This document shows positions 1 to 53,887 of a stretch of DNA of 53,887 nucleotides, in pieces; position 1 is the first letter of the stretch, and every line of letters starts with the position of its first letter. Position numbers and translations under genes: made by a program. Origin of the DNA: Chitinophagales bacterium (lineage in GTDB: Bacteria; Bacteroidota; Bacteroidia; Chitinophagales; Saprospiraceae); the NCBI GenBank assembly GCA_026928325.1, contig JAIXKS010000047.1, positions 118,049-171,935 of the forward strand. The letters are read 5' to 3'. Below the pieces are notes generated by a model. It was not told the DNA's origin, ran no database searches, and saw only the letters and a program-made list of their open reading frames with translations.

Positions 1-89
1 CATAGTTACCACTATGCCTGCGTTTTTTGCCTTGATCTTTAAAAAAAATAACTTCCATTATTATTTAAATCTTTTTATAGACAGAGCAC
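1..89 (+). repeat. R1 MITE-like repeat, right half (copy A)
   Basis: The right part of the R1 element, cut by the window edge. It matches the copies near 24.2-24.5 kb and 44.4 kb in the same orientation, including the small palindrome CATAGTTACCACTATG at the left edge, and ends in GACAGAGCAC followed by the TA target dinucleotide at 90-91. It has no coding capacity and lies just upstream of ftcD. Confidence 0.85.
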
Positions 90-173
90 TAATAAATTTT
101 ATAATATTATTGAGGAAGAATAAACAACTAATTCTCGATAAATCTGTTTAAAATACAAAATATCAAATCAGAT

Positions 174-1856
174 ATGATGTATCAACCTATTGTAGAATGT
201 GTTCCGAATTTTAGTGAAGGTCGGGACATGAAGGTGATTAAACAAATTACAGACGAAATTGAATCTGTCGAAGGTGTTAGATTGCTGGATGTTGACCCTG
301 GTAAAGCCACAAACCGTACGGTAGTGACCTTTGTTGGACATCCGGATGTCGTAATAGAAGCGGCTTATCGCGCCATTAAAAAGGCAGGAGAAGTGATAGA
401 TATGTCCAAACATAAGGGCGAACATCCTCGTATGGGTGCGACCGATGTATGTCCTTTGATCCCTATAGCTAATATTTCCATGGAAGAAACGGCGGCCTAT
501 GCCCATAAACTTGGACAGCGTGTCGGAAATGAACTTAATATTCCTATTTATATGTACGAATCCGCTGCAACACAACCGGAAAGGCGCAATTTGGCCAATA
601 TCCGAGCTGGTGAATATGAGGGATTTGCCACTAAGATTAAAGATGCCAAATGGAAACCAGATTATGGTGCCGCAGTTATGAATACACACGCTGGAGTGAC
701 AGCTATCGGTGCAAGAGATTTTCTTATTGCCTATAATATCAATCTCAATACGACCTCCGAAAGAAGAGCTAATTCAGTAGCTTTTGATGTCAGAGAAGTA
801 GGTCGTGTCAAAACCAATGAGAAAGGCAAAAAAGTGCTAGATGAAAACGGTCAACCTATCAGAATACCCGGAGTGTGTAAGTCGGTAAAAGCAATCGGAT
901 GGTATATCGAAGAATATGGCGTAGCGCAGATATCGATGAACTTGACTAATATCAATGACACACCATTGCATATTGCATTTGATGAATGTTGTAAGAGTGC
1001 GACGGCTAGAGGAATGCGCGTTACCGGTTCAGAATTGGTCGGCTTAGTACCTAAATCCGTATTGGTCGATGCAGGAAAATACTTCCTCGAAAAGCAAAGA
1101 CGTTCTGTAGGAATATCTGAAAGAGAATTAATCCATATTGCAGTAAGAACACTAGGATTGGACGAATTAGCGCCTTTCGATCCAGATAAAAAAGTGATAG
1201 AATACTTATTGGAAGATAAGTCGGCAAGACCACTTGCTTATAAGACCCTAACAGAATTTGCCGATTCGACCGCTTCAGAGACGCCTGTACCTGGTGGTGG
1301 TAGTGCCTCGGCTTATGTTGGTGTTTTGGGCGTTGCACTAGGAACCATGGTTGCCAATCTGAGTTCTCACAAGAAAGGATGGGATGATAAGATTACCTAC
1401 TTTTCAGAATGGGCAGAAAAAGGTCAGGCCATTAAAGACAAATTATTGCGTTTAGTGGATGCTGATACGCAAGCTTATAATAAAATCATAGAAGCTATTC
1501 GCATGCCTAAAGCAACAGATGTTGAAAAACAATTGCGTAAAGAGGCACTCAATGCAGCTACGAAAGGCGCTATCGAAGCACCTATGGAAGTGATGCGAGT
1601 AAGTCTTTCGTCGATGGAATTAATCAAAGCCATGGCCACGCACGGCAATCCCAATTCTGTATCAGATGCCGGTGTAGGTGCCATCTGTGTTCGTACCGCT
1701 ATCGAAGGCGCAGGTCTAAATGTTAAAATTAATTGCGTAGGTTTTGAAGATCAAGCCTATGTAGCCAATGCCAAGCAGCAAGTTGCGGACATGTTAGATC
1801 AAGCCAAGGTAATGGAACAAGAGATTTTGGCCATAGTCGAAAAACTAATGGAATGA
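174..1856 (+). CDS. ftcD: Bifunctional glutamate formimidoyltransferase / formimidoyltetrahydrofolate cyclodeaminase
   Basis: Cytosolic enzyme of histidine degradation. It transfers the formimino group of formiminoglutamate to tetrahydrofolate and then releases ammonia to give 5,10-methenyl-THF. The 560 residues have the length of the two-domain form. The N-terminal formiminotransferase half opens with ECVPNFSEGRD and has the KGEHPRMGATD motif with the likely catalytic His near residue 84. The cyclodeaminase domain starts near residue 350 with ETPVPGGGSASAYVG. Two adjacent ATGs (174 and 177) could both start it. No other hut genes are in the window. A terminator follows. Identification is firm by motif and length. 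Confidence 0.95.
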   Translation: MMYQPIVECVPNFSEGRDMKVIKQITDEIESVEGVRLLDVDPGKATNRTVVTFVGHPDVVIEAAYRAIKKAGEVIDMSKHKGEHPRMGATDVCPLIPIANISMEETAAYAHKLGQRVGNELNIPIYMYESAATQPERRNLANIRAGEYEGFATKIKDAKWKPDYGAAVMNTHAGVTAIGARDFLIAYNINLNTTSERRANSVAFDVREVGRVKTNEKGKKVLDENGQPIRIPGVCKSVKAIGWYIEEYGVAQISMNLTNINDTPLHIAFDECCKSATARGMRVTGSELVGLVPKSVLVDAGKYFLEKQRRSVGISERELIHIAVRTLGLDELAPFDPDKKVIEYLLEDKSARPLAYKTLTEFADSTASETPVPGGGSASAYVGVLGVALGTMVANLSSHKKGWDDKITYFSEWAEKGQAIKDKLLRLVDADTQAYNKIIEAIRMPKATDVEKQLRKEALNAATKGAIEAPMEVMRVSLSSMELIKAMATHGNPNSVSDAGVGAICVRTAIEGAGLNVKINCVGFEDQAYVANAKQQVADMLDQAKVMEQEILAIVEKLME

Positions 1857-1900
1857 TACAATAATCAAGGGCTAAATTTTTCATGATATTAATAAAGCGT

Positions 1901-1936
1901 AAGCACTTCGGATTTTTTCTGAAGTGCTTTTTTTTT
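1901..1936 (+). terminator. Rho-independent terminator after ftcD
   Basis: A 9-bp stem AAGCACTTC/GAAGTGCTT is followed directly by a run of T. It lies 45 bp past the ftcD stop and before the converging antiporter gene. Confidence 0.85.
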
Positions 1937-2005
1937 AGATATCTCATAAAATGAAGCCATCAGACTCATAAAAGTTTGCAACAAAAAGATAAAATAAACT
2001 ATCAT

Positions 2006-3487
2006 CTACGTTGAAGCAGCAACGGTTGGCTTGTACAAACATGCTTTAACAGAATCCAAATCCTCCTGACTATCCCCGATGACCATTAAAATGTCATTTT
2101 CTTCTAATTCGGTAGAACCGCCTGGTCGGATATAAGTTCCATTCCTATTGATCATGACTATAAATGCCGAATTAGGAAAACACAGATCGACAATCCTTTT
2201 ATTGACTGCATAAAAATCGGGCTTGACGATGATTTCATTTAAAAAGGATTTAGGAAATTCAAATAATATTTTATCTGTTTCCGAAATCTGTTTCGAGGAT
2301 TCAGGAAGGGCTACTTTGAGCCATTTCGCAACTATAGAAAGGGTCGTCCCTTGAATAAGCACGGATGTCACAGAGATAAAAAATACAATATTGAAGATCA
2401 TATACGATTTGTCTATCCCGGCTAATAATGGATAGGTAGCAAATACAATGGGAACAGCACCACGAAGCCCAACCCAAGATATGTAGATGCGCCTATTGAG
2501 ATCCATTTTAAAAAACATCAAACTGATAAAGACACTTAATGGTCGCCCTATAAAGATAAGGAATAGCGAAATCAAAAGGCCAATACCAATGTATGGTGTG
2601 ATTTCTGAAGGAAATACTAAGAGGCCTAAGGTCAGGAATAGTATAATCTGCATCAACCAAGCCAATCCGTCGTACATCTGCATGATGGTTTTCTTTTGGA
2701 TGAGGTCTTGATTACCAAGGAAAACCGCACATATATAGATTGCCAAGAAGCCATTTCCACCTATAAAGTCTGTCGCTGCAAAGGTGAAAAACATAAGGGC
2801 GATCATCAATACCGGATAAAGTCCTTCAAAGTCTAAGTCGATGCGATTGATTATCTTTTTGATTAACTTTCCAAAAGCCAACCCAGCGACACCACCTAGG
2901 ATCATCTGCTTGAAAAACAGAGGGATAATAGAAGCTATGCTTTGATCTTGATTGATAACTAGAGTTAAAAATGCAATGGTCAGCACATAGGCCATGGGAT
3001 CGTTGCTTCCGCTCTCTAGCTCTAATGTGGGTCGTAGATTGGATTTTAAGGCGAGACTTTTTGACCTCAAGATCGAGAAAACTGCGGCGACGTCGGTCGA
3101 GGACACAATAGATCCAAGCAACATACTTTCGTAAAATGTAAAATCGGTAACATAATACACAAAAGTCCCTAGCGAAAGCGCAGTTAACAATACACCCAAT
3201 GTCGAGAGGATAAGCCCTTCTTTCAATATGGGTTTTACGGAGGTCCAATTTGTATCGAGTCCTCCCGAAAACAAGATAAAGTTGAGCGAAACTACGCCTA
3301 TAAACTGTGCAATTTTGGGATCTTCAAACCGAATGCCACCGATACCTTCCGATCCTGCGAGCATCCCGATGCCTAGGAATAGCAATAGGGTAGGAACTCC
3401 AAATTTGTAAGAGGTTTTTCCAACAATAATACTTATAAATAGTAAAATCGAACCAACTAAAATTATATTCTCTATGGTTAAACTCAT
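2006..3487 (-). CDS. K+(Na+)/H+ antiporter, CPA1 NhaP2/CvrA-like, with C-terminal TrkA-C domain
   Basis: An inner-membrane cation/proton antiporter of the NhaP2 (cell volume regulation protein A) type. The 493 residues are about 12 hydrophobic segments over roughly residues 1-390. They contain the family motifs SSTDVAAVFSILRSK (ion-binding Asp) near residue 130 and WVGLRGAVPIVFATYP near 340. A soluble tail resembling a TrkA-C/RCK_C domain covers about 405-485 and would sense nucleotide or ion. It converges with ftcD. A TAATTTTG -7 box lies about 40 bp upstream. The transported ion (K+ or Na+) cannot be told from sequence, so no symbol is given. Confidence 0.88.
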   Translation of the reverse strand: MSLTIENIILVGSILLFISIIVGKTSYKFGVPTLLLFLGIGMLAGSEGIGGIRFEDPKIAQFIGVVSLNFILFSGGLDTNWTSVKPILKEGLILSTLGVLLTALSLGTFVYYVTDFTFYESMLLGSIVSSTDVAAVFSILRSKSLALKSNLRPTLELESGSNDPMAYVLTIAFLTLVINQDQSIASIIPLFFKQMILGGVAGLAFGKLIKKIINRIDLDFEGLYPVLMIALMFFTFAATDFIGGNGFLAIYICAVFLGNQDLIQKKTIMQMYDGLAWLMQIILFLTLGLLVFPSEITPYIGIGLLISLFLIFIGRPLSVFISLMFFKMDLNRRIYISWVGLRGAVPIVFATYPLLAGIDKSYMIFNIVFFISVTSVLIQGTTLSIVAKWLKVALPESSKQISETDKILFEFPKSFLNEIIVKPDFYAVNKRIVDLCFPNSAFIVMINRNGTYIRPGGSTELEENDILMVIGDSQEDLDSVKACLYKPTVAAST

Positions 3488-3524
3488 CGTGATGTTTTTC
3501 GTATGCTGATTGAACAGATTTTCA

Positions 3525-3532
3525 CAAAATTA
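3525..3532 (-). promoter_or_regulatory. Putative Bacteroidota -7 box of the antiporter gene
   Basis: TAATTTTG on the minus strand matches the TAnnTTTG consensus, 38 bp before the ATG. No clear -33 TTTG at the expected distance, so support is partial. Confidence 0.35.
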
Positions 3533-3616
3533 GGCAATTCTTTCTAAAATTCTATTTTTGAAGGATAAAATAATAAATGTTTGTCATGATTTTGATAGAT
3601 GCAGTAATTGATAGCG

Positions 3617-3735
3617 AAATCACCAATTCAACTTTGCAGAATCCCATATTCGCACTTCACGCTTCTAGTGGGCTAATATATTTTTTTGTTTTAGTCTCTG
3701 TTAGCTTTATCGTCAAATGGATTGGGATGTATTAA
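3617..3735 (+). repeat. R2 direct repeat, left copy (island boundary)
   Basis: A 119-bp sequence repeated in the same orientation at 8542-8660 with 7 mismatches by eye (about 94% identity). The two copies bracket the island with the peptide operon and IS relics. On the minus strand it encodes IHPNPFDDKANR, which resembles the start of a T9SS type A sorting domain, before a stop; this may show where the repeat came from. Confidence 0.85.
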
Positions 3736-3799
3736 TCCTACTTTGTTTTAATTTAATGAAGTAAAATTAAGACAAAGTATATACAGAGCTTTTCGAAAT

Positions 3800-3967
3800 T
3801 TAAAACGCACAAAATAGCATGCTTATAAAATGATCATTGGTTTTGAATCGCTTGGTGCATCGGTCAGAATCGCATTTTTTGACTTCTTTTGTAATAATGG
3901 AATCATCGATTAATGAAATCAGCTGTACGAAACCAGATTTTGTCAAAAAATGATTACTTTTGCTCAT
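3800..3967 (-). pseudogene. IS4-family transposase N-terminal relic (DUF4372-like)
   Basis: A 55-codon fragment starting MSKSNHFLTKSGFVQLI and continuing KRFKTNDHFISMLFCAF. This is the pattern of the N-terminal DUF4372 domain of Bacteroidota IS4 transposases as I remember it. The reading stops where the family normally continues, and no catalytic DDE region is present nearby. It is a decayed end of an insertion sequence inside the island. Family assignment rests on recalled motif similarity only. Confidence 0.6.
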
Positions 3968-4054
3968 CGTAAAAATGTTTTGCAACACAAAGTTACGATA
4001 AAATAAACATAAAAATATAGCGTTTCGCTTTAAGATTTTCCTGTACCAGAAATC

Positions 4055-4148
4055 GACCAAATTTCAAATACCACAGGAAAGTAAAAGTGGAAACGCCTAC
4101 GAAAAAGCGTGGGCTTTCCTTTTTGCTTTGTGGTATGGGTTCTTGGTC
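4055..4148. other. Nested inverted-repeat element, candidate structured RNA
   Basis: Four pairs of complementary blocks nest in order: GACCAA 4055-4060 with TTGGTC 4143-4148; TACCAC 4069-4074 with GTGGTA 4130-4135; GGAAAG 4076-4081 with CTTTCC 4114-4119; ACGC 4093-4096 with GCGT 4107-4110. The result is one long bulged hairpin. It sits about 220 bp before the peptide ORF. It could be a 5' leader RNA, an IS end or a decayed repeat. The strand of any transcript is unknown. Confidence 0.45.
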
Positions 4149-4227
4149 GGATCTCTGTAACGAGTAGAAGGATAAAGTTCACGCTTTTTCTATTGTATCT
4201 ATACTGAGATATCACAGTTTATGATAG

Positions 4228-4320
4228 AGCGTTTTCAGCTACGCTTGGAGTATTTGCTTGGCCGGCGATACCACAGACCCAAGGCTGACGGGATATGACC
4301 CTTACCCGGCTGATTCACGT
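4228..4320. other. GC-richer foldable segment upstream of the peptide operon
   Basis: A locally GC-rich stretch within AT-rich surroundings. It has stem pairs AGCG 4228-4231/CGCT 4242-4245, GCCGG 4261-4265/CCGGC 4306-4310 and GGG 4290-4292/CCC 4299-4301. It ends about 50 bp before the candidate precursor start. I recognise no known riboswitch. It could be leader RNA or a repeat remnant. Confidence 0.3.
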
Positions 4321-4371
4321 GTGTGAGGAGGCGATTAAAAAGAGAGGGTGTTTTGTAAATTTTTTAATATC

Positions 4372-4590
4372 ATGTTAAAGTTAGATAATTTTTGTAAAAA
4401 AGGAAGAGAGGAATCATTATTTCTTAATAAGCTAGACGACATAGTTGGAGGCAGGCCTGGTGCTACTGGAGACACGGACTGTACTTCTCCAAAGCCACCT
4501 GATAATCTCTCAGACTGTACGGATGGTGGTACAATGTATATAGAAGACTCTGAACCTACAAGTGTTAATGATGATTGTGGTTATATGTAG
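4372..4590 (+). CDS. Candidate RiPP precursor peptide with double-glycine leader
   Basis: A 72-aa peptide from ATG 4372; an in-frame GTG at 4348 would add 8 residues. The leader of about 27 residues ends NKLDDIVGG, a classical Gly-Gly processing site used by C39 peptidase/ABC exporters. The core of about 45 residues (RPGATGDTDC...DDCGYM) is rich in Thr, Ser, Asp and Glu with three Cys. Those are the residues an ATP-grasp ligase would join by ester or amide bonds. A paired TDCT/SDCT motif lies in its middle. The next gene overlaps its 3' end and an ATP-grasp maturase follows, which supports the reading. No homolog can be named without a search; it could still be an ordinary small protein. Confidence 0.6.
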   Translation: MLKLDNFCKKGREESLFLNKLDDIVGGRPGATGDTDCTSPKPPDNLSDCTDGGTMYIEDSEPTSVNDDCGYM

Positions 4591-5446
4591 TCATTTGAGA
4601 GGAAGAATAGTATTATTTTTCCTCTTAATTACATTATCGGGATTTGGGCAAGTAAATCTTAGGGATTATGTATTGGATTCTTTATTCCCACAATTAGATT
4701 ACAATTATCCTTCTGTAAGAGATTTTTATCTTAGCTTAGATGTTCACTCAGATTTTGATCCTAAGGAAATGGAAACTCTACTGATTTATGCACTTAGAAA
4801 TAATGATACGACATTTTTTCTCAATACGCTCGCTGTTTTCCAAGAGAAGTATGGATTGACGATATCCTTAGACCATAACATAGAACTGTATAACGAAGTA
4901 TTTAGAAAGAGTCTATCAGACAAAAAAAGCGTACTGAAAGATGCGAAAACTCTATTTTATGCGAAAAATAACAGAGCCAGATTTGTCAACGACATGTTAG
5001 ATAAAGCGTATAATCTGGACCAGATTTATCGTACTTATTATACTCTCTACAGAAACCCTGTACACAACAATGAGATAATAATTAATACGTTAGATAGCGT
5101 GCTCTATATGATAGATAACATAAATTTTTTAATTCTCAATCATTACTGTGTTACTAACAAAGTAATGATTAATAATTTTGACTTTGGCAATAGCAGCCAT
5201 GAACGTTTTCAGTTTATATTGGCGCATAGGCTAAGACATAAAGATAAGGATTTTGTGCCATTATTTGAGCTTTTAAACGTAAATGGCGTAAACGCTTATA
5301 TCCAGAACAAGATAAATAGCTCCGTCTTTAAAATGTTTGATAAGATTATGAATGATGCATACGGATTTCAAGTGTTTGGATTTATGAAAAACGTGCCTGT
5401 AAACAAAGATTTTAGTACAAATATAAAAGGACCTTATTATAAATGA
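4568..5446 (+). CDS. Secreted or membrane-anchored protein of unknown function in the peptide operon
   Basis: About 292 residues. A hydrophobic N-terminus (VLFFLLITLSGFGQ) looks like a signal peptide cleaved near the Gln before VNLRDY. The mature part is Asp/Asn/Tyr-rich, mostly helical in appearance, with no motif I recognise. The start is uncertain: GTG 4562, ATG 4568 and ATG 4571 are in frame, all overlapping the precursor ORF. The 3' end overlaps the maturase start as ATGA (5443-5446), implying translational coupling. Position between precursor and maturase suggests a role in export, processing, immunity or as target, but this is inference. Confidence 0.7.
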   Translation: MMIVVICSHLRGRIVLFFLLITLSGFGQVNLRDYVLDSLFPQLDYNYPSVRDFYLSLDVHSDFDPKEMETLLIYALRNNDTTFFLNTLAVFQEKYGLTISLDHNIELYNEVFRKSLSDKKSVLKDAKTLFYAKNNRARFVNDMLDKAYNLDQIYRTYYTLYRNPVHNNEIIINTLDSVLYMIDNINFLILNHYCVTNKVMINNFDFGNSSHERFQFILAHRLRHKDKDFVPLFELLNVNGVNAYIQNKINSSVFKMFDKIMNDAYGFQVFGFMKNVPVNKDFSTNIKGPYYK

Positions 5447-6431
5447 TTTTAATTGTATCATCCGAAGAAGATAATTCAACCAGCGAGGTAATTGATTGGA
5501 TTTATTTTTTTAATTTTAAGTTTTTGCGCATTTCCAGTAAAGACATAATTACAATAAAAGAAATAGAATTAGGTTGCAATGATGAAATATGTTTTACTAT
5601 TAATGATAAAGTGTACAACTTAAGCGAATTTAAATGCTTTTGGTACAGACGGAGCAACTTTACCTTTAAATTTGATAATTATATTTTTCAACAAATAATT
5701 TGACTTTAGACAACGAAATTAGAAATCATCTTAAAAAAGAGCAGTCCATTTTACTTGAATATTTTTTATATAAGCTTAAGAACATATGTATAAATCACCC
5801 TGTTGAAAATATGCTTAGTAAAATAGAAGTTTTAAATCGCTGTAGAGTACACAACATTAAATTTCCCGATACGATAATTACAACATCAAAAAAATCAGCA
5901 TCGATCTTTTTTGATAGATACAAAAAGATTATCACTAAAAATATTACACAGGGGGTATTTATTTTTGAACAAAATTTTAATTACGCAATGACTCAAATTG
6001 TATTACGGAGCGATTTAGATAAATTAGGAGACTATTTCTATCCTACTATGTTTCAACAATATATACCTAAACTGTTTGATATAAGAGTTTTTTTTCTTGA
6101 TAAGATTTTTTATAGTTGCTTGATTCTGTCTCAAAAAGATAAAAAAACAAGGATTGATTTTAGGAACTATAACAAAGAAAGGCCAAATCGTATTATTAAG
6201 TTTGATTTACCGGATTATTTGAAAAAGAATCTGGTATTATTGCTCGAAGAACTAAACTTAAAATCCGATTCTATAGATTTAGTTATGGATAAGAATGGGT
6301 GCTTCTATTTTCTGGAAGTAAACCTGGTTGGACAATTTGGCATGACAACATTCCCTAAAAACTATCAATTAGAATGTGAAATAGCAAAATATTTAAAAAA
6401 TGAGAATGATAAAATTAATACCAGAAATTAA
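5443..6431 (+). pseudogene. ATP-grasp peptide maturase (grasp-with-spasm GwsG / graspetide-ligase type), frameshifted
   Basis: Two reading frames together make one ATP-grasp ligase of about 328 aa. The first (5443-5703) has the pre-ATP-grasp N-terminus MILIVSSEEDNSTSEVIDWI and FWYRRSNF. The second (through 6431) has the ATP-binding lysine region KKIITKNI, FQQYIPKLFDIRVF, TRIDFRNY and the metal-binding end FYFLEVNLVGQFG followed by NYQLECEIAKYL. The usual EVNP appears here as EVNL; Glu and Asn are kept. A one-base shift in the T run at 5684-5688 would join the frames as DNYI-FSTNNLTLD. Family members ligate Asp/Glu side chains of a precursor. It overlaps both neighbours. Either an assembly error or a real inactivating mutation. 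Confidence 0.8.
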
Positions 6432-7377
6432 AGATAAAATTCCATACTTTTATCAAACATTGACTTTTACTAAGGAAAAAATAAATATGTATAAACGTTG
6501 TTATCGGGTAGCTGACTTCAAATATTATAATAGTGGTCTTTCAAAATGTCATGGATTTTATACGCCAATTTCAAAATTAATGCTAATAGTATGTGCTTTA
6601 TTTATATTTTCCTGTAAACCAAATGATCTTGATCGATTGAGGGTTTGCTCGGACAACTTTCATTATGATAGTGAAAAAGTCTATGGTTATATTGTTGATG
6701 ATAATGGGAAAGGAGACAGTATCATGATAGATGAAATAAAGTTGAGTAATAATATATATAAATCATGCAGGAGCTTCATATATGAGGTGAACTTTCAACA
6801 TGAAGATATTTTAATGGTAGATACAGTTGAACTATTGATAACCGGAAATGAATTCAAATCTTCAGATCTTCAAAGAGAAATATTGTATATTTCTCAAAAT
6901 TTTTATGGAAATAAGAAGAAAATTGAAACTACTCTATCAAGTTATGGTGTAAATAAATCAAATTTTTTACGTCAATTTGATAAAACAGGGCTAAAAGAAA
7001 GGGAAGATGAGATTTGGTTGCATCCGATGCGGCACAACCAATATTGCATCAATGAAACAGCTCCATTTCCAATGATTAAATACCCGCTTAGAATCGGTAA
7101 TTATTGGTCAGCAAGTATTAAAACTTTTGAACCTTGGGAAGTTTGGAATGATTTAAATATTCACTCTGAATATAAGATAACAGATACAATATACTTTGAT
7201 TATTCAGTAACTGAAAAGATAAAGTGCTGGAAAATAGATGCTTATTCAGAGTATGACGAAACTATAAATCATGTTGTTTTTTACTTTAATGAAAATAAAG
7301 GTTTCGTAAAGATAGATCAAAAATTTCAAAATGGAATAAAAATGAATATATTACTACTTAGCGTAAATGATTTATAA
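6400..7377 (+). CDS. Lipoprotein-like protein of unknown function, last gene of the peptide operon
   Basis: A 325-codon ORF overlapping the maturase end by 32 bp. A lipobox-like stretch MLIVCALFIFSC (residues 61-72) would place the mature C-terminal part of about 254 residues on a membrane. The 60 residues before it (KDKIPYFYQTLTFTKEK, MYKRCYRVADFKYYNSG) are unlike a signal peptide. They may be a separate coupled small protein fused by deletion, or the real start may be ATG 6487 or 6580. The C-terminal half has many Trp/Tyr and looks like an extracytoplasmic beta-rich domain. No family recognised. Possible immunity, receptor or target protein of the peptide system. Confidence 0.6.
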   Translation: MRMIKLIPEIKDKIPYFYQTLTFTKEKINMYKRCYRVADFKYYNSGLSKCHGFYTPISKLMLIVCALFIFSCKPNDLDRLRVCSDNFHYDSEKVYGYIVDDNGKGDSIMIDEIKLSNNIYKSCRSFIYEVNFQHEDILMVDTVELLITGNEFKSSDLQREILYISQNFYGNKKKIETTLSSYGVNKSNFLRQFDKTGLKEREDEIWLHPMRHNQYCINETAPFPMIKYPLRIGNYWSASIKTFEPWEVWNDLNIHSEYKITDTIYFDYSVTEKIKCWKIDAYSEYDETINHVVFYFNENKGFVKIDQKFQNGIKMNILLLSVNDL

Positions 7378-7599
7378 GAGAAATATACTTTAGTTGAGTA
7401 TCTTCTTGTATATTAGTTAGAGGAAAAAGAATTTTATAATTCAGAATCTTGAGCGTGAGACAATACACCGCATCAGCGAAGATTTATATAAAATACTAAA
7501 AAGAATAAATGGCAAGCTAATACTTGAAATGTATCCATCCGACCAACCGCATCTTGGTAATAAATCCATTGTCATTTACTTTTGCTGCAAAAAGTAATT

Positions 7600-7887
7600 A
7601 TGACAAAGCGAGAGCAAATGACAAGATTGGTTGAAGAATTCAACCGGAGCGGACTCACCCAAAGAGCATTTTGCAATCAAAAGCAAATTATTCAATCCAC
7701 TTTTCAATACTGACATCTTAAGCTAAAACGAGAGCATCAGCAATCAACCAATTTTTATCCGGTGGATTTTGACTCAGATGCTACACCCGGGAGCATTGAG
7801 GTATGCTATCCTAATGGTATAAAAATCCGTATGAATCGTTTTAATCTCTGCTACATCAAGCAATTGGTATCATTGAGCCGTGTTTAG
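7600..7887 (+). pseudogene. IS66 accessory protein TnpA-like ORF, interrupted by a stop
   Basis: The frame starts MTKREQMTRLVEEFNRSG and LTQRAFCNQKQ, the helix-turn-helix opening of the small IS66 accessory protein. An in-frame TGA at codon 38 (7711) stops it; the frame then continues with YPNGIKIRMN to a TAG at 7885. The total of 95 codons fits an IS66 first ORF. Non-functional as read. Confidence 0.75.
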
Positions 7888-7932
7888 TCTAAGTTCGTCA
7901 TATCATTATTTTTTATACGGCAGCAGTTGTGA

Positions 7933-8502
7933 TATGAGCAAAGAGAATTTGAAAGAGTATTGGATAATGATAAATCCAGAGCACAAACAGCTCTGAGTTA
8001 TATAGGAGAGTTATACAAAGTAGAAAGACAAGCCAGAGAAGATGGAGCAAACTGCGATCAACGTAAGCGACTACGCCTTGATAAGTCATTACCAATTATA
8101 ACAGCGTTTGGCAAGTGGCTTTATCAAGAAATACAAACCGGAGAGGTTTTGCCCAAAAGTCAGATAGGTAAGGCTTTTGGTTATACACTCAATAGATGGG
8201 AGAAGCTAAGTGCCTATTTATACGATGGCTTATTAGAGATAGACAATAACCTGATAGAAAATCAGATTAGACCGATTGCCATCGGAAGAAAGAACTATCT
8301 GTTTGCCGGCTCACATAAAGGAGCACAGAGAGCAGCCAGTATTTATTCCTTCTTTGCCATCTGCAAACTACATGAAGTCAATCCCTATGAATGGCTTAAA
8401 TATGTCTTCGACAATATTGAACAAACCAAAGTCTCCAACTTAGAAAAACTCTACCCACAAAATTATAAAGTTATGATGGCAACAACCACTGAAACAGCTT
8501 AG
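7933..8502 (+). pseudogene. IS66 transposase (TnpC), C-terminal fragment
   Basis: About 190 residues of the DDE transposase end. They include YEQREFERVLDNDKSRA, the catalytic-Glu region LLEIDNNLIENQIRPIAIGR and AGSHKGAQRAASIYSFFA. A TGA (7930-7932) precedes it in frame and the two catalytic Asp residues are missing, so it cannot be active. In-frame TTG 7960 is not a convincing start. Confidence 0.9.
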
Positions 8503-8524
8503 ATGTACTTAGACGGGTGGATAC

Positions 8525-8536
8525 GACAGAGCACTA
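8525..8536 (+). repeat. Relic of one R1 terminal repeat
   Basis: GACAGAGCACTA is identical to the right terminal repeat of the R1 elements plus TA, directly next to the IS66 right end and just before R2. No matching left end nearby. Confidence 0.5.
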
Positions 8537-8541
8537 GATTC

Positions 8542-8660
8542 AAATCACCACCTCAACTTTGCAGAATCCCATATTCGCACTTCAAGCTTCTAGTGAGCTA
8601 ATGTGTTTTTTTGTTTTAGTCTCTGTTAGCTTTGTCGTCAAATGGATTGGGATGTATTAA
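8542..8660 (+). repeat. R2 direct repeat, right copy (island boundary)
   Basis: The second copy of the 119-bp repeat at 3617-3735. Its right border coincides with the point where an IS630-like relic is truncated, and its TTAA even supplies that relic's stop codon. Confidence 0.85.
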
Positions 8661-8827
8661 ATAATGCCTAAAAGGCCTTCATTTCGATGCTTTCGTAGTG
8701 CATTGATGGTATGTTTTATTGCTTTCTGTGTAAATTTTATTAATTTTGCAACTGTTTTGAGCTTCATATCAATAATAATGGCCGAACGGGAATTTAGAAT
8801 GGCTATTTGACCACGTGAATGTAGCAT
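8657..8827 (-). pseudogene. IS630-like transposase N-terminal relic
   Basis: A 56-codon fragment with the layout of the IS630 helix-turn-helix region: HSRGQIAILNSRS, then MKLKTVAKLIKFTQKAI, then RKHRNEGLLGI, equivalent to the usual R-x-Q...LNS...VAK...EGLLG pattern. It is cut at the R2 boundary and lacks the DDE domain. It is of interest because R1 elements have TA target duplications typical of IS630/Tc1. Assignment is by motif memory only. Confidence 0.4.
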
Positions 8828-8941
8828 GTTTTTTTAAAGAACGGCCTAAAAAAATACAAAATGTATAAAGGTTGTTATCTGAATGAAGCACGAATGAAGT
8901 AGGATTAATTTACTTAAATTTTTTTATAAAAATAATAAAAG

Positions 8942-10471
8942 ATGGATACATCATTTTTAAAAGAACTCAACCTGCATCCTAAGAATGAAGGTACTTGGAC
9001 AGGACGACAATCATTGCCTTCAGATTCTTATATCGATTCTTATTCTCCTGTTGATGGCGCACTCATAGGTAGTGTTAGCCAAACCACGAAGGAGCAATAT
9101 GAAGCGGTAGTTACAAAGGCACAAGAAGCTTTTATAACTTGGCGAGAGGTTCCGGCACCTAAAAGAGGTGAAATCGTCCGACTATATGGTGAAGCATTGA
9201 GAAAACATAAAGATGCATTGGGTAGGTTAGTCTCTTATGAGATGGGTAAATCCCTCCAAGAAGGCTATGGCGAAGTTCAGGAAATGATTGATTTATGTGA
9301 CTTAGCAGTAGGCCTTTCTAGACAATTATATGGACTAACGATGCAATCTGAACGTCCCGCACACCGGATGTATGAACAATGGCATCCACTAGGTATTGTC
9401 GGAATCATTACGGCATTTAACTTCCCGGTGGCTGTGTGGTCTTGGAATTCTATGATAGCTTTGGTTTGTGGCGACGTGTGTATATGGAAGTCTAGTGAAA
9501 AAGTGCCACTCTGTGCTATCGCTTGCCAAAATTTATTGCATAAAATATTAGAGGAAAATAATGTGCCGGAAGGCGTAAACAGCATCATTACGGGTGACTA
9601 TAAAGTAGGAGAGTGGATGACCAAAGACAAGAGAGTTGCTCTTATTTCCGCTACGGGAAGTACGCGAATGGGTAAAATCGTCGGTGCTACTGTTGCAGAG
9701 CGTCTTGGAAAAAGTTTATTGGAATTGGGTGGTAATAATGCCATTATCGTTACGCCAACAGCCGATCTCAATCTGGTGCTGATTGGTGCCGTATTTGGTG
9801 CAGTAGGTACTTGTGGGCAGAGATGTACATCAACTAGAAGATTGATTGTGCATGCCGATGTTTATGAAGAAGTCAAGGCTAAATTAATCAAGGCTTATGG
9901 ACAAGTGCGCATTGGTAATCCATTAGATCCTGATATGCATGTTGGTCCGCTCATTGACACCATGGCTGTGGATAATTATCTAAATGCTTTGGCGGCAGCA
10001 AAAGAGCAAGGCGCCAAGATTTTGGTTGAAGGTGGCGTACTTTCAGGTAAGGGCTACGAAACAGGTTGCTATGTCAAGCCTTGTGTCGTGGAAGCTGAAA
10101 ATCATATGCCGATTGTCCAGCATGAAACCTTTGCACCGATTTTATACCTTATCAAATACGAAGGAGGTGTAGAGAATGCCATTCAACTTCAAAATGATGT
10201 GCCTCAAGGGTTGTCTTCGGCTATTATGACGAATAATTTAAGAGATGCTGAAAGATTTTTATCGGCAGCAGGGTCTGATTGCGGTATCGCTAATGTAAAT
10301 ATTGGAACCAGTGGTGCTGAAATCGGTGGTGCTTTCGGAGGAGAAAAAGATACCGGAGGCGGAAGAGAATCTGGATCAGACTCTTGGAAAGCATACATGC
10401 GCCGACAGACCAATACAATCAATTACAGTACGCAGATTCCATTGGCTCAAGGAATAAAATTTGATTTGTAA
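8942..10471 (+). CDS. Aldehyde dehydrogenase, ALDH7 (antiquitin / alpha-aminoadipic semialdehyde dehydrogenase) family
   Basis: Cytosolic NAD(P)-dependent dehydrogenase of 509 residues. The start MDTSFLKELNLHPKNEGTW and WHPLGIVGIITAFNFPVAVW are characteristic of ALDH7. The catalytic Glu lies in LLELGGNNAI (about residue 261) and the catalytic Cys in GTCGQRCTSTRR (about 295). Members oxidise 2-aminoadipate 6-semialdehyde in lysine breakdown (amaB/pcd) and other aldehydes. No other lysine-degradation gene is close, so the substrate is inferred from family. It starts 35 bp after the repeat-rich island. Confidence 0.92.
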   Translation: MDTSFLKELNLHPKNEGTWTGRQSLPSDSYIDSYSPVDGALIGSVSQTTKEQYEAVVTKAQEAFITWREVPAPKRGEIVRLYGEALRKHKDALGRLVSYEMGKSLQEGYGEVQEMIDLCDLAVGLSRQLYGLTMQSERPAHRMYEQWHPLGIVGIITAFNFPVAVWSWNSMIALVCGDVCIWKSSEKVPLCAIACQNLLHKILEENNVPEGVNSIITGDYKVGEWMTKDKRVALISATGSTRMGKIVGATVAERLGKSLLELGGNNAIIVTPTADLNLVLIGAVFGAVGTCGQRCTSTRRLIVHADVYEEVKAKLIKAYGQVRIGNPLDPDMHVGPLIDTMAVDNYLNALAAAKEQGAKILVEGGVLSGKGYETGCYVKPCVVEAENHMPIVQHETFAPILYLIKYEGGVENAIQLQNDVPQGLSSAIMTNNLRDAERFLSAAGSDCGIANVNIGTSGAEIGGAFGGEKDTGGGRESGSDSWKAYMRRQTNTINYSTQIPLAQGIKFDL

Positions 10472-10494
10472 TTGAATTGTGTTTAAATGAATAG

Positions 10495-10600
10495 ACGAGT
10501 GCTCTGTTTATGTAAGACAATGCATGAAGATAGCTTTTGCTTGGATGATGGTGAGATGGCTACTTAAAAGATGATTTTGTTTAATGGATAGAGCACTCGT
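10495..10600. repeat. R1-like inverted-repeat element with different interior
   Basis: ACGAGTGCTCT at the left pairs with AGAGCACTCGT at the right, 106 bp apart end to end. The terminal GTGCTC/GAGCAC is that of R1, but the interior does not resemble R1 and the flanks are ACGA/TCGT rather than TA. It lies between the ALDH and ccoI genes. It could be a diverged relative or a chance pairing extended from R1 ends. Confidence 0.5.
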
Positions 10601-10654
10601 TAAGACAATATAGAAGAAGCAGCGGAGAAGCTTCTTTTTCTTAATCCGAATGAT

Positions 10655-13051
10655 ATGTTTGAACTAACCTCTATTAAGTCTGAACCTAAAGTGGTATGTA
10701 CCCATTGTGGGGATGAATGCCCTAAGAATCACCCGGTTTTAGACGATAAGGATTTTTGTTGCAATGGGTGTCAAGTGATATATACCGTATTGCAAGACAA
10801 TGGTCTTGGAGATTATTATAGTTTTCAAGTTACGCCAGGCGTTAGTCAGCAGTGGGCACGAAAAAATAATTATGCCTTTTTGGATGAAGAAAGTGTCGTC
10901 AGTAGCTTGCTTGAATTTAGAGAGCAAAATTTAGCAAAAATAAGTTTTTCTTTGCCACAAATACATTGTGCTTCTTGCTTATGGTTACTAGAGAATATCA
11001 ATAAATTATTGCCGGGCATTATTCATTCTCGAGTTAATTTCCTAGCAAAAACAGCAACCATAACATTCAATCCGGAAATGGTCTCCTTGAGAAAGGTTGT
11101 CGAACAATTGGCAGCTATAGGTTATCCGCCGGAATTGAACATGCAAAAGCTAGCCGATAAGCCAGCCATGAATCAAGATAGAAGCCTGTTCTACAAACTC
11201 GGACTGGCTGGATTTGCCTTTGGCAACATTATGCTGCTTAGTTTTCCTGAATATCTGGGATTCGAAAAGGCTTCCGTTAAGTTTTATCTCGGGTATATGA
11301 ATATAATACTCGCTTTGCCGGTATTGTTGTATAGCGGATTCGACTATCTTCGTTCGGCCTGGTGGACCGTGCGGATGAAGCAGATAAATATAGATATTCC
11401 GATAGCGGTTGGCATGTTGACCTTGTTTTTTAGGAGTGTCTATGAGATTGTAACTGCTACAGGTGAAGGATATTTGGATAGCTTAGCCGGATTTGTTTTT
11501 TTCCTTTTAATAGGAAAATGGTTTCAGCATTATACTTTTTATTCGATTACCTTCGATCGGAATTATAAATCGTATTTTCCGATTTCTACCCTTGTAAAGG
11601 TTGGTGACAATTGGCAGTCAAAGACCTTGGATAAGATTGATGCCGGCGATATGGTGATGGTCAAAAACGAGGAGATTATCCCTGTGGATTCGATCCTCAT
11701 GAGTAGTGAAGCTGTTGTAGATTATAGCTTTGTAACAGGAGAATCCGATCGCATCAGGAAGAAAAAAGGCGAAAAAATCTTTGCAGGTGGTAAGAATATC
11801 GGTGCCAATATCCAGGCTCAAGCCTTAAAGCGTGTTGATCAATCCTATTTGACAAAACTATGGGATGAAGATTCTTTTAAGATCGACAAGGATACAAAGA
11901 CACAGACCATTATAGACACCATAGGTCGATATTTTACGATTACGGTGATGAGTATTGCGGTCTTAACCTTGATTTATTGGCTGATTGTGGATGAATCTCT
12001 AGCTTTCAATGCTTTTACAGCCGTGCTGATTGTAGCTTGCCCGTGTGCATTGGCTTTAGCTATGCCATTTAGTTACGGAAATATCCTGCGCATCTTAGGG
12101 AGAAATCACTTCTATCTCAAAAATGTCCAAGTCATAGATCGCATTCAACATATAGATGAGATTATATTTGATAAGACAGGGACGATAACAGATCATGTAA
12201 ATATCCACGTTACCAATACGGGCAGATCCTTATCCGAAAGGGAGGCTTACCTTATAAAAACGGCAGTATTTCAGTCCAATCATCCACTCAGTAAAGCGAT
12301 TTTTAATAATTTCGATGCACCTTATTCTGTGGATGTGACGGAATTTACGGAGGTCACAGGTCAAGGTACGATTACGGTATTGGAAGGACATACGATTAAA
12401 ATCGGTTCCGCAGCCTTCATGAATCAACCTCAGCAGGAGGATCAAAAGGGCGTGTATATTGCAATTGATGACCAAATGATAACCTGGTTTAGCGTCGAAC
12501 ATCAACTTAGAGAAGGTGTAGAACAGTTGGTCAATACGCTTGGTAATACCTATGCAATTACGATACTATCCGGAGATAATAATCGGGAAGAAGCAAGGCT
12601 AAAATCGTTTTTTCCTGAAAAGAGTCAAATGATTTTCAATCAAACGCCCATGGATAAGCTAAATTATATCAAGCAAAGACAGGCAGCAGGTCATCAAGTA
12701 CTGATGATCGGAGATGGGCTTAATGATGCTGGAGCTTTGATGCAAAGTGATGTAGGAATCGTGGTTTCCGAAGCGTCAAATAATTTCACTCCTGCTTGTG
12801 ATGCTATCTTGGGCGCCAATGCTTTTCACCGACTGTTGAAGTATTTGACAAAGCTCAATCAAGCAAGAAATCTCATTAAAGGTGCATTTATGCTAGCCTT
12901 TATTTATAACGTTATCGGATTGTACTTCGCTGTTCGAGGAGAATTATCTCCAATTGTTGCCGCCATATTGATGCCGGTAAGTTCCATAACCGTCATGATT
13001 TATGGCCTATTGTCCAGCACGTGGCTCTTTAGAGATATTGATCGCCTATGA
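10655..13051 (+). CDS. ccoI: Copper-translocating P1B-type ATPase for cbb3 oxidase assembly
   Basis: An inner-membrane Cu+ exporter of 798 aa that supplies copper for cytochrome cbb3 oxidase maturation (CcoI/FixI). In order: a Cys-rich N-terminal metal-binding segment (VCTHCGDEC, FCCNGC, residues 15-40) as in CcoI, an HMA-type CASC site (105-108), transmembrane helices, the CPC motif VACPCALALAMP (about 461), the phosphorylation site DKTGTIT (about 506) and GDGLNDAGAL (about 686). The ccoS and ccoN genes that often follow it in this phylum are absent; instead the 3' end is duplicated downstream. Confidence 0.93.
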   Translation: MFELTSIKSEPKVVCTHCGDECPKNHPVLDDKDFCCNGCQVIYTVLQDNGLGDYYSFQVTPGVSQQWARKNNYAFLDEESVVSSLLEFREQNLAKISFSLPQIHCASCLWLLENINKLLPGIIHSRVNFLAKTATITFNPEMVSLRKVVEQLAAIGYPPELNMQKLADKPAMNQDRSLFYKLGLAGFAFGNIMLLSFPEYLGFEKASVKFYLGYMNIILALPVLLYSGFDYLRSAWWTVRMKQINIDIPIAVGMLTLFFRSVYEIVTATGEGYLDSLAGFVFFLLIGKWFQHYTFYSITFDRNYKSYFPISTLVKVGDNWQSKTLDKIDAGDMVMVKNEEIIPVDSILMSSEAVVDYSFVTGESDRIRKKKGEKIFAGGKNIGANIQAQALKRVDQSYLTKLWDEDSFKIDKDTKTQTIIDTIGRYFTITVMSIAVLTLIYWLIVDESLAFNAFTAVLIVACPCALALAMPFSYGNILRILGRNHFYLKNVQVIDRIQHIDEIIFDKTGTITDHVNIHVTNTGRSLSEREAYLIKTAVFQSNHPLSKAIFNNFDAPYSVDVTEFTEVTGQGTITVLEGHTIKIGSAAFMNQPQQEDQKGVYIAIDDQMITWFSVEHQLREGVEQLVNTLGNTYAITILSGDNNREEARLKSFFPEKSQMIFNQTPMDKLNYIKQRQAAGHQVLMIGDGLNDAGALMQSDVGIVVSEASNNFTPACDAILGANAFHRLLKYLTKLNQARNLIKGAFMLAFIYNVIGLYFAVRGELSPIVAAILMPVSSITVMIYGLLSSTWLFRDIDRL

Positions 13052-13120
13052 TGGTGCATTTGACAGGAATACACCATTTGCCGAAAGGCCATTATAGACT
13101 TGAATAAAGGTTAAATCTTT
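12720..13120 (+). repeat. 401-bp direct duplication, original copy (3' end of ccoI)
   Basis: Covers the last about 110 codons of ccoI plus 69 bp of downstream DNA. Repeated at 13679-14079 with only two substitutions seen, so the duplication is recent. Confidence 0.95.
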
Positions 13121-13331
13121 TTTCTGCCTTGTATCATGCAAGATTAGTATTTGTATAAAAAGCTATATTTTATTTATTTGAATATTATGTTTTAAGTAAT
13201 TACCGGATTAAATGATATTTTGCATAATTCTAACAATAGTAAAATTATACCTATAGTTGAAAGGTTAATCAACAAGATACTTATAACATTTTGTGTTATT
13301 CATCGCAAAAATCTATTTCTTCAAGAAAAAA

Positions 13332-13612
13332 CGGCCTTAGCGGATCAGCCGTTAAGAAATCATGGAATAAAAACGTTAAAAATTTAAAACTGTTTGAGCC
13401 TATTTTTAGTAAATCGAGAGAAAAAGACCAAGTTGGCGAAAAAGCCAGACCGTTGCTGGTCACATCAGGGCGAGTTTTTTAAATTTAGTTTTTATGCAAT
13501 GATTTTAGGTTGAGTCGGTACAGCCTTGACTTTTTGTTTCTTTTGTGTCAAGACAAAAGAAAAATAAGTTTGAAGTTACCGCTTATGATTAGATATAAAA
13601 ATAAAAGTTAAA
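13332..13612 (+). repeat. R3 dispersed repeat, copy 1
   Basis: About 281 bp closely related to 19761-20044. Landmarks are CGGCCTTAGCGGATCAGCCG at the start, GGGCGAGTTTTTTAAATTT in the middle, and the palindromic tail CTTTTGTGTCAAGACAAAAG. A 63-codon open frame across it shows no conserved protein features and the second copy differs in frame, so I treat it as non-coding repeat. It lies between the two 401-bp ccoI duplicates. Confidence 0.9.
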
Positions 13613-13678
13613 TTAGCAAAGTATTTTACAATTCCTACTTATGATATATCTTTCTTGTCATTACTTATAAATTTATAG

Positions 13679-14010
13679 TTAATGATGCTGGAGCTTTGAT
13701 GTAAAGTGATGTAGGAATCGTGGTTTCCGAAGCGTCAAATAATTTTACTCCTGCTTGTGATGCTATCTTGGGCGCCAATGCTTTTCACCGACTGTTGAAG
13801 TATTTGACAAAGCTCAATCAAGCAAGAAATCTCATTAAAGGTGCATTTATGCTAGCCTTTATTTATAACGTTATCGGATTGTACTTCGCTGTTCGAGGAG
13901 AATTATCTCCAATTGTTGCCGCCATATTGATGCCGGTAAGTTCCATAACCGTCATGATTTATGGCCTATTGTCCAGCACGTGGCTCTTTAGAGATATTGA
14001 TCGCCTATGA
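13679..14010 (+). pseudogene. Truncated duplicate of the ccoI 3' end
   Basis: Corresponds to residues from about 689 to the end of CcoI. The substitution at 13702 turns a Gln codon into TAA in frame, so even the fragment is broken; a 96-codon remainder after it could start at GTG 13720 but lacks every catalytic motif. No function expected. Confidence 0.9.
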
Positions 14011-14079
14011 TGGTGCATTTGACAGGAATACACCATTTGCCGAAAGGCCATTATAGACTTGAATAAAGGTTAAATCTTT
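13679..14079 (+). repeat. 401-bp direct duplication, second copy
   Basis: Matches 12720-13120 at constant offset 959. Differences seen: C to T at 13702 and C to T at 13746. It ends 11 bp before the stop of the converging DUF4349 gene. Confidence 0.95.
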
Positions 14080-14090
14080 AGGAATCGCTT

Positions 14091-15026
14091 TTACTTCTTG
14101 TTCTTTTTTCTTTTGTAAATAAATAAACCTATGCCGACTACAATCAAAACTGGCCATAACGTAAATATACCCACGATGACATTCAGCATAAAACTCCAAC
14201 CATGGTCCAAAGCCTTAATCAGCCGTTGCATAAAATTGTCCTTCTGAGGAGGATTATACACAAAGTCTTTAGGTTGGTAAAGCTTGATGTTTAAGGTGCT
14301 GAACGCTACTTGATCCCCTAGATATTTCAAGCGGCCATTTGTGCTTTCTATTTCTTCTTGAAGGATGCGAATATTCCTTTCGATTTCTAAGATGTCCTTG
14401 ATATTGGTGGCCTTGCTGAGGATTTCTCTATATCGTTTGAGGTAGGCTTCTTTGCTAGCAAGTCGGCTTTGGAGATCCACATATTCTTCCGTAACGTCTC
14501 GAGCAGTGATGTTTTTATACTCTATTTCATCGGTGCCTTGTTGTACGCCGGCGATGAGTGCATCGAAATTGGATGAAGGAATCCGAATTTTTATATCGTA
14601 CCTGATATTGTTTGTTCCGTTTTCTAGTACATCTTGTTCGTAGTAGCCGTGCAACACTTTGATAAGACTGTCAATCCTTGACTTGCTAGATTCGATGTTT
14701 TTTGATTTGATGGTCATGGAGCCATCGCGGATAATCTTCTTTTTGTCGTACTGTGTTGGATTGGGATTGTCCTTCAAGTCAGAAATGTCGGTATTGATAG
14801 CGTCATCAACATGGGAAGGTTCTATAGGTGCAATTTCGTCGAGGTAGTCTCGATCATAACTTTTTGCATTTAGTTGAGACCTATAATTAGCACCTGGCGA
14901 AGCCTCCACAATCGTACTCTCAAAATCTTGACTTTCGTAGTCGTTGTGGTTTTTGCAGCTTATCGCAATGGTAACCCATAAAATCATAATCAGGTAAATA
15001 CTCCAGTTTTTATTAATTTTTTGCAT
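14091..15026 (-). CDS. DUF4349 domain lipoprotein
   Basis: A 311-aa lipoprotein: signal peptide with lipobox-like VTIAISCK (Cys near residue 24), a low-complexity linker, then the DUF4349 region from about 100 (IIRDGSMTIKSKNIESS) containing a long coiled coil (about 180-250, DVTEEYVDLQSRLASKE). A transmembrane helix (about 280-305) before a Lys-rich tail closes the protein. Family members are envelope proteins without a known reaction. It converges with ccoI; its downstream side was remodelled by the 401-bp duplication. Confidence 0.85.
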   Translation of the reverse strand: MQKINKNWSIYLIMILWVTIAISCKNHNDYESQDFESTIVEASPGANYRSQLNAKSYDRDYLDEIAPIEPSHVDDAINTDISDLKDNPNPTQYDKKKIIRDGSMTIKSKNIESSKSRIDSLIKVLHGYYEQDVLENGTNNIRYDIKIRIPSSNFDALIAGVQQGTDEIEYKNITARDVTEEYVDLQSRLASKEAYLKRYREILSKATNIKDILEIERNIRILQEEIESTNGRLKYLGDQVAFSTLNIKLYQPKDFVYNPPQKDNFMQRLIKALDHGWSFMLNVIVGIFTLWPVLIVVGIGLFIYKRKKNKK

Positions 15027-15044
15027 GGTAATATTTTTTTAGTA

Positions 15045-15202
15045 GTGCTCTGTCCAAAAAAGACTTAAATCATAATGGAAGCTATTTTTTTTTAAGATCA
15101 AGGCAAAAACGCAACAATAGTGGTAACTATGACGCGTATTTTTAACGATGAGATTTGAAAAAAGAACAACATTTCATTAAGATCCTTTTGTTGATAGAGC
15201 AC
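15045..15202 (-). repeat. R1 MITE-like element (copy B, inverted)
   Basis: A 158-bp complete copy in the opposite orientation to the others, flanked by TA on both sides (15043-15044 and 15203-15204). Ends GTGCTCTGTC and GATAGAGCAC; the imperfect terminal similarity runs about 25 bp inward. It lies 18 bp upstream of the DUF4349 start, so it may affect that gene's promoter. Confidence 0.85.
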
Positions 15203-15392
15203 TAGGTTAAAATATAAGGTTTGTCTTTGAATATTAGACGAGCATGGGGGCAGAATGGTTGTAAACGGCAGTATTTTTTTTGAATAATTTCTCAAATAGA
15301 AAAACGAATCATTTGAAAAATATCGGTAGGTTGTAGGTAAAGCCTAAAATGCAATCAAGATGTAGTTGTAGTCAAGACTGAATTATGGACAT

Positions 15393-15434
15393 AAAAAAAA
15401 CGCTAACATTCGTAACTATCGAATATTAGCGTTT
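15393..15434 (-). terminator. Rho-independent terminator of tRNA-Asp
   Basis: Read on the minus strand, AAACGCTAA...TTAGCGTTT forms a 9-bp stem (extended by ATTCG/CGAAT) followed by eight T. It is just downstream of the tRNA. Confidence 0.8.
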
Positions 15435-15446
15435 CTTAAATTTAGG

Positions 15447-15520
15447 CGGTCTGGACGGGACTCGAACCCGCGACCCCATGCGTGACAGGCATGTATTCTA
15501 ACCAACTGAACTACCAGACC
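15447..15520 (-). tRNA. tRNA-Asp (anticodon GTC)
   Basis: A 74-nt cloverleaf on the minus strand: acceptor GGTCTGG/CCAGACC with discriminator G, D-arm with AGTTGGTTAGA, anticodon stem ATGCC/GGCAT style pairing around loop CTGTCAC giving anticodon GTC, and T-arm GCGGGTTCGAGTCCCGT. CCA is not encoded (next bases CC then T). Confidence 0.95.
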
Positions 15521-15645
15521 TAAGTGCTCTTCTTCAAAAGCGACGCAAAGATATAAGTTCTTTTTTAGTTTCAAAATTCTTTTGTTAAAAAAATAGATAT
15601 TTTTTTTATTTTTTTCTTTTTTGCCTATTTAACCATAGGATTCAC

Positions 15646-15653
15646 TATTTTTG
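15646..15653 (+). promoter_or_regulatory. Putative -7 box upstream of accA
   Basis: TATTTTTG fits TAnnTTTG; a TTTG at 15620-15623 lies 22 bp upstream, slightly longer than the usual spacing. It would leave a 5' leader of about 170 nt before accA. Confidence 0.35.
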
Positions 15654-15826
15654 TATGTTAAATTATATTGGTATATCTATGATTTTGAGATAAGTCTATA
15701 TATAGCCGTTGCTTTTTGCCTGACCTAGCCATTGAGTACCTATATGACATTGTCGAAAAAATGTATATATTAATTATTATCATTTAGTTATTTAACCTAT
15801 TTCTAAAAACCAAACTTATACAAAAC

Positions 15827-16783
15827 ATGGTATATTTAGACTTCGAAAAACCCTTAGAAAGCCTTTATGAGCAGATGGATAAATTAAAGGAAGTAGAGGA
15901 AGAAGGGACAATAGATGTGTCTGAAAGTATAAAAGAACTCGAAAAGAAGATTCAGCATACCAAAAAGGAAATTTATTCAAATCTTACCGGATGGCAGCGG
16001 GTTCAGTTGTCAAGACATCCTGAGCGACCTTATACATTGTTTTACATCGAACAAATGTGTAAAAAATTTACAGAGCTTCATGGTGACCGCTATTATGCAG
16101 ATGATAAGGCGATCGTAGGCGGTCTTGCCAAGATAGACAATTATTCTGTGATGATTATTGGCCACCAAAAGGGAACGAACACCAAGAGCCGACAATATCG
16201 AAATTTTGGTATGGCCAACCCGGATGGATATAGAAAGGCACTGCGCCTGATGAAGATGGCCGAGCGATTTAATATTCCAGTGATAAGCTTGATTGATACA
16301 CCGGGTGCCTATCCTGGTCTTGAAGCTGAGGAGCGTGGACAGGCAGAGGCAATAGCCAAAAATCTTTTTGAAATGGCGCAGTTGCGCGTACCGATTCTTT
16401 GCTATGTCATCGGTGAAGGTGCTTCCGGTGGTGCCTTGGGAATAGGTGTAGGTGATAAAGTTTTTATGCTCGAAAATACATGGTACACCGTTATTTCTCC
16501 TGAATCTTGTTCGTCCATCCTTTGGAGGAGTTGGGATCATAAGGAGGAAGCCGCAGAAGCGCTCAAGTTGACACCTGAGCATATGTTGAGTTTTGGATTG
16601 ATCGACGATATCGTCAAAGAACCACTCGGAGGCGCTCATGTGGATCCTGAAAAAATGGCCAAATCATTGAAATCTCATATTAAGGCAGAATTAGCCGAAT
16701 TGATACAGCTTGATCCAGACGAAAGAGTACGGATGCGTATCGATAAATATGATAATATGGGTAAGTTTCAAATCGTAGAATAA
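15827..16783 (+). CDS. accA: Acetyl-CoA carboxylase carboxyltransferase subunit alpha
   Basis: Cytosolic alpha subunit of the carboxyltransferase that moves carboxyl from carboxybiotin to acetyl-CoA, the first step of fatty-acid synthesis; partner AccD is not in the window. The 318 aa are the normal length. N-terminal coiled coil (EELEK-type, 20-50), then [48 protein letters not shown] and [16 protein letters not shown]. It leads a three-gene operon with a 12-bp gap to the next gene. Confidence 0.97.
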
Positions 16784-16795
16784 TACCTAAAAAGA

Positions 16796-17332
16796 ATGCT
16801 TAAAAGTCTTAGGAAATGGATGTTTTATCGATCTTTTAACCTAGCTGATCAGGCTAAGAAGCCCGCAAACATTCAGGTGAATCCTATGCGATCGGTTTGT
16901 ATTCTTTTCGATGGATCTGAAGAAGAACAAAGAAAAAGAGTTCATCAGTTTAAAAAGATGATGTCTCAAGAGGGTAGAAGCGAGGTAAAATCGCTGGCCT
17001 TTGTCAACAACAGGCTTCCTTTGGATAATGTCGATTATGCTGCTTATAATTTGAAAGATATCAATTGGTATGGTATTCCGTCAGGAGAACGCGTACAGAC
17101 TTTTATTAAATATGATTTTGACTTGATGATCGTCTTGTGTAAAAAAATGCTTCCACATTACGAGTATATTATAGCACATAGCGGCGCACATTTTAAAGTA
17201 GGGCCAGACATCACAAGAGCTGAAAAATATTTTGACCTTATAGTCGATTTGCCGAAGTCCATGGATACCGGTTTGTTAATCAATAATATTATACAGGCAG
17301 TCAATTTGGTTGCCGTAAAAAATAAAACCTAA
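16796..17332 (+). CDS. DUF6913-family protein between accA and dapA
   Basis: 178 residues without signal or membrane segment. Starts MLKSLRKWMFYRSFN; contains VCILFDGSEEEQRKR and FDLIVDLPKS. I recognise it as the small Bacteroidota protein commonly next to dapA; no reaction is known to me. Gaps of 12 bp to accA and 3 bp to dapA mark one transcription unit. Confidence 0.75.
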   Translation: MLKSLRKWMFYRSFNLADQAKKPANIQVNPMRSVCILFDGSEEEQRKRVHQFKKMMSQEGRSEVKSLAFVNNRLPLDNVDYAAYNLKDINWYGIPSGERVQTFIKYDFDLMIVLCKKMLPHYEYIIAHSGAHFKVGPDITRAEKYFDLIVDLPKSMDTGLLINNIIQAVNLVAVKNKT

Positions 17333-17335
17333 AAT

Positions 17336-18235
17336 ATGAAAGATCAACGGTTTATAGGAACTGGTGTGGCCATCATCACGCCTTTTAAAAATGGCGAAAT
17401 TGATTATACAGCATTTGGCCATGTCATCGATCATGTTATCCATGGCGGTGTTAATTATATTGTTGCCCTAGGTTCTACAGGAGAAGCGGCTACTTTGAGT
17501 TTGCAAGAAGAACGCGCCGTGCTAGATTTTTGTATTCAACATATCGGAAATAGAGTTCCATTGGTTGCCGGTAATTTTGGAGGTAACAATACCCACTTGC
17601 TTGTAGAAAAGCTAAAATCCTATAATTTTGAGGGTATTTCTGCTGTTTTATCGTCAAGTCCGGCCTATGTGAAGCCGACTCAAGAAGGGATATTTCAGCA
17701 TTATAAAGCTATGGTTGACGTAAGTCCGGTTCCTATTATTCTATATAATGTGCCGGGAAGAACACATTCGAATATGACCTGGCAGACCACAGTAAGATTG
17801 GCCGAATATAGCAAAGGATTTGTGGGTATCAAGGAAGCGTCTGGTGATTTAATTCAAACGATTAACATCATCAAAAACAAGCCGGAACACTTTATTGTGA
17901 CCTCTGGAGATGACTATGTAGCCCTGCCGATGGCCTTAGTTGGCTGTGATGGTGTCATTTCTGTAATAGCCAATGCACTCCCAAGAGCATTTAGTCAAAT
18001 GATGAATTTTGCGTTAGACAGAGACGTTTATGCAGCGAATCAACTCAATATGAAAACGTATGATTTGCACCAATGGCTCTACGTCGAAGGTAATCCGGTA
18101 GGAATCAAGGCGGCAATGGAAATTTTAGGACTTTGTACCAGAGAAGTACGTCTGCCTCTATCTCCGATGACGGATACTAATTACAAAAAACTCAATGAAT
18201 CCTTGGCTTCGACCATAGAAGATTTGAAACATTAG
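17336..18235 (+). CDS. dapA: 4-hydroxy-tetrahydrodipicolinate synthase
   Basis: A TIM-barrel aldolase condensing pyruvate with aspartate semialdehyde, entering the lysine/diaminopimelate pathway for peptidoglycan. 299 aa, standard. Phosphate/pyruvate-binding GSTGEAATL (47-55), catalytic Tyr137 in YNVPGRT and Schiff-base Lys166 in GIKEASGD are all present. Last gene of the accA operon. Confidence 0.96.
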   Translation: MKDQRFIGTGVAIITPFKNGEIDYTAFGHVIDHVIHGGVNYIVALGSTGEAATLSLQEERAVLDFCIQHIGNRVPLVAGNFGGNNTHLLVEKLKSYNFEGISAVLSSSPAYVKPTQEGIFQHYKAMVDVSPVPIILYNVPGRTHSNMTWQTTVRLAEYSKGFVGIKEASGDLIQTINIIKNKPEHFIVTSGDDYVALPMALVGCDGVISVIANALPRAFSQMMNFALDRDVYAANQLNMKTYDLHQWLYVEGNPVGIKAAMEILGLCTREVRLPLSPMTDTNYKKLNESLASTIEDLKH

Positions 18236-18292
18236 GTGATTTTAGGATTGCTGAATTGGTAGCGTTGTTGGTTTGTTTTGACCTTTTAAAAT

Positions 18293-19561
18293 TCAATACA
18301 AATCCTTGAGGATGATTTCTTTTTTCAGTATTTCCTGGCCTCGTTGTAGCTTGAGTTTTACTTTTTTACCTGTTTTTTGACTCATCAGAGCGTTGATTTT
18401 TTTTAGAGTAAACCATTTGTAGGAAAAACCATTGATTTTCAAGATGATGTCGTTTTCTTGGATGCCTGCCATTGCTGCGGGAGAATGCTCGTTAACGTGT
18501 TTGATATAGTATTGATTTAGATTTTCCCCATAGGCATAAATCGTAAGGCCACTTTTGTCATATTCAAAGGGTTTTTTATATTGTTTGGTGGCTTTTAGGT
18601 ATAGTTTTTTGTTGGGATAATCCAAAATCACGTCAAATCGCTCTAAAATCAGATTACCTATAAGGCCAAACCGCACTATTTTTTCATGTTTTAATGCGGC
18701 AGCACTGAGCCATTGAAAGCTGCTGATCATTTGCTCAAACTCAAAATCTCCAAAGCGAAAACGATGTATTTTTCCAACATATCCTTCGATATCGCCACTT
18801 AGGCCTTTGCCGAGTACACCTCGAGACCAACTGCTGGTACCAAATATGGTAGTATCAATCGGATGGTGAAATATGGCTGATATCCCGGCGCCGGTATCTA
18901 ATAACATTCGTTCTGTGAAGGTCGTATCCGCCGTAAAGGCAATTTTACATGGCAGGTAGGGCTTTTTGTCAATGATTTCTATGTCGTATTGGTGATATTT
19001 TTTGTATTTTGAAGGCTTGAATTTTCCCGGTTCAATCACGGTAATTACCATTTTTATATAATCAATTTTAATAATTTTGTCACTAAAGTAGTTACCGCCA
19101 AGGATGCCATTGATTTTAATACCGATAAATTCTTCTATAAAGAAATAGTCATCGTCTAGCACAATCATCGAACTCGCCTGAGGATGCAAATTGGCGACTT
19201 TCAGATAAACTTCTGTACAAATGTCTGCAATAATCTCCTGATTGAGGTTGGATCCGATGAGTCTCACCTTGTTATTGCACGGTAGTTGGAAAGCCAGCGC
19301 TATATCCTTATTAAAGAGCACAGAGTTTTCAGCGCCAGTATCAAATATAAACTTCATGGGGTAAATCTGCTGAAAAAGTACATCAATCACGATAAATCCA
19401 TTGATATATTCAAAAGGTATTTCGGTATATCCCTGAGGTTGGGTGGATTGCGGAGGATATACTTGAGCACTACAAGGTATCATGGCCGCTAAAATCCAGT
19501 AAGCGACTACCCATCTGATGTGAGATGAAAAAGAACAGCATATATATTGGTGTAAGTTCAT
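18293..19561 (-). CDS. Secreted retropepsin-like aspartyl protease with PDZ domain
   Basis: 422 residues from ATG 19561 (MNLHQYICCSFSS); an upstream GTG-type start at 19597 is less likely because it would hide the signal peptide ending PCSAQ. Two Asp-Thr-Gly motifs, FIFDTGAENSVLF (about 80) and MLLDTGAGISAIF (about 220), form a pepsin-like pair within one chain. A PDZ domain covers about 335-415 (AAMAGIQENDIILKINGF). Such proteins are periplasmic or outer-membrane proteases of unknown substrate in Bacteroidota. Its upstream region carries R4/R3 repeats. Confidence 0.85.
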   Translation of the reverse strand: MNLHQYICCSFSSHIRWVVAYWILAAMIPCSAQVYPPQSTQPQGYTEIPFEYINGFIVIDVLFQQIYPMKFIFDTGAENSVLFNKDIALAFQLPCNNKVRLIGSNLNQEIIADICTEVYLKVANLHPQASSMIVLDDDYFFIEEFIGIKINGILGGNYFSDKIIKIDYIKMVITVIEPGKFKPSKYKKYHQYDIEIIDKKPYLPCKIAFTADTTFTERMLLDTGAGISAIFHHPIDTTIFGTSSWSRGVLGKGLSGDIEGYVGKIHRFRFGDFEFEQMISSFQWLSAAALKHEKIVRFGLIGNLILERFDVILDYPNKKLYLKATKQYKKPFEYDKSGLTIYAYGENLNQYYIKHVNEHSPAAMAGIQENDIILKINGFSYKWFTLKKINALMSQKTGKKVKLKLQRGQEILKKEIILKDLY

Positions 19562-19588
19562 GCTTATACCTTTTGATATCAAAACAAA

Positions 19589-19657
19589 GATAAGCAAAAA
19601 TCAAGTTACCCATACCGCAGAAGATGAGATTTGAGAAAAATATAACTCAGAATTATT
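19589..19657 (+). repeat. R4 69-bp direct repeat, left copy
   Basis: GATAAGCAAA...AGAATTATT matches 20071-20139 with four differences. The pair flanks R3 copy 2. Part of it (GATGAGATTTG plus A-run) also resembles an internal stretch of R1. Confidence 0.85.
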
Positions 19658-19760
19658 CCCGAATTGAAATATCTAAATTTAGTAGGATTCAAATCAATAA
19701 TGAAGCTTTCGATTAAACAATAAATTATTCATCTAAACATTCGTATCTTTTGGTAAAAAT

Positions 19761-20044
19761 CGGCCTTAGCGGATCAGCCGTTAAGAAATCGTGGAATAAA
19801 AACGTTAAAAATTTAAAACTGTTTGAGCCCAAACCTTGTAAAAACCAAGAGATTAGGGCCAAGTTGGCGAAAATGCTTAACCGAAGATACTCACGCTAGG
19901 GCGAGTTTTTTAAATTTAGTTTTTATGGAATGATTTTAGGTTGAGCCGGTACAGCCTTGACTTTTTGTTTCTTTTGTGTCAAGACAAAAGAAAGGAAAGA
20001 TTAAAATTACCACTTATCAATATATTTTAGAGATAAAAGTTAAA
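19761..20044 (+). repeat. R3 dispersed repeat, copy 2
   Basis: About 284 bp, closely similar to 13332-13612 but with a divergent central 60 bp. Same CGGCCTTAGCGGATCAGCCG start and CTTTTGTGTCAAGACAAAAG tail. Lies inside the R4 direct repeats. Confidence 0.9.
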
Positions 20045-20070
20045 ATATCCAAGGATTTGAGACAAGTCAG

Positions 20071-20139
20071 GATAAGCAAAATTCAAGTTACTCATACCGC
20101 ATAAGATGAGATTTGAAAAAAATATAACTCAGAATTATT
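20071..20139 (+). repeat. R4 69-bp direct repeat, right copy
   Basis: Second copy of 19589-19657; 26 bp after the end of R3 copy 2. Confidence 0.85.
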
Positions 20140-20286
20140 TTAAAAAATTCGATTTAAAAATATTTTTTTAGTGCTTTCATGCTCTAAAATCTTGATTTTT
20201 GATGCATATTTGAGCTAATTTTACAATAAAACGTTAAGTACATATATTTTTTTATCAAAATTTATTTTTAATATCTATTATATTCA

Positions 20287-20294
20287 TATCTTTG
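20287..20294 (+). promoter_or_regulatory. Putative -7 box of rplY
   Basis: TATCTTTG fits TAnnTTTG and lies 36 bp before the rplY ATG; no clear -33 TTTG. Confidence 0.5.
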
Positions 20295-20330
20295 CGGCTC
20301 TTTTAGAAATAACGCTAAGATAATTTAGTT

Positions 20331-20933
20331 ATGACATCAATAGAAATCCAAGGAACAAAGAGATCTAATTTAGGAAAAAAAGGATCTCAAACAGATAGAA
20401 AAAATGGTTTAATACCGGCAGTATTATACGGAGGAAAGGATGTAATCCACTTTACAGTTACACCTTCTGGAGTTAAAAAAATAATTTATACACCTGATTT
20501 CAAATTAGCGAACATTGAAATCGATGGTAAAAAGCATAATGCGATCCTTAAATCTTTTCAGTTAGATCCGATAACTGATGAAGTGACACATATTGACTTT
20601 TTAAGAATTATTGACGGTACACCGATAAAAGTTGAATTGCCTCTAAGATTTAAAGGAACTTCTCCAGGTGTAAAAGTCGGAGGAAAGTTAATTCAGCAAT
20701 TGAGAAAAATTCGTATTAAAACATTACCTGAAAATCTTGTTGACGAATTGAAAGCTGATATTTCTAAACTTGAGTTGGGTCAGTCATTGAGAATCAAAGA
20801 TGTTATCGTACCTCAAGGTATCGAGATCATTGGTAACCCAGCAACTCCTGTTGCACTTATCGAAATTCCAAGAGCATTGAAAGCTGCGGCTGCGGCTGCT
20901 GCCAAGGAAGAAAAAGGCGGAAAGAAGAAATAA
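20331..20933 (+). CDS. rplY: 50S ribosomal protein L25 / general stress protein Ctc
   Basis: The 200-residue long (CTC) form that binds 5S rRNA. The start MTSIEIQGTKRSNLGKKG is typical; the beta-rich N domain (1-90) includes GLIPAVLYGG, the C domain has PLRFKGTSPGVKVGGKL. The Ala-rich and Lys-rich tail (AAAAAAAKEEKGGKKK) is usual for the family. Single-gene unit with its own -7 box and terminator. Confidence 0.96.
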   Translation: MTSIEIQGTKRSNLGKKGSQTDRKNGLIPAVLYGGKDVIHFTVTPSGVKKIIYTPDFKLANIEIDGKKHNAILKSFQLDPITDEVTHIDFLRIIDGTPIKVELPLRFKGTSPGVKVGGKLIQQLRKIRIKTLPENLVDELKADISKLELGQSLRIKDVIVPQGIEIIGNPATPVALIEIPRALKAAAAAAAKEEKGGKKK

Positions 20934-20954
20934 TCTATATGATTTATAAAGAAC

Positions 20955-20990
20955 AAAAAGGGTGTAGGATAAATTCCTTCACCCTTTTTT
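20955..20990 (+). terminator. Rho-independent terminator of rplY
   Basis: AAAAGGGTG/CACCCTTTT stem with trailing T run, 22 bp past the stop. The remaining 230 bp to the next gene show nothing further. Confidence 0.85.
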
Positions 20991-21221
20991 GATTTTTAAA
21001 ACCGGATGAATATCATCGGATTTCGATAAGATGGTCCGTAATAAAAAAGTAAAAAACTGCATGCCTCCCGTTATTTGTCGGAGAATTGATGATGGCTTGG
21101 GTATCTCTGAAAGCAGAAATTTTTAGCACAAGCATTCATTCAAAGACAGAACTTCAAATTTACCATTAACCATTCAAAAGAATAAATCCTTTACTATATT
21201 GAATGTGACGTTGCTATCATC

Positions 21222-21692
21222 TTACCGATGCCACGATGGAATACTTTCAAAAAAATGATAGGATTGCGTCTCGTGATTCATCTGTGATATATACAGATGA
21301 CTGCCATTGGTGACTATGAGAAAAGGCGCATGCAATACGGTTTGATACGAGGCAAGTTGATCAAAGACGATTTGGTTGATCGGTGTCTGTGGCGATTTGC
21401 ATTCTACAAGTATCAAAGGATCTATTTCATGATCATAAACTACGATGTCAAATCTCCGCATAAGTCCGTTAATATCGATACTTTTTTCCACTTGGATGGC
21501 GTTGCGTGAAAAGCCCTGATCTTCGATTAACCATTGGATACAAAGTTGACGAACCAGCTCTTCAGGTTGCAAAACTAAGTATTTTTTTCGAATGATATCA
21601 TAAATATAGGCTGTGTCACCTTGTTTTTTGATTTTTAGGTGATCTTTGAATTGAAGTAAATTGGCGAGAATATTGTATTTAATTAAATTCAA
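21222..21692 (-). CDS. HsdR N-terminal-like nuclease-fold protein
   Basis: 156 residues resembling the PF13588 (HSDR_N_2) domain: ILQPEELVRQ-type start (LVLQPEELVRQLCIQWLI) and the PD-(D/E)XK core RFDIVVYD...LILVECKSP with Asp and Glu-Cys-Lys intact, then FLIVTNGSHLYI. A stand-alone restriction-like nuclease domain without the HsdR motor. It overlaps the upstream 773-aa gene by 14 bp, so the two are co-translated. Common in Bacteroidota; role unknown, possibly DNA repair. Confidence 0.8.
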   Translation of the reverse strand: MNLIKYNILANLLQFKDHLKIKKQGDTAYIYDIIRKKYLVLQPEELVRQLCIQWLIEDQGFSRNAIQVEKSIDINGLMRRFDIVVYDHEIDPLILVECKSPQTPINQIVFDQLASYQTVLHAPFLIVTNGSHLYISQMNHETQSYHFFESIPSWHR

Positions 21693-24000
21693 TCGTTAGT
21701 TGATTTTTGTAATGACCCTGCTGAATGGTAATATCTTCTATGATTTCATTGATTTTTGCTTCATGATTAAAAAGGATAGAACTATCTATATTGAGCAATT
21801 GAAATCCGGATTGATTTAAAATCGATGATATCTTATTTTGCCACAACAAATCTTGCGTATCCTTCGGGCAGAACAATCCATCCTCAACTAGGACATAAAT
21901 GGCATGTTCTGCCTCCAGCAATGCACCGGAAATGGTCTTTTCCCGTTCATCAGGATTGCCGATGATCTTTTTTATGCCATAATGGTATAACGCATGATGC
22001 AATTTTTCGTCTATATAAGATGATGCATACGAAAGGATACACGCATTATGAAGCAGATAAATATCAGGAAATACCGGTAAAGTAAGTAGTAAATGGGCTA
22101 GTCCTCTAAATAATGGGAATCTTTCAGTTGCCTTTAAGGTTCTGAAATCTACAAATCCAGAGGCTAATTTTAAATTGAACTCCGGGTTATCGACATGGTT
22201 TCGGTCACTCCAATAATAAGTGATGCTCTTAAATAATTGCATGATTTCGACACTCGATTCTTTATAGTCGAATACAATATGATTTCGATTTTCGGAGTGC
22301 TGCAACTTTAAAAGCTGGTCGTTGTCCGTAATGAGTACCGGAAAAAAACTTTCAATATCTTCATAGTACTGTTCAAAAATATGCTTCCACGTTTCCTGAT
22401 TTAACGAACTATTTTCTGAAGCTAAGAATTTGAATAGCTCCGGCTTTGTCTTTTTAAGTGATTTTAACTTATCTTCTCGTTGTTCGAAGATTGTAGCTAA
22501 CTTAGAGTGTGTCAGCACTGCTTCATTGCGTGCATTTGCCTCTCTCAGTTCATCTACGGCTTCTTTAGTGATAGGTTGTAGATGCAAGTAATCCTTTGTG
22601 ATGCGGTACATCAGATACCATCCTCGGATGGCGTCTATCCATTTTTGGGTCGGAATCCTTTTTAAAACAAGTAAGATTTTTTGTTCCAATTCACTTTTTT
22701 GTTGGAAAAAACCTTTCCATTCCAAGTAGTACATACTTTGTTCGGCTTCTACTCTTAATAGGCTTAACTTTCGTACTAATTCGATGATTATTTCGGTTTG
22801 TTTGTCGAAACTCAACGTGTTGATTTCGATTTTTTCATGCAAAAAAGAAGCTTCATTGATTCGGCTCGCTAGGGACTTTAAGTCTGCATCTAAATCTCTC
22901 AATACGGGATCGAGGTGATTGTGCATATTAGCCGATTTTAGGTATTGCATTTTGCGCAAATGCAGGGTTGACATGAAGTTATCTAAAACCGGTGCAACCT
23001 CTCCACAACTCTGTATCAGTGGCACTATGATTTTATTGGGCGTGTCAAAATTAACGTGGGTAAGCTCGCCGACTTCTTTAAATAACTGTGCGGTTTCGTT
23101 TAATATTTCTTTACCTTTCTGCTGATGAACTTTTTGTTTTTCTGATAAAAATCCGGGAAGTAATGATTTATTGAGTTCATTTTGAACGGATAGCCATTGT
23201 GTGATTTTGTATTTACAATTTTCTGCCTCCGATTTTAAATGATCGATGGTATGCAAATGATGGAGCATGAAGTTATCCTCTAAGTCTTTCCCGTATGCTA
23301 AATACCGATTTTTGAGTTGTTCGCCGGTGGCAATCATTTCGACTATTTTGTCAATGGTATCTTTGAGAAGTCCTTCCTCCGAAAACTTTTTATTCAATTC
23401 TTTATTGAGTAGGGAATAGTCTTTGACTTCAAATTCGGGATGATAGTACGTCAATGCTTCACTGATTGTATCTAATAATGCTTGCATCTCTTCTTCGCTC
23501 ATCTTGAAGTCTGAAGTCTCTAGCCATCTGCTGATGAGCAATACTTCTTGGTGGATTTCTAAGGAGCAATACATATCAACCGCCTGCCTCCAACTTGAAG
23601 ATGGCTCAAGAGCGTTGTATTTTTTCTGAATCAACGCAGTGATCGCCTCGTATTTTTTATTGTAATGGATCGTGTTGGTATAGCTTTGGCTCCCTTGGTT
23701 GGCCGATTTTTCGGGATCGCTTTTGAAACTATCGAACTTAAATTTATTAGGTGATTCAAGCATCTCAACAGCTAGCGTGACTGCACTTAAGGATAGTTCG
23801 CTTAGCAAGGATAGTAGGTGTAATCTCGCTTGTTTGTCGGGAACTACGACTAAGGTATTTCGCCCAGCAATAACATGATTCCGGATTTGCATACTGATAC
23901 ATTCCAACGCTTGATGTGGATCATCATAATTGACATTGATGAGCGTAAGATTGCTGTTGAGTATGTCTTTTTGTTCCGGCGAAAGGATATAATTTGCCAT
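21679..24000 (-). CDS. Large helicase-like protein of unknown function lacking a Walker A motif
   Basis: 773 residues, no signal peptide or membrane helix. The N-terminus (VNYDDPHQALECISMQIRN, NTLVVVPDKQARLHLL) has the flavour of the motif Ia region of superfamily 1 helicases, but no GxGKT/S loop is seen. The middle is long coiled coil (about 200-500). The C-terminus (KKIIGNPDEREKTISGALLE, FQLLNIDSSILF) is again helicase-like. It is coupled by overlap to the D-ECK nuclease-fold gene. Whether it is a degenerate motor or a scaffold is open. Confidence 0.6.
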   Translation of the reverse strand: MANYILSPEQKDILNSNLTLINVNYDDPHQALECISMQIRNHVIAGRNTLVVVPDKQARLHLLSLLSELSLSAVTLAVEMLESPNKFKFDSFKSDPEKSANQGSQSYTNTIHYNKKYEAITALIQKKYNALEPSSSWRQAVDMYCSLEIHQEVLLISRWLETSDFKMSEEEMQALLDTISEALTYYHPEFEVKDYSLLNKELNKKFSEEGLLKDTIDKIVEMIATGEQLKNRYLAYGKDLEDNFMLHHLHTIDHLKSEAENCKYKITQWLSVQNELNKSLLPGFLSEKQKVHQQKGKEILNETAQLFKEVGELTHVNFDTPNKIIVPLIQSCGEVAPVLDNFMSTLHLRKMQYLKSANMHNHLDPVLRDLDADLKSLASRINEASFLHEKIEINTLSFDKQTEIIIELVRKLSLLRVEAEQSMYYLEWKGFFQQKSELEQKILLVLKRIPTQKWIDAIRGWYLMYRITKDYLHLQPITKEAVDELREANARNEAVLTHSKLATIFEQREDKLKSLKKTKPELFKFLASENSSLNQETWKHIFEQYYEDIESFFPVLITDNDQLLKLQHSENRNHIVFDYKESSVEIMQLFKSITYYWSDRNHVDNPEFNLKLASGFVDFRTLKATERFPLFRGLAHLLLTLPVFPDIYLLHNACILSYASSYIDEKLHHALYHYGIKKIIGNPDEREKTISGALLEAEHAIYVLVEDGLFCPKDTQDLLWQNKISSILNQSGFQLLNIDSSILFNHEAKINEIIEDITIQQGHYKNQLTIEFN

Positions 24001-24025
24001 TTGCTGTTAAAATATATTCAAAAAA

Positions 24026-24033
24026 CAAAGATA
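24026..24033 (-). promoter_or_regulatory. Putative -7 box of the helicase-like/nuclease pair
   Basis: TATCTTTG on the minus strand, 25 bp before the start codon; no clear -33 element. Confidence 0.4.
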
Positions 24034-24198
24034 TAGAAAAAAACAATATATATAAGAATAATAAAACGATTTTATCTCAGATTATGTCTTGGGATTCGTT
24101 ATGAGCGTCAAAAGAGCAATAAATTCAGTAAAACGTCTGATTTGAAGCTTTTGGCGCATAATAGATATTCTAATGGATAATTTGGGATTTTGGAACTA

Positions 24199-24357
24199 GT
24201 GCTCCGTCAACAAAAAGATCTTGATGAAATGTCGTTCTTTTTTCAAATCTCATCGTTAAAAATACTCGCCATAGTTACCACTATGCCTGCGTTTTTTGCC
24301 TTGATCTTTAAAAAAACAACTTCCATTATTATTTAAGTCTTTTTATAGACAGAGCAC
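24199..24357 (+). repeat. R1 MITE-like element (copy C)
   Basis: 159 bp, TA at the left flank (24197-24198), ends GTGCTCCGTC and GACAGAGCAC. Stands head-to-tail with copy D, separated by one T. Confidence 0.9.
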
Positions 24358-24358
24358 T

Positions 24359-24517
24359 GTGCTCTGTCTATATAAAGAAATTAATGAAATGTCGTTCTTT
24401 TTTCAAATCTCATCGTTAAAAATACTCGCCATAGTTACCACTATGCCTGCGTTTTTCGCCTTGATTTTTAAAAAAATAACTTCCATTATAATTTAAGTCT
24501 TTTTATAGACAGAGCAC
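24359..24517 (+). repeat. R1 MITE-like element (copy D)
   Basis: 159 bp, nearly identical to copy C; right flank TA at 24518-24519. The tandem C-D fills most of the gap between the helicase-like gene and rny; 24034-24196 shows nothing recognisable. Confidence 0.9.
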
Positions 24518-24570
24518 TAGTCAATGGAATCTTTGCTTGGAATTGGAAGGATCACATGCAGTGCGGAAGA

Positions 24571-24615
24571 ATAAAAAATGCTCTGTCCATTTATCGGGAT
24601 GATATGGACAGAGCA
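24571..24615 (-). terminator. rny terminator built from R1-type ends
   Basis: Minus strand: TGCTCTGTCCAT pairs perfectly with ATGGACAGAGCA (24604-24615 and 24579-24590), 13-nt loop, followed by TTTTTTATT. It lies 33 bp after the rny stop. The stem is the R1 terminal repeat with its interior gone, and TA follows at 24617-24618. Confidence 0.75.
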
Positions 24616-24647
24616 CTAATATTGTTATGGAATATTATATTCCGTAT

Positions 24648-26297
24648 TTATCTGGCGAATGCTGTCGCTCTCTTTTCTCTAATGACGGTCACTTTTACCT
24701 GACCTGGGTATTGCATTTCATCTTGGATTTTTTTAGATATGATGAATGCCAAATCGTCGGCGTATTGGTCAGTGACCTTTTCTGATTCGACGATGACTCT
24801 CAATTCTCTTCCAGCTTGAAGTGCATACGCTTTTTGAACACCTTCGTAAGCTAAAGCTAGTTCTTCTAGTTCTCCGATACGCTTCAAGTAACTTTCTAAA
24901 ATTTCTCTTCTTGCTCCCGGTCGTGCTCCGGAAATCGCATCACAAGCTTGAACAATAGGAGAGATGATGTTATTCATTTCGATTTCATCATGGTGTGCAC
25001 CTACAGCATTGAGGATGACTGGATGTTCTTTGTGTTTTTCACAAATCTCCATACCTAGCAAAGCGTGAGAAAGTTCTGATTCCTCCTCGGCTACTTTTCC
25101 TATATCATGTAGGAGTCCGGCTCTTTTAGCCATTTTTATTTGCTTGTGATTCAGGCCTAATTCGGCAGCCATGACTGCACAAAGATTGGCTGTTTCTATA
25201 GAGTGTTTTAGCAAGTTTTGTCCGTATGAAGATCGGAATCTCATGCGGCCGATCATCTTGACAAGGTAAGGTGCCAAACCGTGGATGTCTAAATCGATGA
25301 TGGTTCTTTCTCCGATTTCTACGATTTGCTCATCAAGTTGTTTTTTGACTTTGGCAACGGTCTCTTCGATCTTAGCAGGGTGAATTCTTCCGTCGGCAAC
25401 TAATTTTTTTAGAGTCAATCGGCAAATCTCTCTTCGGATCGGGTCAAAACTAGAAATGACGATAGCTTCCGGCGTATCATCAACGACTATTTCTGCACCT
25501 GTAGCGGCTTCTAAAGCTCGAATATTTCTTCCTTCACGACCGATGATCTGGCCTTTTATCTCGTCAGATTCTAGGTTGAATACAGATACGGTGTTTTCTA
25601 TCGTAAACTCGGCACTCATACGCTGTATCGTCTGTAAAACGATTTTTTTCGCTTCTTTATTGGCGTTGGTATGTGCTGCTGAAATGGCTTCTTTTTCTAT
25701 AGCAAGAGCCTCATTTTGAACCTTTCCTTTGATAGCTTCAAGCAATTGATCTTTGGCTTCTTGCTGAGAAAGTTTAGAAACACTTTCCAACTCTTTGATA
25801 AATCGATCGTTGGCAGAGTCGAGTTCTTCTTTCTTTTTAGAGACGATTTTAATCTGAACTTCCAAGTTTTCTCGAATCGTATTGAGTTCTTGTTCCTTGG
25901 ATTCGATAGATTCCAATTCAGTTAAAATCGCATCTTGCTTGATTTTTAATTCTTTTTCTAGCGATAAGGCGGTTAATTCCCGCTCTTTGATTTCTATTTT
26001 TTGTTCATTTTTCCAGGTTTCAAACTCCGATTTGAGTTTTGAAAAATTGTCTCTAGCTTCCTGGATTTTCTTCTGTTTTACGGATTCATTCTGCTGCTCG
26101 GCTTTCGCGACTAGTTTGTCTGCTTTGGCTTCCGCATCTTGAATTTTACGACTTGCTGCTAATTCTGCTTCTTTGAGTGTTATATCAGCTTTGTCGTTAG
26201 CTTCATTGATTTTGGATTTGAAAGCAGTTTGTATCAAAAAATAACTGGCTCCTCCTCCTAAAACAACACCTAAAATAATTCCTATTATTGCTCCCAT
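24648..26297 (-). CDS. rny: Ribonuclease Y
   Basis: Membrane-anchored endoribonuclease starting mRNA decay. 549 aa: N-terminal helix ([20 protein letters not shown]), a long coiled coil (about 25-200), a KH domain with [19 protein letters not shown] (about 245-265) and an HD domain with [17 protein letters not shown] and LLHDIGK (His-Asp near 375-380). Normal length. Downstream of zapA, as usual in this phylum. Confidence 0.97.
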
Positions 26298-26394
26298 ATG
26301 TTAATACTGATTAAAAAAAGATGATAAAATAGCCTAATAATTAGGCATGATCTATCCGAGCTGCATATCAGTACACTGTGTCGAGAAATCCTAT

Positions 26395-26685
26395 TTAGAA
26401 GTCCGACAATAAGTCGAGAATCGTATTGACCTTTTGGGTAGATGCTTCAGACATCTTACCTTCTTGGTTGTTTTTTAGATCATATATGTACGTCAAAAGT
26501 GTCATAATTACATAATCAAGTTTATCCCTTCCGGAATAAGTTTTTTGAAAATGATTGATTTTTTCATTAATCTCCGACTCTATGTTGAGTACAAGAGCCT
26601 TTTCCTCTTCTGTAACTTTTACAGGAAAGGAACGGCCTGCAATGGTTATATTTATTGTGCTCAATTCATTGTTTTCCATTAGCAT
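26395..26685 (-). CDS. zapA: Cell division protein ZapA
   Basis: 96 residues. Promotes FtsZ bundling at the division ring. ITIAGRSFPVKVTEEEKALV is the ZapA N-terminal signature, followed by a helical segment with LDYVIMTLLTYIYDL. Starts inside the end of the preceding coiled-coil ORF (20-bp overlap). The 97-bp gap to rny holds a weak GCCTAA/TTAGGC hairpin at 26332-26346. Confidence 0.85.
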   Translation of the reverse strand: MLMENNELSTINITIAGRSFPVKVTEEEKALVLNIESEINEKINHFQKTYSGRDKLDYVIMTLLTYIYDLKNNQEGKMSEASTQKVNTILDLLSDF

Positions 26686-27025
26686 TGGTTTGAATGATTT
26701 GAATACAGCGATCTAAATCTTCGATAATCTCATCAAGTTGTGTCTTTACGTGATCATTTTTTTGATTTTTAAAATCTGAATGATGCTGAACACCTGTGGT
26801 GTCGTCAGACCTATTAGCGGATTGCTCTATAACAGTGGTTACTTGATTTGTTTGCTCAGAATTTATATTATTTTTTTGTGCTCTAATCTGGTCAATCTCT
26901 ACTTTTAGACGATTGATTTCTTCTTTTTGCGATGAATTTTCAGATTGTAAACGATGAAAAGCATCCAAAAGGTTCCTAACCTTACCGGATATTATTTCCA
27001 ACTTTTCATTCCAATTTTCCATCAA
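26666..27025 (-). CDS. Coiled-coil protein between pheT and zapA
   Basis: 119 residues. Residues 1-50 form a heptad coil (RLQSENSSQKEEINRLKVE), then a polar, low-complexity middle and a helical end (LDEIIEDLDRCIQIIQTNA). No known domain. Position next to zapA is conserved in Bacteroidota in my memory, suggesting a division-linked partner, perhaps a ZapB-like role. This is inference only. Confidence 0.7.
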   Translation of the reverse strand: MMENWNEKLEIISGKVRNLLDAFHRLQSENSSQKEEINRLKVEIDQIRAQKNNINSEQTNQVTTVIEQSANRSDDTTGVQHHSDFKNQKNDHVKTQLDEIIEDLDRCIQIIQTNANGKQ

Positions 27026-27051
27026 AGATAATTTTTTTTATTATATGTTTA

Positions 27052-29499
27052 TTATTTTCTTATAAATGCTTTTAATTTATTTTCAAATTGCTCGATTATC
27101 TGCTTCATGATGTGATCGATTTCTACATCATTGAGCGTCTTGTCGAGGTTTTCAAATAACAAGGAGATGGCTATGGATCTTTTATCTTCACCAAGTTGCT
27201 CCTTATTTTCATAAACATCAAAAAGGCCAATGTGTTTTAATAATTTTTTATTTGCTTGTCTAGCGATTTGCTCAATATCCGCAAATTTTACCGATTTATC
27301 TACAATGAGCGCCAAATCTCTTCGTACCGTAGGGAATTTGCTAATTTCTTTGACGTGAACTTGATTTTTGCCAATCAATTTAAGTAAACTTTCGGTAAGG
27401 ATTTCACCATAATATACCACAGATTTAATGCCTGCCTTTGTACAAATATTTTTTTTGATGCGACCCAATTCAGCTAGTAATATTGGCCCTTTTCGGATTT
27501 GCAATCCATAATGGAATCGTGCATCATTATGAATCGGTACTAATTGAACATCCGTGATATTTACCCGTGTAAGTATGGAAAGAATGGTCTGTTTGATATC
27601 AAAAAATGATTTGTCCGTTTTTGAATCTCTAAGCCAAGACTCTTCATGTAGCTTACCCGTCAAAAAGACGGTAATCATCTCAGTTTCTACGTATCCTTGC
27701 TCTGATTTTTGATAGGCTTTGCCTAGTTCGAAAAGCGATAGATTGAGCTGTTGTCTATTGAGGTTATAAGCTATAGACTGTAGGCCACTGACCAACATAT
27801 CCGGACGCATGATGTCCAAGTGAACGTTGGATGTATTATTGATATAGACGAAATTTTTAGAATCTACAAAGTCGAGATCTTGATAAAAACGGGACTCGAT
27901 GAGCGAAAGACCCATCATTTCATTATATCCGTTAGATGCCAGATAATTGGCGATAAGCGTTTTCGTTTTTTGTTTATCGGGCTTTTGTGTATAGGATATG
28001 GTACTTTTGATCTGTTCTGTTGTAGGGATATTATTGAGTCCATAGATTCTTACGATTTCTTCGATAAGGTCTATTTCTCTCGTTACATCCACTTTATTAG
28101 TGGGTACTTTTACTAAGATCGAATCGTGATCCAATGGCTTAATATCCATATCCATAGCACTAAGGATGGCGACGACATCCTCTTGATTGATGGTGATACC
28201 CAAGACTTTGTTGACATGGCTAAACCTTAATCTTATTTCGGGATATGGGCTTGGCTTAGGATATTTATCAACAATGATATTGCTGATAGCTCCACCGGCA
28301 TTTACTCGGATAAGGGCGGCTGCTCTTTTTATGGCAAATTCGGTGATATTCGGATCTGTTCCTTTTTCAAAAGTTCGCGCCGCATCGGTTTTAAGATTAT
28401 GTCTATTGCTCGTTTTTCTAATCATGGTAGGTGCGAAATAGGCACTTTCTAGAAAAACATTTTTAGTGTTCGATGTGATTCCGCTATTTAGACCGCCATA
28501 AACACCGGCTATCGTCAATGGTTGCAATTTACCATCACAAATCATTAAGTCATCACCATGCAATTTGCGTGATACATCATCCAAGGTCGTAAATTCAGTA
28601 CCTCCTTGCAAGTGCGTTACTACTATTTTTTTATCCGTGATGGTATCTGCATCAAAGGCGTGAAGCGGCTGGCCAAGCTCGTGCAATACAAAATTAGTAA
28701 TATCGACGATATTATTGACGGGTTTTACACCTATGGAAGTTAGCAATTGCTTGATTTCATCTGTTGATTCGCCAACATTTACGCCAGTTATGGTAATGCC
28801 TGTATATCGTGGGCAAGATTTCGTATCGTTGACTTCCACATCTACATTGAAAGCTACTTTTTCTGTGACAAAATCCGAAATGTCTGCATCGATGATATCA
28901 TCCACATAGGCTTCGTGTACTTTCAGATAAGCTAGGATATCGCGTGCAACACCTAAATGAGATGTTGCATCCGAGCGATTGGGTGTCAACCCGATTTCGA
29001 ACACATAATCGTCTTCTATATTGTAATAAGATGATGCTTTTATTCCTACTTGAGTATCTGCTGGCAAAACGACAATGCCTGAATGGTCTTGTCCAAGCCC
29101 GAGTTCATCCTCTGCACATATCATGCCCTGAGATTCGACACCTCGGATTTTACCCTTTTTGATGGTAAATGAACTGCCATCTTCATTATAAAGCACAGTT
29201 CCAATGGTAGCGACCAAAACTTTTTGTCCTTGAGCTACATTCGGTGCTCCACAGACTATTTGTAGGGGTGTTTCGCTTCCGATGTTGACTTGCGTCAATG
29301 ACAATTTATCGGCATCCGGATGCTTTTCACAGTGGATGACTTCTCCAATGACAATACCTTTTAAACCTCCTTTTATCGATTCGACTTTTTCCATGCCTTC
29401 GACCTCAAGACCGATTGTAGTCAGGATTTCAGCGATTTTTTCCGGAGTATATGATATGATGTTAATATATTTTTTAAGCCACTTGAGCGAAACTTTCAT
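27052..29499 (-). CDS. pheT: Phenylalanine--tRNA ligase subunit beta
   Basis: Beta chain of the cytosolic alpha2beta2 enzyme charging tRNA-Phe. 815 aa. N-terminal MKVSLKWLKKYINI, OB-fold tRNA-binding domain about 40-150 (VIGEVIHCEKHPDADKLSLT, QIVCGAPNVAQGQKV), B3/B4 editing region, B5 (about 405-480), catalytic-like core, and anticodon-binding FDX-ACB end (EISKFPTVRRDLALIVD, DKTLNDVEIDHIM). pheS is not in the window. First gene of the pheT-zapA-rny string. Confidence 0.97.
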   Translation of the reverse strand: MKVSLKWLKKYINIISYTPEKIAEILTTIGLEVEGMEKVESIKGGLKGIVIGEVIHCEKHPDADKLSLTQVNIGSETPLQIVCGAPNVAQGQKVLVATIGTVLYNEDGSSFTIKKGKIRGVESQGMICAEDELGLGQDHSGIVVLPADTQVGIKASSYYNIEDDYVFEIGLTPNRSDATSHLGVARDILAYLKVHEAYVDDIIDADISDFVTEKVAFNVDVEVNDTKSCPRYTGITITGVNVGESTDEIKQLLTSIGVKPVNNIVDITNFVLHELGQPLHAFDADTITDKKIVVTHLQGGTEFTTLDDVSRKLHGDDLMICDGKLQPLTIAGVYGGLNSGITSNTKNVFLESAYFAPTMIRKTSNRHNLKTDAARTFEKGTDPNITEFAIKRAAALIRVNAGGAISNIIVDKYPKPSPYPEIRLRFSHVNKVLGITINQEDVVAILSAMDMDIKPLDHDSILVKVPTNKVDVTREIDLIEEIVRIYGLNNIPTTEQIKSTISYTQKPDKQKTKTLIANYLASNGYNEMMGLSLIESRFYQDLDFVDSKNFVYINNTSNVHLDIMRPDMLVSGLQSIAYNLNRQQLNLSLFELGKAYQKSEQGYVETEMITVFLTGKLHEESWLRDSKTDKSFFDIKQTILSILTRVNITDVQLVPIHNDARFHYGLQIRKGPILLAELGRIKKNICTKAGIKSVVYYGEILTESLLKLIGKNQVHVKEISKFPTVRRDLALIVDKSVKFADIEQIARQANKKLLKHIGLFDVYENKEQLGEDKRSIAISLLFENLDKTLNDVEIDHIMKQIIEQFENKLKAFIRK

Positions 29500-29738
29500 A
29501 CAATATGATTTTCAATCTTTTTTATATGCTCAGACAGATTATACGGGCATTAAAACCGCAAAACCATCTGTTCAAGATGTTAAAAAACGCAAAAATATGA
29601 AATTTTATCCTTGGTTTCACATTTTTTTGGACATTTCGTCAAATGATCTTAATTATTATTTTTTGCTGGTTATAGATTTTCAAATAGCTAATTCGGATTC
29701 CTCCTACCTACGCACCATAACCACCATCTACCGTTTCA

Positions 29739-30005
29739 TCATATCCGCCTGCGGAAGTCTATTAATAAAGTTGCTAGCACCAAAAATAAAAAGGCTTTTT
29801 GGAAAGTGTCCTTATCCGGGTTCTGTATCGTGTAATAGAAAAAGTAGATGCTACCTCCCAATAATAGTGCACTGACCACAAGCATAAGAAGCTTGTAAGA
29901 GGTGAGATCCCTTGGTTTTACCTTGCCAAATCGCAACCTAATCCTGTAAATGATTGACGTAATCAGGAAAAGAATGAGGGTGATAATCAGCGTGATTTTT
30001 ATCAA
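29739..30005 (-). CDS. Small hypothetical membrane protein
   Basis: 88 residues with two or three hydrophobic helices (LIITLILFLITSIIY, LLMLVVSALLLGGSIYFFYY, AFLFLVLATLLID) and Arg-rich ends. No family recognised. 37 bp downstream of the MscS gene and probably co-transcribed. The 239 bp between it and pheT show nothing. Confidence 0.6.
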   Translation of the reverse strand: MIKITLIITLILFLITSIIYRIRLRFGKVKPRDLTSYKLLMLVVSALLLGGSIYFFYYTIQNPDKDTFQKAFLFLVLATLLIDFRRRI

Positions 30006-30042
30006 GGTTCAATATTTATATGGAAATCTTTCGGATTTGGCA

Positions 30043-31341
30043 TCAACTGGAACTGACGCGACTGGATAGACTTATGCCATTTTCATTTAGGGCATGGAGT
30101 ATTTTTAATCGCACTTTACTCTGAGTTTCTCGAGCTGTCAGCACCTTATCTGAATAGAAGTACAATGAAAAAACGAGATTGTTTTCATTGATTTCATTAA
30201 ATAAAACCCAAGGCGCCGGCTGACATTTTATTTCAGGGATATCTTTGGCAGCCTGAAGCATCAGCGATGTTACTATCTCGGGATCGCTTTGTTGTTGTAC
30301 AGCTATCGTAACATTAAATCTCACTAATTCGTTAAAATGTGACCAATTGGTTACAGGCTGATTGACAAGTAAACTATTTGGTATTAAGACGGTCACACCT
30401 TTTTCGGTTTTAATTCTAGACGCACGCAGACCGATATCCAATATTTTTCCCATTTGTCCTTCAAATTCGAGGATATCTCCCACTTTGATTGAGCGTTCAA
30501 ATAAGATGATTAGTCCAGACAGAAAGTCATTGAAGGTCTGTTTTAAACCCATACCCATCCCAACGAGTAAGGCAGCTGACGCTCCATAAATGATGCGCAT
30601 GTCCGATACAAGTCTATTGAGCGCAAAAAGAATGGCTATGATATATATTAGGTAAGTTACCAGCTGATTGATGGCTATTTGTGTACCTTCATCCATGTTT
30701 TTGGATTTATACATACGGTACAAGGTAACTTGTGTAAAAAACCAGACGAAGATTTTGGCCGACATCATAATCATTATCGCAATAATCAGGTCGGAAATAT
30801 GAACGGTAAATAGCTCGTCTTTTATTTCGCGTTGAAGTAGGATGAAGTCTAAGTCGAGTCTCCTGATAAGTATCTGAACAAGATAAAGATAGACAATATA
30901 TCTTACGAGCCTAGTGGCTTTTTGCTCGCCGATGCCTTTAGACTTCGTGCTTGCAGATTTAGGCTTTTCGCGATTCTTAAACCTTCTTTTGATAAATAAA
31001 TGGCTAATTAGCCAATCTATGAGCAAGGCAATACTAAATAAGCTCAAGATTTCTAGCAAATGGCTTAGAAAGATCGAAAATTCATTAAAATCAAGTAATA
31101 CAAAATCAAAACGCAGTACCCGAAGTATGAATGTCGCACTTAAAAATAATAAACTAAAGGCTAATCTTACCTTATAACCTTGATGCAAGGCTGGGTCAAA
31201 TCCATAGGTGTCGCTATTGTAAAATTGGTAGGCACTAAATTTTAGGTAAGCCCAGATCGTAAGTCCTATGATAAATAAACATAAAAGAACATCCGAGAGA
31301 GTAATATCAAAGCCCGATAAGGTAAATAGCGTGTCTGTCAT
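30043..31341 (-). CDS. MscS-family mechanosensitive ion channel
   Basis: 432 residues. N-terminal membrane helices plus the MscS pore helix and beta domain: YGASAALLVGMGMGLKQTF (about 250-270), IILFERSIKVGDILEFEG, then GLRASRIKTEKGVTVLIPNS. Longer than E. coli MscS (286 aa) owing to extra N-terminal helices, as in the YnaI/YbdG-like groups. Releases solutes on hypo-osmotic shock. -7 box TAATTTTG just upstream. Confidence 0.9.
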   Translation of the reverse strand: MTDTLFTLSGFDITLSDVLLCLFIIGLTIWAYLKFSAYQFYNSDTYGFDPALHQGYKVRLAFSLLFLSATFILRVLRFDFVLLDFNEFSIFLSHLLEILSLFSIALLIDWLISHLFIKRRFKNREKPKSASTKSKGIGEQKATRLVRYIVYLYLVQILIRRLDLDFILLQREIKDELFTVHISDLIIAIMIMMSAKIFVWFFTQVTLYRMYKSKNMDEGTQIAINQLVTYLIYIIAILFALNRLVSDMRIIYGASAALLVGMGMGLKQTFNDFLSGLIILFERSIKVGDILEFEGQMGKILDIGLRASRIKTEKGVTVLIPNSLLVNQPVTNWSHFNELVRFNVTIAVQQQSDPEIVTSLMLQAAKDIPEIKCQPAPWVLFNEINENNLVFSLYFYSDKVLTARETQSKVRLKILHALNENGISLSSRVSSS

Positions 31342-31360
31342 TGGAATTATATACAGGGTG

Positions 31361-31368
31361 CAAAATTA
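31361..31368 (-). promoter_or_regulatory. Putative -7 box of the MscS gene
   Basis: TAATTTTG on the minus strand, about 20 bp before the ATG; no clear -33 element. Confidence 0.35.
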
Positions 31369-31550
31369 GTTATTTTTTTGAATTCTACCTTAGTATTTTT
31401 GTGTTTTTCGTCGGAAATATAGGTAGGGTTTTTATGATGCTCTTGTTTTCTATATGTCAACAGTAAATAACCTTGCCGCATAGTTCACTTATTGGTATTG
31501 TATAGGATTTCTCAGAATTGAGAAATAAGAATTCTTGTTGAGATTGATGT

Positions 31551-32210
31551 TTAAATTGGTTGATGAATGGCATTAAAAAATGCATTTAACTTTGCTTCAT
31601 CTAGGTGGCCGTCAATTCTAACGCCACTGCACAAGTCCACGCCAAAAGGTTGAACAGCTTCAATAGCTGCGTTGACGTTGTCTTTATGGATGCCACCAGC
31701 TAGAAACAATGGGATATTGATAGCATCTTTAATGGTTCTACTCAATGACCAATCGTGCGTTCGCCCGGTTCCTCCTAATTCTTTAACTTGAAGATTGGGA
31801 TTTCCGCTGTCCAATAAAATGGCATCGACATAAGGTGCTACTTCTCTAGCTTCTTCAACGGAATGGCCGTCTATCACATGGATAACCTGAACTATTGTGA
31901 CATAAGGAAGTGCTTTTCTAAGGATAGGATAGGCCGAAAGCGGTAATTGATCCACTATTTGAATGGTCGTTGTGTGGACTTGATGATAATGAGCTATAAT
32001 CCCTTCTGCCGTGGTTTCGCTTGTCAAGAGAAAAGAAGCAACGGCAGGAGGTATGTGTTTGACAATTTCGCGAATTAGATGATCGTCGATGACTCCTGGA
32101 CCACTTGGCATATGGCCTACTAAGCCTAATGCTGCTGCACCATATTTTACCGCCATTTTTGCTTCTTCAATGGTACTAAAGCAACAGATTTTAACTCTTG
32201 GTCGTATCAT
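31551..32210 (-). CDS. Phosphoribosylanthranilate isomerase (TrpF) homolog, stand-alone
   Basis: 219 residues, TIM barrel. VKICCFSTIEEA corresponds to the VKICG start with the catalytic Cys kept but Gly replaced by Cys; the second catalytic Asp is in VDAILLDSGN; the phosphate-binding end is LFLAGGIHKDNV and GVDLCSGVR. TrpF makes CdRP from PRA in tryptophan synthesis. It is not with other trp genes but overlaps a NUDIX gene by ATGA, so it may have a different substrate. Symbol withheld for that reason. Confidence 0.8.
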   Translation of the reverse strand: MIRPRVKICCFSTIEEAKMAVKYGAAALGLVGHMPSGPGVIDDHLIREIVKHIPPAVASFLLTSETTAEGIIAHYHQVHTTTIQIVDQLPLSAYPILRKALPYVTIVQVIHVIDGHSVEEAREVAPYVDAILLDSGNPNLQVKELGGTGRTHDWSLSRTIKDAINIPLFLAGGIHKDNVNAAIEAVQPFGVDLCSGVRIDGHLDEAKLNAFFNAIHQPI

Positions 32211-32701
32211 AAGATTTTTATATTTTCAATTTCTTCGCTCATCGATCGGAGTTGGATGGCTTGATCATATTCCGCATGCAAGACAAAAGGTTTACCATCT
32301 AAAATATACTTGTAGATATACCAATCCGTTTTTGGAGTTGGTACTTTTAATAAATCATCAAAGGCAATCCACTCCAAAGCTCCTTCGTTGCAAATCGGCG
32401 GTTCTATAAAGTCAATGTCTGCAAGGTAAATAAAGTTGATCCAATTGTATGGCGTTGGCGAAGTTTCAGTCAAAATCCCACAAAACTTCATGGTTTCTAT
32501 ACGAATACCCGTTTCTTCAAAAGTTTCTCGAATAGCGGCTTTTAACGGGCTTTCAAATGGGGCAATCTTGCCACCAACTGGCGTAAAACGATCCTTGTTT
32601 GGCTCTTTAGCACGCTTCAACAACATAAAATGACTTCCATTTCGTAAGATACAAAGTGTTGCCGATCGTTTCAAACCTAAAGATACTTGATGCATAACCA
32701 T
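32207..32701 (-). CDS. NUDIX hydrolase (8-oxo-dGTP diphosphatase-like)
   Basis: 164 residues. The Nudix box GGKIAPFESPLKAAIRETFE continuing ETGI fits GX5EX7REUXEEXGU. FMLLKRAKEPNKDRFTPVGG precedes it, as in MutT/YtkD-like sanitising enzymes. Ends in ATGA overlap with the TrpF homolog; 43 bp after the pirin gene. Substrate unknown. Confidence 0.85.
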   Translation of the reverse strand: MVMHQVSLGLKRSATLCILRNGSHFMLLKRAKEPNKDRFTPVGGKIAPFESPLKAAIRETFEETGIRIETMKFCGILTETSPTPYNWINFIYLADIDFIEPPICNEGALEWIAFDDLLKVPTPKTDWYIYKYILDGKPFVLHAEYDQAIQLRSMSEEIENIKIL

Positions 32702-32744
32702 GGATTATTTTAGAAGTACTCCTATATTAGGGCAAGGTGGTTTG

Positions 32745-33623
32745 TCATTTATACAATTGTGGGTATGGAACAAACTCTGTCTCACCGGGCACCTTTGGGA
32801 ATTTTTGATGGATCCAATCTTCTTTTGCCTGTTGTATCCTTTCTTTGCTTGAAGATACAAAATTCCAATTGATGAAGCGCTCTTCAGGAAATGGTTCTCC
32901 GCCAAATATGTAAATGATGGTGTCTTCACTCATCTCAAATGTACACAACGTACTATCTTTAGCAATCAATAGTTGCTTCGGCTCGTAAATATTTCCTTCA
33001 CTTTTTATGCTTCCTTGCAAGATGTATAAGGCACTCTCGCCATACAAATGTTGGCCAATATTCACCGCTTGAGCGGACTTGCTTTTTAATTCGATAAAGT
33101 ATAGCGGGCTATGAACAGGGACGGGAGATTTTCTTTCGAGGGCTTCGCCAGCGATGAGTTTGATGCTAACTCCGTCTTGTTGCCAATGAGGTATTTCATC
33201 TGCAGATATATGCGTAAAAGATGGCTCTATTGCTTCCAATGCTTTAGGAAGGGCTATCCAGATTTGAAGCCCATGGAGATTTTTATCTGAAGTTCTCAGG
33301 TAGTTAGGTGTTCGTTCGGAATGCACCACGCCGCGTCCTGCTGTCATCCAATTGACGGCTCCGGGTTGTATCTCAAGTTCACTACCGATGCTATCTCTGT
33401 GCATAATGGCGCCTTCAAATAGATAGGTCAGCGTAGAAAGCCCGATATGCGGATGCGGCGGTATGTCTAGATTTTCATAATTTTTCATTTGTGCCGGTCC
33501 CATGTGGTCTATAAAAACGAAGGGTCCTACCGCTCTTTTTTGTCGAAAGGGTAGCAACCTACCTACCATAAAGTTACCGATATCTGCGGCCTTTTCTTCA
33601 ATAATCAATTGGATGTTTGACAT
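32745..33623 (-). CDS. Pirin family protein
   Basis: 292 residues, bicupin. VGRLLPFRQKRAVGPFVFID, MGPAQMKNYENLDIPPHPHI and LTYLFEGAIMHRDSIGSE give the metal-binding His residues of the N-terminal cupin; GVVHSERTPNYL follows. Family members include quercetin dioxygenase-like YhhW and redox cofactors; function here undefined. First of a three-gene string with NUDIX and TrpF-like genes. Confidence 0.9.
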   Translation of the reverse strand: MSNIQLIIEEKAADIGNFMVGRLLPFRQKRAVGPFVFIDHMGPAQMKNYENLDIPPHPHIGLSTLTYLFEGAIMHRDSIGSELEIQPGAVNWMTAGRGVVHSERTPNYLRTSDKNLHGLQIWIALPKALEAIEPSFTHISADEIPHWQQDGVSIKLIAGEALERKSPVPVHSPLYFIELKSKSAQAVNIGQHLYGESALYILQGSIKSEGNIYEPKQLLIAKDSTLCTFEMSEDTIIYIFGGEPFPEERFINWNFVSSSKERIQQAKEDWIHQKFPKVPGETEFVPYPQLYK

Positions 33624-33739
33624 ATCCTTTTATTTTTATGTAACGATATTTATGATTCTTGCCCAAATTTTCTGCACCACAATCCTTGTCTAATATGGCT
33701 AAGGTTATAGTGGATTATACGATTTGGATACGTTAGAAC

Positions 33740-34591
33740 TTAAAGAATATCTGCTAGGTTATAAGTTCCTCCGAAAACAATGCGACCTTTTTCATTTTTG
33801 GTCAGTTTGCCACAAGCTATATCCGCATCATGCTCAAAAAATAGATAATGATGGTTATCCGTGGCTCGTTCGTACAACGCTTGTTTCTCTTCGAGTGTCA
33901 AGAGTGGGCGTACATCATAAGCCATGACAAAGGGTAGGGAGATGTGGTGATGTGACGGAACCAAATCCGCACAATAGACCAGCGTATTGCCCGAAGGTAG
34001 CTGAATGGATGGTATCATCATGGCTTCCGTATGGCCATATACAAAGTCTAGCGTAATGTGATCTGAGAAAGGAATCCCTTGTTGTACGTCCATCATTTTT
34101 AATACTCCAGCATCTTTTAAAGGGACAAAATTTTCTTTTAGGAAGGAGGCAGCCTCCCGAGCATTAGGAGCAAACGCCCATTTATAATGAACCTCATTCG
34201 TCCAATATACAGCATTCGGGAAGGCTGGAATTAAACGTCCTTGTGGGTCATAGACAACAGCTCCTCCTACATGGTCAAAATGGAAATGCGTGAGAAGTAC
34301 ATCCGTTATATCTTCTCGGGTCAAGCCAAGAGGTGTAAGTGCATCATCAAAAGAAATTGCGTCATGAGGATGAAAGTGGCTTCTAAACTTTTCATCTTGT
34401 TTGTCGCCGATTCCGGTGTCGATCAGGATTTTTCTATCTCCATCTTCTACTAATAAGCACCGCATTTGCCAAGTACACATATTGTTTTCATCAGCCGGAT
34501 GCATGCGTTGCCACATACTTTTGGGTACTACACCAAACATGGCTCCACCATCCAATTTGAATTTGCTGGTCTCGATAATATGTAACTTCAT
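33740..34591 (-). CDS. MBL-fold metallo-hydrolase
   Basis: 283 residues, no signal peptide. The dizinc motif is LLTHFHFDHVGGAV (HxHxDH, about 105), the first-strand region is ILIDTGIGDKQDEKF, and later His/Asp ligands lie in VYGHTEAMMIPS and VYCADLVPSHHHI. Similar to cytoplasmic quorum-quenching-lactonase-like or AttM-type hydrolases; substrate unknown. Starts 20 bp after ribH and is likely co-transcribed. Confidence 0.88.
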   Translation of the reverse strand: MKLHIIETSKFKLDGGAMFGVVPKSMWQRMHPADENNMCTWQMRCLLVEDGDRKILIDTGIGDKQDEKFRSHFHPHDAISFDDALTPLGLTREDITDVLLTHFHFDHVGGAVVYDPQGRLIPAFPNAVYWTNEVHYKWAFAPNAREAASFLKENFVPLKDAGVLKMMDVQQGIPFSDHITLDFVYGHTEAMMIPSIQLPSGNTLVYCADLVPSHHHISLPFVMAYDVRPLLTLEEKQALYERATDNHHYLFFEHDADIACGKLTKNEKGRIVFGGTYNLADIL

Positions 34592-34611
34592 GATTGGGTC
34601 TTGTTTTATGG

Positions 34612-35127
34612 TTAAAATCCTATTTTACTTTTGCCTCCTTGTTGGACTTCTTTCGCTAACTGGAGCATTTTGAGTGCTGTGTGAGCTGCTTCGACACCTT
34701 TATTGCCGTATTTTCCACCGGCACGGTCTAGGGCTTGCTGGTGGTCATTGGGTGTGAGCACGCCAAATATAACCGGTCGACCACTGGCTATTGACAGTTG
34801 CATAACTCCGGCAGCCACCGCATTGCTGATATATTCGTCGTGTTTGGTCTCACCTTTGATGACGCAGCCGATGCAGATGACGGCATCTATCTTTTGATTG
34901 GATAATAGCATTTTGGCTGCTGATGGCAATTCAAAGGCACCGGGTACAAGGAGATGGGTAATGTCTTCTGGTGCGAGTCCATATTTCAATAGTTCTTCTG
35001 TACAAGCATCCCGCATGCTAAAAGTAATATCTTCATTCCATTCTGAAGTGATGATACCGATTTTTACGTCTGATACAGTAGGGATAGAGCTGACCGTCGT
35101 AGAAAGATTTTTTTTCTTGCCTGGCAT
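34612..35127 (-). CDS. ribH: 6,7-dimethyl-8-ribityllumazine synthase
   Basis: 171 residues. Condenses 5-amino-6-ribitylaminouracil with dihydroxybutanone phosphate, the penultimate riboflavin step; forms pentamers or capsids. Motifs: SEWNEDITFSM (substrate Trp), VPGAFELPSAAKML, GCVIKGETKHDEYI with catalytic His, GVLTPNDHQQALDRAGG. Downstream of the TPR gene but separated by a strong terminator, so it probably has its own promoter. Confidence 0.96.
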   Translation of the reverse strand: MPGKKKNLSTTVSSIPTVSDVKIGIITSEWNEDITFSMRDACTEELLKYGLAPEDITHLLVPGAFELPSAAKMLLSNQKIDAVICIGCVIKGETKHDEYISNAVAAGVMQLSIASGRPVIFGVLTPNDHQQALDRAGGKYGNKGVEAAHTALKMLQLAKEVQQGGKSKIGF

Positions 35128-35147
35128 CGCAATGATTTAAAATTAAA

Positions 35148-35189
35148 TAAAAAAACAAGGGTAGTATCTTAACAAAAATACTACCCTTG
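35148..35189 (-). terminator. Rho-independent terminator after the TPR gene
   Basis: Minus strand: CAAGGGTAGTAT/ATACTACCCTTG, a perfect 12-bp stem with 10-nt loop, followed by a T run. Very strong; it separates the TPR gene from ribH. Confidence 0.9.
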
Positions 35190-35212
35190 CGGTTTATGAT
35201 GACTTAACTTTA

Positions 35213-35896
35213 TTATTGTAATCGAGCAATAAGCTTTTCAGCTTCAATGCTTTCAGATGAAGTAGGATACTTCTCTTTGATCGTTTTCAATTGCTCTATA
35301 GCTTCTTGAGTTTTACCATCTGCATAGCTCATCATTGCTATTTTATGCAAATAATAAGGCGTTAGCATATCGTTTTCGTAGGCAGCTGCTTTTTTGTACA
35401 TACTCAAAGCCTTTTCTTTGTTGCCTGTTTCCGCATACGCATCTCCTAAAGCACCCGCTTTAGTCGCAGCAGTAACATCATCTTTAGCTGAATAAGATTC
35501 TAAGTAAGATATAGCATCTTCAAATCTACCAAGATTCAAATAAGAGATACCTGCATAATACTTAGCTAGATTAGCTGATTTAGTGCCACTGTAATTTTGG
35601 ATGATATCCAAAAATCCTTCAAAGGCGCCTCCCTGGTTTTCTAAAGCTAAAGCAAATGAGTCCTTAGCAAATTGTTCTTCGGCTACATACATGGCATTTA
35701 CGGCTGCTTTTTCTTTCGGTGCCATGTACAAATATTTATATGCCATGTATAGACCAACAGCTACTACAAGACCAATAAGGATATTTAAAATTAATTTTTG
35801 ATTTTGTTCAAAAAAATTATCTGCCGATACATTTTTACCGGTTACTTGTTCTACACCAACCAGAACTTCTGTATCTTTTTGCTTTCCTTTTGCCAT
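35213..35896 (-). CDS. Membrane-anchored TPR protein (YfgM/Ycf3-like)
   Basis: 227 residues. One transmembrane helix (LILNILIGLVVAVGLYMAYK, about 32-52) then a periplasmic TPR array from about 80: LAKYYAGISYLNLGRFEDAI, GALGDAYAETGNKEKALSMY, KTQEAIEQLKTIKEKYPTSS. Similar in plan to YfgM, an envelope chaperone adaptor. A -7 box lies just upstream. Confidence 0.85.
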   Translation of the reverse strand: MAKGKQKDTEVLVGVEQVTGKNVSADNFFEQNQKLILNILIGLVVAVGLYMAYKYLYMAPKEKAAVNAMYVAEEQFAKDSFALALENQGGAFEGFLDIIQNYSGTKSANLAKYYAGISYLNLGRFEDAISYLESYSAKDDVTAATKAGALGDAYAETGNKEKALSMYKKAAAYENDMLTPYYLHKIAMMSYADGKTQEAIEQLKTIKEKYPTSSESIEAEKLIARLQ

Positions 35897-35925
35897 AATC
35901 GTTTATCGTTTTAAAAAAATTTGCG

Positions 35926-35933
35926 CAAAAATA
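35926..35933 (-). promoter_or_regulatory. Putative -7 box of the TPR gene
   Basis: TATTTTTG on the minus strand, 30 bp before the start codon; -33 element not evident. Confidence 0.35.
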
Positions 35934-36030
35934 CGACTTTATCTTGTATTTATATAAAATATTAAAAAATATATTAAAATTGTGTTGATTTTATCTGCCA
36001 AAAACAATTTTATTGGATTGAAAATCAATC

Positions 36031-39000
36031 TCATTCCCCCAATACAGTCAATTGATTTCCACTCAATACCGTCATCTCAGCGCCTATGGCAACATTAATA
36101 GAAGCCACCGTTGTCGTTATGTCCACTTCAGGAGCAAATTGATATCCAAGTTTGATAATTACGTGGGTGTTTTCATCGGGTATTTTCGCTGGACTCCAGT
36201 TGCATCTGTCCGACCATAGCGTACTGTGGGTGCCTATCCAGATATTAGTATGAAGGCATGTCTCGTCCGGGCGACTATCCAATAACGCTTGGTATTTAGG
36301 TGCTGTGTCCATGTATGGTCCTTCGATATCAATGGTTTCCATGACACCCCATGAGCCGTAAACACTTTCTTGTGCGCCTGCTAAGCTGAAATTGACCGCC
36401 AGTTTACATCCCCAGCTTCGGATACTGTCATGCATCATTCTGTACATATCGTACATTTGGATACTACTTTGAGCATCCCACATGGCCTGTTGGTATGGAT
36501 ATGGAATGCCGAAGACGTTTCCTACGAAATGCTGTCCCCCTTCATAAGTGATGACTTCTTTGCCATATATTTGAATATTTCGGTAGTCTTGTTTGACATA
36601 TTCCTTAAAACTGTTGAAATTGTTCATGGCATTGGTCATGATGTCACTGACTGTGGCTGATGCTCCCAATATGTCTAATCTCGGATTACCGGTTTCTGCG
36701 TGATCGAGCCCAAAATAGTGCGTTGGCGAGCCATAATCCCAATCATCTTGATCCAGATGCGCTAGGATTTGTTCGTTGAGCCAGTTGAATCCCGCTTGAA
36801 TACCTAATACTCGTTTTACTCGGCATGCTTCGTCAGAAAATACTTGATGCCATAGGTCAAATGCCCTTTTGGCTTTCAGAGCCATGGCTCGCCCATAGTT
36901 TAAGTCAAATGGATTGTGTAGAATGTTGTAGTTAGCCTGGCTAAATATCCAGTTCCACACTTCATTGCTATATTCCAGATAAATGTTGATGCCGGGATCT
37001 AATTGATCTTTAAAGAGCTGTGCCATTTCCATGATAAAATCATCATCCGCAGCGTGTGGTACACATATCCATATATCTTTTTGGGTCATATTGGCCAACT
37101 GTATGATCAATTCATAAGGTGCGCCTCGGTCTGTACCATAGCTAAATCTACCCAAACGAGTTCTTTCATTCCAAGATACTAGAGGACTATTGTTGGTATG
37201 TTGCCAGTCCATATACCTGAGGATCGAAAAAGGTTCGATTTTATTTAAAAATTCACTGTAAAATGGCTCATTGTCTAAATCGGCAAATTCATCTTCTACC
37301 TTGACTACTCGGATATTCCGTACATGATTTCCTAATGTAGATTGGGTCAGTTGAAACCAAAAAGTGCCATCTCCATTTAATTCGAATTCAACTCGATTGG
37401 GCGATTGATGAATGATGTTTAAAGCACCACTCAATTCAATCACGCCATTTCCATCATAGAGTAATACATAGGTATGACCTGGAGGCATATTAGCACCATT
37501 AGAGGATATGAAATATCTAAACTTAATATCGCCTTCCGTCGTACTTTGTGGAATCTGCAAAGGATATCCATTTGTATCAAAGGTCATCTGGCTAAATATG
37601 GATAAAATTAATATTTCATTAAATGACCAGCAATCACAAGCATCTGTATATGGTATAGCGTCTTGACGTGAGTTTTTCATATAGTTTCGCATGGCTCGAT
37701 GTGGTTCCCAGTCTGCAAACCCGGGAAGATTTGTCCCGATTTGCATGGCGCATGATTGTGGCGACCAACCTGTACATGTGCTGCTGTCGATTTCTATGTG
37801 GAGCTCATATTGATTGATGCATCCATTAATACCTAAAGCTGAAAGTTGGTATTTATCTGCCGAGAGATTGGTATATTCATTATCAAATTCGGGTATAATA
37901 GGAACGCCATTCAACGAAAGGGTAATATCGGCGTCGTATTCGCTATAGATTCGAATATGAGCGTTGTCTCCGTTACAATCTGCTTTTTTAACGGATGTGA
38001 TCGACAGCAGGCATGGAAAATTCCCATTGGTATCTAAAAGGGTAATGTTCTGATAAGTTGTATGAAATTTTCCGTTGATGTCTGTTACCGTTAGACTTAC
38101 GTTGACAATGCCACCGCTAATAGTATAGTTATGTATAGGAGCCACATCGTTAGATATAGGACTTCCATCGCCAAAATTCCATGAATATGTAAGACTTCCA
38201 CTGCTATTATTGATCGACTGACTTCCGTCAAAATGTACCGAGAGTGGAGCAATACCCGAAGTCGGAGTAGCCACGATAATAGCCTCAGGAGGTATATGAT
38301 ATTCAATATCCATATCCGGCACTGCACATGGATAGGTAGCAGCAAGTCGGATTTCGTCTATGGCACTAAACCCCGGATCTTGACCGGCATAGTATGCCAA
38401 ACTCCTAAACATCAATGGATTGTCCGTCGTCATACTGAGGTCTGGGCTTTTACCTGGTGTTGTTTGACCAATATCGGGAGGATTGACATAAAATGCGATT
38501 TGTGTATTTTCTGCGTTGAATGTAAATTGTACAACCAATAAAGCCGCTTCACCAATGATAACATGGATGTCAGTAGGGTAAACTGTATTGTTGTAAATGA
38601 GTGACCATTTTCGCTGTCCGCCTACATTAGAATCACTTCCAAAATAGCCTACGCCAATTTTATTGCTCGTGCAATTATCACAAAAACTAATATTGCTATC
38701 GTGAAGCATGACCTTATTTTCAGCATCATTGTTAGCATTTTTAGTCATTAACACGCTCATCCATAGGGATTGACCTTCACGTTTTGCCCCGATAAATTGT
38801 TCATATGGAGTAACATAGTCGCTAAATGGTCCGGATTGGGATACGTCAAATGATCTGCCCGCTGTAAGCCACATGGTACCACCTTGAGCGTGATTACCCG
38901 CGCTTACCAAATCAGTATAGTTGAGCGATCCCGTAGTAGGTGCTGTTTGATATCCAGGAATATCCGTATTATTATTCTGTACAAGCCAACCTGCATTAAA

Positions 39001-39159
39001 CCCTTCGCCACGATTCAGCCCATCTAATGCTGTATTGGCAGTATAGTCAAAGGGTTCGTATGCAAGATATTCGCAAATGATAAATGGATGAGCATGACTT
39101 TGGCTATAACCTAATATTTGTTGGAAGGATAGTAAGATTAAAAGAATAATTCTGTACAT
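36031..39159 (-). CDS. Large secreted PKD-domain, glycoside-hydrolase-like protein
   Basis: 1042 residues. Signal peptide (IILLILLSFQQILGYSQ). About 30-280: a lectin/laminin-like beta-rich region. About 295-375: a PKD domain (GIAPLSVHFDGSQS, YSWNFGDGSPIS). About 385-460: SprB-repeat-like segment. About 500-960: a TIM-barrel-like region with WMDWQHTNNS-type motif (RYMDWQHTNNSPLVSW) and INIYLEYSNEVWNW, where the Glu is a plausible clan A acid/base. It ends NQLTVLGE without a clear T9SS sorting domain. Likely polysaccharide degradation or binding, but the substrate is unknown. Confidence 0.7.
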   Translation of the reverse strand: MYRIILLILLSFQQILGYSQSHAHPFIICEYLAYEPFDYTANTALDGLNRGEGFNAGWLVQNNNTDIPGYQTAPTTGSLNYTDLVSAGNHAQGGTMWLTAGRSFDVSQSGPFSDYVTPYEQFIGAKREGQSLWMSVLMTKNANNDAENKVMLHDSNISFCDNCTSNKIGVGYFGSDSNVGGQRKWSLIYNNTVYPTDIHVIIGEAALLVVQFTFNAENTQIAFYVNPPDIGQTTPGKSPDLSMTTDNPLMFRSLAYYAGQDPGFSAIDEIRLAATYPCAVPDMDIEYHIPPEAIIVATPTSGIAPLSVHFDGSQSINNSSGSLTYSWNFGDGSPISNDVAPIHNYTISGGIVNVSLTVTDINGKFHTTYQNITLLDTNGNFPCLLSITSVKKADCNGDNAHIRIYSEYDADITLSLNGVPIIPEFDNEYTNLSADKYQLSALGINGCINQYELHIEIDSSTCTGWSPQSCAMQIGTNLPGFADWEPHRAMRNYMKNSRQDAIPYTDACDCWSFNEILILSIFSQMTFDTNGYPLQIPQSTTEGDIKFRYFISSNGANMPPGHTYVLLYDGNGVIELSGALNIIHQSPNRVEFELNGDGTFWFQLTQSTLGNHVRNIRVVKVEDEFADLDNEPFYSEFLNKIEPFSILRYMDWQHTNNSPLVSWNERTRLGRFSYGTDRGAPYELIIQLANMTQKDIWICVPHAADDDFIMEMAQLFKDQLDPGINIYLEYSNEVWNWIFSQANYNILHNPFDLNYGRAMALKAKRAFDLWHQVFSDEACRVKRVLGIQAGFNWLNEQILAHLDQDDWDYGSPTHYFGLDHAETGNPRLDILGASATVSDIMTNAMNNFNSFKEYVKQDYRNIQIYGKEVITYEGGQHFVGNVFGIPYPYQQAMWDAQSSIQMYDMYRMMHDSIRSWGCKLAVNFSLAGAQESVYGSWGVMETIDIEGPYMDTAPKYQALLDSRPDETCLHTNIWIGTHSTLWSDRCNWSPAKIPDENTHVIIKLGYQFAPEVDITTTVASINVAIGAEMTVLSGNQLTVLGE

Positions 39160-39196
39160 TGCTATATATCGTTTAAATGAACTAATCTATGTATAG

Positions 39197-39204
39197 CAAA
39201 GATA
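39197..39204 (-). promoter_or_regulatory. Putative -7 box of the PKD/glycoside-hydrolase-like gene
   Basis: TATCTTTG on the minus strand, about 38 bp before the ATG; no clear -33 element. Confidence 0.4.
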
Positions 39205-39439
39205 GATGATTTTTTGTTGAAAAGGATAAGTATTTAAAATTTTAAAGATTATACTTGTAATTTTTTAAATAGAACATGTTGTCATTGGCAGCAAAGCGAT
39301 ACATCTTTTCAATTTTATGAGGCAATATTGATATTGATTCATAAGCCTAATCGAAAAAAAATCGCCAAATTATCGGTCTATTAGCTGTGAAAAATATAAA
39401 AACACTTTTTCATATTGCATATAGTTCTGGAACCCATCA

Positions 39440-40813
39440 TTACTTATGCGTCGGAATCTCTATTCCTTTGATCCTCCGATACATTTCCGTGGCATAGCCA
39501 TCCGTCATACCGGATACAAAGTCCAAAACGCCCATTGTTTTTTCGTAATGACTACAATCTGTCTTTGATAAATTGTATTGTTGAGGGATTAATAATAGAC
39601 ATTTTTGCTGCATAGTGTTTTTCTTTTCAGTCAGCATTGATTCTACAAAAACAGCCAATATCTCGGACATGACATTATATCCTGCTAATTCGACTTCGAT
39701 AACTGATGGGTGATTGTATATCTTTTGAATAGATATTTTTTCGATATCTGCCAATGCTGTACAAGATGCATGAACTTCGTCCATCAACGAACTATTGAAA
39801 GTACCAGCCAAAATAGCATCCTTGTTCTTGAAAAAAATATCAGTTGAAGTATTCACCAATGAATGAATACATTTGGCTCTCAAAAATGAAACGGCTTCAT
39901 TATCATCTAGGATTCGGTGAAGGACTTCTTCTGTCCTTGTCGTTTGAATGCCGAGTTCGTTCAATAATTTTAAGAAGTAATACTCGATTTGTTCCCGGCT
40001 TAGGATGCCGATTCTATGCGCATCTTCCATGTCGATGATTCGGTAACAAATGTCATCGGCTGCCTCTACAAGATAAACAAAGGGATGTCTAAAGATCGAA
40101 CCGTCGCTATTACGCATGTTAAACTCATCAATGATCGTATCAAAAGCAGCTTGATCCGATTGGAAATATCCGTATTTCTTGCGATGGATATATTTTTTAT
40201 CCATTTCATGCGAAGCACAAGGATACTTTAATATAGAGGCTAATGTGACCATCATCAGGGTATGTCCACCCGGAAGCCGACCTTGAAATTGATGGGTTAA
40301 CAGTCTAAGTGCATTCGCATTGCCTTCAAAATGAATCAAATCCTGCCATTCATGTTCGCTGAAATGTGCTTGAAGGGTTTGCCCGTTGATACTGTGACTT
40401 GCATTGGATTCAAAAAAATGACTGATGGCTTTTTCACCTGAGTGGCCAAAGGCCGGATTTCCTACGTCATGCGCCAAACACCCGGAAGCAATTACTCCTG
40501 CAAGTTCGTGTTGATAGAATGCTATCTCTTGAAGATTGAGCTCACTTGACAATTCTTCCGATAGGCGATTTCCTGCGATTAAGCCCAAAGACCTGCCCAC
40601 GGATGCCACTTCCAATGAGTGTGTCAATCGATTGTGTACAAATACATTGCCTGGCAAAGGAAATACTTGGGTCTTGTCTTGAAGCCGTCTGAATGCCGAC
40701 AAAAAGATAATCCTATCGTAATCCCGCATAAATTCTGATCGCAGGTATTGTGTCGAAGACGGCTGATATCCAAATCTCCTATATGATATGCAGGCACCCC
40801 AATGATTCATCAT
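39440..40813 (-). CDS. dgt: Deoxyguanosinetriphosphate triphosphohydrolase (dGTPase)
   Basis: 457 residues, cytosolic HD hydrolase splitting dGTP to deoxyguanosine and triphosphate. HD motifs: NRLTHSLEVASVGRSLG (His65) and CLAHDVGNPAFGHSG (His115-Asp116), with YLVEAADDICYRIIDMED downstream. N-terminal MRDYDRIIFLSAFRRLQDKTQ is characteristic. A -7 box (TAATTTTG) is upstream. The 238-bp gap after its start side shows nothing else. Confidence 0.94.
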   Translation of the reverse strand: MMNHWGACISYRRFGYQPSSTQYLRSEFMRDYDRIIFLSAFRRLQDKTQVFPLPGNVFVHNRLTHSLEVASVGRSLGLIAGNRLSEELSSELNLQEIAFYQHELAGVIASGCLAHDVGNPAFGHSGEKAISHFFESNASHSINGQTLQAHFSEHEWQDLIHFEGNANALRLLTHQFQGRLPGGHTLMMVTLASILKYPCASHEMDKKYIHRKKYGYFQSDQAAFDTIIDEFNMRNSDGSIFRHPFVYLVEAADDICYRIIDMEDAHRIGILSREQIEYYFLKLLNELGIQTTRTEEVLHRILDDNEAVSFLRAKCIHSLVNTSTDIFFKNKDAILAGTFNSSLMDEVHASCTALADIEKISIQKIYNHPSVIEVELAGYNVMSEILAVFVESMLTEKKNTMQQKCLLLIPQQYNLSKTDCSHYEKTMGVLDFVSGMTDGYATEMYRRIKGIEIPTHK

Positions 40814-40847
40814 ACGCAGTTAGAATGATTCGATTGTAATCAAACTG

Positions 40848-40855
40848 CAAAATTA
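40848..40855 (-). promoter_or_regulatory. Putative -7 box of dgt
   Basis: TAATTTTG on the minus strand, about 35 bp before the ATG. Confidence 0.35.
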
Positions 40856-41051
40856 ATGAATTTTTTATAATTGAAGATGGTTTGAAGGTTTAAGGGTTGA
40901 AAGGTGTAAGGGTTGAATTTGAATTGTTAATTTGTGGATTTACTTGAATTATTAATTCGGGAATTCATTAGATCCGTAGATATAATTTAGGATAACCTCA
41001 ACCATTCGTAATTGATGCTTCGTAATTAAAAATCAACCATTTACAAAAACA

Positions 41052-41756
41052 TCAATCTTGCTTCGCAAATACTTTCTTCAACAAGTCGGTCGTTCTTTGA
41101 GAAACATCCGTCCTAATTCCTTGCTCTTTTTTTTCAATTAGGCTAAAAAGCCCAACCAATGCCTTAGTAGAAACGTGGTCTGCGAGATCAGGGTTTACTT
41201 TGGTGATAAATGGGATGGAATTGTATTGGTCTATGGCATCTTTCCACAAATCTAAGACTCCAAATTTATTCAAAGAACTGACCATGACCGGTTTAAATTC
41301 GTTGTAAAGTGGATTGTAAGTTGTTTTGTGCAAATATTGTGTTGCTGCATTTTTTTCTCCCATCAGGATATTCATGACATCCTCAAAAGTCATCTGCTTA
41401 ATTGCATTAAGGAAAATTGGTCCTGCTTTAGAAGCGGCATCTTCTGCTGCCTGATTGATTTTTTTAATCGCTTCTTGTTCTAAATTTGAAAAACCTGGTA
41501 TTAATTTGAGTTTGTCGATGACTCCTTGTGCTTCCTGGGGCAATAGGATTTTATAAACGGAATCATAGTAGCCATTTTTTGCAGAAAGTGTTTTTACACT
41601 TTGATCGACACCCTTATCTAAAGCTTCTTTAAGGCCATTAGCAATATCTGCATTAGACAGAGGCACATTGCCCATGCTGTTGAGTACCGCTTGTAAATCT
41701 TTTGGATCACAAGAAATCAACAGTAGGGAAGTGAGTATTAAAGTCAGGTATTTCAT
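41052..41756 (-). CDS. DUF4197 lipoprotein
   Basis: 234 residues. Signal peptide with lipobox LLLISCDP (Cys17), then the helical DUF4197 domain: LSNADIANGLKEALDKGVDQ, MTFEDVMNILMGEKNAATQY and ATKALVGLF-type end (VSTKALVGLFSLIEKKE). Family has no known activity; probably an outer-membrane or periplasmic protein. Single gene. Confidence 0.9.
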   Translation of the reverse strand: MKYLTLILTSLLLISCDPKDLQAVLNSMGNVPLSNADIANGLKEALDKGVDQSVKTLSAKNGYYDSVYKILLPQEAQGVIDKLKLIPGFSNLEQEAIKKINQAAEDAASKAGPIFLNAIKQMTFEDVMNILMGEKNAATQYLHKTTYNPLYNEFKPVMVSSLNKFGVLDLWKDAIDQYNSIPFITKVNPDLADHVSTKALVGLFSLIEKKEQGIRTDVSQRTTDLLKKVFAKQD

Positions 41757-41876
41757 GGATTATCAATATTAGACGGTTATTAGACTAGACGACAATTTGA
41801 CACTAAGGTCACTATTTTGCTGTCTATTATAAATCATTAGGTTACGAATTGTTATTGTTTTTTCGTAAGTCAAAGC

Positions 41877-42845
41877 TTAAAACAAGGATTGGATGATGGC
41901 TTCTTCGTAAACGCCTTCCGCTTCCGCTTTGTAATTTCGAACAATTCGATGGCGTAATACGTAATTGGCAATCGCTTGAACATCTTCTTTATCAGGCGAA
42001 TATTTTCCGTGAATTGCAGCGTGACATTTGGCACCTAATACTAAGTATTGAGATGCTCTCGGACCAGCGCCCCAAGAGATATAATTGTTAACCTCCGGAG
42101 TTGCCTTGGCTGTGTTTGGTCTAGTCTTGGTTGCTAAAGATACGGCATATTCCAACACATTGTCTGCGATAGGAATCTTTCTGACTAAAGATTGATATTG
42201 TAGGATCTGCGTATCGGTTAGCATGTTTTTAAGCGCATATTGCGTATTGGAAGTTGTACTTTTTACCACTTGCAATTCCTCTTCATAAGATGGATAATCC
42301 AATGGAATGTTAAACATAAAACGGTCCAATTGAGCTTCTGGAAGCGGATAAGTACCTTCTTGTTCGATCGGGTTTTGTGTCGCTAATACAAAAAACGGTT
42401 TTGGCAAAATGTGTTTGACTCCTGCTACTGTTACAGATCGCTCTTGCATGGCTTCCAACAAAGCAGCCTGTGTTTTTGGTGGCGTTCTATTGATTTCATC
42501 AGCTAAGAGAATATTAGTAAATAATGGGCCTTTATTAAATTTGAAGTGCCTACTTTCATCCAAGATTTCTGAACCGGTAATGTCGGACGGCATTAAATCA
42601 GGTGTAAATTGAATTCTTTTGAAATCGAGATCTAATACATCAGCAATGGTACTAACTAATAGCGTTTTTGCAAGTCCCGGTACACCAACCAAAAGACTAT
42701 GACCATTGCTAAATAACGAAATAATCACTGCCTTGACTACATCTTCCTGCCCAACAATGACCTTACCTATTTCTGATTTTAAATCTTGATAAGATGCAGC
42801 CATTGCATCTACTGCTTCCACATCTGAACTGAATGCTGTATTCAT
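41877..42845 (-). CDS. MoxR-family AAA+ ATPase
   Basis: 322 residues. Walker A GVPGLAKTLLVS (about 60), Walker B ILLADEINRTPPKTQAALLE (about 115), then sensor-1 FFVLATQNPIEQEGTYPLPE. MoxR proteins act as chaperones for metal or cofactor insertion and for VWA/DUF58 partners; none of these partners lies beside it here. Divergent from the SPFH gene; shared upstream region of 177 bp. Confidence 0.93.
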   Translation of the reverse strand: MNTAFSSDVEAVDAMAASYQDLKSEIGKVIVGQEDVVKAVIISLFSNGHSLLVGVPGLAKTLLVSTIADVLDLDFKRIQFTPDLMPSDITGSEILDESRHFKFNKGPLFTNILLADEINRTPPKTQAALLEAMQERSVTVAGVKHILPKPFFVLATQNPIEQEGTYPLPEAQLDRFMFNIPLDYPSYEEELQVVKSTTSNTQYALKNMLTDTQILQYQSLVRKIPIADNVLEYAVSLATKTRPNTAKATPEVNNYISWGAGPRASQYLVLGAKCHAAIHGKYSPDKEDVQAIANYVLRHRIVRNYKAEAEGVYEEAIIQSLF

Positions 42846-42874
42846 ATCTTATATTAGCTTAATTTTTAAGTTTG

Positions 42875-42882
42875 CAAAGGTA
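42875..42882 (-). promoter_or_regulatory. Putative -7 box of the MoxR gene
   Basis: TACCTTTG on the minus strand, about 30 bp before the ATG; a TTTG at 42897-42900 is closer than the usual spacing. Confidence 0.4.
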
Positions 42883-43022
42883 ATAAATGTACTTCACAAA
42901 CGAGATTTTATACCAATTTGTTTGATTTTTTAAAAAAAATTAACTTTTGTGCAACTTTTGAGTATATCATTGAGTTATTAAAATGATATCAAAATAATAT
43001 TACAATTTTAAAGTTAAATTTT

Positions 43023-43877
43023 ATGAAATTAGAAAGAGTGATTAAGCCTATGTCTGGCTATTTTATGCTACTTATAGCTATATTGTTGATGGTACTTGCT
43101 GTCATGCTTTTGATCGTTTTTGATAATCGGCTTGCTATACCGATGATTTTAATTTCAGCATTGATAATGCCGGGTTTTATTGCGGTAGAACCCAATAGTT
43201 CGAGAGTGTTAACTTTATTTGGAAAATATGCAGGAACAGTTAAGGAATCGGGTTTTTTATGGACAAATCCTTTTTATCTCAAAAAGAAAATTTCTTTGCG
43301 AGCTTATAATTTAGAGACATCCCAACTTAAAGTAAACGATAGGCAAGGTAATCCCATTATGATTGCGGCAGTAGTCGTTTGGCGTGTGCAAGATACCTAT
43401 AAAGCTGCTTTTGATGTAGAGCAATATGCCAAGTTTGTACAAATACAAAGTGAGTCTGCCTTGAGAAAAATGGCAATGGAGTATTCTTATGACAATTTTG
43501 AAGATGCTGAGGCTTCAATAACGCTTCGCTCCAATTCTACCGAAATAAATGAGATGCTGGAAGCAGAGATATCCGATCGACTTGCTATAGCGGGTATTGA
43601 AGTAATTGAAGCCAGGATTAGTCACTTGGCTTATGCTCAAGAGATCGCAAGTGCAATGTTACAGCGGCAGCAAGCTACGGCTGTTGTTGCAGCCCGTCAT
43701 AAAATTGTAGAAGGTGCGGTTGGCATGGTCGAAATGGCACTCGAAGCATTAAATCAAAAGGATATTGTTCAATTGGACGAGGAAAAGAAAGCATCTATGG
43801 TTAGTAACTTGCTCGTGGTATTGTGCTCGGATAAAGCTGCTTCTCCGGTAGTCAATACAGGAACTTTATATCAATAA
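43023..43877 (+). CDS. SPFH-domain (stomatin/flotillin-like) membrane protein
   Basis: 284 residues. Two N-terminal hydrophobic segments ([33 protein letters not shown]), then an SPFH domain: [40 protein letters not shown] and a C-terminal coil ([20 protein letters not shown]). Such proteins organise membrane microdomains. A tiny Arc-like gene follows 8 bp after the stop, a pairing I recall from other Bacteroidota. Confidence 0.9.
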
Positions 43878-43885
43878 TCATCCCT

Positions 43886-44038
43886 ATGTCTGAAAAAAAA
43901 TCATTTGTTTTGAGGCTGGATAAGAAGTATTTTGACGCACTCGAAAAGTGGGCAGCAGACGATTTTCGAAGTGTCAATGGTCAATTGGAATATATCATAG
44001 CTAAAGCCTTAAAGGATAATAAGCGTATTAAACAATAA
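43886..44038 (+). CDS. Small Arc-like (ribbon-helix-helix) protein
   Basis: 50 residues, MSEKKSFVLRLDKKYFDALE followed by KWAADDFRSVNGQLEYIIAK. The pattern (beta strand FVLRLD, two helices, Asn-Gly turn) is that of Arc/MetJ DNA-binding proteins. Starts 8 bp after the SPFH gene and is surely co-transcribed. Could regulate the SPFH gene or serve as an adaptor; unknown. Confidence 0.8.
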   Translation: MSEKKSFVLRLDKKYFDALEKWAADDFRSVNGQLEYIIAKALKDNKRIKQ

Positions 44039-44092
44039 GTTATCTGAATGTCCCATTCCATATTGCGATCCGGATAGTAATTTCATCAATAA

Positions 44093-44131
44093 GCAACACT
44101 AAGCAAATCTTTGAAGTGCGCTTAGTGTTGC
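44093..44131. other. Perfect 12-bp hairpin after the Arc-like gene
   Basis: GCAACACTAAGC (44093-44104) and GCTTAGTGTTGC (44120-44131), 15-nt loop, no T run. May be a stabilising hairpin of the SPFH/Arc transcript. The rest of 44132-44316 shows nothing. Confidence 0.55.
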
Positions 44132-44317
44132 AATTCTACAAATCCATCAGTTATACCACTTCCCTCATCAAATTGACAAGTCCAACGAATCTACGAATCA
44201 GCACTAAAGATTAAACCTTTAGAGGGATAAATTTTTAAACCAATAGATCTAAATGGTATTTATTTGTTCCTGTTGTCGAATCGACAAACGCTAATTGTAA
44301 GCTTAACGAGAACTCTA

Positions 44318-44461
44318 GTACTCTGTCTATAAAATATCGTTCTTTTCCAAATCTCATCGTTAAAAATACGCGCCATAGTTATCACTATGCCTGCGTTCTT
44401 TGCCTTGATCTTTAAAAAAACACCTTCCATTATAATTTAAGTCTTTGTATAGACAGCGCAC
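44318..44461 (+). repeat. R1 MITE-like element (copy F)
   Basis: 144 bp (shorter by about 15 bp near the left end), ends GTACTCTGTC and GACAGCGCAC, TA at both flanks (44316-44317 and 44462-44463). The right end forms part of the porV stop codon. Confidence 0.88.
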
Positions 44462-45708
44462 TAGTCTCCCTGAAATACAGAAAAATCAAATAATAATGAA
44501 AATCTAAGCGTATTGTCCAATGGATTTGGAATGACAGATGTCGGTACAAGATAAGACAGGTCAATTCCAAACACATTATACTTAATACCTGCACCTACCG
44601 TAAAATATTGTCTATTACCTTTTTCTGCACTTTCCCAATAATATCCTGTTCTAAATGCAAACTGATTGTCATACCAATATTCTACGCCTACGCTGACTGC
44701 GATTTCTTTCAACTCTTCTTTAAATCCTCCTTGAGCATCTCCAAATGAACCTAAAATTCCGGAAAACAAAGATTTTTCACGATAGTCTGCAATATCGTTT
44801 CCATCTTTATCCCAATCTTCATTCGGAACCGCATTTCCATTGACATCTAATCGAGTAGAAGCTATCGGTGTAGGTACAAGAAGTTTGTTTAAGTCTAATC
44901 CAAACGTAAGCGAGTTATGCTGGTCAAAATCAAGGCGAATGGCAGATCCAAGACCAAGATTGGCAGGAATAAAGTCTTTAACGAGGTTGTCGCGGGTATA
45001 AGAAACTTTAGAACCTATATTAGTAATGGCAGCACCGATAGAAAGCTCGCCTTTGTAATCACCTATGTTGGTTTTTTTTCTGTAATTCACTCCCAAGTCT
45101 GCTGCAAAGGCCTTGGCTGTGTTGATGTCAACACCATTGACTTGTTGCCCGGAAGCAAGATTGCTGAATACATATTTTCCTGTCAAAGATGCCGATAGAT
45201 TATCACCTAATTTTCTAGCATAAGCTAGTGAAAACTCACCTTCTCTTGGTCTTCCTGTTCCTAATGATCCACCTTGTGTATCGGTAAAATCTATATCTCC
45301 AAGGGAGAAAAATCGAATAGATCCTCCTATAGCGGAGTTTTTATCGATTTTGTAATACCCTGAGGTATAAAGTAAAAAGATATCATCTAAGTTTAAGTTG
45401 GTAAGCCAAGGTGTATAAGTGATAGAAAATCCTGATTCTTGCTCTGAAAATACTAAATTCGAAGCATTAAAATGCATCGAATTGGAATTGGGACTTAAAG
45501 CGATCCCCATATCTCCCATGGCTCCAGATCGTGCATCGGGTGTGATACGAAGAAAAGGCATGGCAGTCAGTAGCGTATTGGAAACACAATTCCCATTATT
45601 GTCTATGACACATCCTTTGTTTGGATCGAAAACCTGTGCCTGCATGAAGGCGGGTATTAAAAAAAATAAGGCTAAATAAAGACCTTTTATGTTGAAATTC
45701 ATACTCAT
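44461..45708 (-). CDS. porV: Type IX secretion system outer-membrane protein PorV (LptO)
   Basis: 415 residues, beta-barrel of the FadL type. PorV shuttles T9SS cargo from the translocon to the PorU attachment complex. Signal peptide (YLALFFLIPAFMQAQ), LPFLRITPDARSGAMGDMGI-type start (AMPFLRITPDARSGAMGDMG), and a C-terminal strand ending LRFSLLFDFSVFQGD. Downstream of porU in the same direction, 164 bp apart. Its TAG stop was re-formed by a MITE insertion. Confidence 0.95.
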   Translation of the reverse strand: MSMNFNIKGLYLALFFLIPAFMQAQVFDPNKGCVIDNNGNCVSNTLLTAMPFLRITPDARSGAMGDMGIALSPNSNSMHFNASNLVFSEQESGFSITYTPWLTNLNLDDIFLLYTSGYYKIDKNSAIGGSIRFFSLGDIDFTDTQGGSLGTGRPREGEFSLAYARKLGDNLSASLTGKYVFSNLASGQQVNGVDINTAKAFAADLGVNYRKKTNIGDYKGELSIGAAITNIGSKVSYTRDNLVKDFIPANLGLGSAIRLDFDQHNSLTFGLDLNKLLVPTPIASTRLDVNGNAVPNEDWDKDGNDIADYREKSLFSGILGSFGDAQGGFKEELKEIAVSVGVEYWYDNQFAFRTGYYWESAEKGNRQYFTVGAGIKYNVFGIDLSYLVPTSVIPNPLDNTLRFSLLFDFSVFQGD

Positions 45709-45872
45709 TTATTAAATTGGCGCAATATTACTAAATATATTTGTTAAATTGTATATTTATATCCATGTGTCTTTCAAAAATATTTCAAACTCAGGGCAAA
45801 ATAATTGATTCTCTTTCGAATTGATATTTACCATGAATCCATTGTCTATTTTTTAGAACCATTGTTATGATC

Positions 45873-48800
45873 TTATAACTTGACTAGTTTTTCAAATTTA
45901 CTTTCCTTTTTTATGTTGAGTTCTTTGGACCATATCTGGATTTTATAGAGATAAACTCCTCGGGCTAAATCAGCTCCAAAATCATCATCTCCACTCCAAG
46001 TTATATCATTAACTCTGAAACTGCTAGAATATTTTGTTTGAACGATACTTTTTACAAGTCTGCCTGTGATTGTGTAAATATTAACGACAATTTCCAATTC
46101 TGTATTGGATAAATTGTGCTCAAACTGAAATTGGGTGTTTGTCGTGAATGGATTGGGATAATTGATGACTCGGCTGAGTGCATGATCGTTTTGATCTGTA
46201 ACGACAAAGTCAACGCGCGTTTCTGCCGAATTTCCAGATATATCCCATGCTTTGGCCATGATATAGTGACTGCCTGTAGATAGCTTATTCAGTGGGAAGC
46301 GAACAACACCACTGGTATAATCATCTTTTTTGGCTTCATAAAAGTCATTGAGAATAAAAATGTTGCTATTATCTCCGTCTAAAGTTGCTGTTATGTCTTG
46401 TCCAATGGCATTACCGGTGACATTAATGCCCAAGTCGTCAGATAAGTTTAATAAAAGTATGGGATTGGCATTGGTGACACCACCGGATACAAAACTTTCG
46501 TCATTCATATAGGCCATTAATTGAGGCGGTTGATTATCAATGACTAGATTTTTAGAAGATCCTCCAATCGGAATATTGTTGAAATACCCTGCTGCATCTC
46601 TACTCGAACCATCATGCGCATAATATGCGATACGTCCTAGGCCATAAGAGTAATCTATATTTTTGGGTGTCCAAAAACTAATCGACCAATTGCCGTTAGT
46701 AACCGTAGCGGTACCTTTAAAGATTACATTTTTGTACATCGTAAAAGGAAATACCGGTGATGTCCGCCCATCGTTGGACAGCGTCAAAAGTTGCGATTTT
46801 TTGTCATAAACAGTGACGTATATGGTTCCATTAAAATCAGATAAGATTTGATTTTGTGCATCTCCAACATATCCGCTAATGACTACTTTTTTGAGGGCGC
46901 TAATGGTATCAATAACGCCCGTTGCATCTTTACCATTGATTTTTTCTGTAATAACTTGGTACTTAGGCAAGGCTAACGGTACAGATGGATCTCCGAGTAA
47001 GACAAATTTTCTAGAATTAGTTCTAAAACTTCCATCTGTGTGATACTTGTTTTTGCCTTCCGTCATGATATAACCCAAGGTCGGCGCTTGACCATTCACT
47101 TTTTTGAGCATTTGCTCATGCGTTGCATCGGTCAATAGCTTATTAGTATTGGTATATACCGCTCTCGTCGTTGTCATCAATCCGATAGCACCTCCTTTAG
47201 GATTGAGCAGGGCAGCCTCCGCAGGACTGAGTTTAGCCGGATTATCATAAGCTCCAAATGAACATGTAGCCGTAACGATTAGTGCAAGATTATCTTTATT
47301 GGACCAACTGTCTATATCGGGTATCGTCAAGATCCGCTCTTGTGCCCATCCTAACGGACCACCGTGGCCGAGATAAGTCATTGATATCTGTCCTTTAAAT
47401 ATTTGATCATTGATGGCCTTATTGGCATCGGGATATCTCTTTTCTCCGGATGTGGATACTTGCTTATAAGCATCTATATAGACTTTTTGCTGTGTAAATA
47501 AAGCGTGCCGATTTTCATCTGTTCGGGCTATTTCGTCAGTATCTCTTATATGGACATTAGAGTCTTCATCATCACATACATAACCTGTGCGGATGCGCCA
47601 ATCTCCCAATGTTGCCGGATTGGTTTCATAGTGGATGATTTTATCAACGACATTTTTTGCTTCTTCATGACTGCGAATGGGAATTCTCCCGATATAAATA
47701 TCTAAACCACCGACAAGCCCGATACCTTCATTATCTCCAAGTAGTCCAAAGAAGTCATCGGATGGAAATCCATAAATCGGATCCAAGGACTCATCTGTTT
47801 CGTAAAGCGGAACAAAATTTTCCGCAGGAATGCTCTTGTCGATACCTTTGTAGTCATAACTTCCATCGCCAAATAAGAGCAAATATTTAAAATCTGGATT
47901 TCTATATAAAAGTAATCTCGCCATATCCCGGATGGCTGCCGGATCGGCCTTACCACCGCCAAATTCATTAAAGATTTGATCCGTTGATGCTAAAAGGATT
48001 TTTAAGCCCGATTGTTTCGAGCGAAAATCAGCTAATCTTTCAGCTTCTTGTTTGAAATTCGGATGATATACGATGATCATATCCTCGTTGTCCATGGCAT
48101 GTAAATTTTGAGGACTTATTTTGCCCATAGCCACGGGTTCTAAAGCACCCTTATCTAATTGATGCGCTAAAAACGCTTTGTTTTGGTTTTCAGGATAAAA
48201 GGTAAAGCCCTTTCCTGTATTAGGAATAAGCATCGGTGTAAATGGATCTGTGACGTCCCATATGGTTGCTTCATGAGCTTGCGTAAATTCAAATGCTGCT
48301 GTTCGATATCCTTGAGTGCGATAGTTTCTAAAAGATAACTGACCAGCAGTAGGTGCTGTTAATGCTCGGTTGTTGATAATCTGGATATAATCGAGCCAGC
48401 CGATAAAGTCCGTTGAAGCCATAGGGTAGGATAGGATGACTTCAGGAGTTGCCTGCGATGTTAAGAATTTTTCTTGCAATACAATTCTTCTTGCATAGAC
48501 ACTTTCGTAATTTATTGTATTGACCGAAGAGATGCTTTTATTAAAACTCTTGTCACCTATTTTTAAAGATACACTACTTGCGCTACTGCCTCGAGCGGCA
48601 AAAGCCATTTCTACTTGGATTAAAGAGTCTCTGATTAATCCTGTAAAGTCAAAAGAGGTGTTGTACTTCTTTTCTTTGACACTATTGAAGATATCGCCAT
48701 ACCAATCTTTGCCGGTTCCTTCTGTACCTGAAAAACTGCCTAAAAGATTGATTTTGTCTTCTTCCCATCTCTGCAACATATCGTAATTAGAGATTACAAA

Positions 48801-49700
48801 TTCAGGAGATTCGCTAACTTGAACTGCGGTTTTTATGCGCAAACCATCCTCTTGATCTATTTTGATAAAATAGTAATTGTACTCATCATATATATTTTTG
48901 TCGAAGCGATAGCGTTGTGCGGCTTCGTCCCATGACCACATATCGGCACCTTCTCCGTAAAAAAGAATGTAATCACCAGCATCAAATTTTCCATCGGATT
49001 CACCAGCGATATATATGCTGAGTTGTTTTAAATCATCAACACGATAAGCACTATTTGCTTCCGGAATACGTCCACCTCGATTGCCGTAAATTTTTATTTT
49101 TTTAGGGTTGATATTATTGACATTAATACCCAGTTGGTTTTCCAAAAATGTTTTATCGATCTTATAAAGACCCGTTTTGTTGATTTTAATCTTATAGATA
49201 TCTCCTGAGGCTAACACGGATTGATATGTTGCCTCCGGATTTCTTAAGCCCGAAGATACGATGGGAGCATATTGGAAATTGATAGAAAATTTTGTAATGA
49301 TTTCAGCTTGATTGTTAGATATTTTTCGAATGGGATTGAGATGTAGATGGAGGCGATATTGTTGGCGTATTTCGACGATATCTATATTATATATATATGA
49401 TTCCGATAATTTCGAGGCCACGCTGTCAGGAATGGATATGATCGAAGAAGCTTGAACAGTCAGAGAAGAACCCGTAATTTTAGCCTTGCTATATGGCTGC
49501 GAATAAAAGAAAGCGTCCGATAGCGGGAAGGCTTCATTGTAAACTTGATTTTCGCCGAGCGTGAGTTTTCCTTCATTCAAATCCGTATTATTCCAACGAA
49601 GCGTTTGCTGTACAGCATCGCTATATTGCGCCTGAATGGAAACAATCGTGGTTAAAATTAACCCAAAAATCAAAAAAACCTTACTTTTTATAATACTCAT
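45873..49700 (-). CDS. porU: Type IX secretion system sortase PorU
   Basis: 1275 residues, C25 (gingipain-like) cell-surface sortase that removes the C-terminal signal of T9SS cargo and attaches it to lipopolysaccharide. Signal peptide (FLIFGLILTTIVSIQAQ). Catalytic region about 560-900: YLLLFGDGSYDYKG, the His in MTYLGHGGPLGWAQE (about 777) and the Cys in VTATCSFGAYDNP (about 811). C-terminal FNYPNPF-type domain (VINYPNPFTTNTQFQF) resembles a type A sorting domain, as is normal for PorU. Divergent from porP. Confidence 0.96.
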   Translation of the reverse strand: MSIIKSKVFLIFGLILTTIVSIQAQYSDAVQQTLRWNNTDLNEGKLTLGENQVYNEAFPLSDAFFYSQPYSKAKITGSSLTVQASSIISIPDSVASKLSESYIYNIDIVEIRQQYRLHLHLNPIRKISNNQAEIITKFSINFQYAPIVSSGLRNPEATYQSVLASGDIYKIKINKTGLYKIDKTFLENQLGINVNNINPKKIKIYGNRGGRIPEANSAYRVDDLKQLSIYIAGESDGKFDAGDYILFYGEGADMWSWDEAAQRYRFDKNIYDEYNYYFIKIDQEDGLRIKTAVQVSESPEFVISNYDMLQRWEEDKINLLGSFSGTEGTGKDWYGDIFNSVKEKKYNTSFDFTGLIRDSLIQVEMAFAARGSSASSVSLKIGDKSFNKSISSVNTINYESVYARRIVLQEKFLTSQATPEVILSYPMASTDFIGWLDYIQIINNRALTAPTAGQLSFRNYRTQGYRTAAFEFTQAHEATIWDVTDPFTPMLIPNTGKGFTFYPENQNKAFLAHQLDKGALEPVAMGKISPQNLHAMDNEDMIIVYHPNFKQEAERLADFRSKQSGLKILLASTDQIFNEFGGGKADPAAIRDMARLLLYRNPDFKYLLLFGDGSYDYKGIDKSIPAENFVPLYETDESLDPIYGFPSDDFFGLLGDNEGIGLVGGLDIYIGRIPIRSHEEAKNVVDKIIHYETNPATLGDWRIRTGYVCDDEDSNVHIRDTDEIARTDENRHALFTQQKVYIDAYKQVSTSGEKRYPDANKAINDQIFKGQISMTYLGHGGPLGWAQERILTIPDIDSWSNKDNLALIVTATCSFGAYDNPAKLSPAEAALLNPKGGAIGLMTTTRAVYTNTNKLLTDATHEQMLKKVNGQAPTLGYIMTEGKNKYHTDGSFRTNSRKFVLLGDPSVPLALPKYQVITEKINGKDATGVIDTISALKKVVISGYVGDAQNQILSDFNGTIYVTVYDKKSQLLTLSNDGRTSPVFPFTMYKNVIFKGTATVTNGNWSISFWTPKNIDYSYGLGRIAYYAHDGSSRDAAGYFNNIPIGGSSKNLVIDNQPPQLMAYMNDESFVSGGVTNANPILLLNLSDDLGINVTGNAIGQDITATLDGDNSNIFILNDFYEAKKDDYTSGVVRFPLNKLSTGSHYIMAKAWDISGNSAETRVDFVVTDQNDHALSRVINYPNPFTTNTQFQFEHNLSNTELEIVVNIYTITGRLVKSIVQTKYSSSFRVNDITWSGDDDFGADLARGVYLYKIQIWSKELNIKKESKFEKLVKL

Positions 49701-49876
49701 GCCTCTTTTGCTGTTATCTCTTTTTTAATTGCGATGTTATCGTAAACATATTAACAAAAATGATGCTTATTATTAATATGAAAATGTCTTGAATGTTTAC
49801 TAAATATAAATTTTTGTTAATTTTTTAAGAAAATTAGACATAAAACGAGCATCTTTGGCTTTCTATTGTATAAAAT

Positions 49877-50947
49877 ATGTTAAGAATCAAACATAAAACA
49901 TGTAAAAAGGGTATTTGTCTTGATAGATACAAAATTAGGTTTTCCCTGATTCTGGTAGTCGTGTTGCTTGGCTTTAAGTGGGTATCCGGGCAAGATCCGG
50001 TTTTTAGCCAATTTTACAACGCACCGCTTCAACTCAATGCAGCCTTTGCAGGCAATACCTATACACCAATGATTAATTTGAATTATCGAAATCAATGGCC
50101 GGGTTTAGGTAATATATATACGACCTATGCGGTCAGTTATGATCAATACTTTGATAAAATCAATGGAGGTCTAGGAATTAGCCTGCTTACAGACAATGCA
50201 GGAGATGGTACATTAAAAACTACGGGATTGACGGGATACTATAGCTACCAAATAAAAATTAAGGGTGACTTATATATAAAAGGTGGCTTAGAAGCGGGAT
50301 GGACGAATACTTCACTTGATTGGAACAAACTCCAGTTTGGTGACGCCTTAGAAGCCATGTTAGATGGAGGCACACCCGGTGGATCTTTTATTCCAAGTAG
50401 AGAAATTCCCGCGGATGACCTATCCTTCCATCAAATCAAAATTGGTGCTGGTCTTTTATTATACAATCCACATTACTATGTGGGACTTGGCATAAAAAAT
50501 CTGAATAGTCCAAATTTGCCATTTCTTTTATCATCGGCGACTACTTCAGATCAATTAATCCAAGTTCCGGTTAGATATTCCTTACATGCCGGTGGGCAAA
50601 TTGTCCTTCGACCAGGCAATAATAACAGAATAGGTACGTTTTTATCACCAAATATCATGTTGCAAAGGCAAAGGAGTTTTTATCAAATCAATTTTGGAGC
50701 TTTACTTTCCGTCAATGCCATTCATGGAGGTCTATGGTATAGACATGCAGCCTACAATGGAGACGCATTGATTGCTTCTTTTGGGGTGAAAATGGACTTT
50801 TTAAGAATAACATATAGTTTTGATTTGACCATGTCCGATTTAGGCTTAAATCAGGGCGGAAGTCATGAAATTGGGATAGGCATTAATTTTGATTATTTGT
50901 ATCCTAAAAAGCAAAATTATAATGACTGTTTTGAGATTTTTCGCTAA
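49877..50947 (+). CDS. PorP/SprF-family type IX secretion outer-membrane protein
   Basis: 356 residues. Signal peptide after a basic start (RFSLILVVVLLGFKWVSGQ), then QDPVFSQFYNAPLQLNAAF and NLNYRNQWPGL, the hallmark of the PorP/SprF family, followed by an outer-membrane beta-barrel ending in FDYLYPKKQNY. SprF-type members pair with specific cargo such as SprB; PorP belongs to the core. Which one this is cannot be told, as no large adhesin is adjacent. Upstream of gldJ. Confidence 0.92.
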   Translation: MLRIKHKTCKKGICLDRYKIRFSLILVVVLLGFKWVSGQDPVFSQFYNAPLQLNAAFAGNTYTPMINLNYRNQWPGLGNIYTTYAVSYDQYFDKINGGLGISLLTDNAGDGTLKTTGLTGYYSYQIKIKGDLYIKGGLEAGWTNTSLDWNKLQFGDALEAMLDGGTPGGSFIPSREIPADDLSFHQIKIGAGLLLYNPHYYVGLGIKNLNSPNLPFLLSSATTSDQLIQVPVRYSLHAGGQIVLRPGNNNRIGTFLSPNIMLQRQRSFYQINFGALLSVNAIHGGLWYRHAAYNGDALIASFGVKMDFLRITYSFDLTMSDLGLNQGGSHEIGIGINFDYLYPKKQNYNDCFEIFR

Positions 50948-50993
50948 AGTTGTTAAAAATATAGGTTTATTTTACTTTTTTTTGTTAAAATAA

Positions 50994-51023
50994 TTTGCGC
51001 TTTTTAAATTATGCTTATATTTG
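50994..51023 (+). promoter_or_regulatory. gldJ promoter, -33 TTTG and -7 TATATTTG
   Basis: TTTG at 50994-50997 and TATATTTG at 51016-51023, 18 bp apart, close to the Bacteroidota consensus. Because it overlaps the upstream part of the open frame, translation must start at ATG 51057. Confidence 0.65.
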
Positions 51024-51056
51024 GGCGCTAAAATTGTAAAATCAGAATATCAATCG

Positions 51057-52556
51057 ATGAAGAATTTAATTAATCCATTAAGCTTACTGGCATTTGTTGC
51101 CATTTTATTGACTTCTTGTAGTAGAAAAGAAGAAGTATCGTCCGCCACTGGTTGGAAATATAATGATGCCGAATGGGGTGGATTTGAAAAGAAGGATTAT
51201 GAAGGCCAAATCAATGGTCCAAACCTAGTCCTTGTTGAAGGTGGTACTTTCTCCATGGGTCTTACTCAACAGGATGTGACATTTGAATTCAATAATGTGC
51301 CTAGAAGAGTGACCGTTTCTTCATTTTATATGGACGAAACAGAAGTATCTAATATCAACTATAGAGAATATCTTCACTGGCTTAAAAACCATTATGTAAG
51401 TTACCCAGAAGTATATAGAAATGCACTTCCGGATACGTTGGTATGGAGAGAAGAACTTTCGTTCAATGAACCATTAGTTGAAACTTATTTCAGACACCCA
51501 TCTTATGATGATTATCCTGTAGTCGGTGTCAACTGGATTCAAGCTAATGATTATTGTAAATGGAGATCCAATAGAGTAAACGAAATGATTCTTGTTGAAA
51601 GAGGTATTTTGAATTTATCTCCAGACGGAAAAGATTCAGATGTATTCGATACAAAATCTTATTTGGATGGACAATATACAGGTAATGTAAACAAAAATCT
51701 TCCTAACTTGGTGACAGGTGGAGAAAGACCGGTTATGTTTGATGATGGTATCTTACTTCCGGATTATAGACTCCCAACAGAAGCAGAGTGGGAATACGCA
51801 GCATTAGCACTTCAAGGTAATCAGCCTTCTTCTGAAGACGAAGTTTATTTGGATAGAAGATTTTACCCTTGGAATGGTAATACAGCGAGATATAAGAAGA
51901 GAAATAAATCTCAAGGTAGAATCCTTGCCAACTTTAAGAGAGGCCGTGGAGACTATATGGGGTTAGCTGGTAATTTGAACGATAACGCATCTTTCTGTGC
52001 TCCAGTACGTGCATACTTCCCGAACGATTTTGGTCTATATAATATGGCCGGTAACGTTAACGAGTGGACAGCAGATACTTATCGTCCGATGACATCACTT
52101 ACATTGAATGATGTTGAAAACCACGATTTAAACCCATTCAGAGGTAACCAATTCCAACAATTAATCGTGGATGAAGAAGGAAAACCAATCGAAAAGGACT
52201 CTTTAGGTGCGTTGAAGTATAGATATGTAGATGATGAAGAAGCACAAGATAGAGAGAACTATAAGAAAGGTGATCTTCGTGACTACGATGATGGCGATTC
52301 CGATTATATTGATTATTTATACGGAGAGACTACATTGGTGAGCAATAAATCAAAAGTATATAAAGGTGGATCTTGGGCAGACAGATTATTCTGGCTTTCT
52401 CCAGGAGCACGTAGATATAAAGATGAAGATAAAGCTGATAGAACCATCGGATTTAGATGTGCAATGATCAGAGTAGGTGGTCAGGCAGGTAATGAAGACG
52501 TAGGCGGTAATAGCTTTAAAGAAGGTGGCAAAACCATTAAAAGAAGATATAAGTAA
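51057..52556 (+). CDS. gldJ: Gliding-motility / T9SS lipoprotein GldJ (SUMF1 fold)
   Basis: 499 residues from ATG 51057 (MKNLINPLSLLAFVAIL), lipobox LLTSCSRK. A formylglycine-generating-enzyme-like fold follows: FSMGLTQQDVTF, YPVVGVNWIQANDYCKWRSN, LPTEAEWEYAALAL, MAGNVNEWTADTY, KGGSWADRLFWLSPGARRYK, IGFRCAM. GldJ and GldK are related; length and the adjacency to murF and porU/porV favour GldJ, which stabilises GldK and the motor-linked ring. Terminator follows. Confidence 0.87.
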   Translation: MKNLINPLSLLAFVAILLTSCSRKEEVSSATGWKYNDAEWGGFEKKDYEGQINGPNLVLVEGGTFSMGLTQQDVTFEFNNVPRRVTVSSFYMDETEVSNINYREYLHWLKNHYVSYPEVYRNALPDTLVWREELSFNEPLVETYFRHPSYDDYPVVGVNWIQANDYCKWRSNRVNEMILVERGILNLSPDGKDSDVFDTKSYLDGQYTGNVNKNLPNLVTGGERPVMFDDGILLPDYRLPTEAEWEYAALALQGNQPSSEDEVYLDRRFYPWNGNTARYKKRNKSQGRILANFKRGRGDYMGLAGNLNDNASFCAPVRAYFPNDFGLYNMAGNVNEWTADTYRPMTSLTLNDVENHDLNPFRGNQFQQLIVDEEGKPIEKDSLGALKYRYVDDEEAQDRENYKKGDLRDYDDGDSDYIDYLYGETTLVSNKSKVYKGGSWADRLFWLSPGARRYKDEDKADRTIGFRCAMIRVGGQAGNEDVGGNSFKEGGKTIKRRYK

Positions 52557-52580
52557 TTAGTAAAATTTAATATATCAATG

Positions 52581-52608
52581 AACCCTTGCATTTTGCAGGG
52601 GTTTTTTA
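52581..52608 (+). terminator. Rho-independent terminator of gldJ
   Basis: AACCCTTGCA/TGCAGGGGTT (one G-T pair), then TTTTTT; only a few bases before murF starts at 52612, so murF needs readthrough or an internal promoter. Confidence 0.8.
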
Positions 52609-52611
52609 TTT

Positions 52612-53877
52612 ATGGAAATTCAAGATTTATATTTCAGGTGGAAGCAGTCAACTGGTATCGCGACCGATAGTCGGAAAGTCGAACCTAGTCAAATATTTTT
52701 TGCACTAAAGGGCGATACATTTGATGGTAATGCTTATGCCATGGCCGCTCTTGATCAAGGTGCTTCATTGGTAGTCGTTGATGACCCGAGCTTAGCCCAT
52801 GAACAGGATTCACGCATCGTGATTGTAGAAGATGTGCTGACCACGCTTCAGCTCTTGGCAAGGCATCATCGCGATCAGTTGAATATTCCTATTTTGGCGA
52901 TTACGGGTTCTAATGGTAAAACGACAACCAAAGAGTTGACCCGAGATGTGCTGCTATCGAAATATCGCATCTTAGCCACTCGAGGCAATCTCAATAATCA
53001 TATTGGCGTGCCTTTGACTGTATTGTCCATAACTGATGAAATTGAGTTGGCAATCATCGAAATGGGCGCCAATCACCAAGGAGAAATAGATTTACTCTGC
53101 AAGGTAACTAATCCAGATTATGGCATGATTACCAATATCGGCAAGGCACATCTCGATGGCTTTGGGGGAATGGAAGGTATTAAAAAGGGAAAGTCCGAAT
53201 TGTATCGGTATTTGTCGGCACATGGAGGTACTATTTTTTTGAATGAAGAAGACGAAACCTTAAAATCACTCGTCCCAGTTGGTTGTGCTGTAGTGCCCTA
53301 TTGTCCTTCTGACATATTACAGGTGCGAGATGATCATGACATGATATCTTACGAAAGCAATGGATGTTTGTATCAGACCCAATTGTATGGCGCATACAAT
53401 ATTAACAATATTGCGTTCGCAGTCGCTGCTGGACGTTACTTCAATGTACCTGAGGATCAAATCCATCTGGCTATTACAAGCTACAAACCAGGGAACAATC
53501 GCTCTCAACTTTTTAAATATCAGAGCAACCACATCATTTTGGATGCCTATAATGCCAATCCAAGTTCCATGAAAGCAAGTATCGAGAGTTTTGTAAAAAT
53601 GGGAGGGGAACAGGTAATCGTACTTGGCGATATGTTTGAGCTAGGAACGTACGCTAAGGAGGAACACGCAGCGGTTTTGGATTTGATAGATAATTATGTA
53701 TTTGTTGACAAAATATTCATTGGCGCAGCTTTTTTGAGTGTTTCCCAAGGGCATTCTGGTCATTTTTTTAAGGATATTGACACGGCTAAGGCGTATTTCA
53801 GGAATTGTCATTTTCATAATAAAAATATCTTGCTCAAAGGTTCACGTGGGATTGCGGTGGAGCGGATATTAGAATAA
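52612..53877 (+). CDS. murF: UDP-N-acetylmuramoyl-tripeptide--D-alanyl-D-alanine ligase
   Basis: 421 residues, cytosolic Mur ligase adding D-Ala-D-Ala to UDP-MurNAc-tripeptide. N-terminal TDSRKVEPSQIFFALKGDTF, P-loop ITGSNGKTTTKE (about 103), IEMGANHQGEI, ITNIGKAHLDGFGG and the C-terminal DAYNANPSSMKAS, VLGDMFELG. Complete, with stop at 53875-53877. Placement directly after gldJ is known from flavobacteria. Confidence 0.97.
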   Translation: MEIQDLYFRWKQSTGIATDSRKVEPSQIFFALKGDTFDGNAYAMAALDQGASLVVVDDPSLAHEQDSRIVIVEDVLTTLQLLARHHRDQLNIPILAITGSNGKTTTKELTRDVLLSKYRILATRGNLNNHIGVPLTVLSITDEIELAIIEMGANHQGEIDLLCKVTNPDYGMITNIGKAHLDGFGGMEGIKKGKSELYRYLSAHGGTIFLNEEDETLKSLVPVGCAVVPYCPSDILQVRDDHDMISYESNGCLYQTQLYGAYNINNIAFAVAAGRYFNVPEDQIHLAITSYKPGNNRSQLFKYQSNHIILDAYNANPSSMKASIESFVKMGGEQVIVLGDMFELGTYAKEEHAAVLDLIDNYVFVDKIFIGAAFLSVSQGHSGHFFKDIDTAKAYFRNCHFHNKNILLKGSRGIAVERILE

Positions 53878-53887
53878 TATTTATCAT

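Follow-up and report, generated by a model that had tools for sequence, protein, structure and literature searches.

The locus lies in a stretch of 53,887 nucleotides from a Chitinophagales bacterium, referred to below as the window, to which all coordinates refer unless a contig or locus is named. Inspection of the ORF list together with the sequence revealed five consecutive plus-strand ORFs (Table 1), one more than the four counted in the preliminary description. The first, of 72 codons, contains LNKLDDIVGG, in agreement with the earlier report of a 72-aa peptide with a GG leader end, and the second, which starts at GTG 4562 or ATG 4568, appears by eye to be signal-peptide-like, as had also been proposed. 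Both of the ATP-grasp motifs previously assigned to one enzyme, MILIVSSEEDNSTSEV at 5443 and FLEVNLVGQFG ahead of 6431, are present, but they sit in two separate ORFs of 86 and 243 codons in different frames. The last ORF (325 codons, 6400-7377) does carry a lipobox-like FIFSC, as expected for a lipoprotein-like ORF, but it is not a single entity, comprising an LPL-like small protein and a lipoprotein. ORF overlaps of 23, 4 and 32 bp were confirmed, the first on condition that the second ORF starts at ATG 4568.

Table 1 Features of the locus and its flanks (window coordinates)
Feature	Position	Strand	Remarks
DUF4372 fragment upstream of the cluster	3800..4060	-	PF14294, 3.8e-9; 90% identical stretch elsewhere in the genome
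Putative precursor peptide, 72 aa	4372..4590	+	leader ending IVGG; core rich in Cys, Ser, Thr, Asp and Glu
Secreted-type protein, 294 aa	4562..5446	+	ATG at 4568 as alternative start; slot of cluster-23/DUF6624-like secreted proteins
gwsG piece A, N-terminal part of ligase, 86-codon ORF	5443..5703	+	TIGR04192 match
Interval of the reading-frame change	5682..5702	+	bounded downstream by the TGA that closes the first frame and upstream by the nearest stop in the second
gwsG piece B, ATP-grasp domain, 243-codon ORF	5700..6431	+	start TTG 5700; most conserved residues retained
LPL-like small protein	6400..6579	+	residues 1-60 of the 325-aa ORF; ends FYTPISKL; without a stop of its own
Lipoprotein, lipobox-like FIFSC	6580..7377	+	continues the frame of the small protein; apparently no longer has its own signal-peptide n-region
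Truncated IS66 transposase (7960-8502) with a short ORF ahead	7582..8502	+	PF03050, PF13817

The ligase gene gwsG

A profile search in NCBIfam returned TIGR04192 as the best family for both ligase pieces, piece A matching positions 1-82 (3.4e-11, 43 bits) and piece B positions 91-318 (1.4e-57, 195.4 bits). The comparison with this family suggested in the preliminary description was borne out to that extent, but neither piece attains the curated whole-protein cut-off of 230 bits. In a genome-wide profile search of the same organism, TIGR04192 matched at this locus alone. On an HMM built from 24 related ligases, piece A covers positions 1-77 (64.8 bits) and piece B positions 84-318 (228.4 bits), collinear and without overlap, indicating that the two are parts of one ligase gene with a frame change within 5682-5702. 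The 86-codon ORF stops at TGA 5701-5703 and the 243-codon ORF begins at TTG 5700, forming a 4-base TTGA stop/start. The break falls inside the pre-ATP-grasp domain, as placed by a weak match to PF21068 that lies under the cut-off (positions 1-85 of 121, E 0.0011). Piece B retains 21 of 27 conserved columns and deviates at the other 6; in leave-one-out comparisons, the 24 family members show deviations at 0-7 of 27-30 conserved columns. Piece B is within the family range, at its upper end, which points to recent decay or to a sequencing error at the frame break, not to old decay.

Besides the organism itself, 9 of 59 relatives have a TIGR04192 match, as do 30 of 394 other genomes of the phylum, this second figure including weak matches to other ligases. 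The comparison set was formed by every ligase match in other genomes that scored at least 170 bits, 28 in total (11 from the search of relatives and 17 from that of the phylum). All but one of these ligases are encoded in one open frame that spans the model from position 1-3 to position 315-318. The exception, L044 (G365), starts at position 20 and has an apparent break near its start. A second sequence of the same species was also sought among genome contigs, yielding two distant relatives only in a search that may omit near-identical records.

Gene order, secreted protein and flanking DNA

According to PMC8939145, branch 5 consists of Bacteroidetes ligases with SPASM proteins encoded at their loci; 'cluster 23' secreted proteins occur in almost all branch 5 loci, and small 'LPL' proteins, which were proposed to be PqqD-like helpers, are always directly upstream of the SPASM gene. 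A SPASM-domain protein (GwsS) is encoded downstream of the ligase on the same strand in all 28 compared loci, within 107-279 bp in 27 of them and at 1167 bp in L035, where another secreted protein lies between. An ORF matching our small-protein model begins near the ligase end in 27/28 loci, in the slot before GwsS; of the 22 small ORFs used to train this model, 21 come from the same 28 loci, so that only 6 of the 27 matches (L022, L042 and L071-L074) are independent of training, L042 being nearly a copy of L041. The 28th locus, L020, has a similar small-protein frame interrupted by a stop. Two further loci found by another route, L069 and L070, both have GwsS downstream, and at E 0.001 the small-protein model matches the former and not the latter. 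The GwsS ORFs of the 28 loci, some of them cut by contig ends, lack CxxxCxxC in their first 200 residues, and the 'radical-SAM partner' of the preliminary description is therefore not an apt label.

The upstream side was read for 24 loci, L071-L074 being outside this count, and a secreted-type protein, judged by eye without a signal-peptide program, precedes the ligase in 17 of these. It is absent in L017, L021, L039, L040, L045, L046 and L047; its place in L038 and L043 is ahead of the peptide, and L019 has a second secreted-type protein without a clear signal peptide. Together with cluster 23 in PMC8939145, this count runs against the earlier view of the secreted protein as an unfamiliar companion. 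The locus under study shares with grasp-with-spasm systems (TIGR04192/TIGR04193) the ligase family, a GG-type peptide upstream and a secreted-type protein between the two.

Several of the relatives' loci are themselves irregular. GwsS is split into two ORFs in L039 (G204) and L074 (G346), and truncated ligase remnants without GwsS nearby were found in L075 (G165) and L076 (G267); with the ligase of L044, these suggest that breakage may be common in the gws system. L019 (G010:C76) carries two ligase-small protein-SPASM sets in tandem.

The 72-aa ORF gave no Pfam or NCBIfam match at E 1. Against an HMM of the leaders of 13 relatives, its own leader obtains 7.6 bits. This value was reached by 4 of 2000 shuffles, and each of the 13 true members scored higher when omitted from the model (10.3-32.4 bits), which lends modest support to the assignment of the ORF as a putative precursor. 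For the secreted protein, BLAST and HMM comparisons with the secreted proteins of relatives revealed no clear homology, and it was outside the best 8 listed matches of the relatives' HMM (E up to 10). An hhalign comparison with them was collinear over 220 columns with a score of 23.5, at a probability of just 2.7%, the controls scoring at most 18.5 in 10 shuffles and 14.3 when reversed. PMC13097080 reports DUF6624 (PF20329) proteins near graspetide clusters; PF20329 matches 3 of the 9 scanned secreted proteins of relatives, L018 above the cut-off (5.2e-13) and L038 (0.0072) and L036 (0.011) below it, whereas the secreted protein of the window and its paralogue in the same genome (G000:C2:173517-174335; 26%, 1.9e-16) have no Pfam match. 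Contig G000:C2, which carries this paralogue, has no match to TIGR04192; the paralogue there is preceded by a 539-aa lipoprotein-like ORF and by the same transposase-type fragment (L033, 6403-9372).

Remnants of mobile elements flank the locus. On the downstream side, the ORF 7960-8499 matches only positions 168-283 of 284 of PF03050 (2.9e-34) together with PF13817 (2.3e-9), and the 43-aa ORF ahead of it (7582-7713) has no Pfam match. Upstream lies the DUF4372 fragment (PF14294), which we take to be a transposase N-terminal domain and whose 90% copy is located at G000:C2:171391-171601, near the secreted-protein paralogue. Transposase remnants on both sides fit a decaying region, without proving decay. 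An attempt to read an empty site from the flanking genes in nine other genomes of the genus found the aldehyde dehydrogenase in 7 and the exchanger in 3 (G003, G005 and G006), where the two are not adjacent, so that no empty site could be read.

Repeats were noted more widely around the locus. The region 3780-4372 contains dispersed genome repeats: parts of 3997-4296 recur as 78-80% copies on contigs C62, C57 and C5, and C2 carries a 90% copy of 3789-3999. Further downstream, a stretch of 300 nt at 12720-13019 recurs at 13679-13978 with 99% identity, 959 bases on; it comes from the 3' part of a P-type ATPase gene, reflecting either a duplication or an assembly artefact. About 12-20 kb upstream of the window start, two copies of a three-ORF unit, presumably of the recombinase plus transposase type, occupy 471-2705 and 5955-8189 of L015, the printed parts of their proteins being identical. 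An Rfam scan of the window returned one tRNA only.

The composite ORF and the absent partners

The first 66 residues of the 325-codon ORF score 21.5 bits against an HMM of 22 small-protein homologs built without it, a score reached by none of 2000 shuffles (maximum 13.2); leave-one-out scores of true members span 2.4-49.7 bits. When the positional prior was dropped, it ranked second of the 395 ORFs of the window (E 0.017), behind an unrelated short ORF. The small proteins of relatives often end in a YKPISK-like motif, to which FYTPISKL at residues 53-60 corresponds; the pattern [FYH]xPI[ST][KRN] occurs once in the 31,912 residues of window ORFs, at this very site. By analogy in position, size, gene order and the P-containing motif, the small protein may be assigned to the LPL family of PMC8939145.

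From residue 61 onwards, the same ORF belongs to a lipoprotein family present in 47 of 297 other genomes of the same taxonomic family. We read 19 of the loci behind the 55 lipoprotein matches in other genomes, and within 1.5 kb no ligase or SPASM gene is present at any of them. Most of the 19 homologs show, in their printed starts, an ordinary signal peptide and no LPL-like extension, the exceptions being L088 and L091, which are without a start, and L095, whose start is longer and different; the LPL model at E 0.01 gave no match on these loci, but it also missed the composite ORF of the window and is uninformative here. The lipoprotein of the window has only 11 residues ahead of the lipobox cysteine and lacks its own basic n-region. 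The ORF is thus a chimera of an LPL-like small protein and a lipoprotein. The surviving gene order of the locus, with an LPL-like small protein directly after the ligase, is that of the branch 5 graspetides of PMC8939145, but here the small protein runs in frame into the lipoprotein and no SPASM gene comes next.

Neighbourhood comparison, which for the secreted-type protein brought out recurrence, did not do so for the lipoprotein, and its role as an obligate partner was rejected on the 0/19 count. A counter-example is G024, in which two lipoprotein homologs lie 3.7 and 4.6 kb downstream of the ligase. This arrangement possibly reflects a functional link between lipoprotein and ligase, and may equally mark the source of the lipoprotein.

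The preliminary description had noted the lack of a SPASM or C39 gene in the window, and this absence extends, at the thresholds used, to the whole genome (3.72 Mb in 74 contigs, listed completeness 100). Searches at threshold returned no match in it either to TIGR04193, the SPASM partner, for which the control search was positive in 1 of 14 genomes, or to PF03412 (Peptidase_C39), for which it was positive in 8 of 14. The ligase locus differs in both respects, as well as in its split ligase gene, from the known grasp-with-spasm systems. The junction of LPL-like protein and lipoprotein sits where the SPASM gene belongs, and tblastn with the SPASM proteins of 11 relatives detected no remnant of that gene in 3001-9000 of the window (best E 0.15).

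Origin and fate of the locus

It is very probable that the locus is a decayed grasp-with-spasm (branch 5) graspetide cluster. Its ancestral order would have been precursor, secreted protein, gwsG ligase, small LPL protein and gwsS SPASM protein, possibly followed by an exporter. Judging from the family, the ligase of an intact cluster would form ester or amide links from Ser/Thr/Lys to Asp/Glu side chains, the SPASM protein and the LPL helper would act on the peptide, and a C39 transporter would cut at GG and export the peptide. At the present locus, the ligase frame is broken in the N-terminal pre-grasp domain, and no C39 exporter is left. A deletion would have taken gwsS together with the stop codon of the LPL gene and the beginning of the downstream lipoprotein gene, leaving the remnants joined in frame. 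The split of the ligase, the loss of the SPASM gene together with the composite ORF and the absence of a C39 exporter lead us to infer that this copy is dead, and the peptide is most likely no longer matured. Against decay stands the fact that the ORFs stay long and that the LPL-lipoprotein fusion is in frame.

Derivation from a RiPP cluster, as proposed earlier, follows from the placement of the ligase in the grasp-with-spasm family. The further idea of a compact, intact variant that lacks its partner by design is unsupported, because the ligase is broken, gwsS is absent from its slot and the small gene is fused to the lipoprotein. Loss most likely accounts for the odd layout better than a new system would.

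An assembly error in a working minimal cluster is an unlikely alternative: the real ligase would be intact and would serve a graspetide that does without a SPASM partner and leaves by another export route. The conserved residues mostly retained in piece B would agree with such an error, as would a short homopolymer, a run of five T, within the break interval; however, the gwsS gap in its slot, the composite ORF and the genome-wide absence of GwsS and C39 would all be left unexplained. Considerably less probable still is a reduced but functional graspetide locus that works with neither SPASM protein nor C39 exporter. Pieces A and B would then be translated separately through coupling at the TTGA overlap and assemble into a two-subunit ligase, while the fusion of LPL helper and lipoprotein would tether maturation to the envelope. 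Conserved sequence in both pieces and the in-frame fusion would suit this proposal, but in the comparison set of 28 ligases, 27 have a single open frame and the exception, L044, is broken elsewhere; moreover, the break lies within one domain, the second piece has a TTG start, and both the SPASM partner and the C39 exporter are absent. Programmed frameshifting to restore the ligase, although compatible with collinear pieces and a short junction, was rejected as scarcely credible, since no canonical slippery heptamer was seen by eye in 5682-5702 and none of the 28 compared ligases is broken at the same place.

If the locus were alive after all, it would provide a test of whether the SPASM partner is dispensable. 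With a decayed cluster as the preferred reading, the locus illustrates that gene decay can lie behind a RiPP layout that looks unusual when read from sequence, a single explanation covering the absent partner, the split enzyme and the odd lipoprotein alike, and the family would gain a case of an LPL-like protein outliving its SPASM partner through fusion.
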